Positions 1 to 64,000 of a DNA stretch of 64,000 nucleotides are shown in pieces. The position numbers and the translations under genes were made by a program. The stretch lies in the NCBI GenBank assembly GCA_030158125.1, contig JAOATL010000024.1:186001-250000 (forward strand). Reading direction: 5' to 3'. The notes beneath the pieces were generated by a model that saw only the letters and a list, made by a program, of their open reading frames with translations, was not told where the DNA came from and ran no database searches. This DNA is from Limnohabitans sp. (lineage in GTDB: Bacteria; Pseudomonadota; Gammaproteobacteria; Burkholderiales; Burkholderiaceae_C). Every line of letters starts with the position of its first letter. The stretch's first letter is position 1.

Positions 1-761
<761 letters not shown>

Positions 762-782
762 ATCTTTCCCGCAAGTTATTTA

Positions 783-1070
783 TTACTCAACCACCGCAAA
801 CAGGTCTTCTTCTTTCATGACCAACAGCTCATCGCCCAAAACCTTGACGGTTTGGCCGCTGTATTTGCCGAACAACACGCGGTCGCCGACTTTCACGTTC
901 ATGGCCAACACTTCGCCTTTGTCGTTGCGCTTGCCTGGGCCCACGGCCAAGACTTCACCTTGATCAGGCTTTTCAGCGGCTGCATCAGGGATCACGATGC
1001 CAGAGGCAGTTTTGGTTTCGCTTTCGACACGTTTGACGATCACGCGATCGCCGAGAGGACGCAGTTTCAT
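783..1070 (-). CDS. groES: Co-chaperonin GroES
   Basis: [46 protein letters not shown], a full-length GroES. Confidence 0.98.
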
Positions 1071-1106
1071 TGGATCTCCTAAATATGAAACAAGGTTAAA
1101 AACAAA

Positions 1107-1128
1107 AAGTATTCAAAATTGAATACTT
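1107..1128 (-). promoter_or_regulatory. Perfect inverted repeat followed (on - strand) by a T-rich run in the groES leader
   Basis: aagtattcaa-aa-ttgaatactt, 10-bp arms; minus strand continues TTTTTGTTTTTAACC toward the groES start. Confidence 0.6.
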
Positions 1129-1156
1129 TAGGGTTCTTTGGAGGGTGCTGAGGTTG

Positions 1157-1183
1157 TTAGCACTCATCTCCTGCGAGTGCTAA
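1157..1183 (-). promoter_or_regulatory. CIRCE operator (HrcA site) of groESL
   Basis: ttagcactc-N9-gagtgctaa, exact match to the CIRCE consensus. Confidence 0.95.
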
Positions 1184-1210
1184 TGATAAGGGTGTTTGGG
1201 AGGATTTCAA
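1183..1210 (-). promoter_or_regulatory. Putative groESL promoter: -35 TTGAAA, 16-bp spacer, -10 TATCAT, also resembling a sigma32 site (CTTGAAA-N12-CCCTTAT)
   Basis: Read on the reverse strand directly upstream of CIRCE. Confidence 0.6.
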
Positions 1211-1392
1211 GAGGGGTGTCGAAAAATGAGGGGATTTGAAAGGGGTTATTGAACCCAAGCACTCAGCCAATGGGCGGAACTTCTTGCATTTGCTTTCAAA
1301 GCTTGAATTTGGATGAAAGCTTGCTAACCTGAATATTGAAGCTAAAAGTATTAAAAAATTGCAAGAGATATCAGCATTCAAAGACATACGGA

Positions 1393-2874
1393 ATGAACAA
1401 GTTCAGATCATTAGAAGACATAAGTTTGTTGCGTGAAAGCGTTGAGCTTGAATGCAAAGCCGCTCAAGGCGCCTCTGGCCAAGGCGAAGTACCCAAGGAT
1501 TTCTGGCCAACCTACTCTGCCATGGCTAACGCACATGGCGGGGTAGTGATTCTGGGGATCCTCGAAAAGTCGGGTGTTTTCAGCGTGGCTGGTCTAAAAG
1601 AAATGAACAAGGTGAGAGCTGATCTGTTCAACAACTTGAACAATCCCGGCAAAGTCAGCGTCAACCTACTTAGCGACGCGGATGCCCAAGAGGTCATTTT
1701 GGAGGGTCAGGCTGTTTTGATTTTGTCCATACCGCAGGCGGGTCGAAAAGACAAACCAGTTTATTTGAACGGTCAGCCGCTTGGCAATACTTATCGCCGG
1801 CTGAATGACGGTGACCGCAAATGCGATGACACCACAGTCAAACGCATGCTGGCAGAAGAGGTGCAGGACAGCCGAGATACTTACATTTGTAACCGATATG
1901 GCTTGAATGACATTGACCTTGACAGTTTGCATGCTTACCGAAATCAGTTTGCAAGTTACAAGTCTGGGCACCCTTGGGTGGGAGCAGACGACACCGAGTT
2001 TCTGCATTTACTAGGCGCCTGGCGAGAAGACCGAGAAACCAAAGAAAACGGACTCACATTGGCTGGTTTACTGATGTTTGGTCAATGGCCAGCCATCATG
2101 ACCTGTGCCCCACTGTATTTTGTGGATTACCAAGAACAACCCGATGAACCCGACACTTCAGTTCGGTGGCTAGATCGGGTGGTGCCAGACGGCACTTGGT
2201 CGGGTAATTTATTCGACTTTTATAGAAAGGTCATTCGCAAATTGACGGCCGACTTAAAGGTGCCATTTCATCTGCAAGGCGACAAGCGTGTAGACGACAC
2301 GCCTATTCATCAAGCGCTGCGGGAGGCCTTGGTCAACACTTTGGTCCATGCCGACTATTCAGATCGGGCTTCGGTGCGGGTCATTAAGAGGCCTTCAGGC
2401 TTTGAATTTCGCAATCCTGGCGCGCTGCGTGTTCCCGTTGCCCAGGCGCTTAAAGGCGGGGAGAGCGATTGTCGTAATCGAACGCTGCAACAAATGTTCT
2501 TGATGATCAACTTGGGAGAGCGCGCTGGATCAGGATTGCCCCGCATTTTGACCAGTTGGCAAGGTGAGGGGCGGTTAATGAAAATGACGGAGTTATTTGA
2601 GCCTTATGACCAGTCGTTATTGACGATGAACTGGGCATTGGGGACCGTGTCGGGGAAAATGTCGGGGAAAATGTCGGGGAAAATGTCGGGGAAACCGACA
2701 TTGGAGATTTTGGGTCTTATCAAGCAGGACTCGCGCTTAACGGTATCTGAGCTTGCAATCACCCTTGAGTTATCGGAGAGAACCATCGAGCGTGCCATTC
2801 AATCCTTGCGCGCTGACGGTCGACTTGAGCGAATTGGTCCGTCAAAGGGCGGCTTTTGGAAAGTTCTGAAATGA
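1393..2874 (+). CDS. AlbA_2 / COG2865-type ATP-binding transcriptional regulator with C-terminal winged HTH
   Basis: N-term ESVELECKAAQG...WPTYSAMANAHGGVVILGI (AlbA_2-like), HQALREALVNTLVHADYSD (HATPase_c_4-like N-box), C-term LTVSELAITLELSERTIERAIQSLRADGRLERIG (HTH). ORF opens at 1336; start at 1393 (MNKFRSLED) preferred. Confidence 0.8.
   Translation: MNKFRSLEDISLLRESVELECKAAQGASGQGEVPKDFWPTYSAMANAHGGVVILGILEKSGVFSVAGLKEMNKVRADLFNNLNNPGKVSVNLLSDADAQEVILEGQAVLILSIPQAGRKDKPVYLNGQPLGNTYRRLNDGDRKCDDTTVKRMLAEEVQDSRDTYICNRYGLNDIDLDSLHAYRNQFASYKSGHPWVGADDTEFLHLLGAWREDRETKENGLTLAGLLMFGQWPAIMTCAPLYFVDYQEQPDEPDTSVRWLDRVVPDGTWSGNLFDFYRKVIRKLTADLKVPFHLQGDKRVDDTPIHQALREALVNTLVHADYSDRASVRVIKRPSGFEFRNPGALRVPVAQALKGGESDCRNRTLQQMFLMINLGERAGSGLPRILTSWQGEGRLMKMTELFEPYDQSLLTMNWALGTVSGKMSGKMSGKMSGKPTLEILGLIKQDSRLTVSELAITLELSERTIERAIQSLRADGRLERIGPSKGGFWKVLK
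2647..2694 (+). repeat. 12-bp tandem repeat x4 inside the AlbA_2 regulator gene
   Basis: gtgtcggggaaa then 3x atgtcggggaaa; encodes VSGKMSGKMSGKMSGK. Confidence 0.95.
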
Positions 2875-2897
2875 TTGGAATCGATGATTTCTACTCA

Positions 2898-2928
2898 GGT
2901 CAAATTAAAGAATTTTTTAATTTAGACC
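2898..2928. other. AT-rich hairpin downstream of the AlbA_2 gene
   Basis: ggtc-aaattaaa-gaattt(loop)-tttaattt-a-gacc. Confidence 0.55.
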
Positions 2929-2933
2929 AGCCG

Positions 2934-2953
2934 TATTAAAGGATCCTTTAATA
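2934..2953. promoter_or_regulatory. 20-bp perfect palindrome upstream of the molybdenum hydroxylase genes (candidate operator)
   Basis: tattaaaggatcctttaata is its own reverse complement; 27 bp before the 2981 start codon. Confidence 0.5.
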
Positions 2954-2980
2954 TGACCTCTCCAAAAGAGCATAGTTACC

Positions 2981-3496
2981 ATGTTGCAATCCCATCAGTT
3001 GAATGTCAACGGTCAAGTTGTTTCCTTCAAATCCGGGGCTGACACTACCGCTCTGCAAACCATTCGCAATCAATTGGGCTTAACGGCCAGTCGATACGGC
3101 TGCGGTCAAGAGCAATGTGGTGCATGCCATGTGTTGATCGATGGTCAATCAAAGCCAAGCTGCCAATTGCCTGTGGATGCTTTGGTGGGGCGCAGCGTTG
3201 TGACACTAGAGTCAGCACAAAACCCTGACTTGCCCAGCACGCCTTACTTAAAAGCACTGCAAACGGCGTTCATTGATGAACAAGCGGCGCAGTGTGGATA
3301 CTGCACCAGTGGGCTCTTGATCAGCGCCACTGCTCTGCTGATGAGCGCACACGAAACTGTTTCTGATTTGCAAATCCGTGAAGCATTAGAGCCGCACCTT
3401 TGTCGCTGCGGCACACACAACCGAGTCTTCAGGGCTGTGAAGAAAGCCGCACTTCAGTGTGGCTTGAAATTAACGCCGTCAGAGGTGTCCGCATGA
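2981..3496 (+). CDS. (2Fe-2S)-binding small subunit of a xanthine dehydrogenase/isoquinoline 1-oxidoreductase family hydroxylase
   Basis: Plant-type CGQEQCGACHVLIDG and CGYCTSGLLISA...EPHLCRCGTH cluster motifs. Confidence 0.92.
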   Translation: MLQSHQLNVNGQVVSFKSGADTTALQTIRNQLGLTASRYGCGQEQCGACHVLIDGQSKPSCQLPVDALVGRSVVTLESAQNPDLPSTPYLKALQTAFIDEQAAQCGYCTSGLLISATALLMSAHETVSDLQIREALEPHLCRCGTHNRVFRAVKKAALQCGLKLTPSEVSA

Positions 3497-5643
3497 GCCA
3501 GTTGCTTTCACCTTCCGTGAGTTTAAAAACCAATCCTTTGCTATCGCAGTGGCTGCGCTTTGAAGCCAATGGCTCTGTGACGGTGTTCACAGGCAAAGCC
3601 GAACTGGGTCAAGGCATCTTGCATGCATTGAAACTCATGGCGGCCCATGAACTGGATCTGCCTTTGGACAGCGTTCACATTGAGACAGCCAACACACAAA
3701 ACAGCCCCGACGAGGGCATGACGTCTGGCAGCTTGTCCGTCCAAGATTCTGGCTTGGCCATTCGCCAAGCGAGCGCGCATGCAGCGCAGCTTTTGAAAAC
3801 GCACGCATGCGCTTCTTACGCAGAATTGCATTCACACGTCGATGTGAAGTTGCCTGTCGACTTAACAGTGCCCACCAAATCCACCGCCCTGACGCTGTCC
3901 GAAGTTCGCGAAGACATTGAAGCACTTGTGCAAGGTCAGCCCATCTTTCTTCACGACCTTGGAATTAATGTTGATCTGACCCCAATTAAAAATTTGCTTC
4001 ATGGGCGGATGGTGAGGGGGCCTGGGTTGCGCTGTACTTTACGCACGGAAGGCTGGGCGGATGCTGTGGCTGGGTTGCCTAAAGAGGTTCAAGCGTTGAG
4101 GGATGGCTCGTTGGTGGGGGTTGTTGCGCCCACTGAGGCGCTGGCGGAGAAGGCTGCTAGCAAGTTGCAGCGATTGCTGAAGTGGGATGTGGCGGCACTG
4201 CCTGAATGTATTGAAGGTGGCGTTGATTTGGTAGAGCGGGCCCCTGCGATGGATTCGCAAGTGTTTCACGAATCAGGTCAGTTTCATGAAGCAAGCAAGG
4301 ACGCCAAGGTTTACGAAGCGGTTTACTTCAGACCTGCGTTGCACCATGGCTCGATGGGGCCCAGTGTGGCTTTGGCTGTATGGGAATCTGATCAAGCCAG
4401 CAGTGGTTTGAAAGTGTGGAGCCACACGCAGGGTATTTTTCCTTTGCGCAAAGATTTAGCGCTTGCGTTGGGCATTGATGCGCAGCAGATTGAAGTGCAG
4501 CATGTGCGGGGTGCTGGCTGCTATGGGCACAACGGTGCCGACGATGTGGCCTACAACGCAGCTTGGTTGGCCAGGCTTGTGCCAGGGCAATGTGTGCGTG
4601 TGCAGTGGACGCGTGAAGAGGAAATGCAGCAGTCACCTTTAGCGCCTGCGATGCGTGTGAAGTTGCAGGCCACTGTTCAGTCTGTTGCAGCGCCAACAAG
4701 TTCTGGCCCTCCCAAAGGACGCGCCGATCTAGAACTACTTACTTGGCAACACGACGTCTGGAGCCAAGGCCACAGCTCAAGGCCTGGCCGCGCGGCTACG
4801 CCCGCTTTCAAAGACAGCTGGCTAACAGATCAACAATTTCCTGTGCTGGAGCCCATCAATGTGGCCGCAGCAGCAGGTGCTGGTGCAGAGCGAAATGCCA
4901 TACCGCCCTACAGCACCCAACACGTGAAGGTGAATGCGCACCGCTTGTTAGGCTTGCCATTCAGAACCTCCGCGTTGAGAAGCTTGGGCGCTCACGCCAA
5001 TGTGTTTGCATGCGAAAGTTTCATGGACGAAATTGCCGACGATCAGGGCTTGGATCCTGTGGCGTTTCGGCTAGGCAAGTTGGAAGATCCACGCGCCAGA
5101 GCGGTGGTGCAAACCTTGGCAGATCAAGTCAATTGGTTAGAGCGTCGTCAAAGCTTGTCACAAAAAGAAGGTTGGGGTTTGGGCATTGCCTATGCGCGTT
5201 ACAAAAGCAAAGGCGCTTACTGCGCTGTGGTGGCTGAAGTAGAAGTGACGCACCAAGTGAATGTGCGCCGTTTGTGGGTGGTGGCCGACATTGGTGAAGT
5301 TATTCACGCTGATGGCGCTGTTTCTCAATTGGAAGGTGGCGCCATTCAATCGACCAGCTGGGCTTTGAAAGAGCAGGCGCATTGGGATTCAAACAACATC
5401 ACCAGCACCCATTGGGATGCGTATCCTATTTTGCGTTTCAGTGAAGTGCCGGAAGTGCAAGTGCATTTGATGCCGGGTCATTCACAAAACTCGGGCTCAC
5501 TTAATCCGCCTCTAGGTTCAGGCGAAGCCACACAAGGTCCCACCACAGCTGCCATCGCCAATGCGGTATTTCATGCGGTGGGGCTGCGCGTTAGGCAGTT
5601 GCCTCTCACGCCAGACAACTTGGCAAAAGCTGCACTGGCATAA
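3493..5643 (+). CDS. Molybdopterin-dependent large subunit (IorB/xanthine dehydrogenase family)
   Basis: ATGA overlap with small subunit; TGKAELGQGILHAL, VRGAGCYGHNGADD, GSGEATQGPTTAAIANAVFHA motifs. Confidence 0.9.
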   Translation: MSQLLSPSVSLKTNPLLSQWLRFEANGSVTVFTGKAELGQGILHALKLMAAHELDLPLDSVHIETANTQNSPDEGMTSGSLSVQDSGLAIRQASAHAAQLLKTHACASYAELHSHVDVKLPVDLTVPTKSTALTLSEVREDIEALVQGQPIFLHDLGINVDLTPIKNLLHGRMVRGPGLRCTLRTEGWADAVAGLPKEVQALRDGSLVGVVAPTEALAEKAASKLQRLLKWDVAALPECIEGGVDLVERAPAMDSQVFHESGQFHEASKDAKVYEAVYFRPALHHGSMGPSVALAVWESDQASSGLKVWSHTQGIFPLRKDLALALGIDAQQIEVQHVRGAGCYGHNGADDVAYNAAWLARLVPGQCVRVQWTREEEMQQSPLAPAMRVKLQATVQSVAAPTSSGPPKGRADLELLTWQHDVWSQGHSSRPGRAATPAFKDSWLTDQQFPVLEPINVAAAAGAGAERNAIPPYSTQHVKVNAHRLLGLPFRTSALRSLGAHANVFACESFMDEIADDQGLDPVAFRLGKLEDPRARAVVQTLADQVNWLERRQSLSQKEGWGLGIAYARYKSKGAYCAVVAEVEVTHQVNVRRLWVVADIGEVIHADGAVSQLEGGAIQSTSWALKEQAHWDSNNITSTHWDAYPILRFSEVPEVQVHLMPGHSQNSGSLNPPLGSGEATQGPTTAAIANAVFHAVGLRVRQLPLTPDNLAKAALA
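3963..3987 (+). repeat. 25-bp RAYT-associated repeat, copy 1, inside the large-subunit ORF
   Basis: aattaatgttgatctgaccccaatt, identical to 31009-31033 and to the reverse complement of 30179-30203. Confidence 0.95.
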
Positions 5644-5701
5644 GTCTTCTAATGTTTTGGCCTTGAAAGGCTTTGAGCGAATGGCAGTGCTAAGGTCTAG
5701 C

Positions 5702-6412
5702 TCAGGCCACCGGCAAAAATCCGCCCTTGGCACGAAGCGCAGCATGTTCTGCGCTGGTCAAAATATCGATCATGGCTTGCGCCTGCGCCGCACACGTGCT
5801 GGTAGAACGAACACCTGCGGTGTACATGGTGGCCAGTTCAAACTCGAGTGGCAAGTTGGCCACCAAATCAACGCCTGGCGTGATCAAAATTTCGGTCACT
5901 TGCGTGCAACCAATCACGTGCGGGTCGTCGCATGCGGCCATGGCATTCATGGCGGTGTTGCCGTTGGGAAAGGGGCGCAACTTGCTGGCCACTGTTTCGG
6001 CAATGCCCAAATCATTGAGCACCTTCATGAAGTGAATGCCCGCCGTGGCCAATTGCGGATCAGGAAAATAAATGCCTGTGGTTGCCAACATGGCCGCTTT
6101 GAGTTGCTCGGCCGTTGCAACCTGCGGCCATGGCGTACCGTGCTTCACGGCCACGCCCGTTTTAACGGGCCCTAAATTGCGTGCACTGCCAGCCACCACA
6201 TGGCCGGCGGCGCTGAGTTGCTCAATGAGGGCCGCCGTCAAAATGACCACGTCGCATGGCGCACCCTCCGTGAGTTTTTGTTTCATCAAACCGACGGCAC
6301 CAAAGGTGCAGGAGAGTTGCGTGTGGGTGGCTGTTTCAATCGACGTTTTTAAAGCGTTGACCAAACCTTGTGCGGCACCGCCGCTGAGCAAATGAAGGGC
6401 GCGTGGCAACAC
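5702..6412 (-). CDS. ModA-like periplasmic-binding-fold protein without an obvious signal peptide
   Basis: LPRALHLLSGGAAQGLVNAL...GAVGLMKQKLTEGAPCDVVILTAALIEQL...; probable GTG start at 6412 next to the upstream gene's stop. Confidence 0.65.
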   Translation of the reverse strand: MLPRALHLLSGGAAQGLVNALKTSIETATHTQLSCTFGAVGLMKQKLTEGAPCDVVILTAALIEQLSAAGHVVAGSARNLGPVKTGVAVKHGTPWPQVATAEQLKAAMLATTGIYFPDPQLATAGIHFMKVLNDLGIAETVASKLRPFPNGNTAMNAMAACDDPHVIGCTQVTEILITPGVDLVANLPLEFELATMYTAGVRSTSTCAAQAQAMIDILTSAEHAALRAKGGFLPVA

Positions 6413-6414
6413 GT

Positions 6415-7461
6415 TCAATCCAATTTGATGTTGGCAGACTTGATGACGCCGGCCCATTTGGCAATGTCGTCTTGTAAGTACTTGTCAAATTGTGCTGGAT
6501 TCAACACGATGGGCGCGGCGCCTTGCTTGGCCCATTGCTGCTTGACGTCTGCTTGAGATGCAATTTTGGAGACGGCTTCATTGAGCTTGTCGACAATGGC
6601 TTTGGGCGTGCCCTTGGGTGCCATCAGGCCTAACCAAATGGTGGCCTCATAGCCCGCCACACCGCCTTCGTTCAAAGTGGGGACATCGGGCAGTACATCG
6701 GAGCGGACTTTGCCGCTGGTGCCGACGGCTTTCACTTTGCCGGCCTTGACTTGCTCGGTCATGGTGGTGACTGCATCGAACATCATGTCCACTTGTCCGC
6801 CCAATACGTCTGTGCGCGCGCCAGAGCTGCCTTTGTAGGGCACGTGAACCATGTCTATCTTGGCCATGCTTTTAAACAACTCGCCGGCCATGTGATAAGG
6901 CGTGCCTGGTCCTGACGATGCATAGTTCAGCTTGCCAGGTTGCGCTTTGGCGGTGCGAATGACATCGGCCAAAGTGTTCATGCCTTTGCTTGGGTTGACC
7001 ACCAAGACCAAGTCAGAATAATTAATGGGTGCGACACCCACGAAGTCCTTCATCAGGCCAAATGGCTTATTTGGAATGAGTGTTTCATTCACGGTGTGGG
7101 TGTTGGACATCAATAACAAGGTGTAGCCATCGGGTGCAGCTTTGGCGGCCAAGTCTGTGCCAATGACCGAGCCAGCACCTGGTTTGTTGTCCACCACAAA
7201 CGTCTGCCCCAGGCTGTCTTGCAAGCGTTGCGCCATGAAGCGCGCGTAATTGTCAGCAGGGCCACCGGTGGCGAATGGCACCACAATTTTGACGGGCCGT
7301 GTGGGGTAGTTCTGAGCATGCGCTTGCTGCGATAGAAAAATGCCGGTGCCAATGAACAGCAGACTGGCCAATGCGGTGACAAGGGTGCGACGATGTGGCA
7401 CTTGACGGGTGGCCACTGGTGCCGTTTGGGGGTGATTTCGAGTTTGCATGTGTGTCTCCAT
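6415..7461 (-). CDS. Bug/TctC-family tripartite tricarboxylate transporter substrate-binding protein
   Basis: YPTRPVKIVVPFATGGPADNYARFMAQRLQDSLGQTFVVDNKPGAGSVIGTD..., typical TctC N-terminus after a signal peptide. Confidence 0.93.
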   Translation of the reverse strand: METHMQTRNHPQTAPVATRQVPHRRTLVTALASLLFIGTGIFLSQQAHAQNYPTRPVKIVVPFATGGPADNYARFMAQRLQDSLGQTFVVDNKPGAGSVIGTDLAAKAAPDGYTLLLMSNTHTVNETLIPNKPFGLMKDFVGVAPINYSDLVLVVNPSKGMNTLADVIRTAKAQPGKLNYASSGPGTPYHMAGELFKSMAKIDMVHVPYKGSSGARTDVLGGQVDMMFDAVTTMTEQVKAGKVKAVGTSGKVRSDVLPDVPTLNEGGVAGYEATIWLGLMAPKGTPKAIVDKLNEAVSKIASQADVKQQWAKQGAAPIVLNPAQFDKYLQDDIAKWAGVIKSANIKLD

Positions 7462-7475
7462 GGGTGTCTGTTTTG

Positions 7476-8504
7476 TTATTCCACTTTGCCGATTTTCTTG
7501 ACCACATCGCTCATGCGTTTGGCATCGGCTGCAACGTATTTTTCAAAGTCTGGGCTGTCTAAGTACTGCACAGGGCTGCCCGTGTTTTGGATGACATCGC
7601 GTGCTTTGGTATCTTGTGCCGCTGCTTTGGCCGCAGCCCGCAAGCGTTGTGCGATGGGTTCAGGCGTGCCGCTGGGGATGAACAAGCCAGACCACTGGGC
7701 GTACTCTGCATTGAAGCCCAAATCTTTAAGGCTGCTGACATCGGGCAATGATGCCAAGGGGCCGTTGCCCCAGTGACCCAAAACACGAATCTTGCCCGCT
7801 TTGACATGCTGCAGCACGGTGGCGGGGCCAGTTGAGACCGCGTCGATTTGACCGCCCAACATGGCAACAATGGCAGGACCCGCACCTGTGAAGGGCACGT
7901 GGGTCATTTTGACGCCAGCGGTTTGCGCCAAGATTTCCATGGGTACGTGCATGGTGCCGTAGTTGCCAGACGAGCCGTAGTTGATGGCGCCAGTGCGTTT
8001 GCGAGCGTCTTCAATGAATTCTTTCACCGTCTTCCAAGGTGCGTCGGCGCGTACCGCCAACACGGTGGGGTCGGCCGTGTACCGTGCGATGGGGCGCAAG
8101 TCGTTCAGCAAGAACATGGGATTGCGGCCTAGCAATGCATCGGCCTCTGGAATGACGGTGAGGGACGACAAGGCCATGAGGATGGTGTAACCATCGGGTT
8201 TGGCGCGCGCCGCCACACCCATGCCAATGCCGCCACCTGCGCCGCCTTTGTTCTCAATGACCACAGGCTGACCCAGTTCACGGCTCATGGCCTCCGCCAC
8301 GGGGCGGGCCACGATGTCGGCCAAACCGCCCGGCGGGAAGGGCACGATCATGGTGATGGATTTGTTGGGGAAGGGGGCCGTTTGTGCCCAAGCCGTGCCC
8401 AGGGTGCCAAGTTGAACGAAGAGGCTGGCCAGTAAAACGGCCGTGGAAACCAAAACATGCGGATGATGGGGGCGAGTGTGGCGTGTCCGTCTGAAAAAAT
8501 TCAT
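7476..8504 (-). CDS. Bug/TctC-family substrate-binding protein
   Basis: FPNKSITMIVPFPPGGLADIVARPVAEAMSRELGQPVVIENKGGAGGGIGMGVAA...; likely start MNFFRRTRH at 8504. Confidence 0.93.
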   Translation of the reverse strand: MNFFRRTRHTRPHHPHVLVSTAVLLASLFVQLGTLGTAWAQTAPFPNKSITMIVPFPPGGLADIVARPVAEAMSRELGQPVVIENKGGAGGGIGMGVAARAKPDGYTILMALSSLTVIPEADALLGRNPMFLLNDLRPIARYTADPTVLAVRADAPWKTVKEFIEDARKRTGAINYGSSGNYGTMHVPMEILAQTAGVKMTHVPFTGAGPAIVAMLGGQIDAVSTGPATVLQHVKAGKIRVLGHWGNGPLASLPDVSSLKDLGFNAEYAQWSGLFIPSGTPEPIAQRLRAAAKAAAQDTKARDVIQNTGSPVQYLDSPDFEKYVAADAKRMSDVVKKIGKVE

Positions 8505-8693
8505 GGGGTCTCCTGAAAGTTCGCGATGTGTTCGCGATGTGTATTTGTCAAAGCACTCTAACACCGCGACTCATTTTGTGCATGAACCTATGTCACAAGG
8601 TGGCTTTCTGACATTGAGCGCAACTCACGACCCAGATTTTCTGAAAGCGGCACAATAGTGGTTGATTCAATCGTTACTCCAAGAACACACACC

Positions 8694-9566
8694 ATGCGCA
8701 TTGCTGCTTTCTTTTACCAAGACCAACCTCATGTGGGTTTGGTGTCTCAAGATTTGAACACCGTCACGCCATTCGACCTGCCGCTGGCCGATCGCGAACT
8801 GGGTGCACTCACCCTGGTAGATGCCCTGTCACGTGGCGAAGCTTTGCCAGCGCAGGGTGCCGCCATTGCCTTGAAAGATGTGCAATTGCGTGCGCCCCTG
8901 CCGCACCCCCGTCGTAACATTTTTTGCGTGGGTAAAAACTACCACGCACACGCCAAAGAATTTGCACGCAGTGGCTTTGACAGCAGTGCCAAAGCCGGCG
9001 GCGAAATTCCCGCCGAGCCCATCATCTTTACCAAAGTGCCGGAGTGCGTCATTGCCACGGGCGAAGCCATTGAGATGCCCAAAGTGTCAACCGCCATTGA
9101 CTACGAGGCAGAGTTGGCCGTGATCATTGGCAAGGGTGGTAAGGGCATTACCAAAGCAGATGCCATGAAGCATGTCTGGGGCTACACCATCGTCAATGAC
9201 GTGACGGCTCGCGACTGGCAAAACAAGCACATGCAATGGCACATGGGCAAATCGTTTGACACCTTCTGCCCCATGGGTCCTTGGCTGGTGAGCGCCGATG
9301 AGCTCGACGGTACCAACACCCATGTGCGCTGCTACGTGAATGGCGAAGAGCGCCAAAACGCCGCCACGCCCGATTTGATTTTTGACATTCCCACGCTCAT
9401 TGAAACTTTGAGTGCGGGCATTACCTTGTACCCGGGTGATGTCATTGCCACTGGCACGCCAGTGGGTGTGGGCATTGGCTTTACGCCGCCCAAATACCTC
9501 AAGGCTGGCGATGTGGTGCGCGTGGAAATCGATGGCATTGGCGCCATCGAAAACCCCGTTCAATGA
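8694..9566 (+). CDS. Fumarylacetoacetate hydrolase (FAH) family protein
   Basis: NIFCVGKNYHAHAKEF...DYEAELAVIIGKGGKGI...GYTIVNDVTARDWQ...GDVIATGTPVGVGIGF. Confidence 0.93.
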   Translation: MRIAAFFYQDQPHVGLVSQDLNTVTPFDLPLADRELGALTLVDALSRGEALPAQGAAIALKDVQLRAPLPHPRRNIFCVGKNYHAHAKEFARSGFDSSAKAGGEIPAEPIIFTKVPECVIATGEAIEMPKVSTAIDYEAELAVIIGKGGKGITKADAMKHVWGYTIVNDVTARDWQNKHMQWHMGKSFDTFCPMGPWLVSADELDGTNTHVRCYVNGEERQNAATPDLIFDIPTLIETLSAGITLYPGDVIATGTPVGVGIGFTPPKYLKAGDVVRVEIDGIGAIENPVQ

Positions 9567-10751
9567 TTACTTCAAGCCAGCAGCCGCACGCAGTGTGGCG
9601 GCCAGGTTGGTGCGTTCCCATGTGAAGTTGGGTTCGTCGCGGCCAAAGTGACCGTAGGCGGCCGTCTTGCTGTAGATGGGGCGCAAGAGGTCTAGCATTT
9701 GAATGATGCCTTTGGGGCGCAAGTCAAAGTGTTCGTTCACCAAAGCCGCAATTTGTTCGTCAGGGATCACGCCAGTGCCTTCGGTGTACACCGTCACGTT
9801 CATGGGGCGTGCCACGCCAATGGCGTAGGCCACTTGAATTTGACACTGTGTGGCCAGGCCTGCCGCCACAATGTTCTTGGCCACATAACGCGCCGCATAA
9901 GCCGCAGAGCGGTCCACTTTAGAGGGGTCTTTGCCGGAGAAAGCACCGCCGCCGTGGGGGCAAGCACCGCCGTAAGTGTCCACAATGATCTTGCGACCGG
10001 TTAAGCCGCAATCGCCTTGCGGGCCGCCAATGACAAAGCGGCCTGTGGGGTTGATCAGGTACTTGGTGTCTTGCAACCACTCTTTGGGCAACACAGGCTT
10101 GATGATCTCTTCAATGATGGCTTCATTGAAGCTGGCCTTCATTTTGGTGGCTGATTCGCTTTGATCTGGGCTGTGCTGAGTGGACAACACCACGGTGTCA
10201 ATGCTATGGGGCTTGCCGTCCACGTAGCGCATGGTCACTTGGCTTTTTGCATCAGGGCGCAGGAAAGGCAAGCGGCCGTCTTTGCGCAACTGGGCTTGAC
10301 GCTCGACCAAACGGTGCGCGTAGTATATGGGCGCAGGCATGAGGTCGGGGGTTTCGTCGCAGGCATAGCCAAACATCAGGCCTTGGTCGCCAGCGCCGGT
10401 ATTCAGGTGATCGTCAGACGCATGGTCCACACCTTGGGCAATGTCGTTGGACTGCTTGTCGTAGCAAACCATGACAGCACAACCTTTGTAGTCAATGCCG
10501 TACTCGGTGTTGTCGTAGCCAATGCGCTTGATGGTGTCGCGCGCCACTTGGATGTAGTCGACGTGGGCGTTGGTGGTGATTTCACCGGCCAGCACCACCA
10601 ACCCGGTATTGGTCAGGGTTTCGGCGGCCACGCGGCTGCGGGGGTCTTGTTCAAAAATAGCGTCAAGAATGGCGTCGGAAATTTGATCGGCAACCTTGTC
10701 GGGGTGGCCTTCGGACACGGATTCTGAGGTGAAAAGATAGTCATTCGCCAT
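9567..10751 (-). CDS. metK: S-adenosylmethionine synthetase
   Basis: [31 protein letters not shown]...[34 protein letters not shown]. Confidence 0.98.
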
Positions 10752-10783
10752 GAGGGTTCTCCTAAAGTTTGGCATGCGTGTTG

Positions 10784-10831
10784 ATCTGCGCTACCTGAGC
10801 TTTAGGGGCCGCGGCGAACGCTTTAGCAGAT
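10784..10831 (-). other. Possible structured metK leader (6-bp closing stem, internal CTAAAGC direct repeat)
   Basis: Reverse strand ATCTGC...GCAGAT enclosing GCTAAAGCG and CCTAAAGCTC, upstream of the metK start. Confidence 0.3.
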
Positions 10832-10947
10832 TTGTCCGAAGACAAGGCACAATCCGGGGCATGTGATGCATGCTGTCTAGACGGTGTGTGTCGCCCTGCA
10901 AGTTGCTCTGTTTAACTCAGCGACCCGCGTAGTTTACCAAACACAAC

Positions 10948-11790
10948 ATGATTTTTTGGTTTCGTTTTTTGGCCCATTGGCCTTTGTGGACATTGCATGC
11001 ACTAGGCCAGCTCATTGGTTGGCTGGCTTGGCTGTTGTCGCCCACTTACAGGCGCCGGTTTATGGCCAACGTGCAAACCGCTGGCTTGCGCGGATGGCAA
11101 GTGTTGGGTGCCGTGGGGCAGGCGGGTTGCATGTCGACCGAATTGCCGCGGCTTTGGTTGGGCAAACAGCCCTCCGTGACCTGGGCTTCTGGTGCCTTGG
11201 ACACCACCGATGACGCCTATGCTGCAGGGCAAGGCGTGATATTTTTAACCCCGCATTTGGGTTGTTTTGAAATTGCGGCACAAGCCATCGCCGATGCTTT
11301 CAGTGCGAAGTACGGACCGTTGACCGTGCTTTTTCGGCCTTCGCGCCAACCCGGCTTGGCGCAAGTGATGGAAGCCTCTCGCGCCAGACCCGGCCTTGAA
11401 ACGGCCCCCACCACCTTGGCCGGTGTGCGCCAAATGATCAAGGCTTTAAGGGCGGGGCGATCGGTGGGCTTGTTGCCAGACCAAGTGCCGCCTGAAGGCA
11501 TGGGGCAGTGGGCGCCATTTTTTGGCAAGCCTGCTTACACCATGACCTTGGCCGCACGCTTGACCTTGCAGACGGGTGCCAAGCTGGTTTTGGTTTGGGG
11601 CGAGCGCTTGCCGTGGGGCCAAGGCTATCGCATTCACACAAGTGAGTTGCCAGGTGAATTGGCCACCGATGTGGGGGGTGTTGTGTTGCAGATCAACCAA
11701 GCCATGGAACACTTGATTTTGCAGCGACCTGCGCAATATTTGTGGGGCTATGCCCGCTACAAACAGCCGCGTCAGGACCACCCCGCATGA
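10948..11790 (+). CDS. Lysophospholipid/lipid A acyltransferase (LpxL/HtrB family), copy 1
   Basis: TPHLGCFEIAAQ (HX4E-like), LLPDQVPPEGMGQWAPFFGKPAYTMTLAARL. Confidence 0.9.
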   Translation: MIFWFRFLAHWPLWTLHALGQLIGWLAWLLSPTYRRRFMANVQTAGLRGWQVLGAVGQAGCMSTELPRLWLGKQPSVTWASGALDTTDDAYAAGQGVIFLTPHLGCFEIAAQAIADAFSAKYGPLTVLFRPSRQPGLAQVMEASRARPGLETAPTTLAGVRQMIKALRAGRSVGLLPDQVPPEGMGQWAPFFGKPAYTMTLAARLTLQTGAKLVLVWGERLPWGQGYRIHTSELPGELATDVGGVVLQINQAMEHLILQRPAQYLWGYARYKQPRQDHPA

Positions 11791-12680
11791 GTGCTGTGTT
11801 CATTGCTTTGATGCGGTTTTTGGCGCATTGGCCACTGCCTGCACTGCGCATCTTGGGTCACGTCTTGGGATGCTTGCTGTGGGCTGTTGTGCCCAACCGC
11901 CGACGTGTTGTACAGACCAATTTGCGCTTGTGTTTTCCTCTCAAATCTGAAACAGAGGTACGTGCCTTGGCGCGTGCGCATTTTGTGCAATTTGCACAAT
12001 CCTTGTTGGACCGTGCTTGGTTGTGGCACGCGCCATTGGCCACAGTGGCAACTCGTTTGAAATGGGTTGGCACCGACAAGGCGCTGCAGCAATTGGCCCA
12101 AGAAGGCCCCAAGATTGTGTTTGCCCCTCACTTTGTCGGCTTGGACGCGGGGGGCTTGGCCTTGACCTTGAAGGCCAGCAAACCGGTGTCGTTTATTTTT
12201 GTACCCCAGCACAACAAAGTGATGGATGCATGGGTTAGCCAAGGTCGCCAAAGAACCGGCAATGTGAAGCCTTATTTTCGGCACGAAGGTGTGAAGCACA
12301 TCATGAGCGGATTGCGTTTGGGCGAAATGTTGCACCTGTCACCCGACATGGATTTTGGGCCAGAAGAATCTATCTTCGTTTCCTTCATGGGCGTGCCTGC
12401 AGCCACGGTGCCCTCCTTGTCGCGCTTTGCCCGACTGGGCCGCGCACCGGTCATGAGTTTGGTGACAAGGATGACGCCACAAGGCTATGAAATGGACGTG
12501 TCCGAGTGTTGGCAAGACTTTCCCACAGCCGATGTGCAGGCCGACACCCAGCGGATGAACGATGCACTGGCCAAGGCCATTGAAGGCTCACCCGCGCAAT
12601 ATTATTGGGTGCACAAACGCTTTAAAACACGCCCTGTAGGTGCGCCAGCTGTTTACAAGAAGGCGGCCATTTCGCGCTGA
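11787..12680 (+). CDS. Lysophospholipid/lipid A acyltransferase (LpxL/HtrB family), copy 2
   Basis: ATGA overlap with copy 1; APHFVGLDAGGLAL, LSPDMDFGPEESIFVSFMGVPAATVPSLSRFARL. Confidence 0.9.
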   Translation: MSAVFIALMRFLAHWPLPALRILGHVLGCLLWAVVPNRRRVVQTNLRLCFPLKSETEVRALARAHFVQFAQSLLDRAWLWHAPLATVATRLKWVGTDKALQQLAQEGPKIVFAPHFVGLDAGGLALTLKASKPVSFIFVPQHNKVMDAWVSQGRQRTGNVKPYFRHEGVKHIMSGLRLGEMLHLSPDMDFGPEESIFVSFMGVPAATVPSLSRFARLGRAPVMSLVTRMTPQGYEMDVSECWQDFPTADVQADTQRMNDALAKAIEGSPAQYYWVHKRFKTRPVGAPAVYKKAAISR

Positions 12681-13543
12681 ACAATGCCGGGCTGCTCATG
12701 CACCACCCAGTGTGATGCGTTGCTGATGGGCACATAGGTGAGCTGAGGAATGTACTGCGACAAACCTTCGTTCAAACTGGGCAGCAGGGCCACATCCTTC
12801 AAGCCCCACAGCAACAAAGTGGGCACCTGAATGTGCAACATGCTGTCGGGCAACTCCAAATTTTGCAGCGTGTTTTCACCGGGCTTGCTGGGCTTCAAGG
12901 GCGAGGCGCAGTAATAGTTCAGGCCACCTTGCAAACCGCATGACCATGCTGCAAGGTACTGAGCTTTGACCTCAGGCGTCAGCCATGTGGGTTGGAGCCC
13001 TTTTGCCAAAAAGCCAAACATCACTTCAAACTGATTGGCACTGAGCTCAGTCGCAGCGTGTGGCTCGCAGAAATAATTCATGTACTCGCTGGCCGCAATT
13101 TGCGCGGGATTGCTTTTGAGGTCGCGTAAAAAAGTACCTGGATGCGGCGAGTTGATGATGAACAATTTTTGCATCAACTGAGGCAATTGGTTGGCAATGT
13201 TCCACGCCACACCACCGCCCCAATCGTGCGCCACCAGCGCTTTCAAAGGCGCTGTGCCTGCTTCAATTTGAATCAGGGCGGCAATGTCTTGCACCAAGAA
13301 TTTGGCCCGATACGCAGCCACATCGCTGGGCTGGCTTGATTTTTCGTAACCCCGCAAATTGGGCGCCACACACCGGTAGCCACCGTTTTCGGGTTTGGCG
13401 AAATGCAGCAACATCTCATCCCATACAAATGCGGCCTCTGGAAACCCGTGCAAGAACATCAACACAGGCTGCCCTTTGGTGCCAGCGGCCCGGCAACTCA
13501 GTTGAATGCCGTGGGGCAGGTCTTGCTGCCAAGTTTCAATCAT
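12653..13543 (-). CDS. Alpha/beta hydrolase (epoxide hydrolase-like)
   Basis: PVLMFLHGFPEAAFVWDEML, VAHDWGGGVAWNIA, LLLWGLKDVALLP, SNASHWVVHEQP. Confidence 0.9.
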   Translation of the reverse strand: MIETWQQDLPHGIQLSCRAAGTKGQPVLMFLHGFPEAAFVWDEMLLHFAKPENGGYRCVAPNLRGYEKSSQPSDVAAYRAKFLVQDIAALIQIEAGTAPLKALVAHDWGGGVAWNIANQLPQLMQKLFIINSPHPGTFLRDLKSNPAQIAASEYMNYFCEPHAATELSANQFEVMFGFLAKGLQPTWLTPEVKAQYLAAWSCGLQGGLNYYCASPLKPSKPGENTLQNLELPDSMLHIQVPTLLLWGLKDVALLPSLNEGLSQYIPQLTYVPISNASHWVVHEQPGIVQREMAAFL

Positions 13544-14270
13544 CGGTGTGCGTCCAGTCCCACATCAGTTGGGCCAAATCTTCAACCCCTTGTTTTTTGA
13601 GGGCAGAAAACAATTTGGCCTGACCGCCACCCGCTTGAAGCTTGGCAATTGACAAGGCTTTGGCGCCCTCTGAGCGGGTGAGCTTGTCTGACTTGGTGAG
13701 CAATACCAAGAAGTTCAGGCCTTCCTCCACGCGAGGGCGAATGACCTCCAGGAGAACCTCGTCCAGCTCGGTCATGCCCAAGCGGGGGTCGCACAACAGC
13801 ACAATGCCTTTGAGGTTTTCGCGGGTGACCAGGTAATTGGCCATGACTTTTTGCCAGCGCAGCTTGTCTTGCTTGGGCACAGCGGCATAGCCGTAGCCTG
13901 GCAAGTCGGCCAAAACAGCATCTGTCACACCCTGCTTGCCCAGTGCAAACAGGTTGATGTGCTGGGTTCGGCCTGGTTTTTTGGAGGCAAAAGCCAGCTG
14001 TTTTTGTTGGGTGAGGGTGTTGATGCAGGTCGATTTGCCCGCGTTTGAGCGGCCCACAAAGGCAATTTCGGGCACGTCGAGCGCTGGCAAATGGAACAAT
14101 TCAGCCGCTGTGGTCAGAAATCGGGCCGTGTGCATCCAGCCCATGGGCGTGATGGGCTTGATGTCGGGCGTTGCTGGGGCCGTGGCCGCCTTGGTAGAGG
14201 GCTTTCGCACCTTGGGAGGCACGATGGGATCGGTGGAATCGGGGCTTGTTTTGGTGGCCATTCGGGTCAA
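13536..14270 (-). CDS. engB: Ribosome biogenesis GTPase YihA/YsxC (EngB)
   Basis: PEIAFVGRSNAGKSTCINTL, DLPGYGYAAVPK, LLTKSDKLTRSE. Confidence 0.95.
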   Translation of the reverse strand: MTRMATKTSPDSTDPIVPPKVRKPSTKAATAPATPDIKPITPMGWMHTARFLTTAAELFHLPALDVPEIAFVGRSNAGKSTCINTLTQQKQLAFASKKPGRTQHINLFALGKQGVTDAVLADLPGYGYAAVPKQDKLRWQKVMANYLVTRENLKGIVLLCDPRLGMTELDEVLLEVIRPRVEEGLNFLVLLTKSDKLTRSEGAKALSIAKLQAGGGQAKLFSALKKQGVEDLAQLMWDWTHTDD

Positions 14271-14340
14271 ACTTTAAGGGCGTCAGAAATGACGCAAGCA
14301 GGCATTGTAGAATCCCATGGTTTAGCGCCCACTATTTCGG

Positions 14341-14982
14341 ATGTCGTCCATGAAGTCAATGACTAAATTTTTGTTCGCCGCCTTCGCATCAGTTTTGATG
14401 GTTGGCTCTGTTTTTGCTGCCGATGCTGCGCCCAAGGCCGAAAAGCCCGATCTGGCCAAAGGCGAGGCCATTGTGGCGGGCGTTTGTGCCGCTTGCCACT
14501 CGGCCGATGGCAATTCCATGATTCCTCTCAACCCCAAGCTGTCTCAGCAACATCCTGAGTACACCGTCAAGCAATTGCAAGAGTTCAAATCTGGCAAGCG
14601 TGCCAATCCGGTCATGAGCGGCTTTGCGTCTCAGTTGAGCGATGCCGACATGCGCAATGTGGCGTATTTCTTGGCCAGCAAACCTGCTGCGCCTGGTTTC
14701 GCCAAAGAAAAAGAAACAGCTGGTTTGGGTGAAAAGATTTACCGCGGCGGCATCGCCGATCGCCAAATTGCCGCTTGTGCGGGCTGCCACAGCCCCAATG
14801 GTTCTGGCATGCCTGCGCAGTACCCCCGTTTGTCTGGCCAACATGCCGATTACACCGCCAGTCAACTGACGCAGTTCCGTGATGGCGTTCGCAAAAACAG
14901 CCTGCAAATGACCCAAGTGGCAGCCAAAATGAATGACCGCGAAATCAAGGCTGTGGCAGATTACATCGCTGGTTTGCGTTAA
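14341..14982 (+). CDS. Cytochrome c4 (di-haem c-type cytochrome)
   Basis: Signal peptide and two CXXCH motifs (CAACHSADG, CAGCHSPNG). Confidence 0.92.
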   Translation: MSSMKSMTKFLFAAFASVLMVGSVFAADAAPKAEKPDLAKGEAIVAGVCAACHSADGNSMIPLNPKLSQQHPEYTVKQLQEFKSGKRANPVMSGFASQLSDADMRNVAYFLASKPAAPGFAKEKETAGLGEKIYRGGIADRQIAACAGCHSPNGSGMPAQYPRLSGQHADYTASQLTQFRDGVRKNSLQMTQVAAKMNDREIKAVADYIAGLR

Positions 14983-15016
14983 TCGCACCCCAGACGACCC
15001 CGAAGTCGTCAATCTC

Positions 15017-15047
15017 AAAAATGGGCCTCTCAGGCCCATTTTTTTTG
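15017..15047 (+). terminator. Intrinsic terminator after cytochrome c4
   Basis: aaaatgggcct-ctc-aggcccattttttttg. Confidence 0.9.
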
Positions 15048-15129
15048 TCGAAGTCTGCGCTTTAACCCTTGGTCATACGGGGTTTTGCCTGAAGTTTTCC
15101 AATGCATTCAAATTGATCGAAAGCTTGTC

Positions 15130-16122
15130 ATGCTCATTCGCACTCACCAAGATGGCTTTATTCACCCGCTCAGCAGCGAAATCACGTCGCCTGAGGCTTA
15201 CGCCACCCGGCGGCAATTGCTGCGTCAGTGGACAGCGGGCGCCGCTGCAGCTGGCTTGTCAGCTTGGGGGCAACGCGAGGCTTTCGCGCAAGGAACGACG
15301 GCCAAGCTGGCGGCTTTGCCCGCCAATCAATCGCCGGTGCAAGGCGCCATGGCGGTTGAAAAACTGACCTCTCAGCACGACGCCACCACGTACAACAACT
15401 TCTACGAATTTGGCGTGGACAAATCCGACCCCGCGCGCAAAGCCCATACGCTGAAAACCACGCCATGGTCTATCGAGGTCGAGGGCTTGGTCAAAAAGCC
15501 CACGCGTTTTAACTTGGAAGACATCATGAAATGGGGGGCCATGCAAGAGCGCATTTACCGCTTGCGTTGCGTGGAAGGCTGGTCCATGGTCATTCCTTGG
15601 ATTGGGTATTCTTTGTCCGATTTGATTCGGCGCGTGGAGCCCTTGCCTGGCGCCAAGTACATTGAATTCATCACGCAGGCAGATGCCCAAACCATGCCTG
15701 GTATTCGCGGTGGTTATTTGGATTGGCCATACACCGAAGGCCTGCGCATGGACGAAGCCATGCACCCTTTAACTCTCCTCAGCTTTGGCATGTATGGCGA
15801 GGTCTTGCCCAAACAGAACGGTGCGCCCGTGCGCTTGGTGGTGCCTTGGAAATATGGTTTCAAAAGTGGCAAGAGCATTGTCAAAATTCGCTTTGTAGAA
15901 AAGCAGCCTGTGGTGTCGTGGGAAAAGGCGGCGCCGCAAGAGTATGGTTTTTATTCCAACGTCAACCCCAAGGTGGACCATCCGCGCTGGAGCCAGGCTT
16001 CCGAGCGACGCATCGGTGAAGGCGGTCTGCTGGACAAAAAACGCAAGACCCTGATGTTCAACGGCTACGAGGCGCAAGTGGCATCGCTCTATGCTGGCAT
16101 GGACTTGGTCAAACACTTCTGA
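15130..16122 (+). CDS. msrP: Periplasmic methionine sulfoxide reductase catalytic subunit MsrP (YedY)
   Basis: Tat-type N-term [30 protein letters not shown]...[20 protein letters not shown]; msrQ follows. Confidence 0.95.
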
Positions 16123-16763
16123 TGCGGCGTTTGCACACCCATCAGCACTTACGTCAGCACTTACGTCATCCGTTGGCCAAGTGGACATGGGTGGCATGTT
16201 CGCTTGTGCCATTTGTGTATTTGTGCGCAGGCGTTTGGTGGGACCGTTTGGGCCCCAATCCAGCAGAGGCCCTGATTCGCGCCAGCGGTGATTGGACCTT
16301 GCGATTCTTGTGCATCACCTTGTTGATCACACCCTTGCGCATCACCACCCAATGGCCCGAGTGGCTTTTGTTCAGACGCAGCTTGGGCTTGCTGACCTTC
16401 TTCTACGCGTGCCTCCATGCGCTGTGCTACAGCCTGCTCGACATGTCGTGGGAATGGGATGAGATTGCCAAGGACATTGTCAAACGCCCCTTCATTGCAG
16501 TGGGCCTTGCCTGCTTTGTGCTTTTGATGGCGTTGGCCGCCACCTCGTTCAATGCGGCGGTGAAAGCCATGGGCGCAACACGTTGGCGCCAATTGCACCG
16601 GGCTGTGTATGCCGTTGCGGTGCTGGGCATTTTGCATTTCTTTTGGATGCGTGCCACCAAAAGAAATTTTGCAGAGGTCTGGTTGTACGCCAGCCTCTTA
16701 GGTGCGCTGTTGGGTTGGCGCGTTTATCACTTCACCAAGCGTTCGCTTTGGAAGGTGTCTTGA
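16122..16763 (+). CDS. msrQ: Haem-binding membrane subunit MsrQ (YedZ)
   Basis: Stop/start overlap with msrP; multi-TM protein RFLCITLLITPLRI...RRSLGLLTFFYACLHALCY. Confidence 0.93.
   Translation: MRRLHTHQHLRQHLRHPLAKWTWVACSLVPFVYLCAGVWWDRLGPNPAEALIRASGDWTLRFLCITLLITPLRITTQWPEWLLFRRSLGLLTFFYACLHALCYSLLDMSWEWDEIAKDIVKRPFIAVGLACFVLLMALAATSFNAAVKAMGATRWRQLHRAVYAVAVLGILHFFWMRATKRNFAEVWLYASLLGALLGWRVYHFTKRSLWKVS
16143..16166 (+). repeat. 12-bp direct duplication in the msrQ 5' end
   Basis: cagcacttacgt x2. Confidence 0.9.
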
Positions 16764-18004
16764 GGCGTTTCGCGTTCGCGAATCAAATGAACCGCTTTGC
16801 CATCGATCAACACTTCGGCTGCGCGGCCACGGGTGTTGTAGTTGCTGGCCATGCTCATGCAATACGCACCTGCTGACAAGACGGCCAAGGTGTCGCCCGC
16901 CTGAACGTTCAATTCTCGGTCGCGGCCAATCCAGTCACCACTTTCGCACACGGGACCCACCACGTCCACCAAGGTGGTGGCACCAGGGCGCGGCGCCACG
17001 GGCACGATGTGATGAAAGGCTTGGTACATGGCCGGACGCGGCAAGTCGTTCATGGCGGCATCAATGATGCAAAAGTTTTTTTGCTCGCCAGGCTTCATGA
17101 ACACCACATCGGTCAAGCACACGCCTGCATTGCCGACCAAAGAGCGGCCGGGCTCAATCATCAACTGCCGATCGCCGTAGCCACGTGCATCAAGCTTGGC
17201 CAACAACTGGTGCCACAACTGGTCGGCGGCAGGCGGTGTGTCGCCGTTGTAGTTGATGCCCAGACCGCCACCAAAGTCGATGTGGTGAATGGGTATGCCG
17301 GCGGCTTCGACTTCGGCCACCAAATCCAAAATGCGGTCCATCGCGTCCAGGTAGGGCGTGGCTTCTGTAATTTGCGAGCCGATGTGGCAATCAATGCCCA
17401 CCACTTTCAGGCCCGGCAGAGACGCTGCACGTTGGTAAGTTTGAAGCGCATGCTCGTGGGCCACGCCAAATTTGTTGCCCTTCAAGCCCGTGGAAATATA
17501 GGGGTGTGTCTTGGGGTCGACGTTGGGATTGACGCGCAGGCTGACTGGCGCACGCGTGTTGAGCGACAAAGCCACCTCGTTCAAAACTTCCAGCTCTGCG
17601 TCGCTTTCGACGTTGAAACAGCCGATGCCAAGCTGCAAAGCCTGTTTCATTTCTGCACGTGTTTTGCCCACGCCAGAAAAAATGATTTTGGCGGGTGTGC
17701 CACCAGCAGCCAAGACGCGCGCCAATTCGCCGCCCGAGACAATGTCAAAACCACAACCGGCTTGCGCAAACACTTGCAACACCGCCAAATTGGAGTTGGC
17801 TTTCATGGCATAGCAAATTTGTGCTTTGCGACCTGCGAAACCGCGCTGGTAGGCGGCCAAGGCAGACAACATGGCCGCTTTGGAATAGGCAAACACAGGC
17901 GTGCCAAATTGGCTTGCCACATCGGACAGGGCGACGCCCTCCATGTGCAAGGCCTCGCCTTGGTATGCAATGTGAGGTTGGCCGGGGAGTGCGTTGGCTG
18001 TCAT
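16727..18004 (-). CDS. lysA: Diaminopimelate decarboxylase
   Basis: ICYAMKANSNLAVLQ, GCGFDIVSGGEL, HIDFGGGLGINY, EPGRSLVGNAG, CESGDW. Confidence 0.97.
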   Translation of the reverse strand: MTANALPGQPHIAYQGEALHMEGVALSDVASQFGTPVFAYSKAAMLSALAAYQRGFAGRKAQICYAMKANSNLAVLQVFAQAGCGFDIVSGGELARVLAAGGTPAKIIFSGVGKTRAEMKQALQLGIGCFNVESDAELEVLNEVALSLNTRAPVSLRVNPNVDPKTHPYISTGLKGNKFGVAHEHALQTYQRAASLPGLKVVGIDCHIGSQITEATPYLDAMDRILDLVAEVEAAGIPIHHIDFGGGLGINYNGDTPPAADQLWHQLLAKLDARGYGDRQLMIEPGRSLVGNAGVCLTDVVFMKPGEQKNFCIIDAAMNDLPRPAMYQAFHHIVPVAPRPGATTLVDVVGPVCESGDWIGRDRELNVQAGDTLAVLSAGAYCMSMASNYNTRGRAAEVLIDGKAVHLIRERETPQDTFQSERLVK

Positions 18005-18177
18005 GGTTCAGTTTTGGAAGGTGGCTGAGGCATCAAAGTTTGGAGCAGTGTGGCGCGGTCTGCCGCCAAGGGGTCTTGGGGGTGAACCAGAGGCCCTTTT
18101 TGGCCGCAGGCGCTCAAAGCCACCGCACAAACCCCAAGGATTTGACCAATGACTAAAATTCTCAAAACTTTGAACAT
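18001..18177 (-). CDS. lptM: Small lipoprotein, LptM (YifL)-like
   Basis: [20 protein letters not shown] lipobox plus CGQKGPL motif; directly upstream of lysA. Confidence 0.8.
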
Positions 18178-18190
18178 GTCACGGATTGTA

Positions 18191-18514
18191 ATGACCGACC
18201 TCGAATTTCTGGATACCGCTGAAAGCCTTTTGTCACGCATTGAGGCCAGTTGCGATCGCATCAACGACGAAACCGATGCCGACATCGACAATCAGCGCGT
18301 GGGTGGCATGATCACCATCAGTTTCAGCAACCGCAGCCAAATCATTGTGAATTTGCAAAAACCGCTGCATGAAGTTTGGCTGGCCGCCAAATCGGGCGGC
18401 TACCACTACAAGTTCAAAGACGGCCAATGGCAGGACACCAAGGGTGCGGGTGAGTTCTTTGAAAACCTCTCGCGCTTTGCGTCCCAACAATCAGGCGTGG
18501 CGTTGGGCTTCTAA
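18191..18514 (+). CDS. cyaY: Frataxin-like iron donor CyaY
   Basis: [25 protein letters not shown]...[26 protein letters not shown]. Confidence 0.95.
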
Positions 18515-18547
18515 CCCTTTTGGGCCCATTCTTGACCCGTTGCTGAT

Positions 18548-20914
18548 CTAGTTTCGGAACAAGTCCAAAATTCGTTTGCGCTCGTCGGCTTCAGGCAGCG
18601 CACCGCCTTTGTCATTGCCAAGCCCCAGGCTGGTCACGCCGCCACCTTTGGCGTATTCATCAAAGTACCATTCACCGTTGACATTCAGCACGCCTTCAGG
18701 TGCCGTGGCATCCGCCACCGGCAAGGTTTTGAGGGCTGTGTCCATGAAGCTGATCCACACCGGCAAGCTTAAGCCTCCCCCTGTTTCTCGATCGCCCAAT
18801 TTACGAGGTGTGTCATAACCAATCCACACCACCGCGGCCAAATTGCGGTGATAGCCTGCAAACCAGGCGTCCATTGAGTCGTTGGTGGTGCCCGTTTTGC
18901 CATAGATGTCGTCACGCTTTAAGGCGACGCGGGCTTTGGCCGCCGTGCCGGAGCGGGTGACCTCTTGCAGCAAACTGGTCATGACAAAAGCGTTGCGCGG
19001 TGAAATGGCACGACTGCTTTCGTCCACTGGCACGGGCGGGCTGTCGACCAAGATTTTGCCCTTGTGATCGGTGATGCGCGAGATCATGTGCGGTTGAACG
19101 CGCAGGCCACCGTTGGCGAACACAGAGTAGCCAGTGGCCATTTGCATGGGCGTCACAGAGCCCGCGCCCAAAGCCATGGTGAGGTAGGCCGGATGTTTGT
19201 CTTCGTCAAAGCCAAATTTGGTGACCCACTCTTGCGCATTGCGTGTGCCAACAGCTTGCAAGATGCGAATGGAAATCATGTTTTTCGATTTGGCCAAACC
19301 TTTGCGAATGCTCATGGGGCCTTCGAAGGTGCCGTCGTAGTTTTTGGGCTCCCAAGGTTGCCCCCCTGTCACACCGGCGTCAAAGAACAACGGAGCGTCG
19401 TTCACCACCGTGGCCGGCGTAAAGCCTTTTTCCAAAGCGGCAGAGTAAATGAAGGGTTTGAAGCTAGAGCCGGGTTGGCGCCATGCTTGAATCACGTGGT
19501 TGAATTTGTTTTTCGCAAAATCAAATCCACCGACCAATGCGCGCACAGAACCATCTTGTGGGTTGATGGCCACAAAGGCGCCTTCGACTTCTGGCAGTTG
19601 TGTAATTTCCCATGTGCCTTTGGGTGTTTGCACCACGCGGATCACGGCGCCGCGCTTGATCTTGATGTTGGGCCCCGCTTTGTCTGACAAGCCCGATTGA
19701 GCTGGTTTCAAGCCTTCGCCTGTGATTTCAAGTTGCTCGGCATTTTGGCGAACAGCCACAATCTTTTTGGGTGTGGCTTCCAGTACCACCGCCGACATGA
19801 CATCGCCATTGTCGGGGTGGTCGTCCAGCACATCGTCAATGGCATCTTCCAACTCTTTGGCCGAGGTGGGCAGGTCGATGAACTTTTCAGGTCCACGGTA
19901 GACCTGGCGGCGTTCAAAGTCCATGATGCCTTGGCGCAGTGCTTTGTATGCTGCCGTTTGTTCAGTCGATTGCAATGTGGTGTAAACGTTCAAGCCGCGC
20001 GTGTAAGTTTCTTGGCCGTATTGGGCAAACATGAGTTGCCTGACGGTTTCGGCCACGTACTCGGCATGGATGCGATTTTTGTCATGCGTGGCGCGAATCT
20101 TCAACGGTTCTGCTTTGGCTTCTTGCGCTTGTTTGGCGGTGATAAAACCGTTCTCTTCCATGCGCTCAATGATGTAGAGCTGACGGGAACGTGCGCGCTT
20201 GGGGTTGCTGATGGGGTTGTAGGCAGAAGGGGCTTTGGGCAAACCGGCCAGCATGGCGGCTTCGGCAATGCTGATGTCTTTCAGAGATTTGCCAAAGTAA
20301 GTTTCGGCCGCTGACGCAAAGCCATAAGCCCGATTGCCCAAGAAGATTTGATTCATGTAGATCTCAAGAATCTGATCTTTGCTTAGCAAGTGCTCCAGCT
20401 TAAAGGTGAGCAATACTTCGTAAATCTTGCGGGTGTAGGTTTTCTCTGTGGACAGGTACACGTTGCGTGCCACTTGCATGGTGATGGTGGAAGCGCCTTG
20501 ACTTTTGCGTTTGCCCAAGTTGGCAATGCCCGCGCGAATCAAACCCAAATAGTCCAAACCACCGTGTTGGTAAAAACGTGCATCTTCAATGGACAGCACG
20601 GCGTCTTTCATGACTTGAGGAATTTCTTGAATGGGCGTGAGATTGCGTCGTTCTTCACCAAATTCACCCATGAGTGCGCCATCGGCGGTGTAAATGCGCA
20701 AGGGCAATTTGGGGCGATATTCGGCCAAGTCAGAGGTGTCGGGCAGTTGCGGATAGGCCATCACCATGGCCACCCCGATCACCATCAACAAGGACAAGAA
20801 GCCTGCAGCCACCAATCCTGCGGCCCATAGGCAAACGCGCAAGGCCCAATGCAGGCGCGGTGACTCGATCAGATCGAGTTGTTGGGAGGCAGAGGCGTTG
20901 CTTTTTTTGGACAT
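18548..20914 (-). CDS. mrcA: Penicillin-binding protein 1A
   Basis: GASTITMQVARNVYLS transglycosylase and RQPGSSFKPFIY / GKTGTTNDSMDAWFAGY transpeptidase motifs; start at MSKKSNASAS. Confidence 0.96.
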   Translation of the reverse strand: MSKKSNASASQQLDLIESPRLHWALRVCLWAAGLVAAGFLSLLMVIGVAMVMAYPQLPDTSDLAEYRPKLPLRIYTADGALMGEFGEERRNLTPIQEIPQVMKDAVLSIEDARFYQHGGLDYLGLIRAGIANLGKRKSQGASTITMQVARNVYLSTEKTYTRKIYEVLLTFKLEHLLSKDQILEIYMNQIFLGNRAYGFASAAETYFGKSLKDISIAEAAMLAGLPKAPSAYNPISNPKRARSRQLYIIERMEENGFITAKQAQEAKAEPLKIRATHDKNRIHAEYVAETVRQLMFAQYGQETYTRGLNVYTTLQSTEQTAAYKALRQGIMDFERRQVYRGPEKFIDLPTSAKELEDAIDDVLDDHPDNGDVMSAVVLEATPKKIVAVRQNAEQLEITGEGLKPAQSGLSDKAGPNIKIKRGAVIRVVQTPKGTWEITQLPEVEGAFVAINPQDGSVRALVGGFDFAKNKFNHVIQAWRQPGSSFKPFIYSAALEKGFTPATVVNDAPLFFDAGVTGGQPWEPKNYDGTFEGPMSIRKGLAKSKNMISIRILQAVGTRNAQEWVTKFGFDEDKHPAYLTMALGAGSVTPMQMATGYSVFANGGLRVQPHMISRITDHKGKILVDSPPVPVDESSRAISPRNAFVMTSLLQEVTRSGTAAKARVALKRDDIYGKTGTTNDSMDAWFAGYHRNLAAVVWIGYDTPRKLGDRETGGGLSLPVWISFMDTALKTLPVADATAPEGVLNVNGEWYFDEYAKGGGVTSLGLGNDKGGALPEADERKRILDLFRN

Positions 20915-21081
20915 GTTGAAGGCGGAAAAAACCGCTGACCGCATTATAAAAACTGCAGGGCAGATGGCGGAATTTGAATGTTGCGCAAAGCAACTGGAAT
21001 GGCGGGAATTGTAGTCTTTTCGGGCCTTGGTCAGGGGTGCAATGGGAGATTGCCGCAACCTCTGAAAGCCTTGCTTTGTAC

Positions 21082-21753
21082 ATGACGTCCTTCTTTTCAC
21101 GGCCTACCGTTCCGCGGTGGGGTATTTATTCGCACTCGCAACTTCCAAACTTGTTCAGTGTGGTGGCGGTCAAAGACCACCAAATGCGCTGCCAAACTGG
21201 CATGGGTTTGGCGTTGCAGGTTTCTGCCGTGATTCAAAACTGCCAAGCTGCATGGCCTCTATGGGCGCGCCGGCAGCGGGCCAAACCTCAAACCATGCCA
21301 GCCGCTTGGGTCATGCCCGATACAGAACTCTCAAGTTTTGACCTGGCGTGCTCACCCGCTTGGGGGCCACAAGACACAGAAGCTGAGTGCCAATTGGAAG
21401 CCAGTGCGCGCATGCAATTGTCTGCAGAGCAAGTGGCATTCAATTACGCGGTTCATCGATTGCCCGGTGGCGCGATGCAGGCTCGGGTTTGGGCCTGTCA
21501 CTTAACAGTGCTCACCTCGCAGGCCGCGCAACTGCAAGACTTGGGTTTGCAACTGCAAGTCACAACATCGCGCAAGGAAGCGTCTGGCATGAACGTGTTT
21601 TTGGGCGTCACACGCCAGAGCCTGCAAGACTTGCACAAACGCATTGAAGGGCAGGTGGCGCAATGTTTCGTCCAAGGTTCGGCTCAAAATTCGGTCCAAG
21701 ATTTGTCACAAGATTTGCCACAAGGCTCGCAACAAGAGGCAATCCCATGTTGA
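21082..21753 (+). CDS. PilM/HofM-like protein, about 223 aa (apparently only the N-terminal part of PilM)
   Basis: Divergent from mrcA, first gene of a pil-like block; AWVMPDTELSSFDLACSPAWGPQDTEAECQLEASARMQLSAEQVAFNYAVHRL resembles the PilM segment on membrane-helix/ATPase subdomain spacing. Confidence 0.6.
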   Translation: MTSFFSRPTVPRWGIYSHSQLPNLFSVVAVKDHQMRCQTGMGLALQVSAVIQNCQAAWPLWARRQRAKPQTMPAAWVMPDTELSSFDLACSPAWGPQDTEAECQLEASARMQLSAEQVAFNYAVHRLPGGAMQARVWACHLTVLTSQAAQLQDLGLQLQVTTSRKEASGMNVFLGVTRQSLQDLHKRIEGQVAQCFVQGSAQNSVQDLSQDLPQGSQQEAIPC

Positions 21754-22334
21754 ATTTGATGCCGCCACCGGCCACGGGTCATCCCATCATGCGCCGTGAC
21801 ATCCAATGGCCCATGGCCCTTGGCTTGCTGCTGGGTTTGCTGTACCCAATGGCGCAAGAAATGGAGGCCAGCAAGGCCCTTTCAAGTGATCGCTCAATCA
21901 CTGCATCCAATTCACAGTTGGCCTTGGCTTCCTCTGTGGCCGTGTCGCCAGCCGCGCAAGCTGAGGCGCAAGAAGCCTTGAGTTTGAGGCGGGCCAGTCT
22001 GACATTTTTAGAACGTCGTCAGGCACAAAGAGACGACGTCACGGAAGTGCAAGAAATTTGGCTGTTGAGTCGTTTGGGCAGTTCGCAAGCCGCGGTCAAA
22101 TTGCAAGCGCAGCAATGGCAGATGGGGCAATTCAGCTGGGAAGGGGTTGCCGCGCACTCGGGCCATCTTGATACGTTGTTGCACCGTCTCAACCGATTTT
22201 CGCGTTGGGCGGAGGCGCCAGTTTTGGTGCGCCTGCAGCCAGAAACAACTGTGCAAAATTTGGGCAGCAGCGTCACGGGTTTGACCTTTCAGTTGCAAGC
22301 ATCGGTTCATTCACAACCAGGCCGGGGCTCATGA
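21747..22334 (+). CDS. PilN/HofN-like protein (195 aa)
   Basis: ATGTTGA overlap with the upstream gene; MLNLMPP start, single N-terminal TM, following coiled region; position in locus. Confidence 0.55.
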   Translation: MLNLMPPPATGHPIMRRDIQWPMALGLLLGLLYPMAQEMEASKALSSDRSITASNSQLALASSVAVSPAAQAEAQEALSLRRASLTFLERRQAQRDDVTEVQEIWLLSRLGSSQAAVKLQAQQWQMGQFSWEGVAAHSGHLDTLLHRLNRFSRWAEAPVLVRLQPETTVQNLGSSVTGLTFQLQASVHSQPGRGS

Positions 22335-23329
22335 TGACAAGCACTGCATGGACTTGGACCCAAGCCCAGCTGGCGCGTGCTTGCCATGCGCACATGCCTG
22401 TGCTGTGGGTGCATTGGCAAAACCACACCTTGTTTGCTTCGCCGTTTGCGCGTGCAGGGAGAGCCTTGGCTTTGTCCGTGGCGACAAGTGGGGCGTTGGT
22501 GTTGTTGTGGCAAAGCTTGGCGGGTTGGGCCGCTTTGCCCTCTAGCCGGTGGGCTCAGCGCCAGCTTCAGGTCCGGGTCCAGACACGCCAAGAGGTTGAA
22601 CAACAGGCCCAAGCGGTGGGCGCGCTGGCCGCCATGCAAAGGCTGCGGCAAGTCGCGCTAGACCAGCAGGCTCAAATAGATGAGCAGGTTTTGGCATGGC
22701 CTAATTCCGCGCTGCGTTTGTCCTTGCTCAACCAAATGCAGCAAATGGCGCAGCAAAGGGGCTTGCACGTGCGCCATTTAAGGTCACTGCACGAGCCTGC
22801 GCAGCATGGCTACGAGGGCAGTGCCGTTCATTTCAGTGTGCTTGGCACAGAATGGGCCGTCCACGCCTACTGGCAGGCGCTTCAGCAACTGCTCCAAAAC
22901 GGCGCCTGGACTTCCTGGGCCATTCGCTTACAACCCGACGGACAGTACAGTTTTGAAGGTCATTTGGCGCTGCTGTGGGATGCGCAAGATGCCATCACCG
23001 ACACGGGCGTTGCTTTGCAGTGGCACGCCAGTGTCGCGGCTTCAGCAGCCGCGCAGCCTGTGGCTGTGCCGGTCCATGCGCATGTGCTGTCCGATCAAAG
23101 CCAAGCGCAAATGCGGGTGGTGGGGGCGGCGCAATCGACCCTGCCCGGCAATCCCGAAACCGCTTGGACCTGGATTCGGTCAGGCACAAGCGTGCATTTG
23201 GTTCGCCCAGGACAGCTCTTGGGCAAGGAGCACAGCAAGGTGGGATTCACAGATGCCCTTGGACTTCGGCTCAGTGCTGGCGCGGGCCAAGCAGATTCGC
23301 AGTTGGGCTGGGAGGTGGTGAAGCCATGA
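22331..23329 (+). CDS. PilO-like and PilP-like regions in one ORF (332 aa)
   Basis: N-terminal TM and coiled coil (PilO-like); C-terminal QMRVVGAAQ...TAWTWIRSGTSVHLVRPGQLLGKEHSKVGFTDALGLRL resembles a PilP beta domain; ATGA junctions on both sides. Confidence 0.55.
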   Translation: MMTSTAWTWTQAQLARACHAHMPVLWVHWQNHTLFASPFARAGRALALSVATSGALVLLWQSLAGWAALPSSRWAQRQLQVRVQTRQEVEQQAQAVGALAAMQRLRQVALDQQAQIDEQVLAWPNSALRLSLLNQMQQMAQQRGLHVRHLRSLHEPAQHGYEGSAVHFSVLGTEWAVHAYWQALQQLLQNGAWTSWAIRLQPDGQYSFEGHLALLWDAQDAITDTGVALQWHASVAASAAAQPVAVPVHAHVLSDQSQAQMRVVGAAQSTLPGNPETAWTWIRSGTSVHLVRPGQLLGKEHSKVGFTDALGLRLSAGAGQADSQLGWEVVKP

Positions 23330-24666
23330 GACACGCCTCTTTTTGGACCGTTTGTGCATGGATGCTGGTGGCCAACGGGCCAGTGCAAGCCGCCGATGAG
23401 AAGCTGAAATGGACCTTTCAGAACATAGAAGTCAAAGCCTTGCTGCAATCTTTGGCCGAAATCGGTCAGCACAATTTGATTGTGGCCGATGGGGTCACAG
23501 GACCGATCAGCCTGCATTTGAAAGACATGACGTGGCGCGAAGCATTGAACGTGGTGGTGCAGTCGAAAGGTCTGGTGGTCACAGACCAACAGGGTGTGTT
23601 GTGGATCAGTGCGCGCAGCGATGCCTCTGAGGGTTTGCAAGCATTGGCCATCTCCTTGAAGTACGCCAAGGCCGCTGACATTGCGCAGCGCTTGCAGTCA
23701 GCCAGTGCCGGTGTGGTGGGGCAGCGCTGGCTCAGTGCCCGGGGCACCGTCATGGCCGAGCCTAGAACCAACCAGTTGTTTTTTTTGGACACACCGACAG
23801 CGCTGAAACAAATCAAAGATGTCATTCAATGGCTCGATATTCCGGTTCGTCAAGTGATGATCGAGGCGCAAATCGTGGAAGCTGAAGAGCAGTTTGGTAA
23901 ATCTTTGGGCGTGCGATTGGGCGGTGCATTTGCCAGCAATTTTGCAGCGCCTTTTGCAGCCACGGCCAAACCCGTCCAAATGGCTTTGGGCGGTCAGGGC
24001 TTGGCGGGAGGTGGCGGCATCCAACCCAGTTATTGGCTCAATTTACCCGCTGGCCCGGCCGGTCAGGCACTTTACCCGCCCGCCAGTTTTGCCGTGTCAC
24101 TGTTCAATGCGGCCGCCAATCAGTTCTTGAATTTGGAAATTTCAGCCTTGGAGGCGGATGGTAAGGGCAAGGTCATTGCCAGCCCGCGGGTGGTTACCGC
24201 CGACCAAACCAAGGCCTTGATCGAACAAGGCACCGAGCTGCCTTATCAAGTCAGCAATGGCAACGGCGCGGCGTCCATCGCCTTTCGCAAAGCCAACTTG
24301 AAACTGGAAGTCACCCCTCAAATTACCCCAGAAGGGGCGGTGGTCTTGGAGTTGGACATCGCCAAAGACAGTGTCGGGCAAGTCACTAGCGCGGGCTATG
24401 CCATCAATACCAAGCATGTCAAAACCCAGGTCTTGGTGGACAACGGTGGAACAGTGGTCATTGGCGGTATTTTGGAGTCGGCAGACAAACAAGATGAAGC
24501 CCGTGTGCCCGGCTTGGCCAGCTTGCCAGGCATTGGCCACCTGTTTCAAAGTGAGCAGTTGACGCAGCGTAAAACAGAACTTCTCATCTTCGTCACCCCC
24601 AGGGTTTTGGCCGAAACCGTGCCCCGTGCCGCCTCGAATACACTTAGGGCCTCTAACGTACCTTGA
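23326..24666 (+). CDS. Short secretin of the PilQ/HofQ type (446 aa)
   Basis: WTFQNIEVKALLQSLAEIGQHNLIVADGVTGPISLHLKDMTWREAL (N0/STN), VMIEAQIVEAEEQFGKSLGVRLG, ELLIFVTPRVL secretin C-terminus. Confidence 0.9.
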   Translation: MRHASFWTVCAWMLVANGPVQAADEKLKWTFQNIEVKALLQSLAEIGQHNLIVADGVTGPISLHLKDMTWREALNVVVQSKGLVVTDQQGVLWISARSDASEGLQALAISLKYAKAADIAQRLQSASAGVVGQRWLSARGTVMAEPRTNQLFFLDTPTALKQIKDVIQWLDIPVRQVMIEAQIVEAEEQFGKSLGVRLGGAFASNFAAPFAATAKPVQMALGGQGLAGGGGIQPSYWLNLPAGPAGQALYPPASFAVSLFNAAANQFLNLEISALEADGKGKVIASPRVVTADQTKALIEQGTELPYQVSNGNGAASIAFRKANLKLEVTPQITPEGAVVLELDIAKDSVGQVTSAGYAINTKHVKTQVLVDNGGTVVIGGILESADKQDEARVPGLASLPGIGHLFQSEQLTQRKTELLIFVTPRVLAETVPRAASNTLRASNVP

Positions 24667-24676
24667 ATTTCTTCTT

Positions 24677-25213
24677 TTGCTCATTATTTTTGTTGGCCTC
24701 CCGGGATCTGGCAAAACGACCATCGGCAGACAGATGGGGCGTCGCTTGGGCCTGCCTTTTTTAGACTCAGACATCGTCATCGAGCAGCGTTTGGGCTGCT
24801 CCATTCGCGAGTTTTTTGATCGAGAGGGCGAAGAGCGCTTTCGCGACATTGAGCAAAGTGTCATAGACGATTTAAGCAAACACCACCACGGCGTGTTGTC
24901 CACCGGTGGTGGTTCGGTGTTGCGTGAGGCCAATCGCCAGCATTTGCGAGCACGTGGCAAAGTTGTTTATTTGCGTTCTTCACCCGAAGAAGTGTTTCGC
25001 CGGCTGAAACACGATTTGCAAAGACCGCTGTTGCAAGTCAATGACCCGCTTGAAAAATTGCGCACCTTGTACCAAGCGCGTGATCCCTTGTACCGCGAAA
25101 CGGCCCACTATGTCTTTGACACAGGCCGTCCCAGCATCAACAAATTGCTCAACAGCATCATTGGCGAGTTAGACCTTCAGGGTTTTGACACCCACACCTC
25201 ACATCATCCTTGA
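24677..25213 (+). CDS. aroK: Shikimate kinase (probable TTG start; ORF open from 24626)
   Basis: [39 protein letters not shown]; followed by aroB. Confidence 0.93.
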
Positions 25214-25221
25214 CGCAGTTT

Positions 25222-26334
25222 ATGAACAGCACGACGCAGCAGCCGGAAGTGGTCCGAATTGACTTGGCAGACCGAAGCTATGACATTCTCATTGGTCAAA
25301 ATTTGCTGGCGCATTCGGCCAGTTATGCCCATTTGCCCAAAGCTGCTGCAGCGCTGATTGTGAGCAACACCACCGTGGCGCCCTTGTACGAGGCTGCTCT
25401 CAAGCAGGCCTTGTCGGCCCACTACCAAGTCATTCACACCGTGCATTTGCCTGACGGCGAAGCACACAAAGATTGGGTCACCTTGAACTCGATTTTTGAC
25501 ACCTTGTTAGGACAAGCTTGCGATCGCAAAACTGTCTTGTTTGCACTGGGCGGTGGCGTGGTGGGTGACATGACGGGCTTTGCTGCCGCCAGTTTCATGC
25601 GCGGCGTGCCCTTTGTGCAAGTCCCCACCACGTTGTTGGCACAAGTTGATTCATCGGTGGGTGGTAAAACGGCCATCAACCACCCAATGGGTAAAAACAT
25701 GATTGGCGCGTTTTACCAACCACAACGTGTGGTCTGCGATTTGGCGGTGTTGCAAACTTTGCCAGCGCGCGAGGTGAGTGCCGGCTTGGCTGAAATCATC
25801 AAGTACGGCCCCATTGCCGACATGGCATTTTTTGATTGGATTGAGGCCAACGTCCAAAGCCTGAAAGCCTGCCAACCCTCCGTCATGGCACATGCGGTCA
25901 AACGCAGTTGCGAAATCAAAGCCCACGTGGTGGGGCAAGACGAACGTGAAGCGGGTTTGCGCGCCATTCTGAATTTTGGCCACACCTTTGGTCACGCCAT
26001 CGAGGCCGGGCTAGGTTACGGTGAATGGTTGCACGGCGAGGCGGTGGGTTGCGGCATGGTCATGGCGGCGCATTTGTCTGAAGCCTTGGGTCTCATTGAT
26101 GCCAGCTTCGTGGCCAGATTGACGCGCTTGATTGAACAAGCCGGCTTGCCTATCAAAGGTCCCATATTAGACAGCCACGACAACGCAGGCAAATACCTGG
26201 CACTGATGTTGCACGATAAAAAATCGGTGGCCGGTGACATTCAATTCGTCTTGATTGAAGGCCCAGGTAAAGCCCGTGTGAGTGCCGCACCTGAAGCCAT
26301 GGTGCGTGCTGTGATCGATCGCTGCTGTGCTTGA
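25222..26334 (+). CDS. aroB: 3-dehydroquinate synthase
   Basis: [60 protein letters not shown]. Confidence 0.98.
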
Positions 26335-27466
26335 AGCCTACGCTTGTCACGCCGATCAATCGCGTGGGCGTCGTCACCCCGAAGTGCCAGCGCCTACGCG
26401 CAACGATTTTCAGCGCGACCGCGACCGCATTGTTCATTCCACCGCGTTTCGGCGCTTGGTTTACAAGACGCAGGTTTTTTTAAACCATGAAGGTGATTTG
26501 TTTCGCACCCGGCTCACGCACTCTCTAGAAGTTGCGCAGCTGGGGCGCTCTATTGCCCGGGCCTTGGGCTTGAACGAAGACCTGGTGGAAGCCGTTGCGC
26601 TGGCGCATGACTTGGGTCATACGCCGTTTGGCCACGCAGGGCAGGACACTCTGAACGAGTGCATGCAAGCCTATGGTGGCTTTGAGCACAACTTGCAAAG
26701 TTTGCGGGTGGTTGATCATTTGGAGGAGCGCTATCCAGAATTCGATGGTTTGAATCTCAGCTTCGAAACGCGCGAAGGTATTTTGAAACACTGTGCGCAG
26801 CGCAATGCGCTGCTGCTTGAGGCACAAGAGCCTGGTGGTGTGGCGCATCGTTTTTTGAAGGGCACGCAGCCCAGTTTGGAAGCGCAGTTGTGCAACCTGG
26901 CCGATGCCATTGCCTACAACGCGCACGACATCGACGATGGCGTGCGCTCGGGCTTGCTCACTCTTTCGCAAATGGACGACGTACCTTTGTTTGCGCATTA
27001 CAAGTCGATCACGCTGCAGCAGCATCTTGGTTTGGCCGATGCCGCCAAAGCCAGGCGCTTGCTCTATGAAACCATTCGCCGCATGTTGAGCGATCAGGTC
27101 TACGATGTGATCGACACCACACGTGCCAAGTTACAGCAACATCGGCCTCAAAGCGCAGACGAAGCGCGCTTGGCTGGCCCCATGGTGGCTTTTGGCGCGC
27201 AGATGGCCGAGCAGGTCAAGGTGATGAAATCCTTTTTATTCAAACACCTTTATCGCCATCCGCAAGTGATGGACACCACATCCCATGCGCAAGTGGTGGT
27301 GCAGGAATTGTTTGACGCATACCTCAGCGCACCCCATGAAATGTCGTCCGATTTTGCTGCGCGCGAAGAAGCGCCCCGTGCGGTGGCCGATTACATTGCC
27401 GGCATGACCGATCGTTTTGCGGCCAAAGAACACGAGCGCCTCACAGGGCGCCGGTTGCTGGCATGA
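26327..27466 (+). CDS. dgt: dGTPase-like HD-domain triphosphohydrolase
   Basis: [20 protein letters not shown]...[19 protein letters not shown]...[19 protein letters not shown]. Confidence 0.95.
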
Positions 27467-28725
27467 GTCAGACAGGTGTGACGGGCAGTCACAAGTCGCA
27501 AGCGGCGGCATTGATTGTGATTTTTTCTGGCGTGGTCGCGGCTTTGCAAATTGGCAAATTGCCGCCAGCTCTGCCGGCGCTCAGTCAAAGTTTGAATTTG
27601 AGCTTGATGCAATCAGGCTTCCTGCTGTCTTTGGTTCAACTGGCGGGCATGAGCTTGGCCTTGGTGGTGGGTTTGTCGGCCGATGGTTTGGGTCTGCGTC
27701 GGAGCATGCTGACCGGTTTGGTGGTCTTGGGTGTGGCCAGTGCCATGGGCGCATTGGCTGAAAGCGTGACGGCGTTGATGGCTTGGCGCGCCGTCGAGGG
27801 TTTCGGTTTTTTGTGGGTGACTTTGCCCGCACCAGGACTCATTCGAAAATTGGTCAATGCGCAACAGGTGCGCAAACTCCTAGGTTATTGGGGTGCTTAC
27901 ATGCCGGCAGGCACGGCACTTACTTTGCTGGTTGGCCCGCTGTGGTTGCCTGCATTGGGCTGGCAAACTTGGTGGTGTTTGTTTGCCGTTTTGTCGTGGG
28001 CCATGGCCTTGGTGTTGTGGCGCGTGGTGCCTCCAGATGCAGAGGCGACTGTGCCGGAGACGCTGGCATCGCCCGCACTGGCTTTGGCGTCATCAGGGGC
28101 GTTGCATGTGGCATGGCCTCAGCGCCTGCGGGAAACCTTGACAGCGCCAGGCCCCTGGCTGGTGGCCCTGTGCTTTGCCATGTACTCGGGGCAATGGTTG
28201 GCGGTGGTGGGTTTCTTGCCATCCATTTACACGCAGGCAGGTTTGTCGGGTGCCACTTTGGGGGTGCTCACCGCATTTGCAGCAGCCGTCAACATGGGGG
28301 GCAATATGGCCTCGGGTCGATTGTTGCAAAGAGGCCTTCACCCCAGTTTGTTATTGGGCATGGGCTTCATGGCCATGGCCTTGGGTTCGTTCGTGGCATT
28401 TTCTGAATGGACTGTATCGGCCCCATGGTTGCGTTACCTCGGGGTGTTGTTGTTTTCCTCTTTCGGCGGTTTGGTGCCGGGTACTTTATTTTCTTTGTCG
28501 GTGCGCTTGGCACCGCATGAACGCAATGTGTCCACCACGGTAGGTTGGATGCAGCAAGGTTCTGCGGCAGGCCAGTTTGCCGGGCCACCCGCTGTGGCTT
28601 GGTTGGCCTCGCTGGTGGGTGGATGGCAGTGGACTTGGATGGCCACAGGGCTGTGTTGTGTCGGTGGTTGTCTCTTATCGGTCTTGATTGCTCAAGCTTT
28701 GAATGTGCAAAAGGAGTCTGTATGA
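27463..28725 (+). CDS. MFS transporter (CynX/NarK-like)
   Basis: 12-TM-like hydrophobic ORF overlapping the dgt stop; GLSADGLGLRRSMLTGLV loop motif. Confidence 0.85.
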   Translation: MSQTGVTGSHKSQAAALIVIFSGVVAALQIGKLPPALPALSQSLNLSLMQSGFLLSLVQLAGMSLALVVGLSADGLGLRRSMLTGLVVLGVASAMGALAESVTALMAWRAVEGFGFLWVTLPAPGLIRKLVNAQQVRKLLGYWGAYMPAGTALTLLVGPLWLPALGWQTWWCLFAVLSWAMALVLWRVVPPDAEATVPETLASPALALASSGALHVAWPQRLRETLTAPGPWLVALCFAMYSGQWLAVVGFLPSIYTQAGLSGATLGVLTAFAAAVNMGGNMASGRLLQRGLHPSLLLGMGFMAMALGSFVAFSEWTVSAPWLRYLGVLLFSSFGGLVPGTLFSLSVRLAPHERNVSTTVGWMQQGSAAGQFAGPPAVAWLASLVGGWQWTWMATGLCCVGGCLLSVLIAQALNVQKESV

Positions 28726-29306
28726 CACAGGTCAGTGCAGAAGTGATGGTGCAAGACACCTTGCGTTGGTTGGAGCGCGCTGTCATTGGTTTGAATTTGT
28801 GCCCATTCGCCAAATCGGTGCATGTCAAAGGACAGGTGCATTGCGCCGTCAGTGGGGCCGCTGATCTGGAAGCGCTGCGCGACGATTTGCTCAATGAGTT
28901 GCACAGCTTGGTGGCGCTAGAGCCTTCTGTGCGAGACACCACCGTCTTGGTGGTTCAAAATCTATTGCAAGATTTTTACGACTACAACGACTTCTTGAAT
29001 GTGGCTGATGATTGCTTGTTGGCGCTGGATTTAGAGGGCGTCATTCAAATTGCCAGTTTTCATCCGCATTACCAATTCGCAGGCACCGATGAAGACGACA
29101 TCACCAATTTCACCAATCGTTCGCCTTACCCCACCTTGCACCTTATTCGCGAAGCCAGCATTGACCGAGCTGTGGCGGCGTTTCCCAACGCAGAAGACAT
29201 CTTTGAAACCAACATGACCACCATGAACCAATTGGGCTTGCAGGGTTGGCAAGATTTGAACGTGGGGCCTTCATTGGCGCAGAATGACACAGATGAAAAA
29301 AAATAA
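28722..29306 (+). CDS. DUF1415 family protein
   Basis: DTLRWLERAVIGLNLCPFAKSVHVKGQV...IASFHPHYQFAGTDEDDITNFTNRSPYPTLHLIRE. Confidence 0.85.
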   Translation: MTQVSAEVMVQDTLRWLERAVIGLNLCPFAKSVHVKGQVHCAVSGAADLEALRDDLLNELHSLVALEPSVRDTTVLVVQNLLQDFYDYNDFLNVADDCLLALDLEGVIQIASFHPHYQFAGTDEDDITNFTNRSPYPTLHLIREASIDRAVAAFPNAEDIFETNMTTMNQLGLQGWQDLNVGPSLAQNDTDEKK

Positions 29307-30180
29307 CACCCCATTAGACGTGGCCAAACCGCTGGACCTTGACCTGCGTCCTGGCCAATCCATTGAGTTGCTGAAAGAGCTGCACATCCTCACGCGTGAA
29401 GGCAAGCTGAACCAAGACTCGCGTCGCAAACTCAAACAGGTTTTGCATCTGTTCCAGTTCATTGAAAAGATTTTGAAAGAATTGTCGGCGGAAGATGCGG
29501 TTAAATTGGCCGAGCAGACCGGTGTGCCACAAGGTTTGACGATGGCAGACCATGGTGCCGGCAAGTCTTATTTGGGCTTCATCGTGTATGACTTGTTCTT
29601 CAAAGCTTTGTCGCAAGGCCACATTTACGGCATTGAAACCCGCGCTGAATTGGTCGAGGCTTCCCGCGCTTTGGCGCAGCGTCTGGACTTTAAGCGCATG
29701 GTCTTCCTGAACACCTCAGTGGCTGAGTCGTCTCAGTCTGAGCAGATGCCTGCGCAAATCGATGTGGTCACAGCCCTTCATGCATGCGACACCGCCACCG
29801 ACGACGCCATTGCCTTTGGCTTGCTGAAAAAAGCCCGAGCCATGGTCTTGGTGCCCTGTTGCCAGGCCGAAGTAGCGGCCAAATTGCGCCAAAACAAAGC
29901 CTTGAACCTGTCGCGCACGCCGTTGGCTGAGCTCTGGCGTCACCCCTTGCACACCCGTGAAATAGGCAGCCAACTCACCAACGTTTTGCGCTGCTTGTAC
30001 CTAGAGTCCAAAGGCTATGCCGTCACAGTCACCGAACTGGTGGGATGGGAGCACAGCATGAAAAATGAACTGATCCTGGCCCGCTACACAGGTCGACCCA
30101 AAGCCGGCGCCGCCGATCACCTCCAAGCCCTCCTGGCCGAATTCGGCCTCACCGAAACCCTTGCATCGCGCTACCCTTAA
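29284..30180 (+). CDS. SAM-dependent methyltransferase-like protein
   Basis: GLTMADHGAGKSYLGFIVYDLFF...GIETRAELVEASRALAQRL...VVTALHACDTATDDAIAFGL. Confidence 0.75.
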   Translation: MTQMKKNNTPLDVAKPLDLDLRPGQSIELLKELHILTREGKLNQDSRRKLKQVLHLFQFIEKILKELSAEDAVKLAEQTGVPQGLTMADHGAGKSYLGFIVYDLFFKALSQGHIYGIETRAELVEASRALAQRLDFKRMVFLNTSVAESSQSEQMPAQIDVVTALHACDTATDDAIAFGLLKKARAMVLVPCCQAEVAAKLRQNKALNLSRTPLAELWRHPLHTREIGSQLTNVLRCLYLESKGYAVTVTELVGWEHSMKNELILARYTGRPKAGAADHLQALLAEFGLTETLASRYP

Positions 30181-30203
30181 TTGGGGTCAGATCAACATTA
30201 ATT
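30179..30203 (-). repeat. 25-bp RAYT-associated repeat, left inverted copy
   Basis: aattggggtcagatcaacattaatt; exact reverse complement of 31009-31033. Confidence 0.97.
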
Positions 30204-30225
30204 CCTTTCGGGTTAGCATTCAGGC

Positions 30226-30918
30226 ATGGCCCGTCAACCTCGTTTAGCCCTCCCTGGTTACCCGCATCATGTGATTCAGCGGGGGAATAACCGCCAACCC
30301 ATCGTGCTCGACGAGGCCGATCGCAAAATGCTTTACAGCTTGTGGCTCGAAGAGTCTCAGCGTCACAAGGTGTCGGTCAACGCATATGTTTTGCTGGACA
30401 ACCACTTTCACATGCTGCTCACGCCGCCCAGCGACGAGGCCATGTCTTTGATGATGCAATCGGTCGGGCGCAGTTATGTCCGTTATTTCAACAAACGGCA
30501 CAACAGAAGTGGCACCTTGTGGGAAGGGCGTTACAAGTCATCGGTCATTGATTCGGAGGCGTACCTCCTGACGTGCATGGCCTACATTGACTTGAATCCG
30601 GTCAGGGCCGGCGTGTCGGACACTGCCCCAGCGTTCAATTGGTCCAGCCACAAGCACCTGATTGGCCAAAAAATCGACAAATTGGTGACACCGCACGCAC
30701 TTTATTGGGGCTTGGGCAATACCCCATTTTCTAGAGAAGCGGCTTACGCTGAGTTTGTCGCAGCGGGCTTGTCTGCTTCTATTCAAAAAAACCTGACCGA
30801 TTCGGCCTTGAAGGGTCGAGTGGTGGGGCGGCCTGAGTTTTTAAAGTCTTTGCAAAAGACCACCCAACGTCAAATCCTGCCGCAAAAGGCTGGCAGGCCA
30901 TTCAAAAAACCTCAATAA
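30226..30918 (+). mobile_element. REP-associated tyrosine transposase (RAYT; Y1_Tnp/IS200-like)
   Basis: MARQPRLALPGYPHHVIQRGNNRQPIV...NAYVLLDNHFHMLLTP (HxH)...GTLWEGRYKSSVIDSEAYLLTCMAYIDLNPVRAGV (Tyr motif). Confidence 0.93.
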
Positions 30919-30970
30919 AGCGAAAAAAGGCCTGAAAGTGGCTGGAATTGACGATTTTCATCCGTTATTT

Positions 30971-30987
30971 GATCTGTCCCCAATTAA
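30971..30987 (+). repeat. Partial/degenerate extra copy of the RAYT repeat
   Basis: gatctgtccccaattaa versus gatctgaccccaatta. Confidence 0.7.
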
Positions 30988-31008
30988 TTTGCTTTGCTAA
31001 TTAATCCA

Positions 31009-31033
31009 AATTAATGTTGATCTGACCCCAATT
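31009..31033 (+). repeat. 25-bp RAYT-associated repeat, right copy
   Basis: aattaatgttgatctgaccccaatt. Confidence 0.97.
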
Positions 31034-31040
31034 ATTTTTC

Positions 31041-31069
31041 TTGGCATTTTTGTTGCAATGCAATATGCT
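31041..31069 (+). promoter_or_regulatory. Putative sigma70-like gltB promoter: TTGGCA-N17-TATGCT
   Basis: Begins 8 bp after the right RAYT repeat; gltB ATG at 31103. Confidence 0.5.
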
Positions 31070-31102
31070 CTGTTTCCCGCGAAATATCTCTAGGAGAGCG
31101 CC

Positions 31103-35803
<4,701 letters not shown>

Positions 35804-35841
35804 TGGGTCAGATAAGTACAAAGAAATAACAAGGATTGATC

Positions 35842-37308
35842 ATGGGAAAAATCACTGGTTTCATGGAATTTGAGCGCCTCGAAGAGGGTTACAAGCCTGT
35901 GGGCGAGCGCTTGAAGAATTACAAAGAATTCGTCATCGGATTGGATGAGTCACAAGCCAAAGTGCAAGGCGCACGTTGCATGGACTGTGGCACACCGTTT
36001 TGCAACAACGGCTGCCCTGTCAACAACATCATCCCCGACTTCAACGAGTTGGTGTACCAAGGTGATTGGAAAAACGCCATTGAAGTGCTGCACAGCACCA
36101 ACAACTTTCCAGAGTTCACGGGTCGCATTTGCCCTGCACCTTGCGAAGCAGCTTGCACCTTGAATGTCGACGGCGATGCGGTGGGCATCAAGTCGATTGA
36201 GCACGCCATCATTGACCGTGCGTGGCAAGAAGGCTGGGTCAAGCCCCGTCCTGCAGCGCACAAGACAGGTAAGAAAGTGGCTGTTGTGGGTTCTGGCCCA
36301 GCCGGCATGGCTGCGGCGCAGCAGTTGGCGCGCGTGGGTCATGACGTGACCTTGTTCGAAAAGAACGATCGCATTGGTGGTTTGCTGCGCTACGGCATCC
36401 CCGATTTCAAGATGGAAAAGTCACACATCGACCGCCGCGCAGAGCAGTTGGTCGCCGAAGGCGTGACCATCAAGACTGGCGTCATGGTGGGCCATCTGCC
36501 GGAAGGTTCTAAGGTCACCAACTGGTCGCAAGAAACCATCAGCCCCGAGCAGCTTAAGAAAGACTTTGACGCCGTCTTGTTGACCGGTGGTTCTGAGCAA
36601 TCACGCGACTTGAGCGTGCCAGGCCGCGATTTGGCGGGCATTCACTTTGCCATGGAATTTTTGCCCCAGCAAAACAAAGTCAATGCGGGCGATAAGCTCA
36701 AAGGCCAGTTGCGCGCTGACGGCAAACACGTCATCGTCATTGGCGGTGGTGACACCGGCAGTGATTGCGTTGGCACATCCAACCGCCATGGCGCTAAGAG
36801 CGTCACGCAATTCGAAGTGATGCCGCAGCCGCCCGAAGAAGAAAACCGTCCTTTGACCTGGCCTTACTGGCCTCTCAAATTGCGCACCAGCTCCAGCCAC
36901 GAAGAAGGCTGCACCCGCGAATTTGCCATTTCAACCCAAGAATTCGTGGGCGAAAAAGGCAAAGTGACGGGTCTTAAAACCGTGGAAGTGGAATTCAAAG
37001 ACGGCAAATTGGTCAATGTGGCTGGCACCGAAAAGACTTACCCCGCCGACATGGTTTTCTTGGCCATGGGCTTTGTGAACCCCGTTGCCACCATCTTGGA
37101 CGCCTTTGGCGTGGACAAAGACAACCGCGGCAACGCCAAAGCCACCACCGATTTCACAGGCGGCTATGCCACCAACGTGGCCAAGGTGTTTGCGGCCGGT
37201 GACATGCGACGTGGTCAATCCTTGGTGGTCTGGGCCATTCGCGAAGGCCGTCAGGCTGCACGTGCTGTGGATGAATTCTTAATGGGAACCAGCAACTTAC
37301 CCCGTTAA
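35842..37308 (+). CDS. gltD: Glutamate synthase small subunit
   Basis: [55 protein letters not shown] GxGxxG motifs. Confidence 0.98.
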
Positions 37309-37380
37309 AATGACGTCAGACAGGGGGCTTGCAAATACCGAAAGGTTCACACAAGCTTTACCTGAATGCCTTATCCTTCA

Positions 37381-37410
37381 AAAGCCGGCAATCCCGGCTT
37401 TTGTTTTTTG
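37381..37410 (+). terminator. Intrinsic terminator between gltD and mlaF
   Basis: aaagccgg-caatc-ccggctttt-gttttttg. Confidence 0.8.
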
Positions 37411-37414
37411 ACAC

Positions 37415-38230
37415 ATGACCTTGCCCAACTCTCCACTGCTGGTTGAACTCAAAAACCTCAGCTTCGGCTATGGGGACCGCGTCATCTTGAACGACATTTC
37501 ATTTGGCATTCCACGCGGCAAAGTCACAGCCCTGATGGGTGTGTCGGGCGGAGGCAAAACCACGGTTTTGCGTTTGATCGGTGGCCAATACACCGCTCAA
37601 AAAGGGCAGCTCACATTTGATGGCCAGGATGTCGGTCAAATGAACATCGAGCAGCTCTACGCCGCGCGCAGACGCATGGGCATGCTGTTTCAGTTTGGTG
37701 CTTTGTTCACCGACATGAACGTGTTTGACAACGTGGCGTTTCCATTAAGGGAGCACACCCAAATGCCCCAGGCCATGGTGCGCGACATTGTGCTCATGAA
37801 GTTGGACGCTGTGGGTTTAAGGGGCGCGCGAGATCTCAAGCCTTCTGAAATTTCAGGCGGTATGGGCCGGCGTGTGGCCTTGGCGCGTGCCATTGCCCTC
37901 GACCCCGACCTCATGATGTACGACGAGCCCTTTGCGGGCCTTGATCCTATTTCTTTGGGCACCGCTGCACGGCTCATCAGAAGGTTGAACGACAGCTTGG
38001 GCATTACCAGTGTGGTGGTGTCGCATGATGTCGATGAAACCTTTCAAATCGCAGACCACGTGGTCATTTTGGCCAATGGCAAAGTGGCGGCACAAGGCAC
38101 ACCCAACGAGTTGCGCCAAACCACCGACCCGCTCATTCATCAGTTTGTGAATGGCTTGAGCGAAGGCCCCGTGCACTTCCATTACCCCGCCACAGCCGTG
38201 GCCGAAGACTTTGGAGGGCCTGCACGATGA
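37415..38230 (+). CDS. mlaF: Phospholipid/intermembrane transport ABC ATPase
   Basis: LMGVSGGGKTTVLRLIGG, EISGGMGRRVALARAIALDPDLMMYDEPFAGLDPIS; mlaEDACB follow. Confidence 0.96.
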   Translation: MTLPNSPLLVELKNLSFGYGDRVILNDISFGIPRGKVTALMGVSGGGKTTVLRLIGGQYTAQKGQLTFDGQDVGQMNIEQLYAARRRMGMLFQFGALFTDMNVFDNVAFPLREHTQMPQAMVRDIVLMKLDAVGLRGARDLKPSEISGGMGRRVALARAIALDPDLMMYDEPFAGLDPISLGTAARLIRRLNDSLGITSVVVSHDVDETFQIADHVVILANGKVAAQGTPNELRQTTDPLIHQFVNGLSEGPVHFHYPATAVAEDFGGPAR

Positions 38231-39009
38231 ACTTCTTGCACCCTGCCGAATTGGGTTTTACCGTTCGCAAAGCTTTGGCCGATTGGGGCTATGGCGCACG
38301 TTTGTTTGCACAGCTGGTACGGCTGTCGGGTGCCTGCCTCAAGCGTTTCGGCTTGGTTCGAGACCAAGTTCATTTCTTAGGTAACTATTCCCTGGCCATC
38401 ATCACAGTGTCGGGTTTGTTTGTGGGTTTTGTGTTGGGTTTGCAGGGCTACTACACCTTGCAGCGTTATGGTTCTTCGGAAGCCCTGGGTTTGTTGGTGG
38501 CGCTCAGCTTGGTGCGTGAATTGGGGCCCGTGGTGGCCGCTTTGCTGTTTGCTGGACGGGCTGGTGCTTCCATTACGGCTGAAATTGGTTTGATGCGGGC
38601 GGGTGAACAACTCACGGCATTGGAAATGATGGCCGTCGATCCCAAATTGCGCATTTTGGCGCCGCGATTGTGGGGCGGCATCATTGCCTTGCCCATCCTC
38701 ACAGCCGTCTTCAGTGCTGTGGGTATTTTGGGTGGCTATGCGGTGGGCGTGTTGCTAATTGGTGTCGATGCGGGCGCGTTTTGGAGCCAAATGCAAAGTG
38801 GCGTCGATGTGTTCAAAGACGTTGGCAATGGCATGATCAAAAGTGTGGTGTTTGGCGTCGCCGTCACTTTCATCGCCTTGTTGCAAGGCTATGTGGCGCA
38901 ACCAACGCCTGAGGGTGTAGCCTCTGCCACCACCCGCAGTGTGGTGATTTCTTCGTTGTCAGTTTTGGGACTGGACTTCATCCTCACTGTGATGATGTTC
39001 AGCATTTAA
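38227..39009 (+). CDS. mlaE: Intermembrane phospholipid transport permease
   Basis: SLVRELGPVVAALLFAGRAGASITAEIGLMRAGEQLTALEMMAVDP. Confidence 0.97.
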   Translation: MNFLHPAELGFTVRKALADWGYGARLFAQLVRLSGACLKRFGLVRDQVHFLGNYSLAIITVSGLFVGFVLGLQGYYTLQRYGSSEALGLLVALSLVRELGPVVAALLFAGRAGASITAEIGLMRAGEQLTALEMMAVDPKLRILAPRLWGGIIALPILTAVFSAVGILGGYAVGVLLIGVDAGAFWSQMQSGVDVFKDVGNGMIKSVVFGVAVTFIALLQGYVAQPTPEGVASATTRSVVISSLSVLGLDFILTVMMFSI

Positions 39010-39019
39010 GGAGGACGTG

Positions 39020-39502
39020 ATGCAACGTTCAAAAAATGATGTGTGGGTGGGCTTGTTTGTGTTGATTGGCTTGGCAGCCGTGCTGTTCCTGGCCCTCAAG
39101 TCGGCCAACTTGTTGCAATTCAGCTGGCACAAGGACTACGCCGTCACTGCCAAGTTTGACAACATCGGGGGACTCAAAAAAGGGGCCGCGGTCAAAAGTG
39201 CCGGTGTGGTGGTGGGCCGTGTGGACAACATTCAGTTTGACGACGACAGCTACCAAGCCAAGGTCAGTTTGGCGCTGGAAACCAAATACGTTTTCCCCAA
39301 AGACAGCTCCTTGAAAATTCTCACCAGTGGTTTGCTGGGTGAGCAGTATGTGGGCATCGTGGCCGGTGCCGATGAACAAAATTTAGTCGCAGGTGACAAC
39401 ATCGGTTCAACGCAATCTGCGGTGGTCCTTGAGAACTTGATCAGCCAGTTTTTGTACAGCAAAGCAGCCGACCCTGCTCCGACTGCTTCAGGATCAAAAT
39501 AA
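39020..39502 (+). CDS. mlaD: MCE-domain protein
   Basis: Single TM then KFDNIGGLKKGAAVKSAGVVVGRVDNI. Confidence 0.96.
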   Translation: MQRSKNDVWVGLFVLIGLAAVLFLALKSANLLQFSWHKDYAVTAKFDNIGGLKKGAAVKSAGVVVGRVDNIQFDDDSYQAKVSLALETKYVFPKDSSLKILTSGLLGEQYVGIVAGADEQNLVAGDNIGSTQSAVVLENLISQFLYSKAADPAPTASGSK

Positions 39503-40302
39503 TGCTCTTTTCTTGGCGCGTTACGGGTGTGCTTTTAGCGCTCTTGTGCTTGCAAGGCTGTGCCTCGTTGCGTGGTCCCGATCCTTCAGACCCCTTAGAG
39601 CCTCTCAATCGCAAGGTCACGGCGTTCAACGACGTGGCCGATGATTTGGTATTGCGCCCAGTGGCCGTCTTCTATGGTCAGGTGTTGCCCACCGTGGTTC
39701 GAAAAGGCATCAGTAACTTTTTCAGCAATCAAAGCGATGTGATGTCCGTCTTCAACAGTCTGGCCCAGTTGAAACTGGAGGCTGCATCGCGCAACGCCAT
39801 GCGCGTAGCGATCAACACCACAGTGGGTTTGGGCGGCATCATTGACTGGGCTTCCGAGTTTCGAATCGACAAGCACAAGGAAGACTTTGGTCAAACCATG
39901 GCGTACTGGGGGGTGTCTTCTGGCCCTTACGTGGTGTTGCCATTTTTTGGCCCGTCCACCGTTCGTGACAGTGCCGGTTTGTGGGTCGACACCAAAACCG
40001 ACGTGAACCAGCAAGTCACTGACATTGGCGCCCGCAACACCCTCACCATGCTGCGTCTGACGGACAAACGCGAACGCTATTTGTCCTTGTCTGATGCCGT
40101 CAAGCAGGCCTCCTTAGACCCCTATTCTTTCACCCGTGATGCGTATTTGCAAAAGCGTTTGAACGACATTTACGATGGCAACCCACCCATGACGGACGAT
40201 TTTGACGATCCAGATCAACCGGCACCGTTGGTTGCGCCCAATCAGCCCGCCACAGCACCAGTACCTGTACCAGCACCTTCAGAGCCGCCAGCAAAACCTT
40301 AG
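39502..40302 (+). CDS. mlaA: MlaA (VacJ) family lipoprotein
   Basis: LLCLQGCASLRGPDPSDPLEPLNRKVTAFNDVADD; VVLPFFGPSTVRDSAG. Confidence 0.96.
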   Translation: MLFSWRVTGVLLALLCLQGCASLRGPDPSDPLEPLNRKVTAFNDVADDLVLRPVAVFYGQVLPTVVRKGISNFFSNQSDVMSVFNSLAQLKLEAASRNAMRVAINTTVGLGGIIDWASEFRIDKHKEDFGQTMAYWGVSSGPYVVLPFFGPSTVRDSAGLWVDTKTDVNQQVTDIGARNTLTMLRLTDKRERYLSLSDAVKQASLDPYSFTRDAYLQKRLNDIYDGNPPMTDDFDDPDQPAPLVAPNQPATAPVPVPAPSEPPAKP

Positions 40303-40385
40303 CTTTGAGTTGAAGAGAGTGGTTTAATCAACTTTTTGAAAGCTGGCGCGTTAAAGGGCTAGACGCTCTTTATGATGGACCCCCT

Positions 40386-41024
40386 ATGAACCGCAAATTT
40401 CTAACCCCCTTCATTCACTTATTCATGGCGCTGGGCCTGGTGTTTGGTGCCGGCAGTGTGGTGGCTGCCGATGAAGCGCCAGATGCGTTCATCAAACGCA
40501 TTTCAAATGAAACGCTGGATGCTGTTCGTGCTGACAAAAGCATCAAGGCCGGAGACATCAACAAAACCATGCAACTGGTCGACAGCAAATTGATGCAGCA
40601 CGTCAATTTCCGCCGCATGACGGCACTGGCCACTGGACCGGGTTGGCGCAAGACCACCCCCGAGCAGCAAACGCGTTTGCAAGAAGAGTTCAAACTCTTG
40701 CTGATTCGCACGTACTCCGGTGCGCTCAGTCAAATCAGTGACCAAGTGATTGAAGTCAAGCCTTTGCGCGGTGCCACAGATGACAAAAATCTGGTGGTGC
40801 AAACTGAAGTCAAAGGCAAAGGCGAGCCCATTCAGCTCGACTACCGTTTGGAAAAGACACCTGGTGAGGGTGCAGGCTGGAAAATTTTTGACCTGAACGT
40901 CATGGGCATTTGGTTGGTTGAAAATTATCGCTCGCAGTTTTCCAAAGAAATCAATGCAGGTGGTGTGGACGGTTTGATCAAAAGCTTGTCCGAGCGCAAC
41001 AAATCCAACGCCAAAAAAGCGTAA
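40386..41024 (+). CDS. mlaC: Periplasmic phospholipid-binding protein
   Basis: Signal peptide; MQHVNFRRMTALATGPGWRKTTPEQQTRLQEEFKLLLIRTYSGAL. Confidence 0.96.
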   Translation: MNRKFLTPFIHLFMALGLVFGAGSVVAADEAPDAFIKRISNETLDAVRADKSIKAGDINKTMQLVDSKLMQHVNFRRMTALATGPGWRKTTPEQQTRLQEEFKLLLIRTYSGALSQISDQVIEVKPLRGATDDKNLVVQTEVKGKGEPIQLDYRLEKTPGEGAGWKIFDLNVMGIWLVENYRSQFSKEINAGGVDGLIKSLSERNKSNAKKA

Positions 41025-41041
41025 GCCGCTGGCTTCAGACC

Positions 41042-41326
41042 ATGTCGACTGCTCGCCTCATTCTCCCCGCTGACTTGCGCCACAGCAACGCACCGGCGTG
41101 TCTGGCGCAGCTGCAACTGCAAATTCGCAACAGCCCCCATGCCGAAGTTGAAATTGAGGCGGGTCAGCTGGCCAATTTTGATTCTTCAGCGTTGGCCGTG
41201 CTGCTGGGCTGCCGCCGCGAGGCTGAAAGTTTGACCAAAACCTTGAAATTCAAGCAGTTCCCAGCCAAATTACGCGAATTGGCCACGCTTTATGGCGTTT
41301 CAGAGCTCTTGGTCGAAAGCGCATGA
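41042..41326 (+). CDS. mlaB: STAS-domain protein
   Basis: QLANFDSSALAVLLGCRREAES. Confidence 0.88.
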   Translation: MSTARLILPADLRHSNAPACLAQLQLQIRNSPHAEVEIEAGQLANFDSSALAVLLGCRREAESLTKTLKFKQFPAKLRELATLYGVSELLVESA

Positions 41327-41344
41327 CCGTAAAATAGAGGGCTC

Positions 41345-42262
41345 ATGCCCGCCATCTCTTTTCAATCCGTATCCAAAACATTCCCTGCCAAATCTGCTGG
41401 CAGTCAGCCTTTCAAGGCCCTCAACGATGTCAGCTTTGACATTGAAGAAGGGGAATTTTTTGGCCTGCTAGGCCCCAACGGTGCCGGTAAAACCACGCTC
41501 ATCAGCATCTTGGCCGGCTTGGCCAAGGCCAGCGAGGGTCGTGTCTTGGTCCACGGCCACGATGTACAAACCGATTACGTGCAAAGTCGACGTTTGCTTG
41601 GCGTGGTGCCACAAGAGCTGGTGTTTGACCCCTTTTTCTCAGTGCGTGAAGCGTTGCGATTTCAGTCGGGCTATTTTGGCGTCAAACGCAACGATGCTTG
41701 GATTGACGAGTTGCTCGACAGCTTGGGTTTGGCAGACAAAGCCAACGCCAACATGCGCCAGTTGTCCGGCGGTATGAAGCGCCGCGTGTTGGTGGCGCAA
41801 GCCCTGGTGCACAAGCCGCGCGTCATTGTGCTGGACGAGCCCACCGCGGGTGTCGACGTCGAGTTGCGTCAAACGCTTTGGCAATTCATTGCCAAGCTCA
41901 ACCGCGAAGGCAGTACCGTGCTGCTCACCACACATTACTTAGAAGAGGCTGAAGCTTTGTGTGGCCGTTTGGCCATGCTCAAGCAGGGTCGAGTGTTGGC
42001 CTTGGCCAGCACGTCTGAGTTGCTCAAATCCGCTTCCAGCAATGTGTTGCGTTTCAAACTCGATGGTCAATTGCCTGCAGAGTTGGCCGCCAAAGCGCGT
42101 ATCACAGGTCGCATCGTTCAGTTTCCTGCCCACAACGCGGTTGAAATTGAAACCTATTTGGCCGCCGTGCGACAAGCCGGACTGGTGGCTGAAGACGTTG
42201 AAATCCGCAAGGCCGATTTAGAAGATGTGTTTTTGGATGTGATGGCTGAGGGGCAATCATGA
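41345..42262 (+). CDS. ABC-2 type transporter ATPase (YadG-like)
   Basis: LLGPNGAGKTTLISILAG, LSGGMKRRVLVAQALVHKPRVIVLDEPTAGVD. Confidence 0.95.
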   Translation: MPAISFQSVSKTFPAKSAGSQPFKALNDVSFDIEEGEFFGLLGPNGAGKTTLISILAGLAKASEGRVLVHGHDVQTDYVQSRRLLGVVPQELVFDPFFSVREALRFQSGYFGVKRNDAWIDELLDSLGLADKANANMRQLSGGMKRRVLVAQALVHKPRVIVLDEPTAGVDVELRQTLWQFIAKLNREGSTVLLTTHYLEEAEALCGRLAMLKQGRVLALASTSELLKSASSNVLRFKLDGQLPAELAAKARITGRIVQFPAHNAVEIETYLAAVRQAGLVAEDVEIRKADLEDVFLDVMAEGQS

Positions 42263-43014
42263 ACGGTTGGCGCATGTTGTTTTACAAAGAGGTGTTGCGC
42301 TTCTGGAAGGTTTCCTTTCAGACCATCGCGGCACCGGTGCTCACGTCGGTGTTGTACATGATGATTTTTGGCCACGTCTTGGAAGACCATGTGAAGGTCT
42401 ACGACAGCGTGCCGTACACCGCATTTTTATTGCCAGGGCTCATCATGATGAGTGTGTTGCAAAACGCCTTTGCCAACAGCTCGTCCAGTTTGGTTCAAAG
42501 CAAAATCATGGGCAACCTGGTGTTCTTGTTGTTGACGCCCTTGTCGCATTGGCACTGGTTCGTGGCCTATGTTGGCTCTGCCATGTTGCGAGGTTTGGCT
42601 GTTGGTATGGGCGTTTTTGCGGTCACAGTTTGGTTTGCACCTCTGCAGTACCAGGCGCCTGTTTGGATCTTGGTCTTTGCCTTCATGGGAGCTGCTTTGT
42701 TGGGCACCTTGGGTTTGGTGGCAGGTTTGTGGTCTGAAAAGTTTGACCAAATGGCAGCGTTCCAAAGCTTTGTCATCATGCCCATGACGTTTTTGTCGGG
42801 CGTGTTTTATTCCATTCATTCTTTGCCATCTTTTTGGCAGGGACTGAGTCACCTCAACCCTTTCTTTTACATGATCGATGGGTTTCGATACGGCTTCTTT
42901 GGCCAAAGCGATGTGTCGCCTTGGACCAGTTTGGCCGTGGTCTCAGCGGCCTTGTTGGGCGTCGGTACATTGGCAATTCAATTGCTGAAAACAGGCTACA
43001 AGATCAGAGGCTGA
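42259..43014 (+). CDS. ABC-2 type permease (YadH-like)
   Basis: ATGA coupling with the ATPase; multi-TM; LLTPLSHWHW...FLSGVFYSIHSLPSFWQGLSHLNPFFYMIDGFRYGFFG. Confidence 0.93.
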   Translation: MNGWRMLFYKEVLRFWKVSFQTIAAPVLTSVLYMMIFGHVLEDHVKVYDSVPYTAFLLPGLIMMSVLQNAFANSSSSLVQSKIMGNLVFLLLTPLSHWHWFVAYVGSAMLRGLAVGMGVFAVTVWFAPLQYQAPVWILVFAFMGAALLGTLGLVAGLWSEKFDQMAAFQSFVIMPMTFLSGVFYSIHSLPSFWQGLSHLNPFFYMIDGFRYGFFGQSDVSPWTSLAVVSAALLGVGTLAIQLLKTGYKIRG

Positions 43015-43039
43015 GTCGATACTTCCAGAGCCAATTCAT

Positions 43040-43282
43040 ATGACAGCAGAACAAATTCAAGCCATGATTGCCGCAGGCCTGGCCTGCCAACACCTCGAAG
43101 TGGATGGCGATGGCCGGCACTGGCAAGCAGTGGTGGTGTCTGAGCAGTTTGAAGGCCTTCGCCTCATTGCACGGCATCAAAAGGTGTATGCCACCTTGGG
43201 CAACAAAATGCAAAATGACGAGGTGCATGCCTTGTCGATGAAAACCTTCACGCCCGCAGAGTGGGCCAAAGCGCAGGCTTAA
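43040..43282 (+). CDS. ibaG: BolA/IbaG family protein
   Basis: CQHLEVDGDGRHWQAVVVSEQFEGLRLIARHQKVYATLG...EVHALSMKTFTPAEW; upstream of murA. Confidence 0.9.
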   Translation: MTAEQIQAMIAAGLACQHLEVDGDGRHWQAVVVSEQFEGLRLIARHQKVYATLGNKMQNDEVHALSMKTFTPAEWAKAQA

Positions 43283-43318
43283 GCCGTCGCTTTTAGAAAA
43301 ACACCAGACCCACACAAC

Positions 43319-44584
43319 ATGGACAAACTCATTATTCGGGGTGGTCATTCTTTGAATGGCGCCATTGACATTTCCGGCGCCAAGAATGCCGCCTTGCCAG
43401 AATTGTGCGCTGCTTTGCTCACCGCGCAGCCGGTGGTGTTGCGCAACGTGCCACGTTTGCAAGATGTCAGCACCATGCTCAAACTCATCCGCAACATGGG
43501 CGTCACGTGCTCGCATGAAGAGGATGGCACCGTCCATTTGGACGCCGGCGGCTTGAACAACCCCGAGGCACCTTACGAAATGGTGAAAACCATGCGTGCA
43601 TCGGTCTTGGCTTTGGGGCCATTGCTGGCGCGCTTTGGTGAGGCCCGTGTGTCGTTGCCGGGTGGCTGTGCCATCGGTTCACGTCCTGTCGACCAGCACA
43701 TCAAAGGCTTGCAGGCCATGGGTGCCCAAATTGCAGTGGAGCACGGCTACATGGTCGCAAGTTTGGCCAACGGCCGCACGCGCCTCAAAGGCGCTCGCAT
43801 TGCCACCGACATGGTCACCGTGACAGGTACCGAAAACTTTTTGATGGCGGCAGCTTTGGCAGAAGGTGAAACCGTTTTAGAGAATGCAGCTCAAGAGCCT
43901 GAAATTCCGGACTTGGCTGAAATGCTCATTCGCATGGGGGCCAAAATTGAAGGTCATGGCACCAGCCGCATTCACATTCAGGGCGTTGAGTCTTTGAAGG
44001 GTTGCGACCACGCTGTGGTGGCCGATCGCATTGAGGCCGGAACCTTCTTGTGTGCTGTGGCTGCCACGGGTGGCGATGTGGTGCTGAATCATGCACGGGC
44101 TGACCACATGGATGCCGTGATCGACAAACTGCGCGATGCCGGAGCCACCATTGAGGTGGGCGCCGATTTTGTGCGTGTCAAAGCCTCAGGTCGCATGAAA
44201 GCACAAAGTTTCAGAACCACCGAGTACCCTGGTTTCCCAACCGACATGCAAGCCCAATTCATGGCGCTCAATTGCATTGCCGATGGCACCAGCAAAGTCA
44301 CAGAAACCATTTTTGAAAACCGCTTCATGCACGTCAATGAGTTGGTGCGTTTGGGTGCCAACATCCAAATTGATGGCAAAGTGTCTGTGGTGCAGGGCGT
44401 GCCCCAACTCTCAGGTGCCACCGTCATGGCCACCGACTTGCGCGCATCCGCCAGTTTGGTCATTGCCGGTTTGGTCGCGGAAGGCGAAACCATTGTCGAC
44501 CGCATCTATCACCTGGACCGCGGCTATGACCGCATGGAAGCCAAATTGCGCAAAGTGGGCGCACAGATTGAGCGCTCAAAGTGA
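43319..44584 (+). CDS. murA: UDP-N-acetylglucosamine 1-carboxyvinyltransferase
   Basis: [46 protein letters not shown]. Confidence 0.98.
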
Positions 44585-44630
44585 CGCCACTGACCCCGAA
44601 CACCGAACGCACGACCTCACAGGAACTGAC

Positions 44631-45293
44631 ATGATCACCTTGGCCTTGTCCAAAGGACGCATTTTTGATGAAACATTGCCGCTGCTCAAAGCCGCTGGCA
44701 TTGAAGTTTTAGAAGATCCCGAAACGTCTCGCAAATTGATTTTGCCCACCAACCAAGCCGGTGTGCGCGTGGTCTTGGTGCGTGCCACCGATGTGCCCAC
44801 CTATGTGGAATACGGCGGTGCCGATTTGGGTGTCACAGGCAAAGACACCTTGATCGAACACGGCGGACATGGCTTGTACCAGCCCCTCGATTTGCAAATT
44901 GCCAAATGCCGCATGAGTGTGGCGGTTCGCGCAGACTACGACTACGCCACAGCGGTGCGCTCGGGCTCACGTTTGAAAGTGGCCACCAAGTACACCAACA
45001 TTGCGCGTGAATTTTTTGCGCAAAAAGGCGTGCACGTCGATTTGATCAAGCTCTATGGCAGCATGGAGTTGGCGCCTCTCACGGGTTTGGCCGATGCCAT
45101 CGTCGACTTGGTCTCTACCGGCAGCACCCTCAAAGCCAACCACCTCATAGAAGTCGAGCGCATCATGGACATCAGCTCTCGCTTGGTGGTGAACCAAGCG
45201 TCGCTCAAACTCAAGCAAGAACCCATCCGCGCCATCATTGAAGCCTTTGCGGGCGCTGTGGCTGCGGGTCAAACGGCCAAAGCTTCAAAATAA
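44631..45293 (+). CDS. hisG: ATP phosphoribosyltransferase (short form)
   Basis: [25 protein letters not shown]...; start of his gene run. Confidence 0.97.
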
Positions 45294-45313
45294 TTTCCAC
45301 ACAAAGAAATCCG

Positions 45314-46660
45314 ATGACTGCGCTGATTGCCAAAGCCCTGCGTTTAAGTACCACCGATGCCGATTTTGAAACCACATTTCAAACGCGTTTGCATTGGTCC
45401 GCAGACGCAGATGCAGCCATCGAGTCCCGCGTGGCCGAAATCTTGGCCGATGTACAACGACGCGGCGACCCGGCAGTGCTTGAGTACACACAGCGTTTCG
45501 ATGGTCTCAAAGCCCCAGACGTGCAAGCCTTGATGCTGACGCAGGCTGAACTCAAGGCGGCATTTGACGGTTTGCCCGCTGCACAAAAAGACGCATTGCA
45601 AGCTGCTGCCAAGCGTGTTCGCACCTACCACGAAGCGCAAAAGAAAGCTTCAGGCGAAAGCTGGTCTTACACCGACGAGCACGGCACCTTGCTGGGTCAA
45701 AAAGTGACGCCCTTGGACCGTGTGGGCATTTATGTGCCCGGCGGCAAAGCAGCATATCCATCCTCGGTCTTGATGAATGCCATTCCGGCACATGTGGCCG
45801 GCGTCGAAGAAATCATCATGGTGGTGCCAACACCACAAGGCGTGAAAAACCCCTTGGTCTTGGCCGCCGCCTATGTGGCCGGTGTGTCGCGCGCCTTCAC
45901 CATCGGTGGTGCACAAGCCGTTGCAGCACTTGCATTTGGCACGGCCACAGTGCCCAAGGTCGACAAAATTACCGGCCCAGGCAATGCCTATGTGGCCAGT
46001 GCCAAGAAGCGCGTGTTTGGCACCGTGGGCATTGACATGATTGCAGGCCCTAGCGAAATTTTGGTGTTGGCCGATGGCAGCACACCGCCCGAGTGGGTGG
46101 CCATGGACTTGTTCTCGCAAGCCGAGCACGACGAGTTGGCGCAAAGCATTTTGCTGTGTCCCGATGCGGCCTACATCGACAAAGTGCAAGCGGCCATCGA
46201 TCGGTTGCTGCCCACCTTGCCGCGCGCCGAGATCATTGCCAAGTCCCTGAATGACCGCGGCGCCCTCATTCAAACACGCAGCATGGAAGAGGCCTGCCAC
46301 ATCAGCAACCGCATTGCCCCCGAACACTTGGAAGTGTCCAGCCGCAACCCGCATGCATGGGAGCCTTTGCTCAAGCATGCGGGCGCCATCTTTTTGGGCG
46401 CGTTCACCAGCGAGTCGCTGGGTGATTACTGCGCTGGCCCCAACCACGTGTTGCCCACCAGTGGCACTGCACGCTTTTCTTCGCCCTTGGGCGTTTACGA
46501 TTTTCAAAAGCGCTCCAGCCTCATTGAGGTGAGCGAAAAGGGCGCGCAAAGCTTGGGCCTCATTGCGGCCGAGTTGGCCTATGGCGAGGGCTTGCAAGCC
46601 CATGCCCGTGCCGCCGAGTTGCGCTTGAACCCTGTGCCGCCACAAAGAGAAACACCATGA
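45314..46660 (+). CDS. hisD: Histidinol dehydrogenase
   Basis: [49 protein letters not shown]. Confidence 0.98.
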
Positions 46661-47748
46661 GCACCCCTCAAAATTCCGCCGCTTGGCTGAAACACATTCG
46701 CCAAGATGTGCAGTCCATGCACGCCTATGCCATTCAAGATTCAACCGGCATGGTCAAGCTCGATGCTATGGAAAATCCTTTCAGCTTGCCCCCAGAATTG
46801 CAAAAGCAATTGGGCGAGCGTCTGGGCGCCTTGGCCCTGAACCGTTATCCGGGTGACCGCGTCAATGTCTTGCGCGCTGAACTGGCCAAGTATGCGCACA
46901 TGCCAGAAGGCTTTGACATCATGCTGGGCAATGGCTCAGATGAACTCATCACGCTCATTTCGATGGCCTGCGATGTGCCCGGGGCCAGCATTTTGGCGCC
47001 ACTGCCAGGCTTTGTGATGTATGCCATGAGCGCGCAATTGCAAGGCGTGCGCTTTCACGGTGTGCCCCTGATGGCCAACTTTGAATTGGACGAAGCCGCC
47101 ATGCTGAACGCCATTGCCACGCACCAACCGGCGGTGGTTTATTTGGCTTATCCTAACAACCCCACGGGCACCCTGTGGGATGCTGATGTCATTGAGCGCA
47201 TTGTGGTGGCCCAAGGCGAGCAAGGCGGCCTGGTGGTGATGGACGAGGCGTACCAGCCCTTTGCCAGCCAAACTTACATGGACCGCGTTGCGCAACATGG
47301 TCACGTGCTGCTGATGCGCACCTTGTCCAAATTTGGTTTGGCCGGTGTACGTCTGGGTTACATGGTGGGCCCCAAAGCTTTGATTGCCGAAATCGACAAA
47401 GTGCGACCGCCTTACAACATCAGCGTTTTGAATTGCGAATGCGCTTTGTTTGCCCTTGAGCACGCCAACGTGTTTGCCGAACAAGCGGTCAAAATTCGCC
47501 AAGAACGTGAAAAACTCAGCCAGGCGCTGGCCCTTTTACCGGGTGTCCAAGTTTTTCCAAGCCAGGCCAATATGCTCTTGGTTCGTATGCCGGACGCCAC
47601 AAAGTGCTTCGAAGGTATGAAATCGAAAGGCATTTTGGTCAAGAACGTTTCTAAAATGCACCCATTGCTGAGCAACTGTTTGCGCCTCACCGTCGGAACC
47701 CCCGAAGAAAACGTGCGCATGTTGGCAGCACTCAAGGAATCCTTATGA
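46657..47748 (+). CDS. hisC: Histidinol-phosphate aminotransferase
   Basis: [11 protein letters not shown]...NRYPG...LGNGSDELI...[18 protein letters not shown]. Confidence 0.97.
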
Positions 47749-48341
47749 GCTCACCCCGCGTTGCAGAAGTCACGCGCCAAACTGCAGAAACCCAAATTCG
47801 CGTCAAAGTGAATTTGGACGGTACTGGCCAATCCAGCCTGTCCACGGGCATTGGTTTTTTTGACCACATGCTCGATCAAATTGCACGCCACGGCCTCATC
47901 GACTTAGAAGTCGACGCCAAGGGCGATTTGCACATCGATGGCCACCACACTGTTGAAGATGTCGGCATTACTTTAGGCCAGGCCGTGGCACAAGCCGTGG
48001 GCGACAAAAAAGGTCTGCGCCGTTATGGTCATGCGTATGTGCCCCTCGATGAGGCGCTGTCACGCGTTGTCATCGACTTTTCAGGCCGTCCTGGCTTGGT
48101 CAACCATGTGCCTTTCACCAGCGGCATGGTGGGCGGCTTTGACACCCAGCTCATGCACGAATTTTTCCAAGGCTTTGTGAACCACGCTTTGGTCACTTTG
48201 CACATTGACAACTTGCGTGGCGACAACGCGCACCACCAAGCCGAAACCGTGTTCAAAGCCTTCGCACGTGCTTTGCGTGCCGCGCTCGAAATTGACCCCC
48301 GCGCTGCGGGCATCATTCCTTCCACCAAGGGCTCGCTCTAA
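47745..48341 (+). CDS. hisB: Imidazoleglycerol-phosphate dehydratase
   Basis: [42 protein letters not shown]. Confidence 0.98.
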
Positions 48342-48343
48342 GC

Positions 48344-49006
48344 ATGTCTGTCAACTCAGTGGCGGTGGTCGATTACGGCATGGGCAATTTGCGCTCAGTC
48401 GCGCAGGCGGTCATTCATGCGGCACAAGACACGGGCGTTGAAGTCAAAATCACGTCCAACCCGCAAGATGTTCGCAACGCTTCACGGGTGGTATTGCCTG
48501 GCCAAGGCGCCATGCCCGATTGCATGCGCGAGCTGCGTGAATCGGGCCTCATGGAAGCTGTGTTGGAAGCTGCCGCCACCAAGCCTTTGTTTGGCGTGTG
48601 CGTGGGCATGCAAATGCTGCTAGACCACAGCGACGAGGGCAACACGCCTGGCTTGGGCTTGATTCATGGCAACGTGATCAAGTTTGATCTGGCGGGCAAA
48701 CTTCAAGTAGATGGCAGCCGGTTCAAAGTACCGCAAATGGGATGGAATCAAGTCAATTTCAGCCGCCATCAAGGTGTGCAGCACCCTGTCTGGGGCGATA
48801 TTCCCAGTGGCAGTTACTTTTATTTTGTGCACAGTTTTTACGCCAAACCCGACAACGCTGCCCACGTGGCCGCAGAAACCGATTACGGTGCTACTTTTGC
48901 CTGTGCCATTGCACGCGATAATTTGTTTGCCACGCAGTTTCACCCTGAAAAAAGCGCCGACCAAGGGTTGGCGCTTTACCGCAACTTCTTGCACTGGCAA
49001 CCCTGA
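48344..49006 (+). CDS. hisH: Imidazole glycerol phosphate synthase subunit HisH
   Basis: [50 protein letters not shown]. Confidence 0.98.
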
Positions 49007-49052
49007 TTTTTTCTTTCATTTTTTCGTTCCACTCTAGCGCTAGCAATACGCC

Positions 49053-49793
49053 ATGATTCTGATACCTGCGATTGACCTCAAAGACGGCCACTGCGTTCGC
49101 CTCAAACAAGGTGACATGGACCAAGCCACCACGTTTGGCGAAGACCCTGCTGCCATGGCCAAAAGTTGGCTTGACAAAGGTGCACGCCGTTTGCATTTGG
49201 TTGACCTGAATGGTGCCTTTGCCGGCAAACCGCAAAACTTTGCGGCCATCAAGTCCATTTTGAAAGAAGTCGGCGACGACATCCCTGTTCAATTGGGCGG
49301 TGGCATTCGCGATCTAGACACCATTGAAAAATACATCGATGGTGGCCTGCGTTACGTCATCATTGGCACCGCAGCGGTTAAAAATCCAGGCTTCTTGCGC
49401 GATGCCTGCAGCGCATTTGGTGGTCACATCATCGTGGGCCTCGATGCCAAAGATGGCAAGGTGGCCACCGATGGTTGGAGCAAGCTCACAGGTCATGAAG
49501 TGGTCGACTTGGCCAAAAAGTTTGAAGACTGGGGCGTTGAGTCCATCATCTACACCGACATTGGCCGCGATGGCATGCTGAGCGGCATCAACATCGAGGC
49601 CACTGTCAAATTGGCGCAAGCCCTCACCATTCCCGTCATCGCCTCAGGCGGCTTGTCCAACATGGCCGACATTGAGCAATTGTGCGCAGTAGAAGGCGAA
49701 GGCGTTGAAGGCGTTATCTGCGGACGTGCCGTTTACTCTGGTGACCTGGATTTCCAAGCAGCCCAGGCCAGGGCCGATGAACTTAACGGCTGA
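49053..49793 (+). CDS. hisA: Phosphoribosylformimino-AICAR ribotide isomerase
   Basis: [41 protein letters not shown]. Confidence 0.98.
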
Positions 49794-50640
49794 TTCTCTT
49801 CAAGGCCACGCCGGTTGGCGCTGGTCCTTGCCCAGCGGCGACAGTGTGTTTGTGGCACAGCAGGGCGCGCAAGTCTTGTCCTGGCATGCAGCCGGTGCCG
49901 AGCGCATGTACCTCAGTCCCAAGTCGGCATGCAATGGCAGCACTGCCATTCGTGGTGGGGTGCCCGTTTGCTTTCCGCAATTCAACCAACGGGGCAACTT
50001 GCCCAAACACGGTTTTGTGCGCAACATGCCTTGGCGCTTGCTAGAAGGCAATGCGCAGGCCAGTTCCCAAGTCTTTGAGCTGCAAGCAAATGACGCAACG
50101 CGTGCCATTTGGCCCGTTAACTTTCGCGTGTTGCTGACCGTCGACTTGCAAGTTCAGCAGCTGAAAATAAGGTTGCGCGTTGAAAATCAAGGCGCTCAAG
50201 TGCTCAGCTTCACAGGCGCTTTGCACACTTATTTGGCGGTCAGCGCCATCGACCAAGTGAGTCTGCAAGGGCAGACCCAGCAACCCGAATGGGATGCCGT
50301 GCAAGACACACACCAAATGTGCAGCGGCCTGTTGCGTTTCAATTCAGAATTTGACCGTGTCTACGATGTGGCGCCGCCAGCCCAGGCACAGGGCCTGTCC
50401 GCACAGCCCCAGCCCACATGGTGCTTGCAAGACGGCCCGCAAACCCTGAAGATTTCACAAAGCCATGCCTGGGGCCAAAGCGTGGTCTGGAATCCTGGCG
50501 CAGCAAAAGCCGCTCAACTCCAAGACATGCCGGCAGACGGTTATCAAAAAATGCTTTGCGTCGAAGCGGCCTGCGTGAACACGCCCATCCAAGTCCCCGC
50601 TACTCAATCTTGGGAAGCTTGGCAACAATTCAACCTTTGA
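49777..50640 (+). CDS. D-hexose-6-phosphate mutarotase (aldose-1-epimerase-like, YeaD family)
   Basis: [26 protein letters not shown]...[31 protein letters not shown]; start inside the hisA 3' end. Confidence 0.9.
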
Positions 50641-50646
50641 GACACC

Positions 50647-51426
50647 ATGCTAGCCAAACGCATCATTCCTTGCCTTGACGTCACCGGCGGCCGCGTGGTC
50701 AAAGGCGTTAACTTTGTCGAACTCCGCGATGCAGGTGATCCCGTTGAAATTGCCGCAAGATACAACGAGCAGGGTGCCGACGAACTCACCTTTTTGGACA
50801 TCACAGCCACCAGCGATGGTCGCGACCTTATTTTGCACATCATTGAAGCGGTGGCTTCTCAGGTGTTCATCCCCCTCACGGTGGGCGGCGGTGTCCGCAC
50901 CGTCGACGACGTGCGCAGACTGCTCAATGCGGGTGCCGACAAAACCAGTTTCAACTCGGCCGCCATTGCCAATCCGCAAGTCATTCGCGACGCCTCCCAA
51001 AAATACGGCGCGCAGTGCATCGTGGTCGCCATTGATGCCAAGCGCCGTCAGGGCCATGACCTGGCCTTGCGCGGAGAAGGCTGGGATGTCTACAGCCACG
51101 GCGGCCGTCAAAACACGGGTTTGGACGCTGTGAAGTGGGCCACCCAAATGGCAGAGTTTGGCGCAGGCGAGATTTTGCTCACCAGCATGGACCGCGATGG
51201 CACCAAGTCAGGCTTTGATTTGGCCCTGACCAAGGCTGTGAGCGATGCCGTGCAAGTGCCCGTCATTGCCTCGGGTGGTGTGGGCAATTTAGACCACTTG
51301 GCCGATGGTGTGCAACAAGGCGGTGCCGATGCCGTGCTGGCCGCCAGCATTTTTCACTATGGCGAATACACCGTGCAACAAGCCAAAGCGCGCATGCGTG
51401 AGCGCGGTATTCCTGTCCGCTTGTAA
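50647..51426 (+). CDS. hisF: Imidazole glycerol phosphate synthase subunit HisF
   Basis: [34 protein letters not shown]. Confidence 0.98.
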
Positions 51427-51478
51427 TCTTCTGCTGACTGTCTTTCACAATGCACCTCGCAAGTGGTAGATTCAACGC

Positions 51479-51868
51479 ATGACATGGCTTGATCAAATCA
51501 AATGGGACGCGCAGGGCCTGGTGCCCGTCATTGCGCAAGAGGCCAGCACCGGCGATGTGCTGATGTTTGCCTGGATGAACCGCGAGGCCTTGGCCAAGAC
51601 GGCCGAGCTCAAGCGCGCGGTTTACTTCAGCCGCTCACGCAACAAGTTGTGGTTCAAAGGTGAAGAATCGGGCCATGTGCAAACTGTGCACGACATGCGC
51701 CTCGATTGTGACAACGACGTTGTGCTGCTCAAAGTGACGCAGTTGGGGCACGAGCCAGGCATTGCTTGCCATACAGGCCGTCACAGCTGTTTTTATCAGC
51801 AGTACCAAGAAGGCGAATGGCACGCCACCGAACCGGTCTTGAAAGACCCCGAATCCATCTACAAGTGA
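51479..51868 (+). CDS. hisI: Phosphoribosyl-AMP cyclohydrolase
   Basis: [51 protein letters not shown]. Confidence 0.98.
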
Positions 51869-51886
51869 GCACGCGTTGCCAAAATC

Positions 51887-52255
51887 ATGAGTTCTACCGA
51901 TGCTTTGGCCCGCTTAGCGGCCGTGATTGAAAGTCGCAAACCGGCCAACGGCGGCGACCCCGAGAAAAGTTATGTGGCGCGCTTGCTGCACAAAGGGCCC
52001 GATGCCTTCTTGAAGAAAATTGGCGAAGAAGCCACCGAAACAGTGATGGCGGCCAAAGACATGGACCATGGCGGTGAAGCGCACAAACTGGTGGGTGAGG
52101 TGGCCGATTTGTGGTTCCACAGCATGATTGCTTTGGCACACTACGGTTTGTCGCCAGTCGATGTGGTGGCCGAACTCAGCCGCCGCGAAGGCCTCAGTGG
52201 CTTGGAGGAAAAAGCCCTCCGTAAAGCCGTTCAACGTGAAAATTCAGGTGAATGA
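51887..52255 (+). CDS. hisE: Phosphoribosyl-ATP pyrophosphatase
   Basis: [45 protein letters not shown]. Confidence 0.97.
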
Positions 52256-52611
52256 TGCAAGATTCCAACTGCCTATTTTGCAAAATCATTGCAGGCAACA
52301 TACCTTCAAAAAAGGTCTATGAAGACGAACATGTGTTTGCTTTTCACGACATTGCCCCCTGGGCCCCCGTGCATTTCCTCTTGGTGCCCAAATTGCACAT
52401 CCCGTCCATGGCGCAAATCACCCCAGAACATTCGGCCTTAATGGGCCACATGATGGCGCTGGCGCCTAAACTGGCGCTGGAACAGGGCTGCCGGCCCTAT
52501 CCTGAAGGCGGTTACAGAATTGTGACCAACACCGGTTCGGAAGGTGGGCAAGAAGTTCACCATTTGCATTTTCATGTCATGGGCGGGCCGCGCCCTTGGC
52601 TTCGAGGTTAA
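52252..52611 (+). CDS. hinT: HIT-family hydrolase (HinT-like)
   Basis: [40 protein letters not shown]. Confidence 0.95.
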
Positions 52612-52647
52612 GCGCTTAGAATCTCAATTAATTGTTAGGAGATATTC

Positions 52648-52887
52648 ATGGGTTCATTTTCTATTTGGCACTGGCTCATCGTTTTGCTGATTGTGGTCAT
52701 GGTTTTTGGCACCAAAAAGCTCAAAAACATGGGCTCCGACCTGGGCGGCGCCGTTAAAGGTTTCAAAGACGGCATGAAAGATGCCAATGGCAATCCCAGC
52801 ACCGAAGAGAAGCCAGCCGGACAAGTAGCGGCCTCGGCCCCTGCAGAAAAAACCACGATCGACGTGGAAGCCAAAACAAAGTCCTGA
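52648..52887 (+). CDS. tatA: Sec-independent translocase TatA
   Basis: [40 protein letters not shown]. Confidence 0.97.
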
Positions 52888-52888
52888 T

Positions 52889-53356
52889 TTGATCGATCTT
52901 GGCATTTCCAAAATAGCCCTCATCGGGGTCGTGGCGCTGGTCGTCATTGGCCCCGAGAAGTTGCCGCGCGTGGCGCGTACCTTGGGCAATCTCATGGGCA
53001 AAGCTCAGCGTTACATCGCCGATGTGAAAGCTGAAGTCAATCGCAGCATGGATTTGGAAGAGCTCAAAAAAATGAAAGAAACGGTGGAAGGGGCCGCACG
53101 TGACGTGGAAGGCTCGGTTGAATCCACCGCCATCGATTTTGAAAAGCAGTGGAACGACACCACAGCGGGCCTGAATTCTGAATCCAATCACACCCCTTGG
53201 GTGCCGCCGCCACCCGAGTACAAGCATCCTGGCAAAAAGTTTCGTTTGAAACAAGCCGCAGTACCCCAGTGGTACAAGGCCCGAGCCGGTGTGCGAACCA
53301 AAACATTGTCGGGCGCTGCACGTGTGGCGCGTTACCGACCTAGCAAATTAGGTTAA
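52889..53356 (+). CDS. tatB: Sec-independent translocase TatB (TTG start)
   Basis: [50 protein letters not shown]. Confidence 0.95.
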
Positions 53357-53362
53357 CCCTTC

Positions 53363-54157
53363 GTGTCCGATCCTACCCAAAAGCCTGACGACGAACTGGC
53401 TGGCACCGAGCAGCCCTTCGTTTCCCATTTGATGGAATTGCGGGACCGCTTGGTTCGCGCCATGGCGGCCGTGGGTATCGCTGCGGCCATTTTGGCACTG
53501 TTCCCAGGACCTGCTGAACTTTACGATTTGCTGGCTGCGCCGCTTGTGACGCACTTGCCGGTGGGTGCCACCCTCATTGCCACGTCGGTTATTTCACCTT
53601 TCATGGTGCCGCTCAAAATTTTGCTCATGGCTGCATTTTTGTTGGCCTTGCCGGTGGTGCTGTACCAAGTTTGGGCTTTCATTGCTCCGGGTTTGTATGC
53701 ACACGAAAAGCGATTGGTCATGCCTTTGGTAGTGTCCAGCACCCTGCTGTTTTTCATTGGTGTGGCGTTCTGTTATTTCTTTGTGTTTGGCCAGGTATTT
53801 AAATTCATCCAAAGCTTTGCGCCCAAAAGCATCACAGCCGCACCTGACATTGAAGCCTATTTAGGCTTTGTACTCAACATGTTCTTGGCCTTTGGTTTGG
53901 CTTTTGAGGTGCCCATCGCTGTGGTGGTGTTGGCCCGCTTAGGGGTGGTCAGCATTGAGAAGTTGAAAGATTTTCGGGGTTACTTCGTGGTCTTGGCGTT
54001 TGTCATTGCGGCCATCGTGACACCCCCCGACGTGGTCTCGCAGTTGGCCTTGGCCATTCCCATGTGCTTGCTTTATGAGTTGGGCATCTGGGCTGCCAAA
54101 TTCTTCATTCAGCACACCCAGCCGCCCAAAGAAGACGAAGCTTCACCCGCCAGCTGA
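53363..54157 (+). CDS. tatC: Sec-independent translocase TatC (GTG start)
   Basis: EQPFVSHLMELRDRLVRAM; six-TM protein. Confidence 0.97.
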   Translation: MSDPTQKPDDELAGTEQPFVSHLMELRDRLVRAMAAVGIAAAILALFPGPAELYDLLAAPLVTHLPVGATLIATSVISPFMVPLKILLMAAFLLALPVVLYQVWAFIAPGLYAHEKRLVMPLVVSSTLLFFIGVAFCYFFVFGQVFKFIQSFAPKSITAAPDIEAYLGFVLNMFLAFGLAFEVPIAVVVLARLGVVSIEKLKDFRGYFVVLAFVIAAIVTPPDVVSQLALAIPMCLLYELGIWAAKFFIQHTQPPKEDEASPAS

Positions 54158-54164
54158 TACGCGC

Positions 54165-55316
54165 TTAGCGTCTGGTGGGCCGCGTGCCAGGTGTCACGCG
54201 CACTTGCATTTCTTTGCCATTTCTTTGAAGCAGCACCATGGCTGATTCACCCGGCGTGAGCGCGGCCACACGCGACAGCATGTCGGGCACATCGTCCACC
54301 CCCTGGCCTGCGACTTTCAAAATCAGATCGCCTGGCTGAATGCCCGCTTTGGCCGCTGGACTGTTTTGCAGCACGCCGTTGATGAGCACCCCCTTGGGCA
54401 ATTCACCCGTGGTTTTGTCTTTGGCAATGCCGAAACTTTCAGCCAATTCTGCATTCAGAGGTCGCGGTTCTACGCCAATCCAGCCGCGGGTTACTTTGCC
54501 TTCCTTGATCAAGGCGGACATGATTTGTGTGGCAGTAGAAACGGGCACAGCAAAGCCAATGCCCAGGCTGCCCCCCGAGCGAGAGTAAATGGCCGTGTTG
54601 ATGCCCATCAGTGCGCCATTGGCATCGACCAAAGCGCCGCCTGAATTGCCCGGGTTGATGGCCGCATCGGTTTGAATGAAGTTCTCAAAAGTGTTGATGC
54701 CCAGTTGTTTGCGGCCCAACGCACTCACGATGCCTGAGGTGACCGTTTGGCCCACGCCAAATGGATTGCCGATGGCCAATACAGCATCGCCCACTTGCAG
54801 GGCTTGCATTTGCCCCAGCACAATCACTGGCAATTGCGCCAGTTCAATTTTGAGCAAGGCCAAATCTGTTTCGGGGTCGGTGCCAATCACTTTGGCCAGC
54901 GCAGTGCGGCCATCGTTGAGTGTCACCTCAATGGCCTCGGCGCCTTCAATCACATGATGGTTGGTCAGGATGTAGCCTTCGGGGCTGACGATCACACCGC
55001 TGCCCATGCCACCACTGGGCGTGTCGTCTTCGGGTTCATCAAAAAATCGAAACCAGGGATCGGCCTTGCGCGCTTTGCTGCGACTCTTTTGTTGCACGCT
55101 GATACTGACCACGGCAGGCGCCGCATTTTGAGCGGCGTGTCTAAAACTGCCGCCAGGGATGGCGCCCGAACTGCCATCGTCTTTGGCTTGGGTCAACGAG
55201 ACGGTACCGGAAGCTGCCGTGGGTTGGCGCCAGCTGGGTTGAAGCGTGGTCACGACAAACCAAGCAGCAAGCAAGACCGTGACGGTTTGGGAAAATAGAA
55301 GCCAAATTCTTTTCAT
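54165..55316 (-). CDS. Trypsin-like serine protease of the Deg/HtrA family with one PDZ domain
   Basis: GSGVIVSPEGYILTNHHVIEGA; TDPETDLALLKI; QTDAAINPGNSGGALVDANG; PDZ region. Confidence 0.95.
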   Translation of the reverse strand: MKRIWLLFSQTVTVLLAAWFVVTTLQPSWRQPTAASGTVSLTQAKDDGSSGAIPGGSFRHAAQNAAPAVVSISVQQKSRSKARKADPWFRFFDEPEDDTPSGGMGSGVIVSPEGYILTNHHVIEGAEAIEVTLNDGRTALAKVIGTDPETDLALLKIELAQLPVIVLGQMQALQVGDAVLAIGNPFGVGQTVTSGIVSALGRKQLGINTFENFIQTDAAINPGNSGGALVDANGALMGINTAIYSRSGGSLGIGFAVPVSTATQIMSALIKEGKVTRGWIGVEPRPLNAELAESFGIAKDKTTGELPKGVLINGVLQNSPAAKAGIQPGDLILKVAGQGVDDVPDMLSRVAALTPGESAMVLLQRNGKEMQVRVTPGTRPTRR

Positions 55317-55400
55317 GATTTGTATTGTGTCGCAAGCCTTGAATCAGTGCCATGGCCATGAGATACGCCACAATAGCCACAACCCTTAAATGAGAGTGCC

Positions 55401-56159
55401 ATGACAGATTTCAAGACGCTGCTTCAGGCGTTTGACCAACTATTGCAACCCGAACGTTTCAAAGACTACGGCCCCAACGGGCTGCAGGTTGAAGGCAAGC
55501 ATGCGGTTCAAAAAATCGTCTCGGGCGTCACAGCCAGCCTCGACCTCATCGATGCGGCCATTGAGGCGCAGGCCGATGCCATCTTCGTACACCACGGCCT
55601 GTTCTGGCGGGGCCAAGATGGCCGCGTGGTGGGGTGGATGAAAGAGCGCTTGCAAAAACTGTTGGCCCACAACATCAACCTGTATGCCTACCACTTGCCC
55701 CTCGACGCGCACCCCGAATTGGGCAACAACGCACAATTGGGCCAAGTCTTGGGTTTGAAGGCTCACGCTTGGTGCGGCGACCAAAACTTGGTCAGTGTGG
55801 GGCAGGCGCTCAACGGGCAGTCGTTTGACAATGCACAAGCCCTCGCGGCCCATGTCCAGGCGCTGCTGGGTCGTCACATCACGTGCGTTGCGCCTTCTGT
55901 GCATCCCATTCGGCGCGTTGCATGGTGCAGCGGTGGCGCGCAATCGTACTTTGAGGCGGCCATTGCCGAAGGTGTTGAGGCCTTCATCACAGGTGAAATC
56001 TCAGAGCCGCAAGCGCACATCGCCAAAGAAACCGGCGTGGCCTTTCTGGCCTGCGGTCACCATGCCACCGAGCGCTATGGCGCACCTGCTGTGGCGGCGC
56101 ATGTGGCTGCGGCATTGGGCTTAAACCACCAATTCATTGACATTCACAACCCGGCCTAA
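55401..56159 (+). CDS. NIF3-like dinuclear metal centre hexameric protein
   Basis: KDYGPNGLQVEGK; DAIFVHHGLFWRGQDG; YAYHLPLDAHPELGNNAQL; FLACGHHATERYG. Confidence 0.95.
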   Translation: MTDFKTLLQAFDQLLQPERFKDYGPNGLQVEGKHAVQKIVSGVTASLDLIDAAIEAQADAIFVHHGLFWRGQDGRVVGWMKERLQKLLAHNINLYAYHLPLDAHPELGNNAQLGQVLGLKAHAWCGDQNLVSVGQALNGQSFDNAQALAAHVQALLGRHITCVAPSVHPIRRVAWCSGGAQSYFEAAIAEGVEAFITGEISEPQAHIAKETGVAFLACGHHATERYGAPAVAAHVAAALGLNHQFIDIHNPA

Positions 56160-56163
56160 CCCC

Positions 56164-57225
56164 ATGACCCAAAGCCAAGCCATTGCCATCACGCCAGGAG
56201 ATCCTTGTGGCATTGGGCCCGAAATCATTGCAAAGGCATTTTTGCAAGACGCACAAGCCGCTGACCAAGCTGCAGTCACCCGTCATTGCTTTGTGGCTGG
56301 CGATTTGGCCCTCATGGAAAAAGCCGTTCAACAGGTCGATCCTACGGGTCAGCAGTTGCGCGTTCGCCTGATCCAAAGCCCTGGCGAGGCTTGCCTGGCC
56401 CCCAAGGGCGTGTTGCCAGTCATGCAGGTGGCTCATTTGTCGGGTGCATTGGCGTGGGGCCAAATCCATGCAGAAGCAGGGCGTTTTGCCGGGGCTTGTG
56501 TGCAATGGGCGGCGCGTGCGGCCTTGCAGCATCACATTGCCGCTATGGTCACAGCACCTTTGCACAAAGAGGCTCTGTCGGCGGCTGGCGCACCGTTCAA
56601 TGCGTTTCCGGGTCATACCGAATTGCTCCAAACGGAAGCTGCCCAGCATGCGGGTGTGCCTTTGTCGCAAATGCCTGTCCGCATGATGCTGGCCAACGAC
56701 GACTTGCGCACAGTGTTGGTGAGCATTCACGTGTCCATGCGCCAAGCGCTCGACGCCGTGACCTACGACAACGTGCTCGAAACTTTGCGCATCACCCATC
56801 AGGCCCTTCGTCGCTTGTTGGGGCGTCCCCCCAAAATTGGGGTGGCGGGGCTCAATCCCCATGCGGGAGAAGGGGGCTTGTTTGGCCAAGAGGAAATTGA
56901 CATCATCCAACCCGCCGTGGCGCAAGCTTTGAAGGAAGGCCTGGATGTGCAGGGTCCTTTTGCCCCCGACACCATCTACATGCGAGCCAGGCGCAAAGCC
57001 AATGGCCCAGGTGAGTTTGATGTGGTACTGGCCATGTACCACGACCAAGGGCTTATTCCAGTGAAGTACATGGGCCTTGAGCAGGGCGTCAATGTCACCT
57101 TGGGCCTGCCTCTGGTGCGAACCAGCCCCGATCACGGCACGGCCTTCGACATCGCGGGCAAGGGCGTGGCCGATGCCGCCAGTTTGGTGGCGGCAATTCG
57201 CATGGCGCACCAACTGATTGCCTAA
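56164..57225 (+). CDS. pdxA: 4-hydroxythreonine-4-phosphate dehydrogenase
   Basis: AITPGDPCGIGPEI; FPGHTELL; GLNPHAGEGGLFGQEE; AMYHDQGLIPVKYMG; RTSPDHGTAFDIAGKG. Confidence 0.97.
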   Translation: MTQSQAIAITPGDPCGIGPEIIAKAFLQDAQAADQAAVTRHCFVAGDLALMEKAVQQVDPTGQQLRVRLIQSPGEACLAPKGVLPVMQVAHLSGALAWGQIHAEAGRFAGACVQWAARAALQHHIAAMVTAPLHKEALSAAGAPFNAFPGHTELLQTEAAQHAGVPLSQMPVRMMLANDDLRTVLVSIHVSMRQALDAVTYDNVLETLRITHQALRRLLGRPPKIGVAGLNPHAGEGGLFGQEEIDIIQPAVAQALKEGLDVQGPFAPDTIYMRARRKANGPGEFDVVLAMYHDQGLIPVKYMGLEQGVNVTLGLPLVRTSPDHGTAFDIAGKGVADAASLVAAIRMAHQLIA

Positions 57226-57300
57226 TGGCGCTGGCAAAAGCCGCCGTCAGTCGGCTACAATCGGCGGTTAACCCTGATACCGATTCGCTAGAGGATTCTC

Positions 57301-57897
57301 ATGAGTGATACCCCAGTCGACAGCAGCAAAAGGACGTGGCTGATTGCCTCCACCTGTGCTGGCGCCGTAGGCGCAGGCTTCGTCGCCACCCCCTTCGTCA
57401 GTTCTTTTCAGCCTTCCGAGCGCGCCAAGGCCGCTGGTGCCGCTGTAGAGGTTGACATTTCTGAGGTCAAGCCTGGTGAGAAACTCACCGTTGAATGGCG
57501 CGGCAAGCCCGTATGGATCATGCGCCGAACAACTGAGCAAGTTGAAGCTTTGAAAAAGCTCGACGGTCAATTGGCCGATCCTGCTTCCGATCGCAAAGCC
57601 TATCCCACGCCCGATTACGCCAAAAACACCCATCGCTCTATCAAGCCAGAGTTCATGGTGGCTGTGGGCATTTGCACCCACTTGGGTTGCTCGCCTGGCG
57701 ACAAATTCCAAACAGGCGCTCAGCCTTCTTTGCCGGACGACTGGCAAGGCGGTTTCCTGTGTGCTTGCCATGGCTCTACCTTTGACCTGGCGGGTCGCGT
57801 GTTTAAAAACAAACCTGCGCCCGACAACTTGGAAGTACCGCCGCACATGTACCTGTCCGACAGCAAGTTGCTGATCGGTGAAGACAAGAAGGCTTGA
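57301..57897 (+). CDS. petA: Ubiquinol-cytochrome c reductase Rieske iron-sulfur subunit
   Basis: CTHLGCSPGDKF...CACHGSTFDLAGRVFKNKPAPDNLEVPPH. Confidence 0.98.
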   Translation: MSDTPVDSSKRTWLIASTCAGAVGAGFVATPFVSSFQPSERAKAAGAAVEVDISEVKPGEKLTVEWRGKPVWIMRRTTEQVEALKKLDGQLADPASDRKAYPTPDYAKNTHRSIKPEFMVAVGICTHLGCSPGDKFQTGAQPSLPDDWQGGFLCACHGSTFDLAGRVFKNKPAPDNLEVPPHMYLSDSKLLIGEDKKA

Positions 57898-57908
57898 GGG
57901 GAATCATC

Positions 57909-59318
57909 ATGGCTGAATTCAAGGAAATTTCCCCCAACGCCTCTGCTGGCGAAAAACTCATGAACTGGGTGGACAACCGCTTCCCAGCTTCCAAGCTCTA
58001 CAAAGAGCACATGAGCGAGTATTACGCACCCAAAAACTTCAACTTCTGGTACATCTTCGGATCGCTGTCCTTGTTGGTGCTGGTTATCCAAATCGTCACC
58101 GGTATTTTCTTGGTGATGCATTACAAACCCGATGCCAACGTCGCTTTTGCTTCTGTTGAATACATCATGCGTGATGTGCCATGGGGTTGGCTCATTCGTT
58201 ACATGCACTCCACTGGCGCTTCCGCGTTCTTCATTGTGGTGTACTTGCACATGTTCCGCGGCCTGATGTATGGCAGCTACCGCAAGCCACGTGAATTGGT
58301 CTGGATTTTTGGCTGTGCCATCTTCTTGTGCCTCATGGCCGAAGCTTTCATGGGTTACTTGTTGCCTTGGGGTCAGATGTCCTACTGGGGCGCCCAAGTG
58401 ATCGTGAACTTGTTCTCCGCCATTCCATTCATTGGCCCCGATTTGGCTTTGCTCATTCGTGGTGACTTCGTGGTGGGCGATGCCACTTTGAACCGCTTCT
58501 TCAGCTTCCACGTCATTGCTGTGCCTTTGGTCCTGCTCGGCTTGGTGGTGGCGCACATCATTGCGCTGCACGAAGTGGGTTCCAACAACCCCGATGGCAT
58601 CGAAATCAAAGGCCCCAATGCACCAAAAGATGCAGCGGGCCATCCTTTGGACGGTATTCCCTTCCACCCTTACTACTCCGTGCACGACATTTTTGCGGTC
58701 AGCATGTTCTTGTTTGTGTTCTCGGCCATCATCTTCTTTGCGCCTGAGTTCGGTGGTTACTTCCTCGAATACAACAACTTCATTCCAGCCGACCCCCTGA
58801 AGACACCTTTGCACATCGCACCGGTGTGGTACTTCACGCCTTATTACTCCATGCTGCGTGCTATCACCAGCGAGATGATGTACGTGCTCATCATCTGCGT
58901 GGTTTTGGGTGCGGTGTTGGCTGTTCGCAAAAACGCATTGCCTAGCATCTTGAAGGCTGGCATTGTGGGCGGTGCTGTCGTCATTTCCGCCATGATGTTG
59001 GCCATTGACGCCAAGTTCTGGGGTGTGGTGGTCATGGGCGGCGCTGTCGTCATCATGTTCTTCTTGCCTTGGCTCGACAACAGCCCCGTCAAGTCCATTC
59101 GCTACCGTCCCGACTGGCACAAGTATGTTTATGCCGTGTTCGTGATCAACTTCTTGATCTTGGGTTACTTGGGCGTGCAGCCACCTTCTCCCGTCGGTGA
59201 GCGTGTTTCTCAAGTGGGCACCCTGTTCTATTTCGGCTTCTTCTTGTTGATGCCATGGTGGAGCAAATTGGGCACACCCAAAGCTGTGCCTGACCGCGTT
59301 ACTTTTGTGGCGCACTGA
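57909..59318 (+). CDS. petB: Cytochrome b
   Basis: FWYIFGSLSLLVLVIQIVTGIFLVMHYKP; LPWGQMSYWGAQVIVNLFSAIPFIG. Confidence 0.98.
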   Translation: MAEFKEISPNASAGEKLMNWVDNRFPASKLYKEHMSEYYAPKNFNFWYIFGSLSLLVLVIQIVTGIFLVMHYKPDANVAFASVEYIMRDVPWGWLIRYMHSTGASAFFIVVYLHMFRGLMYGSYRKPRELVWIFGCAIFLCLMAEAFMGYLLPWGQMSYWGAQVIVNLFSAIPFIGPDLALLIRGDFVVGDATLNRFFSFHVIAVPLVLLGLVVAHIIALHEVGSNNPDGIEIKGPNAPKDAAGHPLDGIPFHPYYSVHDIFAVSMFLFVFSAIIFFAPEFGGYFLEYNNFIPADPLKTPLHIAPVWYFTPYYSMLRAITSEMMYVLIICVVLGAVLAVRKNALPSILKAGIVGGAVVISAMMLAIDAKFWGVVVMGGAVVIMFFLPWLDNSPVKSIRYRPDWHKYVYAVFVINFLILGYLGVQPPSPVGERVSQVGTLFYFGFFLLMPWWSKLGTPKAVPDRVTFVAH

Positions 59319-59336
59319 GCCCCGGAGGATTTGAAA

Positions 59337-60104
59337 ATGAAAACAATTCAAAAATTTGCGCTGGGCTTGTGCATGGCCATCGCTTCTTTGACCGGCGTAC
59401 AGGCTGCCAGCGGCAACGACATCGCTTGGGACAAAGCGCCCGTGAACACCAATGACATGGGCTCTTTGCAAAATGGCGCCAAGCTGTTTGTCAATTACTG
59501 CCTAAACTGTCACTCTGCTGCGTTCATGCGTTACAACCGTTTGCAAGACATCGGTTTAACCAACCAGCAAATCAAAGACAACTTGTTGTTCTCCACTGAC
59601 AAAGTGGGCGACACCATGAAGGCCAACATTGACCCCAAGCAAGCCAAGGATTGGTTTGGTGCGGTGCCCCCCGATTTGACTCTGGTGGCGCGTTCACGTT
59701 CGGGTCACGGCGGTACGGGTGCGGATTATCTGTACACCTACTTGCGCACGTACTACCGTGACGAGACCAAGCCTACAGGCTGGAACAATTTGGCATTTCC
59801 CAATGTGGGTATGCCCAACCCCTTGTGGCAATTGCAAGGCGAGCGCCAACCTGTGTACGAAGAGCACAAAGCCAACGGTCACACCAGCCAAGTGTTTGTG
59901 GGTTGGAAGCAAGTCACGCCTGGTGCTTTAACCGCCAAGCAATACGACAAAGCTGTGGGTGATCTGGTCAATTACATGCACTGGATGGCCGAGCCTGCAC
60001 AAAACAACCGCGTTCGCTTGGGCATGTGGGTCTTGCTGTTCTTGGCTGGCTTTACTTACATCGCATGGCGTTTGAACGCTGCTTACTGGAAAGACATCAA
60101 GTAA
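59337..60104 (+). CDS. petC: Cytochrome c1
   Basis: CLNCHSAAFMRYNRL haem motif; C-terminal TM anchor. Confidence 0.97.
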   Translation: MKTIQKFALGLCMAIASLTGVQAASGNDIAWDKAPVNTNDMGSLQNGAKLFVNYCLNCHSAAFMRYNRLQDIGLTNQQIKDNLLFSTDKVGDTMKANIDPKQAKDWFGAVPPDLTLVARSRSGHGGTGADYLYTYLRTYYRDETKPTGWNNLAFPNVGMPNPLWQLQGERQPVYEEHKANGHTSQVFVGWKQVTPGALTAKQYDKAVGDLVNYMHWMAEPAQNNRVRLGMWVLLFLAGFTYIAWRLNAAYWKDIK

Positions 60105-60138
60105 GAACTCGTGATTCGGGCACATGCCCGAATTGATG

Positions 60139-60188
60139 GAGTGGGCAGGCCCGCCAACCCGGTGGCTTCCCACTCTTTTTGATTTTTA
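60139..60188 (+). terminator. Probable intrinsic terminator after petC
   Basis: gagtggg...cccactc-tttttgattttt; preceded by attcgggc-acat-gcccgaat hairpin at 60114-60133. Confidence 0.7.
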
Positions 60189-60200
60189 GGAGCCTTCACC

Positions 60201-60812
60201 ATGATGGTGCTTTACTCAGGAACTACCTGCCCTTTTTCTCACCGCTGCCGCTTTGTGCTGTTCGAAAAAGGCATGGATTTTGAAATCCGTGATGTCGATC
60301 TGTACAACAAGCCTGAAGACATCAACGTCATGAACCCTTATGGGCAAGTGCCTATTTTGGTTGAGCGTGATTTGATTTTGTACGAATCCAACATCATCAA
60401 CGAATACATTGATGAGCGTTTTCCACACCCACAACTCATGCCTGGCGACCCCGTCGACCGCGCACGTGTTCGTTTGTTCTTGCTCAACTTCGAAAAAGAG
60501 TTGTTCACACACGTGGCCACTTTGGAAAACCGCACACTCAAAGGCAACGACAAAGCTTTGGAAAAAGCGCGCTCGCACATTCGTGACCGCTTGACCCAGT
60601 TGGCACCTGTGTTCTTAAAGAACAAATTCATGTTGGGTGACAACTTCTCCATGTTGGACGTGGCCATTGCACCACTGTTGTGGCGCTTGGACTTCTACGG
60701 CATTGACCTCAGCAAAAATGCAGCACCTTTGTTGAAATATGCAGAGCGCATTTTCTCGCGCCCCGCCTACATCGAAGCGCTCACGCCCTCCGAAAAGGTC
60801 ATGCGCAAGTAA
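60201..60812 (+). CDS. sspA: Stringent starvation protein A (GST fold)
   Basis: LYSGTTCPFSHRCRFVLFEKGMDFEIRDVDLYNKPEDINVMNPYGQVPILVERDLILYESNIINEYIDERFPHPQLMP. Confidence 0.95.
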   Translation: MMVLYSGTTCPFSHRCRFVLFEKGMDFEIRDVDLYNKPEDINVMNPYGQVPILVERDLILYESNIINEYIDERFPHPQLMPGDPVDRARVRLFLLNFEKELFTHVATLENRTLKGNDKALEKARSHIRDRLTQLAPVFLKNKFMLGDNFSMLDVAIAPLLWRLDFYGIDLSKNAAPLLKYAERIFSRPAYIEALTPSEKVMRK

Positions 60813-60843
60813 TTGGCAAACCCATTCAGAACTGCAAACACGC

Positions 60844-61299
60844 ATGGTCATGAACGCACTTGAGTCGCCTTCCACACGCCCGTACCTTATTCGGGCAATG
60901 TATGAATGGTGTACTGACCATTCCTTCACGCCCTATGTGGCTGTGAAGGTCGATGGCTCGGTTCAAGTGCCGCGTGAGTTTGTGCAAGGTGGCGAAATTG
61001 TGCTCAACATCAGTTTTGACGCCACCAGTTCTTTGCAATTGGGCAATGAGTTCATTGAATTCAAAGCCCGATTCGGTGGCAAGCCTCGTGACATCATGGT
61101 GCCCATACACCGGGTCATGGCCATCTACGCGCGTGAAAATGGCCAAGGCATGTCCTTCCCCGTCACAGATGCGCCCTTGAACAGCACGGTGTTGGGCATG
61201 GACAAGTTGCACCAAGTACCCGTTTCAGAGGCCCCCGAGCAGACCGACAAGCCAGAGCCACCCGCGCCGCCACGTCCTACACTCACTCGAATTAAATAA
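60844..61299 (+). CDS. sspB: ClpXP specificity-enhancing factor SspB
   Basis: STRPYLIRAMYEWCTDHSFTPYVAVKVDGSVQVPREFVQGGEIVLNIS. Confidence 0.95.
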   Translation: MVMNALESPSTRPYLIRAMYEWCTDHSFTPYVAVKVDGSVQVPREFVQGGEIVLNISFDATSSLQLGNEFIEFKARFGGKPRDIMVPIHRVMAIYARENGQGMSFPVTDAPLNSTVLGMDKLHQVPVSEAPEQTDKPEPPAPPRPTLTRIK

Positions 61300-61361
61300 G
61301 CAGCATCAAAAATTCATGCATCGCTGAAAAACAGCATTTATTGAATTACAATTCAGCCCGT

Positions 61362-61437
61362 GCCGCTTTAGCTCAGTTGGTAGAGCAACCGCCTTGTAAG
61401 CGGTAGGTCGTCAGTTCGAATCCGACAAGCGGCACCA
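61362..61437 (+). tRNA. tRNA-Thr (anticodon TGT), CCA encoded
   Basis: gccgctttagctcagttggtagagcaaccgccttgtaagcggtaggtcgtcagttcgaatccgacaagcggcacca folds into a complete cloverleaf. Confidence 0.96.
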
Positions 61438-61443
61438 TTTTGA

Positions 61444-61482
61444 AAACCAGCCTTCTGCAAAACAGTTGAGTTGGTTTTTTTT
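61444..61482 (+). terminator. Possible terminator downstream of tRNA-Thr
   Basis: aaacca...tggttttttttt with inner ctg/cag pairing. Confidence 0.5.
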
Positions 61483-61488
61483 CGTCTT

Positions 61489-61797
61489 TCAGCGTGGGCT
61501 TTGAAGAATTTTCAGGCGAATTTTTGCCACCACATGGCCATGGCTGTTCAAGTGGGCTTGAAGCGCAGGCAGCATTTGGCGCAATTTAGCGGCCGCGGCG
61601 TTGGAACTTACCAACAGGCACCATTCTGTCCCCTCAATCGGACCCGCTTGAATGGCGCTTCGCAGCGGTCCAGGAATAAGGGTTTGCAAGAGCTTGAGGC
61701 GTTGACTGGAAGTCCTTGTGAGCTCGGTCAGGCGCGCCAAACTGGGTGACTCCTGTGCCGCTTCCATGAGTGTGACCGCTTGATTGATTTTGAGCAT
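61489..61797 (-). CDS. DUF721/DciA-like protein
   Basis: LTRTSSQRLKLLQTLIPGPLRSAIQAGPIEGTEWCLLVSSNAAAAKLRQMLPALQAHL; adjacent to secA. Confidence 0.7.
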   Translation of the reverse strand: MLKINQAVTLMEAAQESPSLARLTELTRTSSQRLKLLQTLIPGPLRSAIQAGPIEGTEWCLLVSSNAAAAKLRQMLPALQAHLNSHGHVVAKIRLKILQSPR

Positions 61798-61973
61798 GTC
61801 GACATTATGCGAGAACCCTGATCTTCTGCGGGATATCTGGCCAATCTGACGGTGCCCAGCAGTTAAAATGACGCGTTCACTTGCGCCCAGCGCGCACGTA
61901 CTTTTGCATCCACTTTAAGACAGGATTGTCGAGCTGTTTGGGTTGTCCCGACCTGAAGCAGACTCGTGTCAAC

Positions 61974-64000
61974 ATGGCGACCAATTTTCTGACCAAAATT
62001 TTCGGCAGTCGTAACGACCGCTTGATCAAGCAATACCGCAAATCTGTGGCATTGATCAATGGCCTTGAAGCCGATTACGAAACACTCAGCGATGAGCAAC
62101 TGCGTGCCAAGACCGACGAGTTCCGTGCGCGTGTTGCGCAGGGCGAGACCTTGGACAAGATTCTGCCCGAGGCGTTTGCGGTGGTTCGCGAAGGCTCCAA
62201 GCGCATCATGAAAATGCGCCACTTTGACGTTCAAATGTTGGGCGGCATTTCATTGCACAACGGCAAAATTTCTGAAATGCGCACGGGCGAGGGCAAGACC
62301 CTCACCGCCACGTTGGCGGTGTACCTCAATGCACTGGCCAACAAAGGCGTGCACGTGGTCACGGTCAACGACTATTTGGCCAGCCGCGATGCGCAGTGGA
62401 TGGGCAAACTCTACAACTTCTTGGGCATGAGTGTGGGCATCAATTTGCCCCAGCTGTCGCGCGAAGAAAAGCAAGCCGCCTACAACGCAGACATCACCTA
62501 CGGTACCAACAACGAGTTTGGCTTTGACTATCTGCGCGACAACATGGTCTACGAAGCCAAAGACCGCGTGCAACGTGGCCTGAATTACGCCATCGTCGAC
62601 GAGGTCGATTCCATCCTGATTGACGAAGCGCGCACGCCGCTCATCATCAGCGGCCAAGCAGACGATCACACGGCCCAATACTTGGCCATGAACCAAGTGG
62701 TGCCGATGCTCACGCGCCAAGAGGGCGAAGCCGATCCGCGTACAGGCGAAGGCATCACCAAGCCGGGCGATTTCACAGTAGATGAAAAATCACACCAAGT
62801 TTTCTTGACGGAGCAAGGTCATGAAAATGCGGAACGCATTTTGGCCAGTGCGGGCCTGATTCCAGAAGGTGCCAGCCTCTACGACCCTGCCAACATTGCG
62901 CTCATGCATCACCTCACGGCTGCTTTGCGTGCCAACCACATTTATCACCGCGATCAGCACTATGTCGTGCAAGAGGGTGAAATTGTCATTGTGGACGAGT
63001 TCACGGGGCGTCTCATGACAGGTCGCCGTTGGAGCGATGGTTTGCATCAAGCCGTGGAAGCCAAAGAAGGTGTGGCCATTCAGGCTGAAAACCAAACCAT
63101 GGCGTCTATCACCTTCCAAAACTATTTCCGTTTGTACGGCAAGTTAGGCGGCATGACGGGTACGGCCGACACCGAAGCCTACGAGTTTCAAGAAATCTAC
63201 GGTTTAGAAACGGTGGTCATTCCGCCCAACCGCATCAGCCGCCGCGAAGATCAGCTCGATCGCGTTTACAAATCAGCCCCTGAGAAATACAACGCGGCCA
63301 TTGACGACATCCGTGAATGTTTCGAGCGCGGCCAGCCCGTGTTGGTGGGCACCACGTCGATTGAAAACTCAGAGCTCATCTCTGAGATGCTCACCAAAGC
63401 CAAGCTGCCACACCAAGTGCTCAATGCCAAGCAGCATGCGCGCGAAGCCGACATCGTGGCTCAAGCAGGACGCCCAGGCATGATCACCATTGCCACCAAC
63501 ATGGCGGGCCGCGGTACCGACATTGTGTTGGGTGGCAACATCGAAAAAGACATTCAAACGGTTGAGGCCGATGAAAGTTTGGACGAACAAGCGCGCCAAG
63601 AAAGAATCGCAAGCTTGCGCACAGAATGGCTGCTTGTGCACGAGCAAGTCAAAACATTGGGTGGTTTGCGCATCATTGCCACAGAGCGCCATGAGTCACG
63701 TCGCATTGACAATCAGTTGCGTGGCCGCTCTGGCCGTCAGGGCGATCCTGGTTCATCCCGTTTCTATTTGAGCTTAGACGATCCGCTCATGCGCATTTTT
63801 GCGGGTGACCGTGTGCGCGCCATCATGGACCGTTTGAAAATGCCAGAAGGCGAAGCCATCGAAGCCGGCATGGTCACACGCAGCATTGAAAGTGCGCAGC
63901 GCAAAGTCGAAGCGCGCAATTTCGACATGCGTAAACAGTTGCTCGAGTACGACGACGTCTCTAACGATCAGCGCAAGGTCATTTACCAGCAGCGCAACGA
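61974..64000 (+). CDS. secA: Preprotein translocase subunit SecA (3' truncated by window edge)
   Basis: [76 protein letters not shown]. Confidence 0.98.

Follow-up and report, generated by a model that had tools for sequence, protein, structure and literature searches.

In Limnohabitans, a common freshwater genus, the canonical pil/hof site holds only four short open reading frames, and this raises the question of which machine such a set encodes and whether that machine still works. We examined the locus in a window of 64,000 nucleotides (G000:C24:186001-250000) from a Limnohabitans genome (Burkholderiales; 3.06 Mb in 24 contigs). Our answer, held with a probability of about 0.75, is that this operon encodes the assembly platform and secretin of a streamlined but functional type IVa pilus, whose role is most likely DNA uptake (competence); the same figure jointly covers the vertical inheritance of the locus at the usual site and its reduction in the Limnohabitans ancestor. 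An earlier note on this DNA had described four overlapping frames lying divergent from mrcA and in front of aroK-aroB, and their lengths, coordinates and overlaps could be re-derived (Table 1).

Table 1. Features of the pil locus in the window (nucleotide positions) and parts of the PilO-PilP protein (residues).
Feature	Position	Strand	Length	Remarks
mrcA	18548..20914	-		divergent flank; marks the canonical pil/hof site; likely ATG at 20914
pilM ORF	21082..21753	+	223 aa	re-derived from the sequence
pilN ORF	21747..22334	+	195 aa	re-derived from the sequence
pilO-pilP ORF	22331..23329	+	332 aa	re-derived from the sequence
pilQ ORF	23326..24666	+	446 aa	re-derived from the sequence
aroK	24662..25213	+		downstream flank; inferred TTG start overlapping the pilQ stop
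PilO part of PilO-PilP	residues ~38-217			transmembrane helix, coiled coil and core
Linker of PilO-PilP				flexible
PilP part of PilO-PilP	residues ~250-332			HR beta-barrel

Successive frames (M/N, N/OP and OP/Q) share stop/start overlaps of 7, 4 and 4 bases, with mrcA divergent upstream and aroK-aroB following. The closest relatives at this locus were other Limnohabitans and Comamonadaceae bins. The identical four-frame set and order was present in 49 further Limnohabitans loci examined; among those reaching far enough, mrcA lay divergently upstream in 47 of 47 and aroK downstream in 49 of 49, and the short overlaps were kept in nearly all of the 49. Because order, synteny and overlaps recur in this way, a chance arrangement of four frames is unlikely, and the canonical position of the locus is confirmed across Limnohabitans. 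These 50 orthologous sets, including the window, were compared with nine full pil loci of related genera. Median sizes of M/N/OP/Q were 234/198/331/458 aa in the clade of the window and 254/205/348/482 aa in the other Limnohabitans loci, versus 363/208/225/182/711 aa for PilM/N/O/P/Q in the full loci of sister genera; the start of M is uncertain in some cases, with lengths of up to 366 aa. The most plausible start of aroK, a TTG, overlaps the pilQ stop as well (24662-24666), so that translation of aroK may be linked to that of the pil genes.

The first three frames of the window gave no match above curated cut-offs, and their identities come from the comparison of orthologue profiles with profiles (hhalign). 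ORF1 aligned to positions 26-203 of the 370 positions of full PilM (E 1.1e-9) and corresponds to its first half. The AlphaFold model of this half-PilM had a mean pLDDT of 90 and a pTM of 0.81, and its best solved matches in Foldseek were the EpsL cytoplasmic domain and Pseudomonas aeruginosa PilM (E 3e-8). In the window the protein has been cut down to the N-terminal lobe of the actin-like fold; the second lobe, which completes the nucleotide site, is gone, and in the other Limnohabitans clade just a short C-terminal piece of it is left. One orthologue (L070) passed the Pfam PilM_2 cut-off over positions 47-176 of 340. By profile and fold, the PilM homologue of a type IVa machine is present as this first half, and no full-length or second PilM was found elsewhere in the genome.

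ORF2 is a full-length PilN (E 5.4e-15 over 185 columns). Its N-terminal motif of the PilM-binding type reads LNLM in place of INLLP, and nearly all species of the orthologue set carry LNLM, LNLL or FNLL, which agrees with a retained PilM-PilN contact. Two different stretches of ORF3 matched PilO (E 2.2e-6) and PilP (E 1.7e-7), respectively. The AlphaFold model of ORF3 (pLDDT 84) shows a membrane helix, a coiled coil and the PilO core, followed by a linker of low confidence and a beta-barrel, and Foldseek returned PilO 2rjz as well as PilP 2y4y and 2lc4, the PilP structures with E ~0.02 and probability 1.0. Among the wrong profile pairings in hhalign, M showed no signal with either N or O and neither did O/P with N, N with O gave a weak one (E 0.002), and in a control locus (L084, Variovorax PCZ-1) the full proteins matched PilM_2, PilN, PilO, PilP and AMIN strongly. 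Homologues of PilN, PilO and PilP are present by profiles, and PilO and PilP also by folds, with scores below the Pfam cut-offs. The profile and structure comparison that the earlier note had proposed therefore assigns M, N, O and P, with predicted folds that match PilM/GspL for M and PilO plus PilP for O/P. The count of only four frames stands, but no pil gene is missing, since the periplasmic PilP domain is fused to PilO.

ORF4 encodes a PilQ-type secretin (TIGR02515, 390 bits versus a cut-off of 284). Pfam Secretin and Secretin_N were detected and the N0/STN and secretin core are kept; both AMIN domains are absent, and the alignment begins at position 275 of full PilQ. AMIN domains bind peptidoglycan and vary in number among pilus secretins, and their loss has been described as unexplained and worth investigating (PMC7545093). 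The genome contains one PilQ and one GspD, and no second PilQ was found; a second full pilMNOPQ elsewhere, which would have spoken against the earlier proposal, is not present, since neither PilQ nor PilM is encoded twice. In the PilQ tree, in which HofQ sits on a branch too long to serve as a root, one supported branch separates the Limnohabitans sequences, all lying to the same side of it, and they formed one group in a smaller tree.

The remaining parts of the machine were found away from this site. Adjacent pilB, pilC and pilD genes lie at about C24:255-258 kb. PilB of this genome has 404 aa and matches TIGR02538 over positions 173-563 of 564 only, falling below the cut-off because N1 is missing: the N-terminal MshEN (N1) domain, carried by control PilBs, is absent. 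Where other Limnohabitans gave a near-full-length match (33 genomes), the PilB frame measured 404-473 aa; for the best matches in other Burkholderiales families it measured 499-676 aa. The reduction is genus-wide and reaches PilB. N1 is thought to contact PilM, which is generally regarded as the socket of the stator into which N1 fits (PMC11656802). A literature search of titles and abstracts returned nothing on point for a fused PilO-PilP or an N1-less PilB.

A PilT-family ATPase (pilT_fam, 393 bits versus a cut-off of 319) is encoded beside yggS (L008 7410-8690; C15:79.4-80.7 kb), with no recognisable PilU there. PilT of at least 55% identity was present in 9 of the 24 Limnohabitans genomes searched and a more distant PilT in one. 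It was not found in the remaining 14 genomes, of which several are 99-100% complete; their best matches were weak, at the level and places of PilB/GspE. The genome of the window further contains a PilA-like major pilin and a minor pilin cluster (Pfam Pilin, N_methyl), as well as ComEA and ComEC of the natural competence machine, so that every gene the earlier note had listed for a search (pilB, pilT, pilC, pilD, pilA, comEA and comEC) is present. A search for PilY1 gave no match in the control genomes. The genome also encodes a T2SS, with a GspD and a GspE of its own, away from the pil locus, which is part of no gsp operon. One minor pilin (L018 10944-11384, minus strand) matched ComP_DUS, the family of the DNA-uptake-sequence receptor of Neisseria (E 1e-18); matches to ComP_DUS also occur among minor pilins of the ordinary PilE-like kind. 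With PilQ above its cut-off, profiles for M, N, O and P and the predicted folds, the idea of a reduced type IV pilus or DNA-uptake locus at the beta pil site is well founded; the uptake role we infer.

Such a set could also be the slowly decaying relic of a pilus system in a genus that is being streamlined, retained in part because it lies upstream of aroK-aroB in the operon. No internal stop was found in any of the 50 loci, and pairwise dN/dS indicated purifying selection on all four genes, with nearly all gene pairs at about 0.5 or below (0.14-0.46 for M, mostly 0.23-0.50 for N, mostly 0.21-0.37 for O/P and 0.07-0.17 for Q) and one pair of very low dS reaching 0.9 for N and 0.5 for O/P. The view that open frames speak against simple decay was upheld by both results, and selection was purifying in place of the relaxed selection that would have weakened the proposal, though looser on M, N and O/P than on Q. 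The pilin, PilB, PilC and PilD genes elsewhere are intact too, the domains have clean boundaries and folds predicted with confidence, and we regard decay as improbable. What it would explain are the domain losses in several parts, the loss of PilT in many species and the dN/dS of M, N and O/P, which is two to five times that of Q. The window shares only 31-46% identity in M and N with its nearest relatives, and the fast evolution of M, N and O/P could reflect weakening constraint. Full PilM is far more constrained, with a dN/dS of 0.02 (in the one full-locus pair unsaturated in some gene); the constraint on half-PilM is thus roughly tenfold lower, which is consistent with a simpler role.

The direct relatives of the Limnohabitans locus are the pilMNOPQ loci of Hydrogenophaga, Variovorax and other Burkholderiales, with the same site, order, overlaps and homologous proteins. 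Loci of the Hydrogenophaga/Variovorax type differ in that PilM is full-length (359-370 aa), PilO and PilP are two proteins and PilQ has 707-720 aa with AMIN, and PilB of other Burkholderiales carries MshEN, unlike that of Limnohabitans. The earlier note had compared the locus to the gammaproteobacterial Hof set. HofMNOPQ/HofB of Escherichia coli likewise comprises a small PilM-like protein, an AMIN-less secretin and a shortened motor at the same mrcA-aroK site (HofM 259, HofN 179, HofO 146, HofP 134, HofQ 412 and HofB 461 aa), and Haemophilus ComABCDE/PilB shows the same three traits. Both systems have five genes with O and P separate, while Limnohabitans has four with O and P fused. The small size is indeed shared; common descent is not supported, as Limnohabitans PilQ is 49-53% identical to comamonad PilQ versus 31% to HofQ, and PilB 53% identical to another Burkholderiales PilB versus 43% to HofB. 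Horizontal acquisition of a Hof/Com-type system into the same site would fit the similar protein sizes and the resemblance of the mini-N profile to HofN, but it conflicts with these identities and with the separate O and P genes of Hof, and descent through synteny already explains the site; we consider it very improbable. Direct hhalign comparison of O/P with HofO and HofP gave no signal. Judged on the identities of PilQ and PilB, the likeness to the Hof/Com sets is probably convergence.

The cytoplasmic domain of GspL in the T2SS shares the fold of half-PilM, and the T2SS also fuses parts, PulL corresponding to PilM plus PilN (PMC10191384); in Limnohabitans, however, PilM and PilN stay separate and the T2SS genes lie elsewhere with their own GspD and GspE. 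In the streamlined pilus that we favour, half-PilM, held by the PilN tail, would serve as a scaffold that needs no nucleotide, comparable to the GspL cytoplasmic domain. PilB, cut to its two motor domains, would dock mainly via PilC and would no longer be under c-di-GMP or PilM control through N1. PilN and PilO-PilP could form a periplasmic cage that fixes PilO and PilP at 1:1 and touches N0 of PilQ; PilP bridges PilQ and the inner complex (PMC10191384). PilQ would be the passage for the pilus, with ComEA/ComEC carrying DNA onward. The load-bearing chain (PilB-PilC-pilin; PilN-PilO-PilP-PilQ) would thereby be retained and regulatory or anchoring domains shed.

We favour DNA uptake as the most likely role on three grounds: the genome has ComEA and ComEC, competence systems are the nearest analogues in size, and DNA uptake in nontypeable Haemophilus runs through a type IVa pilus that lacks PilT (PMC6668835). 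ComEC and ComEA are widespread, and their presence does not prove uptake. A functional type IVa pilus that serves adhesion or surface contact instead is a live, though clearly less probable, alternative. It would agree with the PilA-like major pilin and the minor pilins, and in Limnohabitans on Daphnia pilQ is among the listed host-interaction genes (PMC6971282); the lack of PilT in many species makes classical twitching unlikely there, and both the Com proteins and the size analogy argue for uptake. Data on pilus, twitching or transformation in Limnohabitans were not found in the literature search.

To see how far the reduction extends, the O/P alignment was searched in 301 genomes of the family; near-full-length matches occurred in Limnohabitans only, and reduced loci of other genera were found among the partial matches. 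Genome G080 (L209 1899-6500) has a PilO-PilP fusion of independent origin, a full-length PilM, an AMIN-less PilQ and a PilB without the N-terminal domain. Two genomes of genus g50 (L208 and L210; genomes G338 and G273) have separate PilO and PilP, an AMIN-less PilQ and a PilM of 309-326 aa in which mainly the first half is recognisable and the second half is degenerate. Genome G254 has a possible three-gene locus (L207 3158-6983, minus-strand numbering) with a PilO-PilP fusion (304 aa), an AMIN-less PilQ and a 395 aa protein in which a PilM remnant appears to be joined to PilN. In these genera PilQ is called AMIN-less because its match to full PilQ begins beyond the AMIN region, at about position 262-272, rather than from the outcome of a Pfam scan. 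PilB N1 is absent in all three of these genera; the PilB frames are long in five other genera, in which PilO and PilP are separate. AMIN and N1 are thus lost together in 4/4 reduced genera, and the other Burkholderiales controls keep both. In the PilB tree, G080 lies among full-length PilBs with a support of 99/100, and at least two independent N1 losses are needed; long branches leave the place of g136 unsure. The reduction recurs in the family, at least once independently.

We tentatively suggest, at somewhat less than even odds, that type IVa machines repeatedly evolve to a minimal form that gives up both sides of the cytoplasmic control interface together, PilB N1/MshEN and the PilM nucleotide-binding lobe, while the PilQ AMIN is lost and PilO and PilP fused, the extreme being the three-gene locus of G254, which resembles the GspL layout. 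If so, pilus assembly would not require the nucleotide-dependent PilM-PilB interface. The Limnohabitans machine is without both halves of the PilM-PilB N1 contact, yet its genes are under selection. The genus offers a natural test of whether PilM nucleotide binding, control of PilB through N1 and c-di-GMP, and anchoring to peptidoglycan by AMIN are needed for assembly or only for regulation, and the coupling to N1 loss provides a concrete lead on AMIN loss (PMC7545093). That the PilO-PilP fusion might be unique to Limnohabitans was rejected, as it is also found in G080 and G254.
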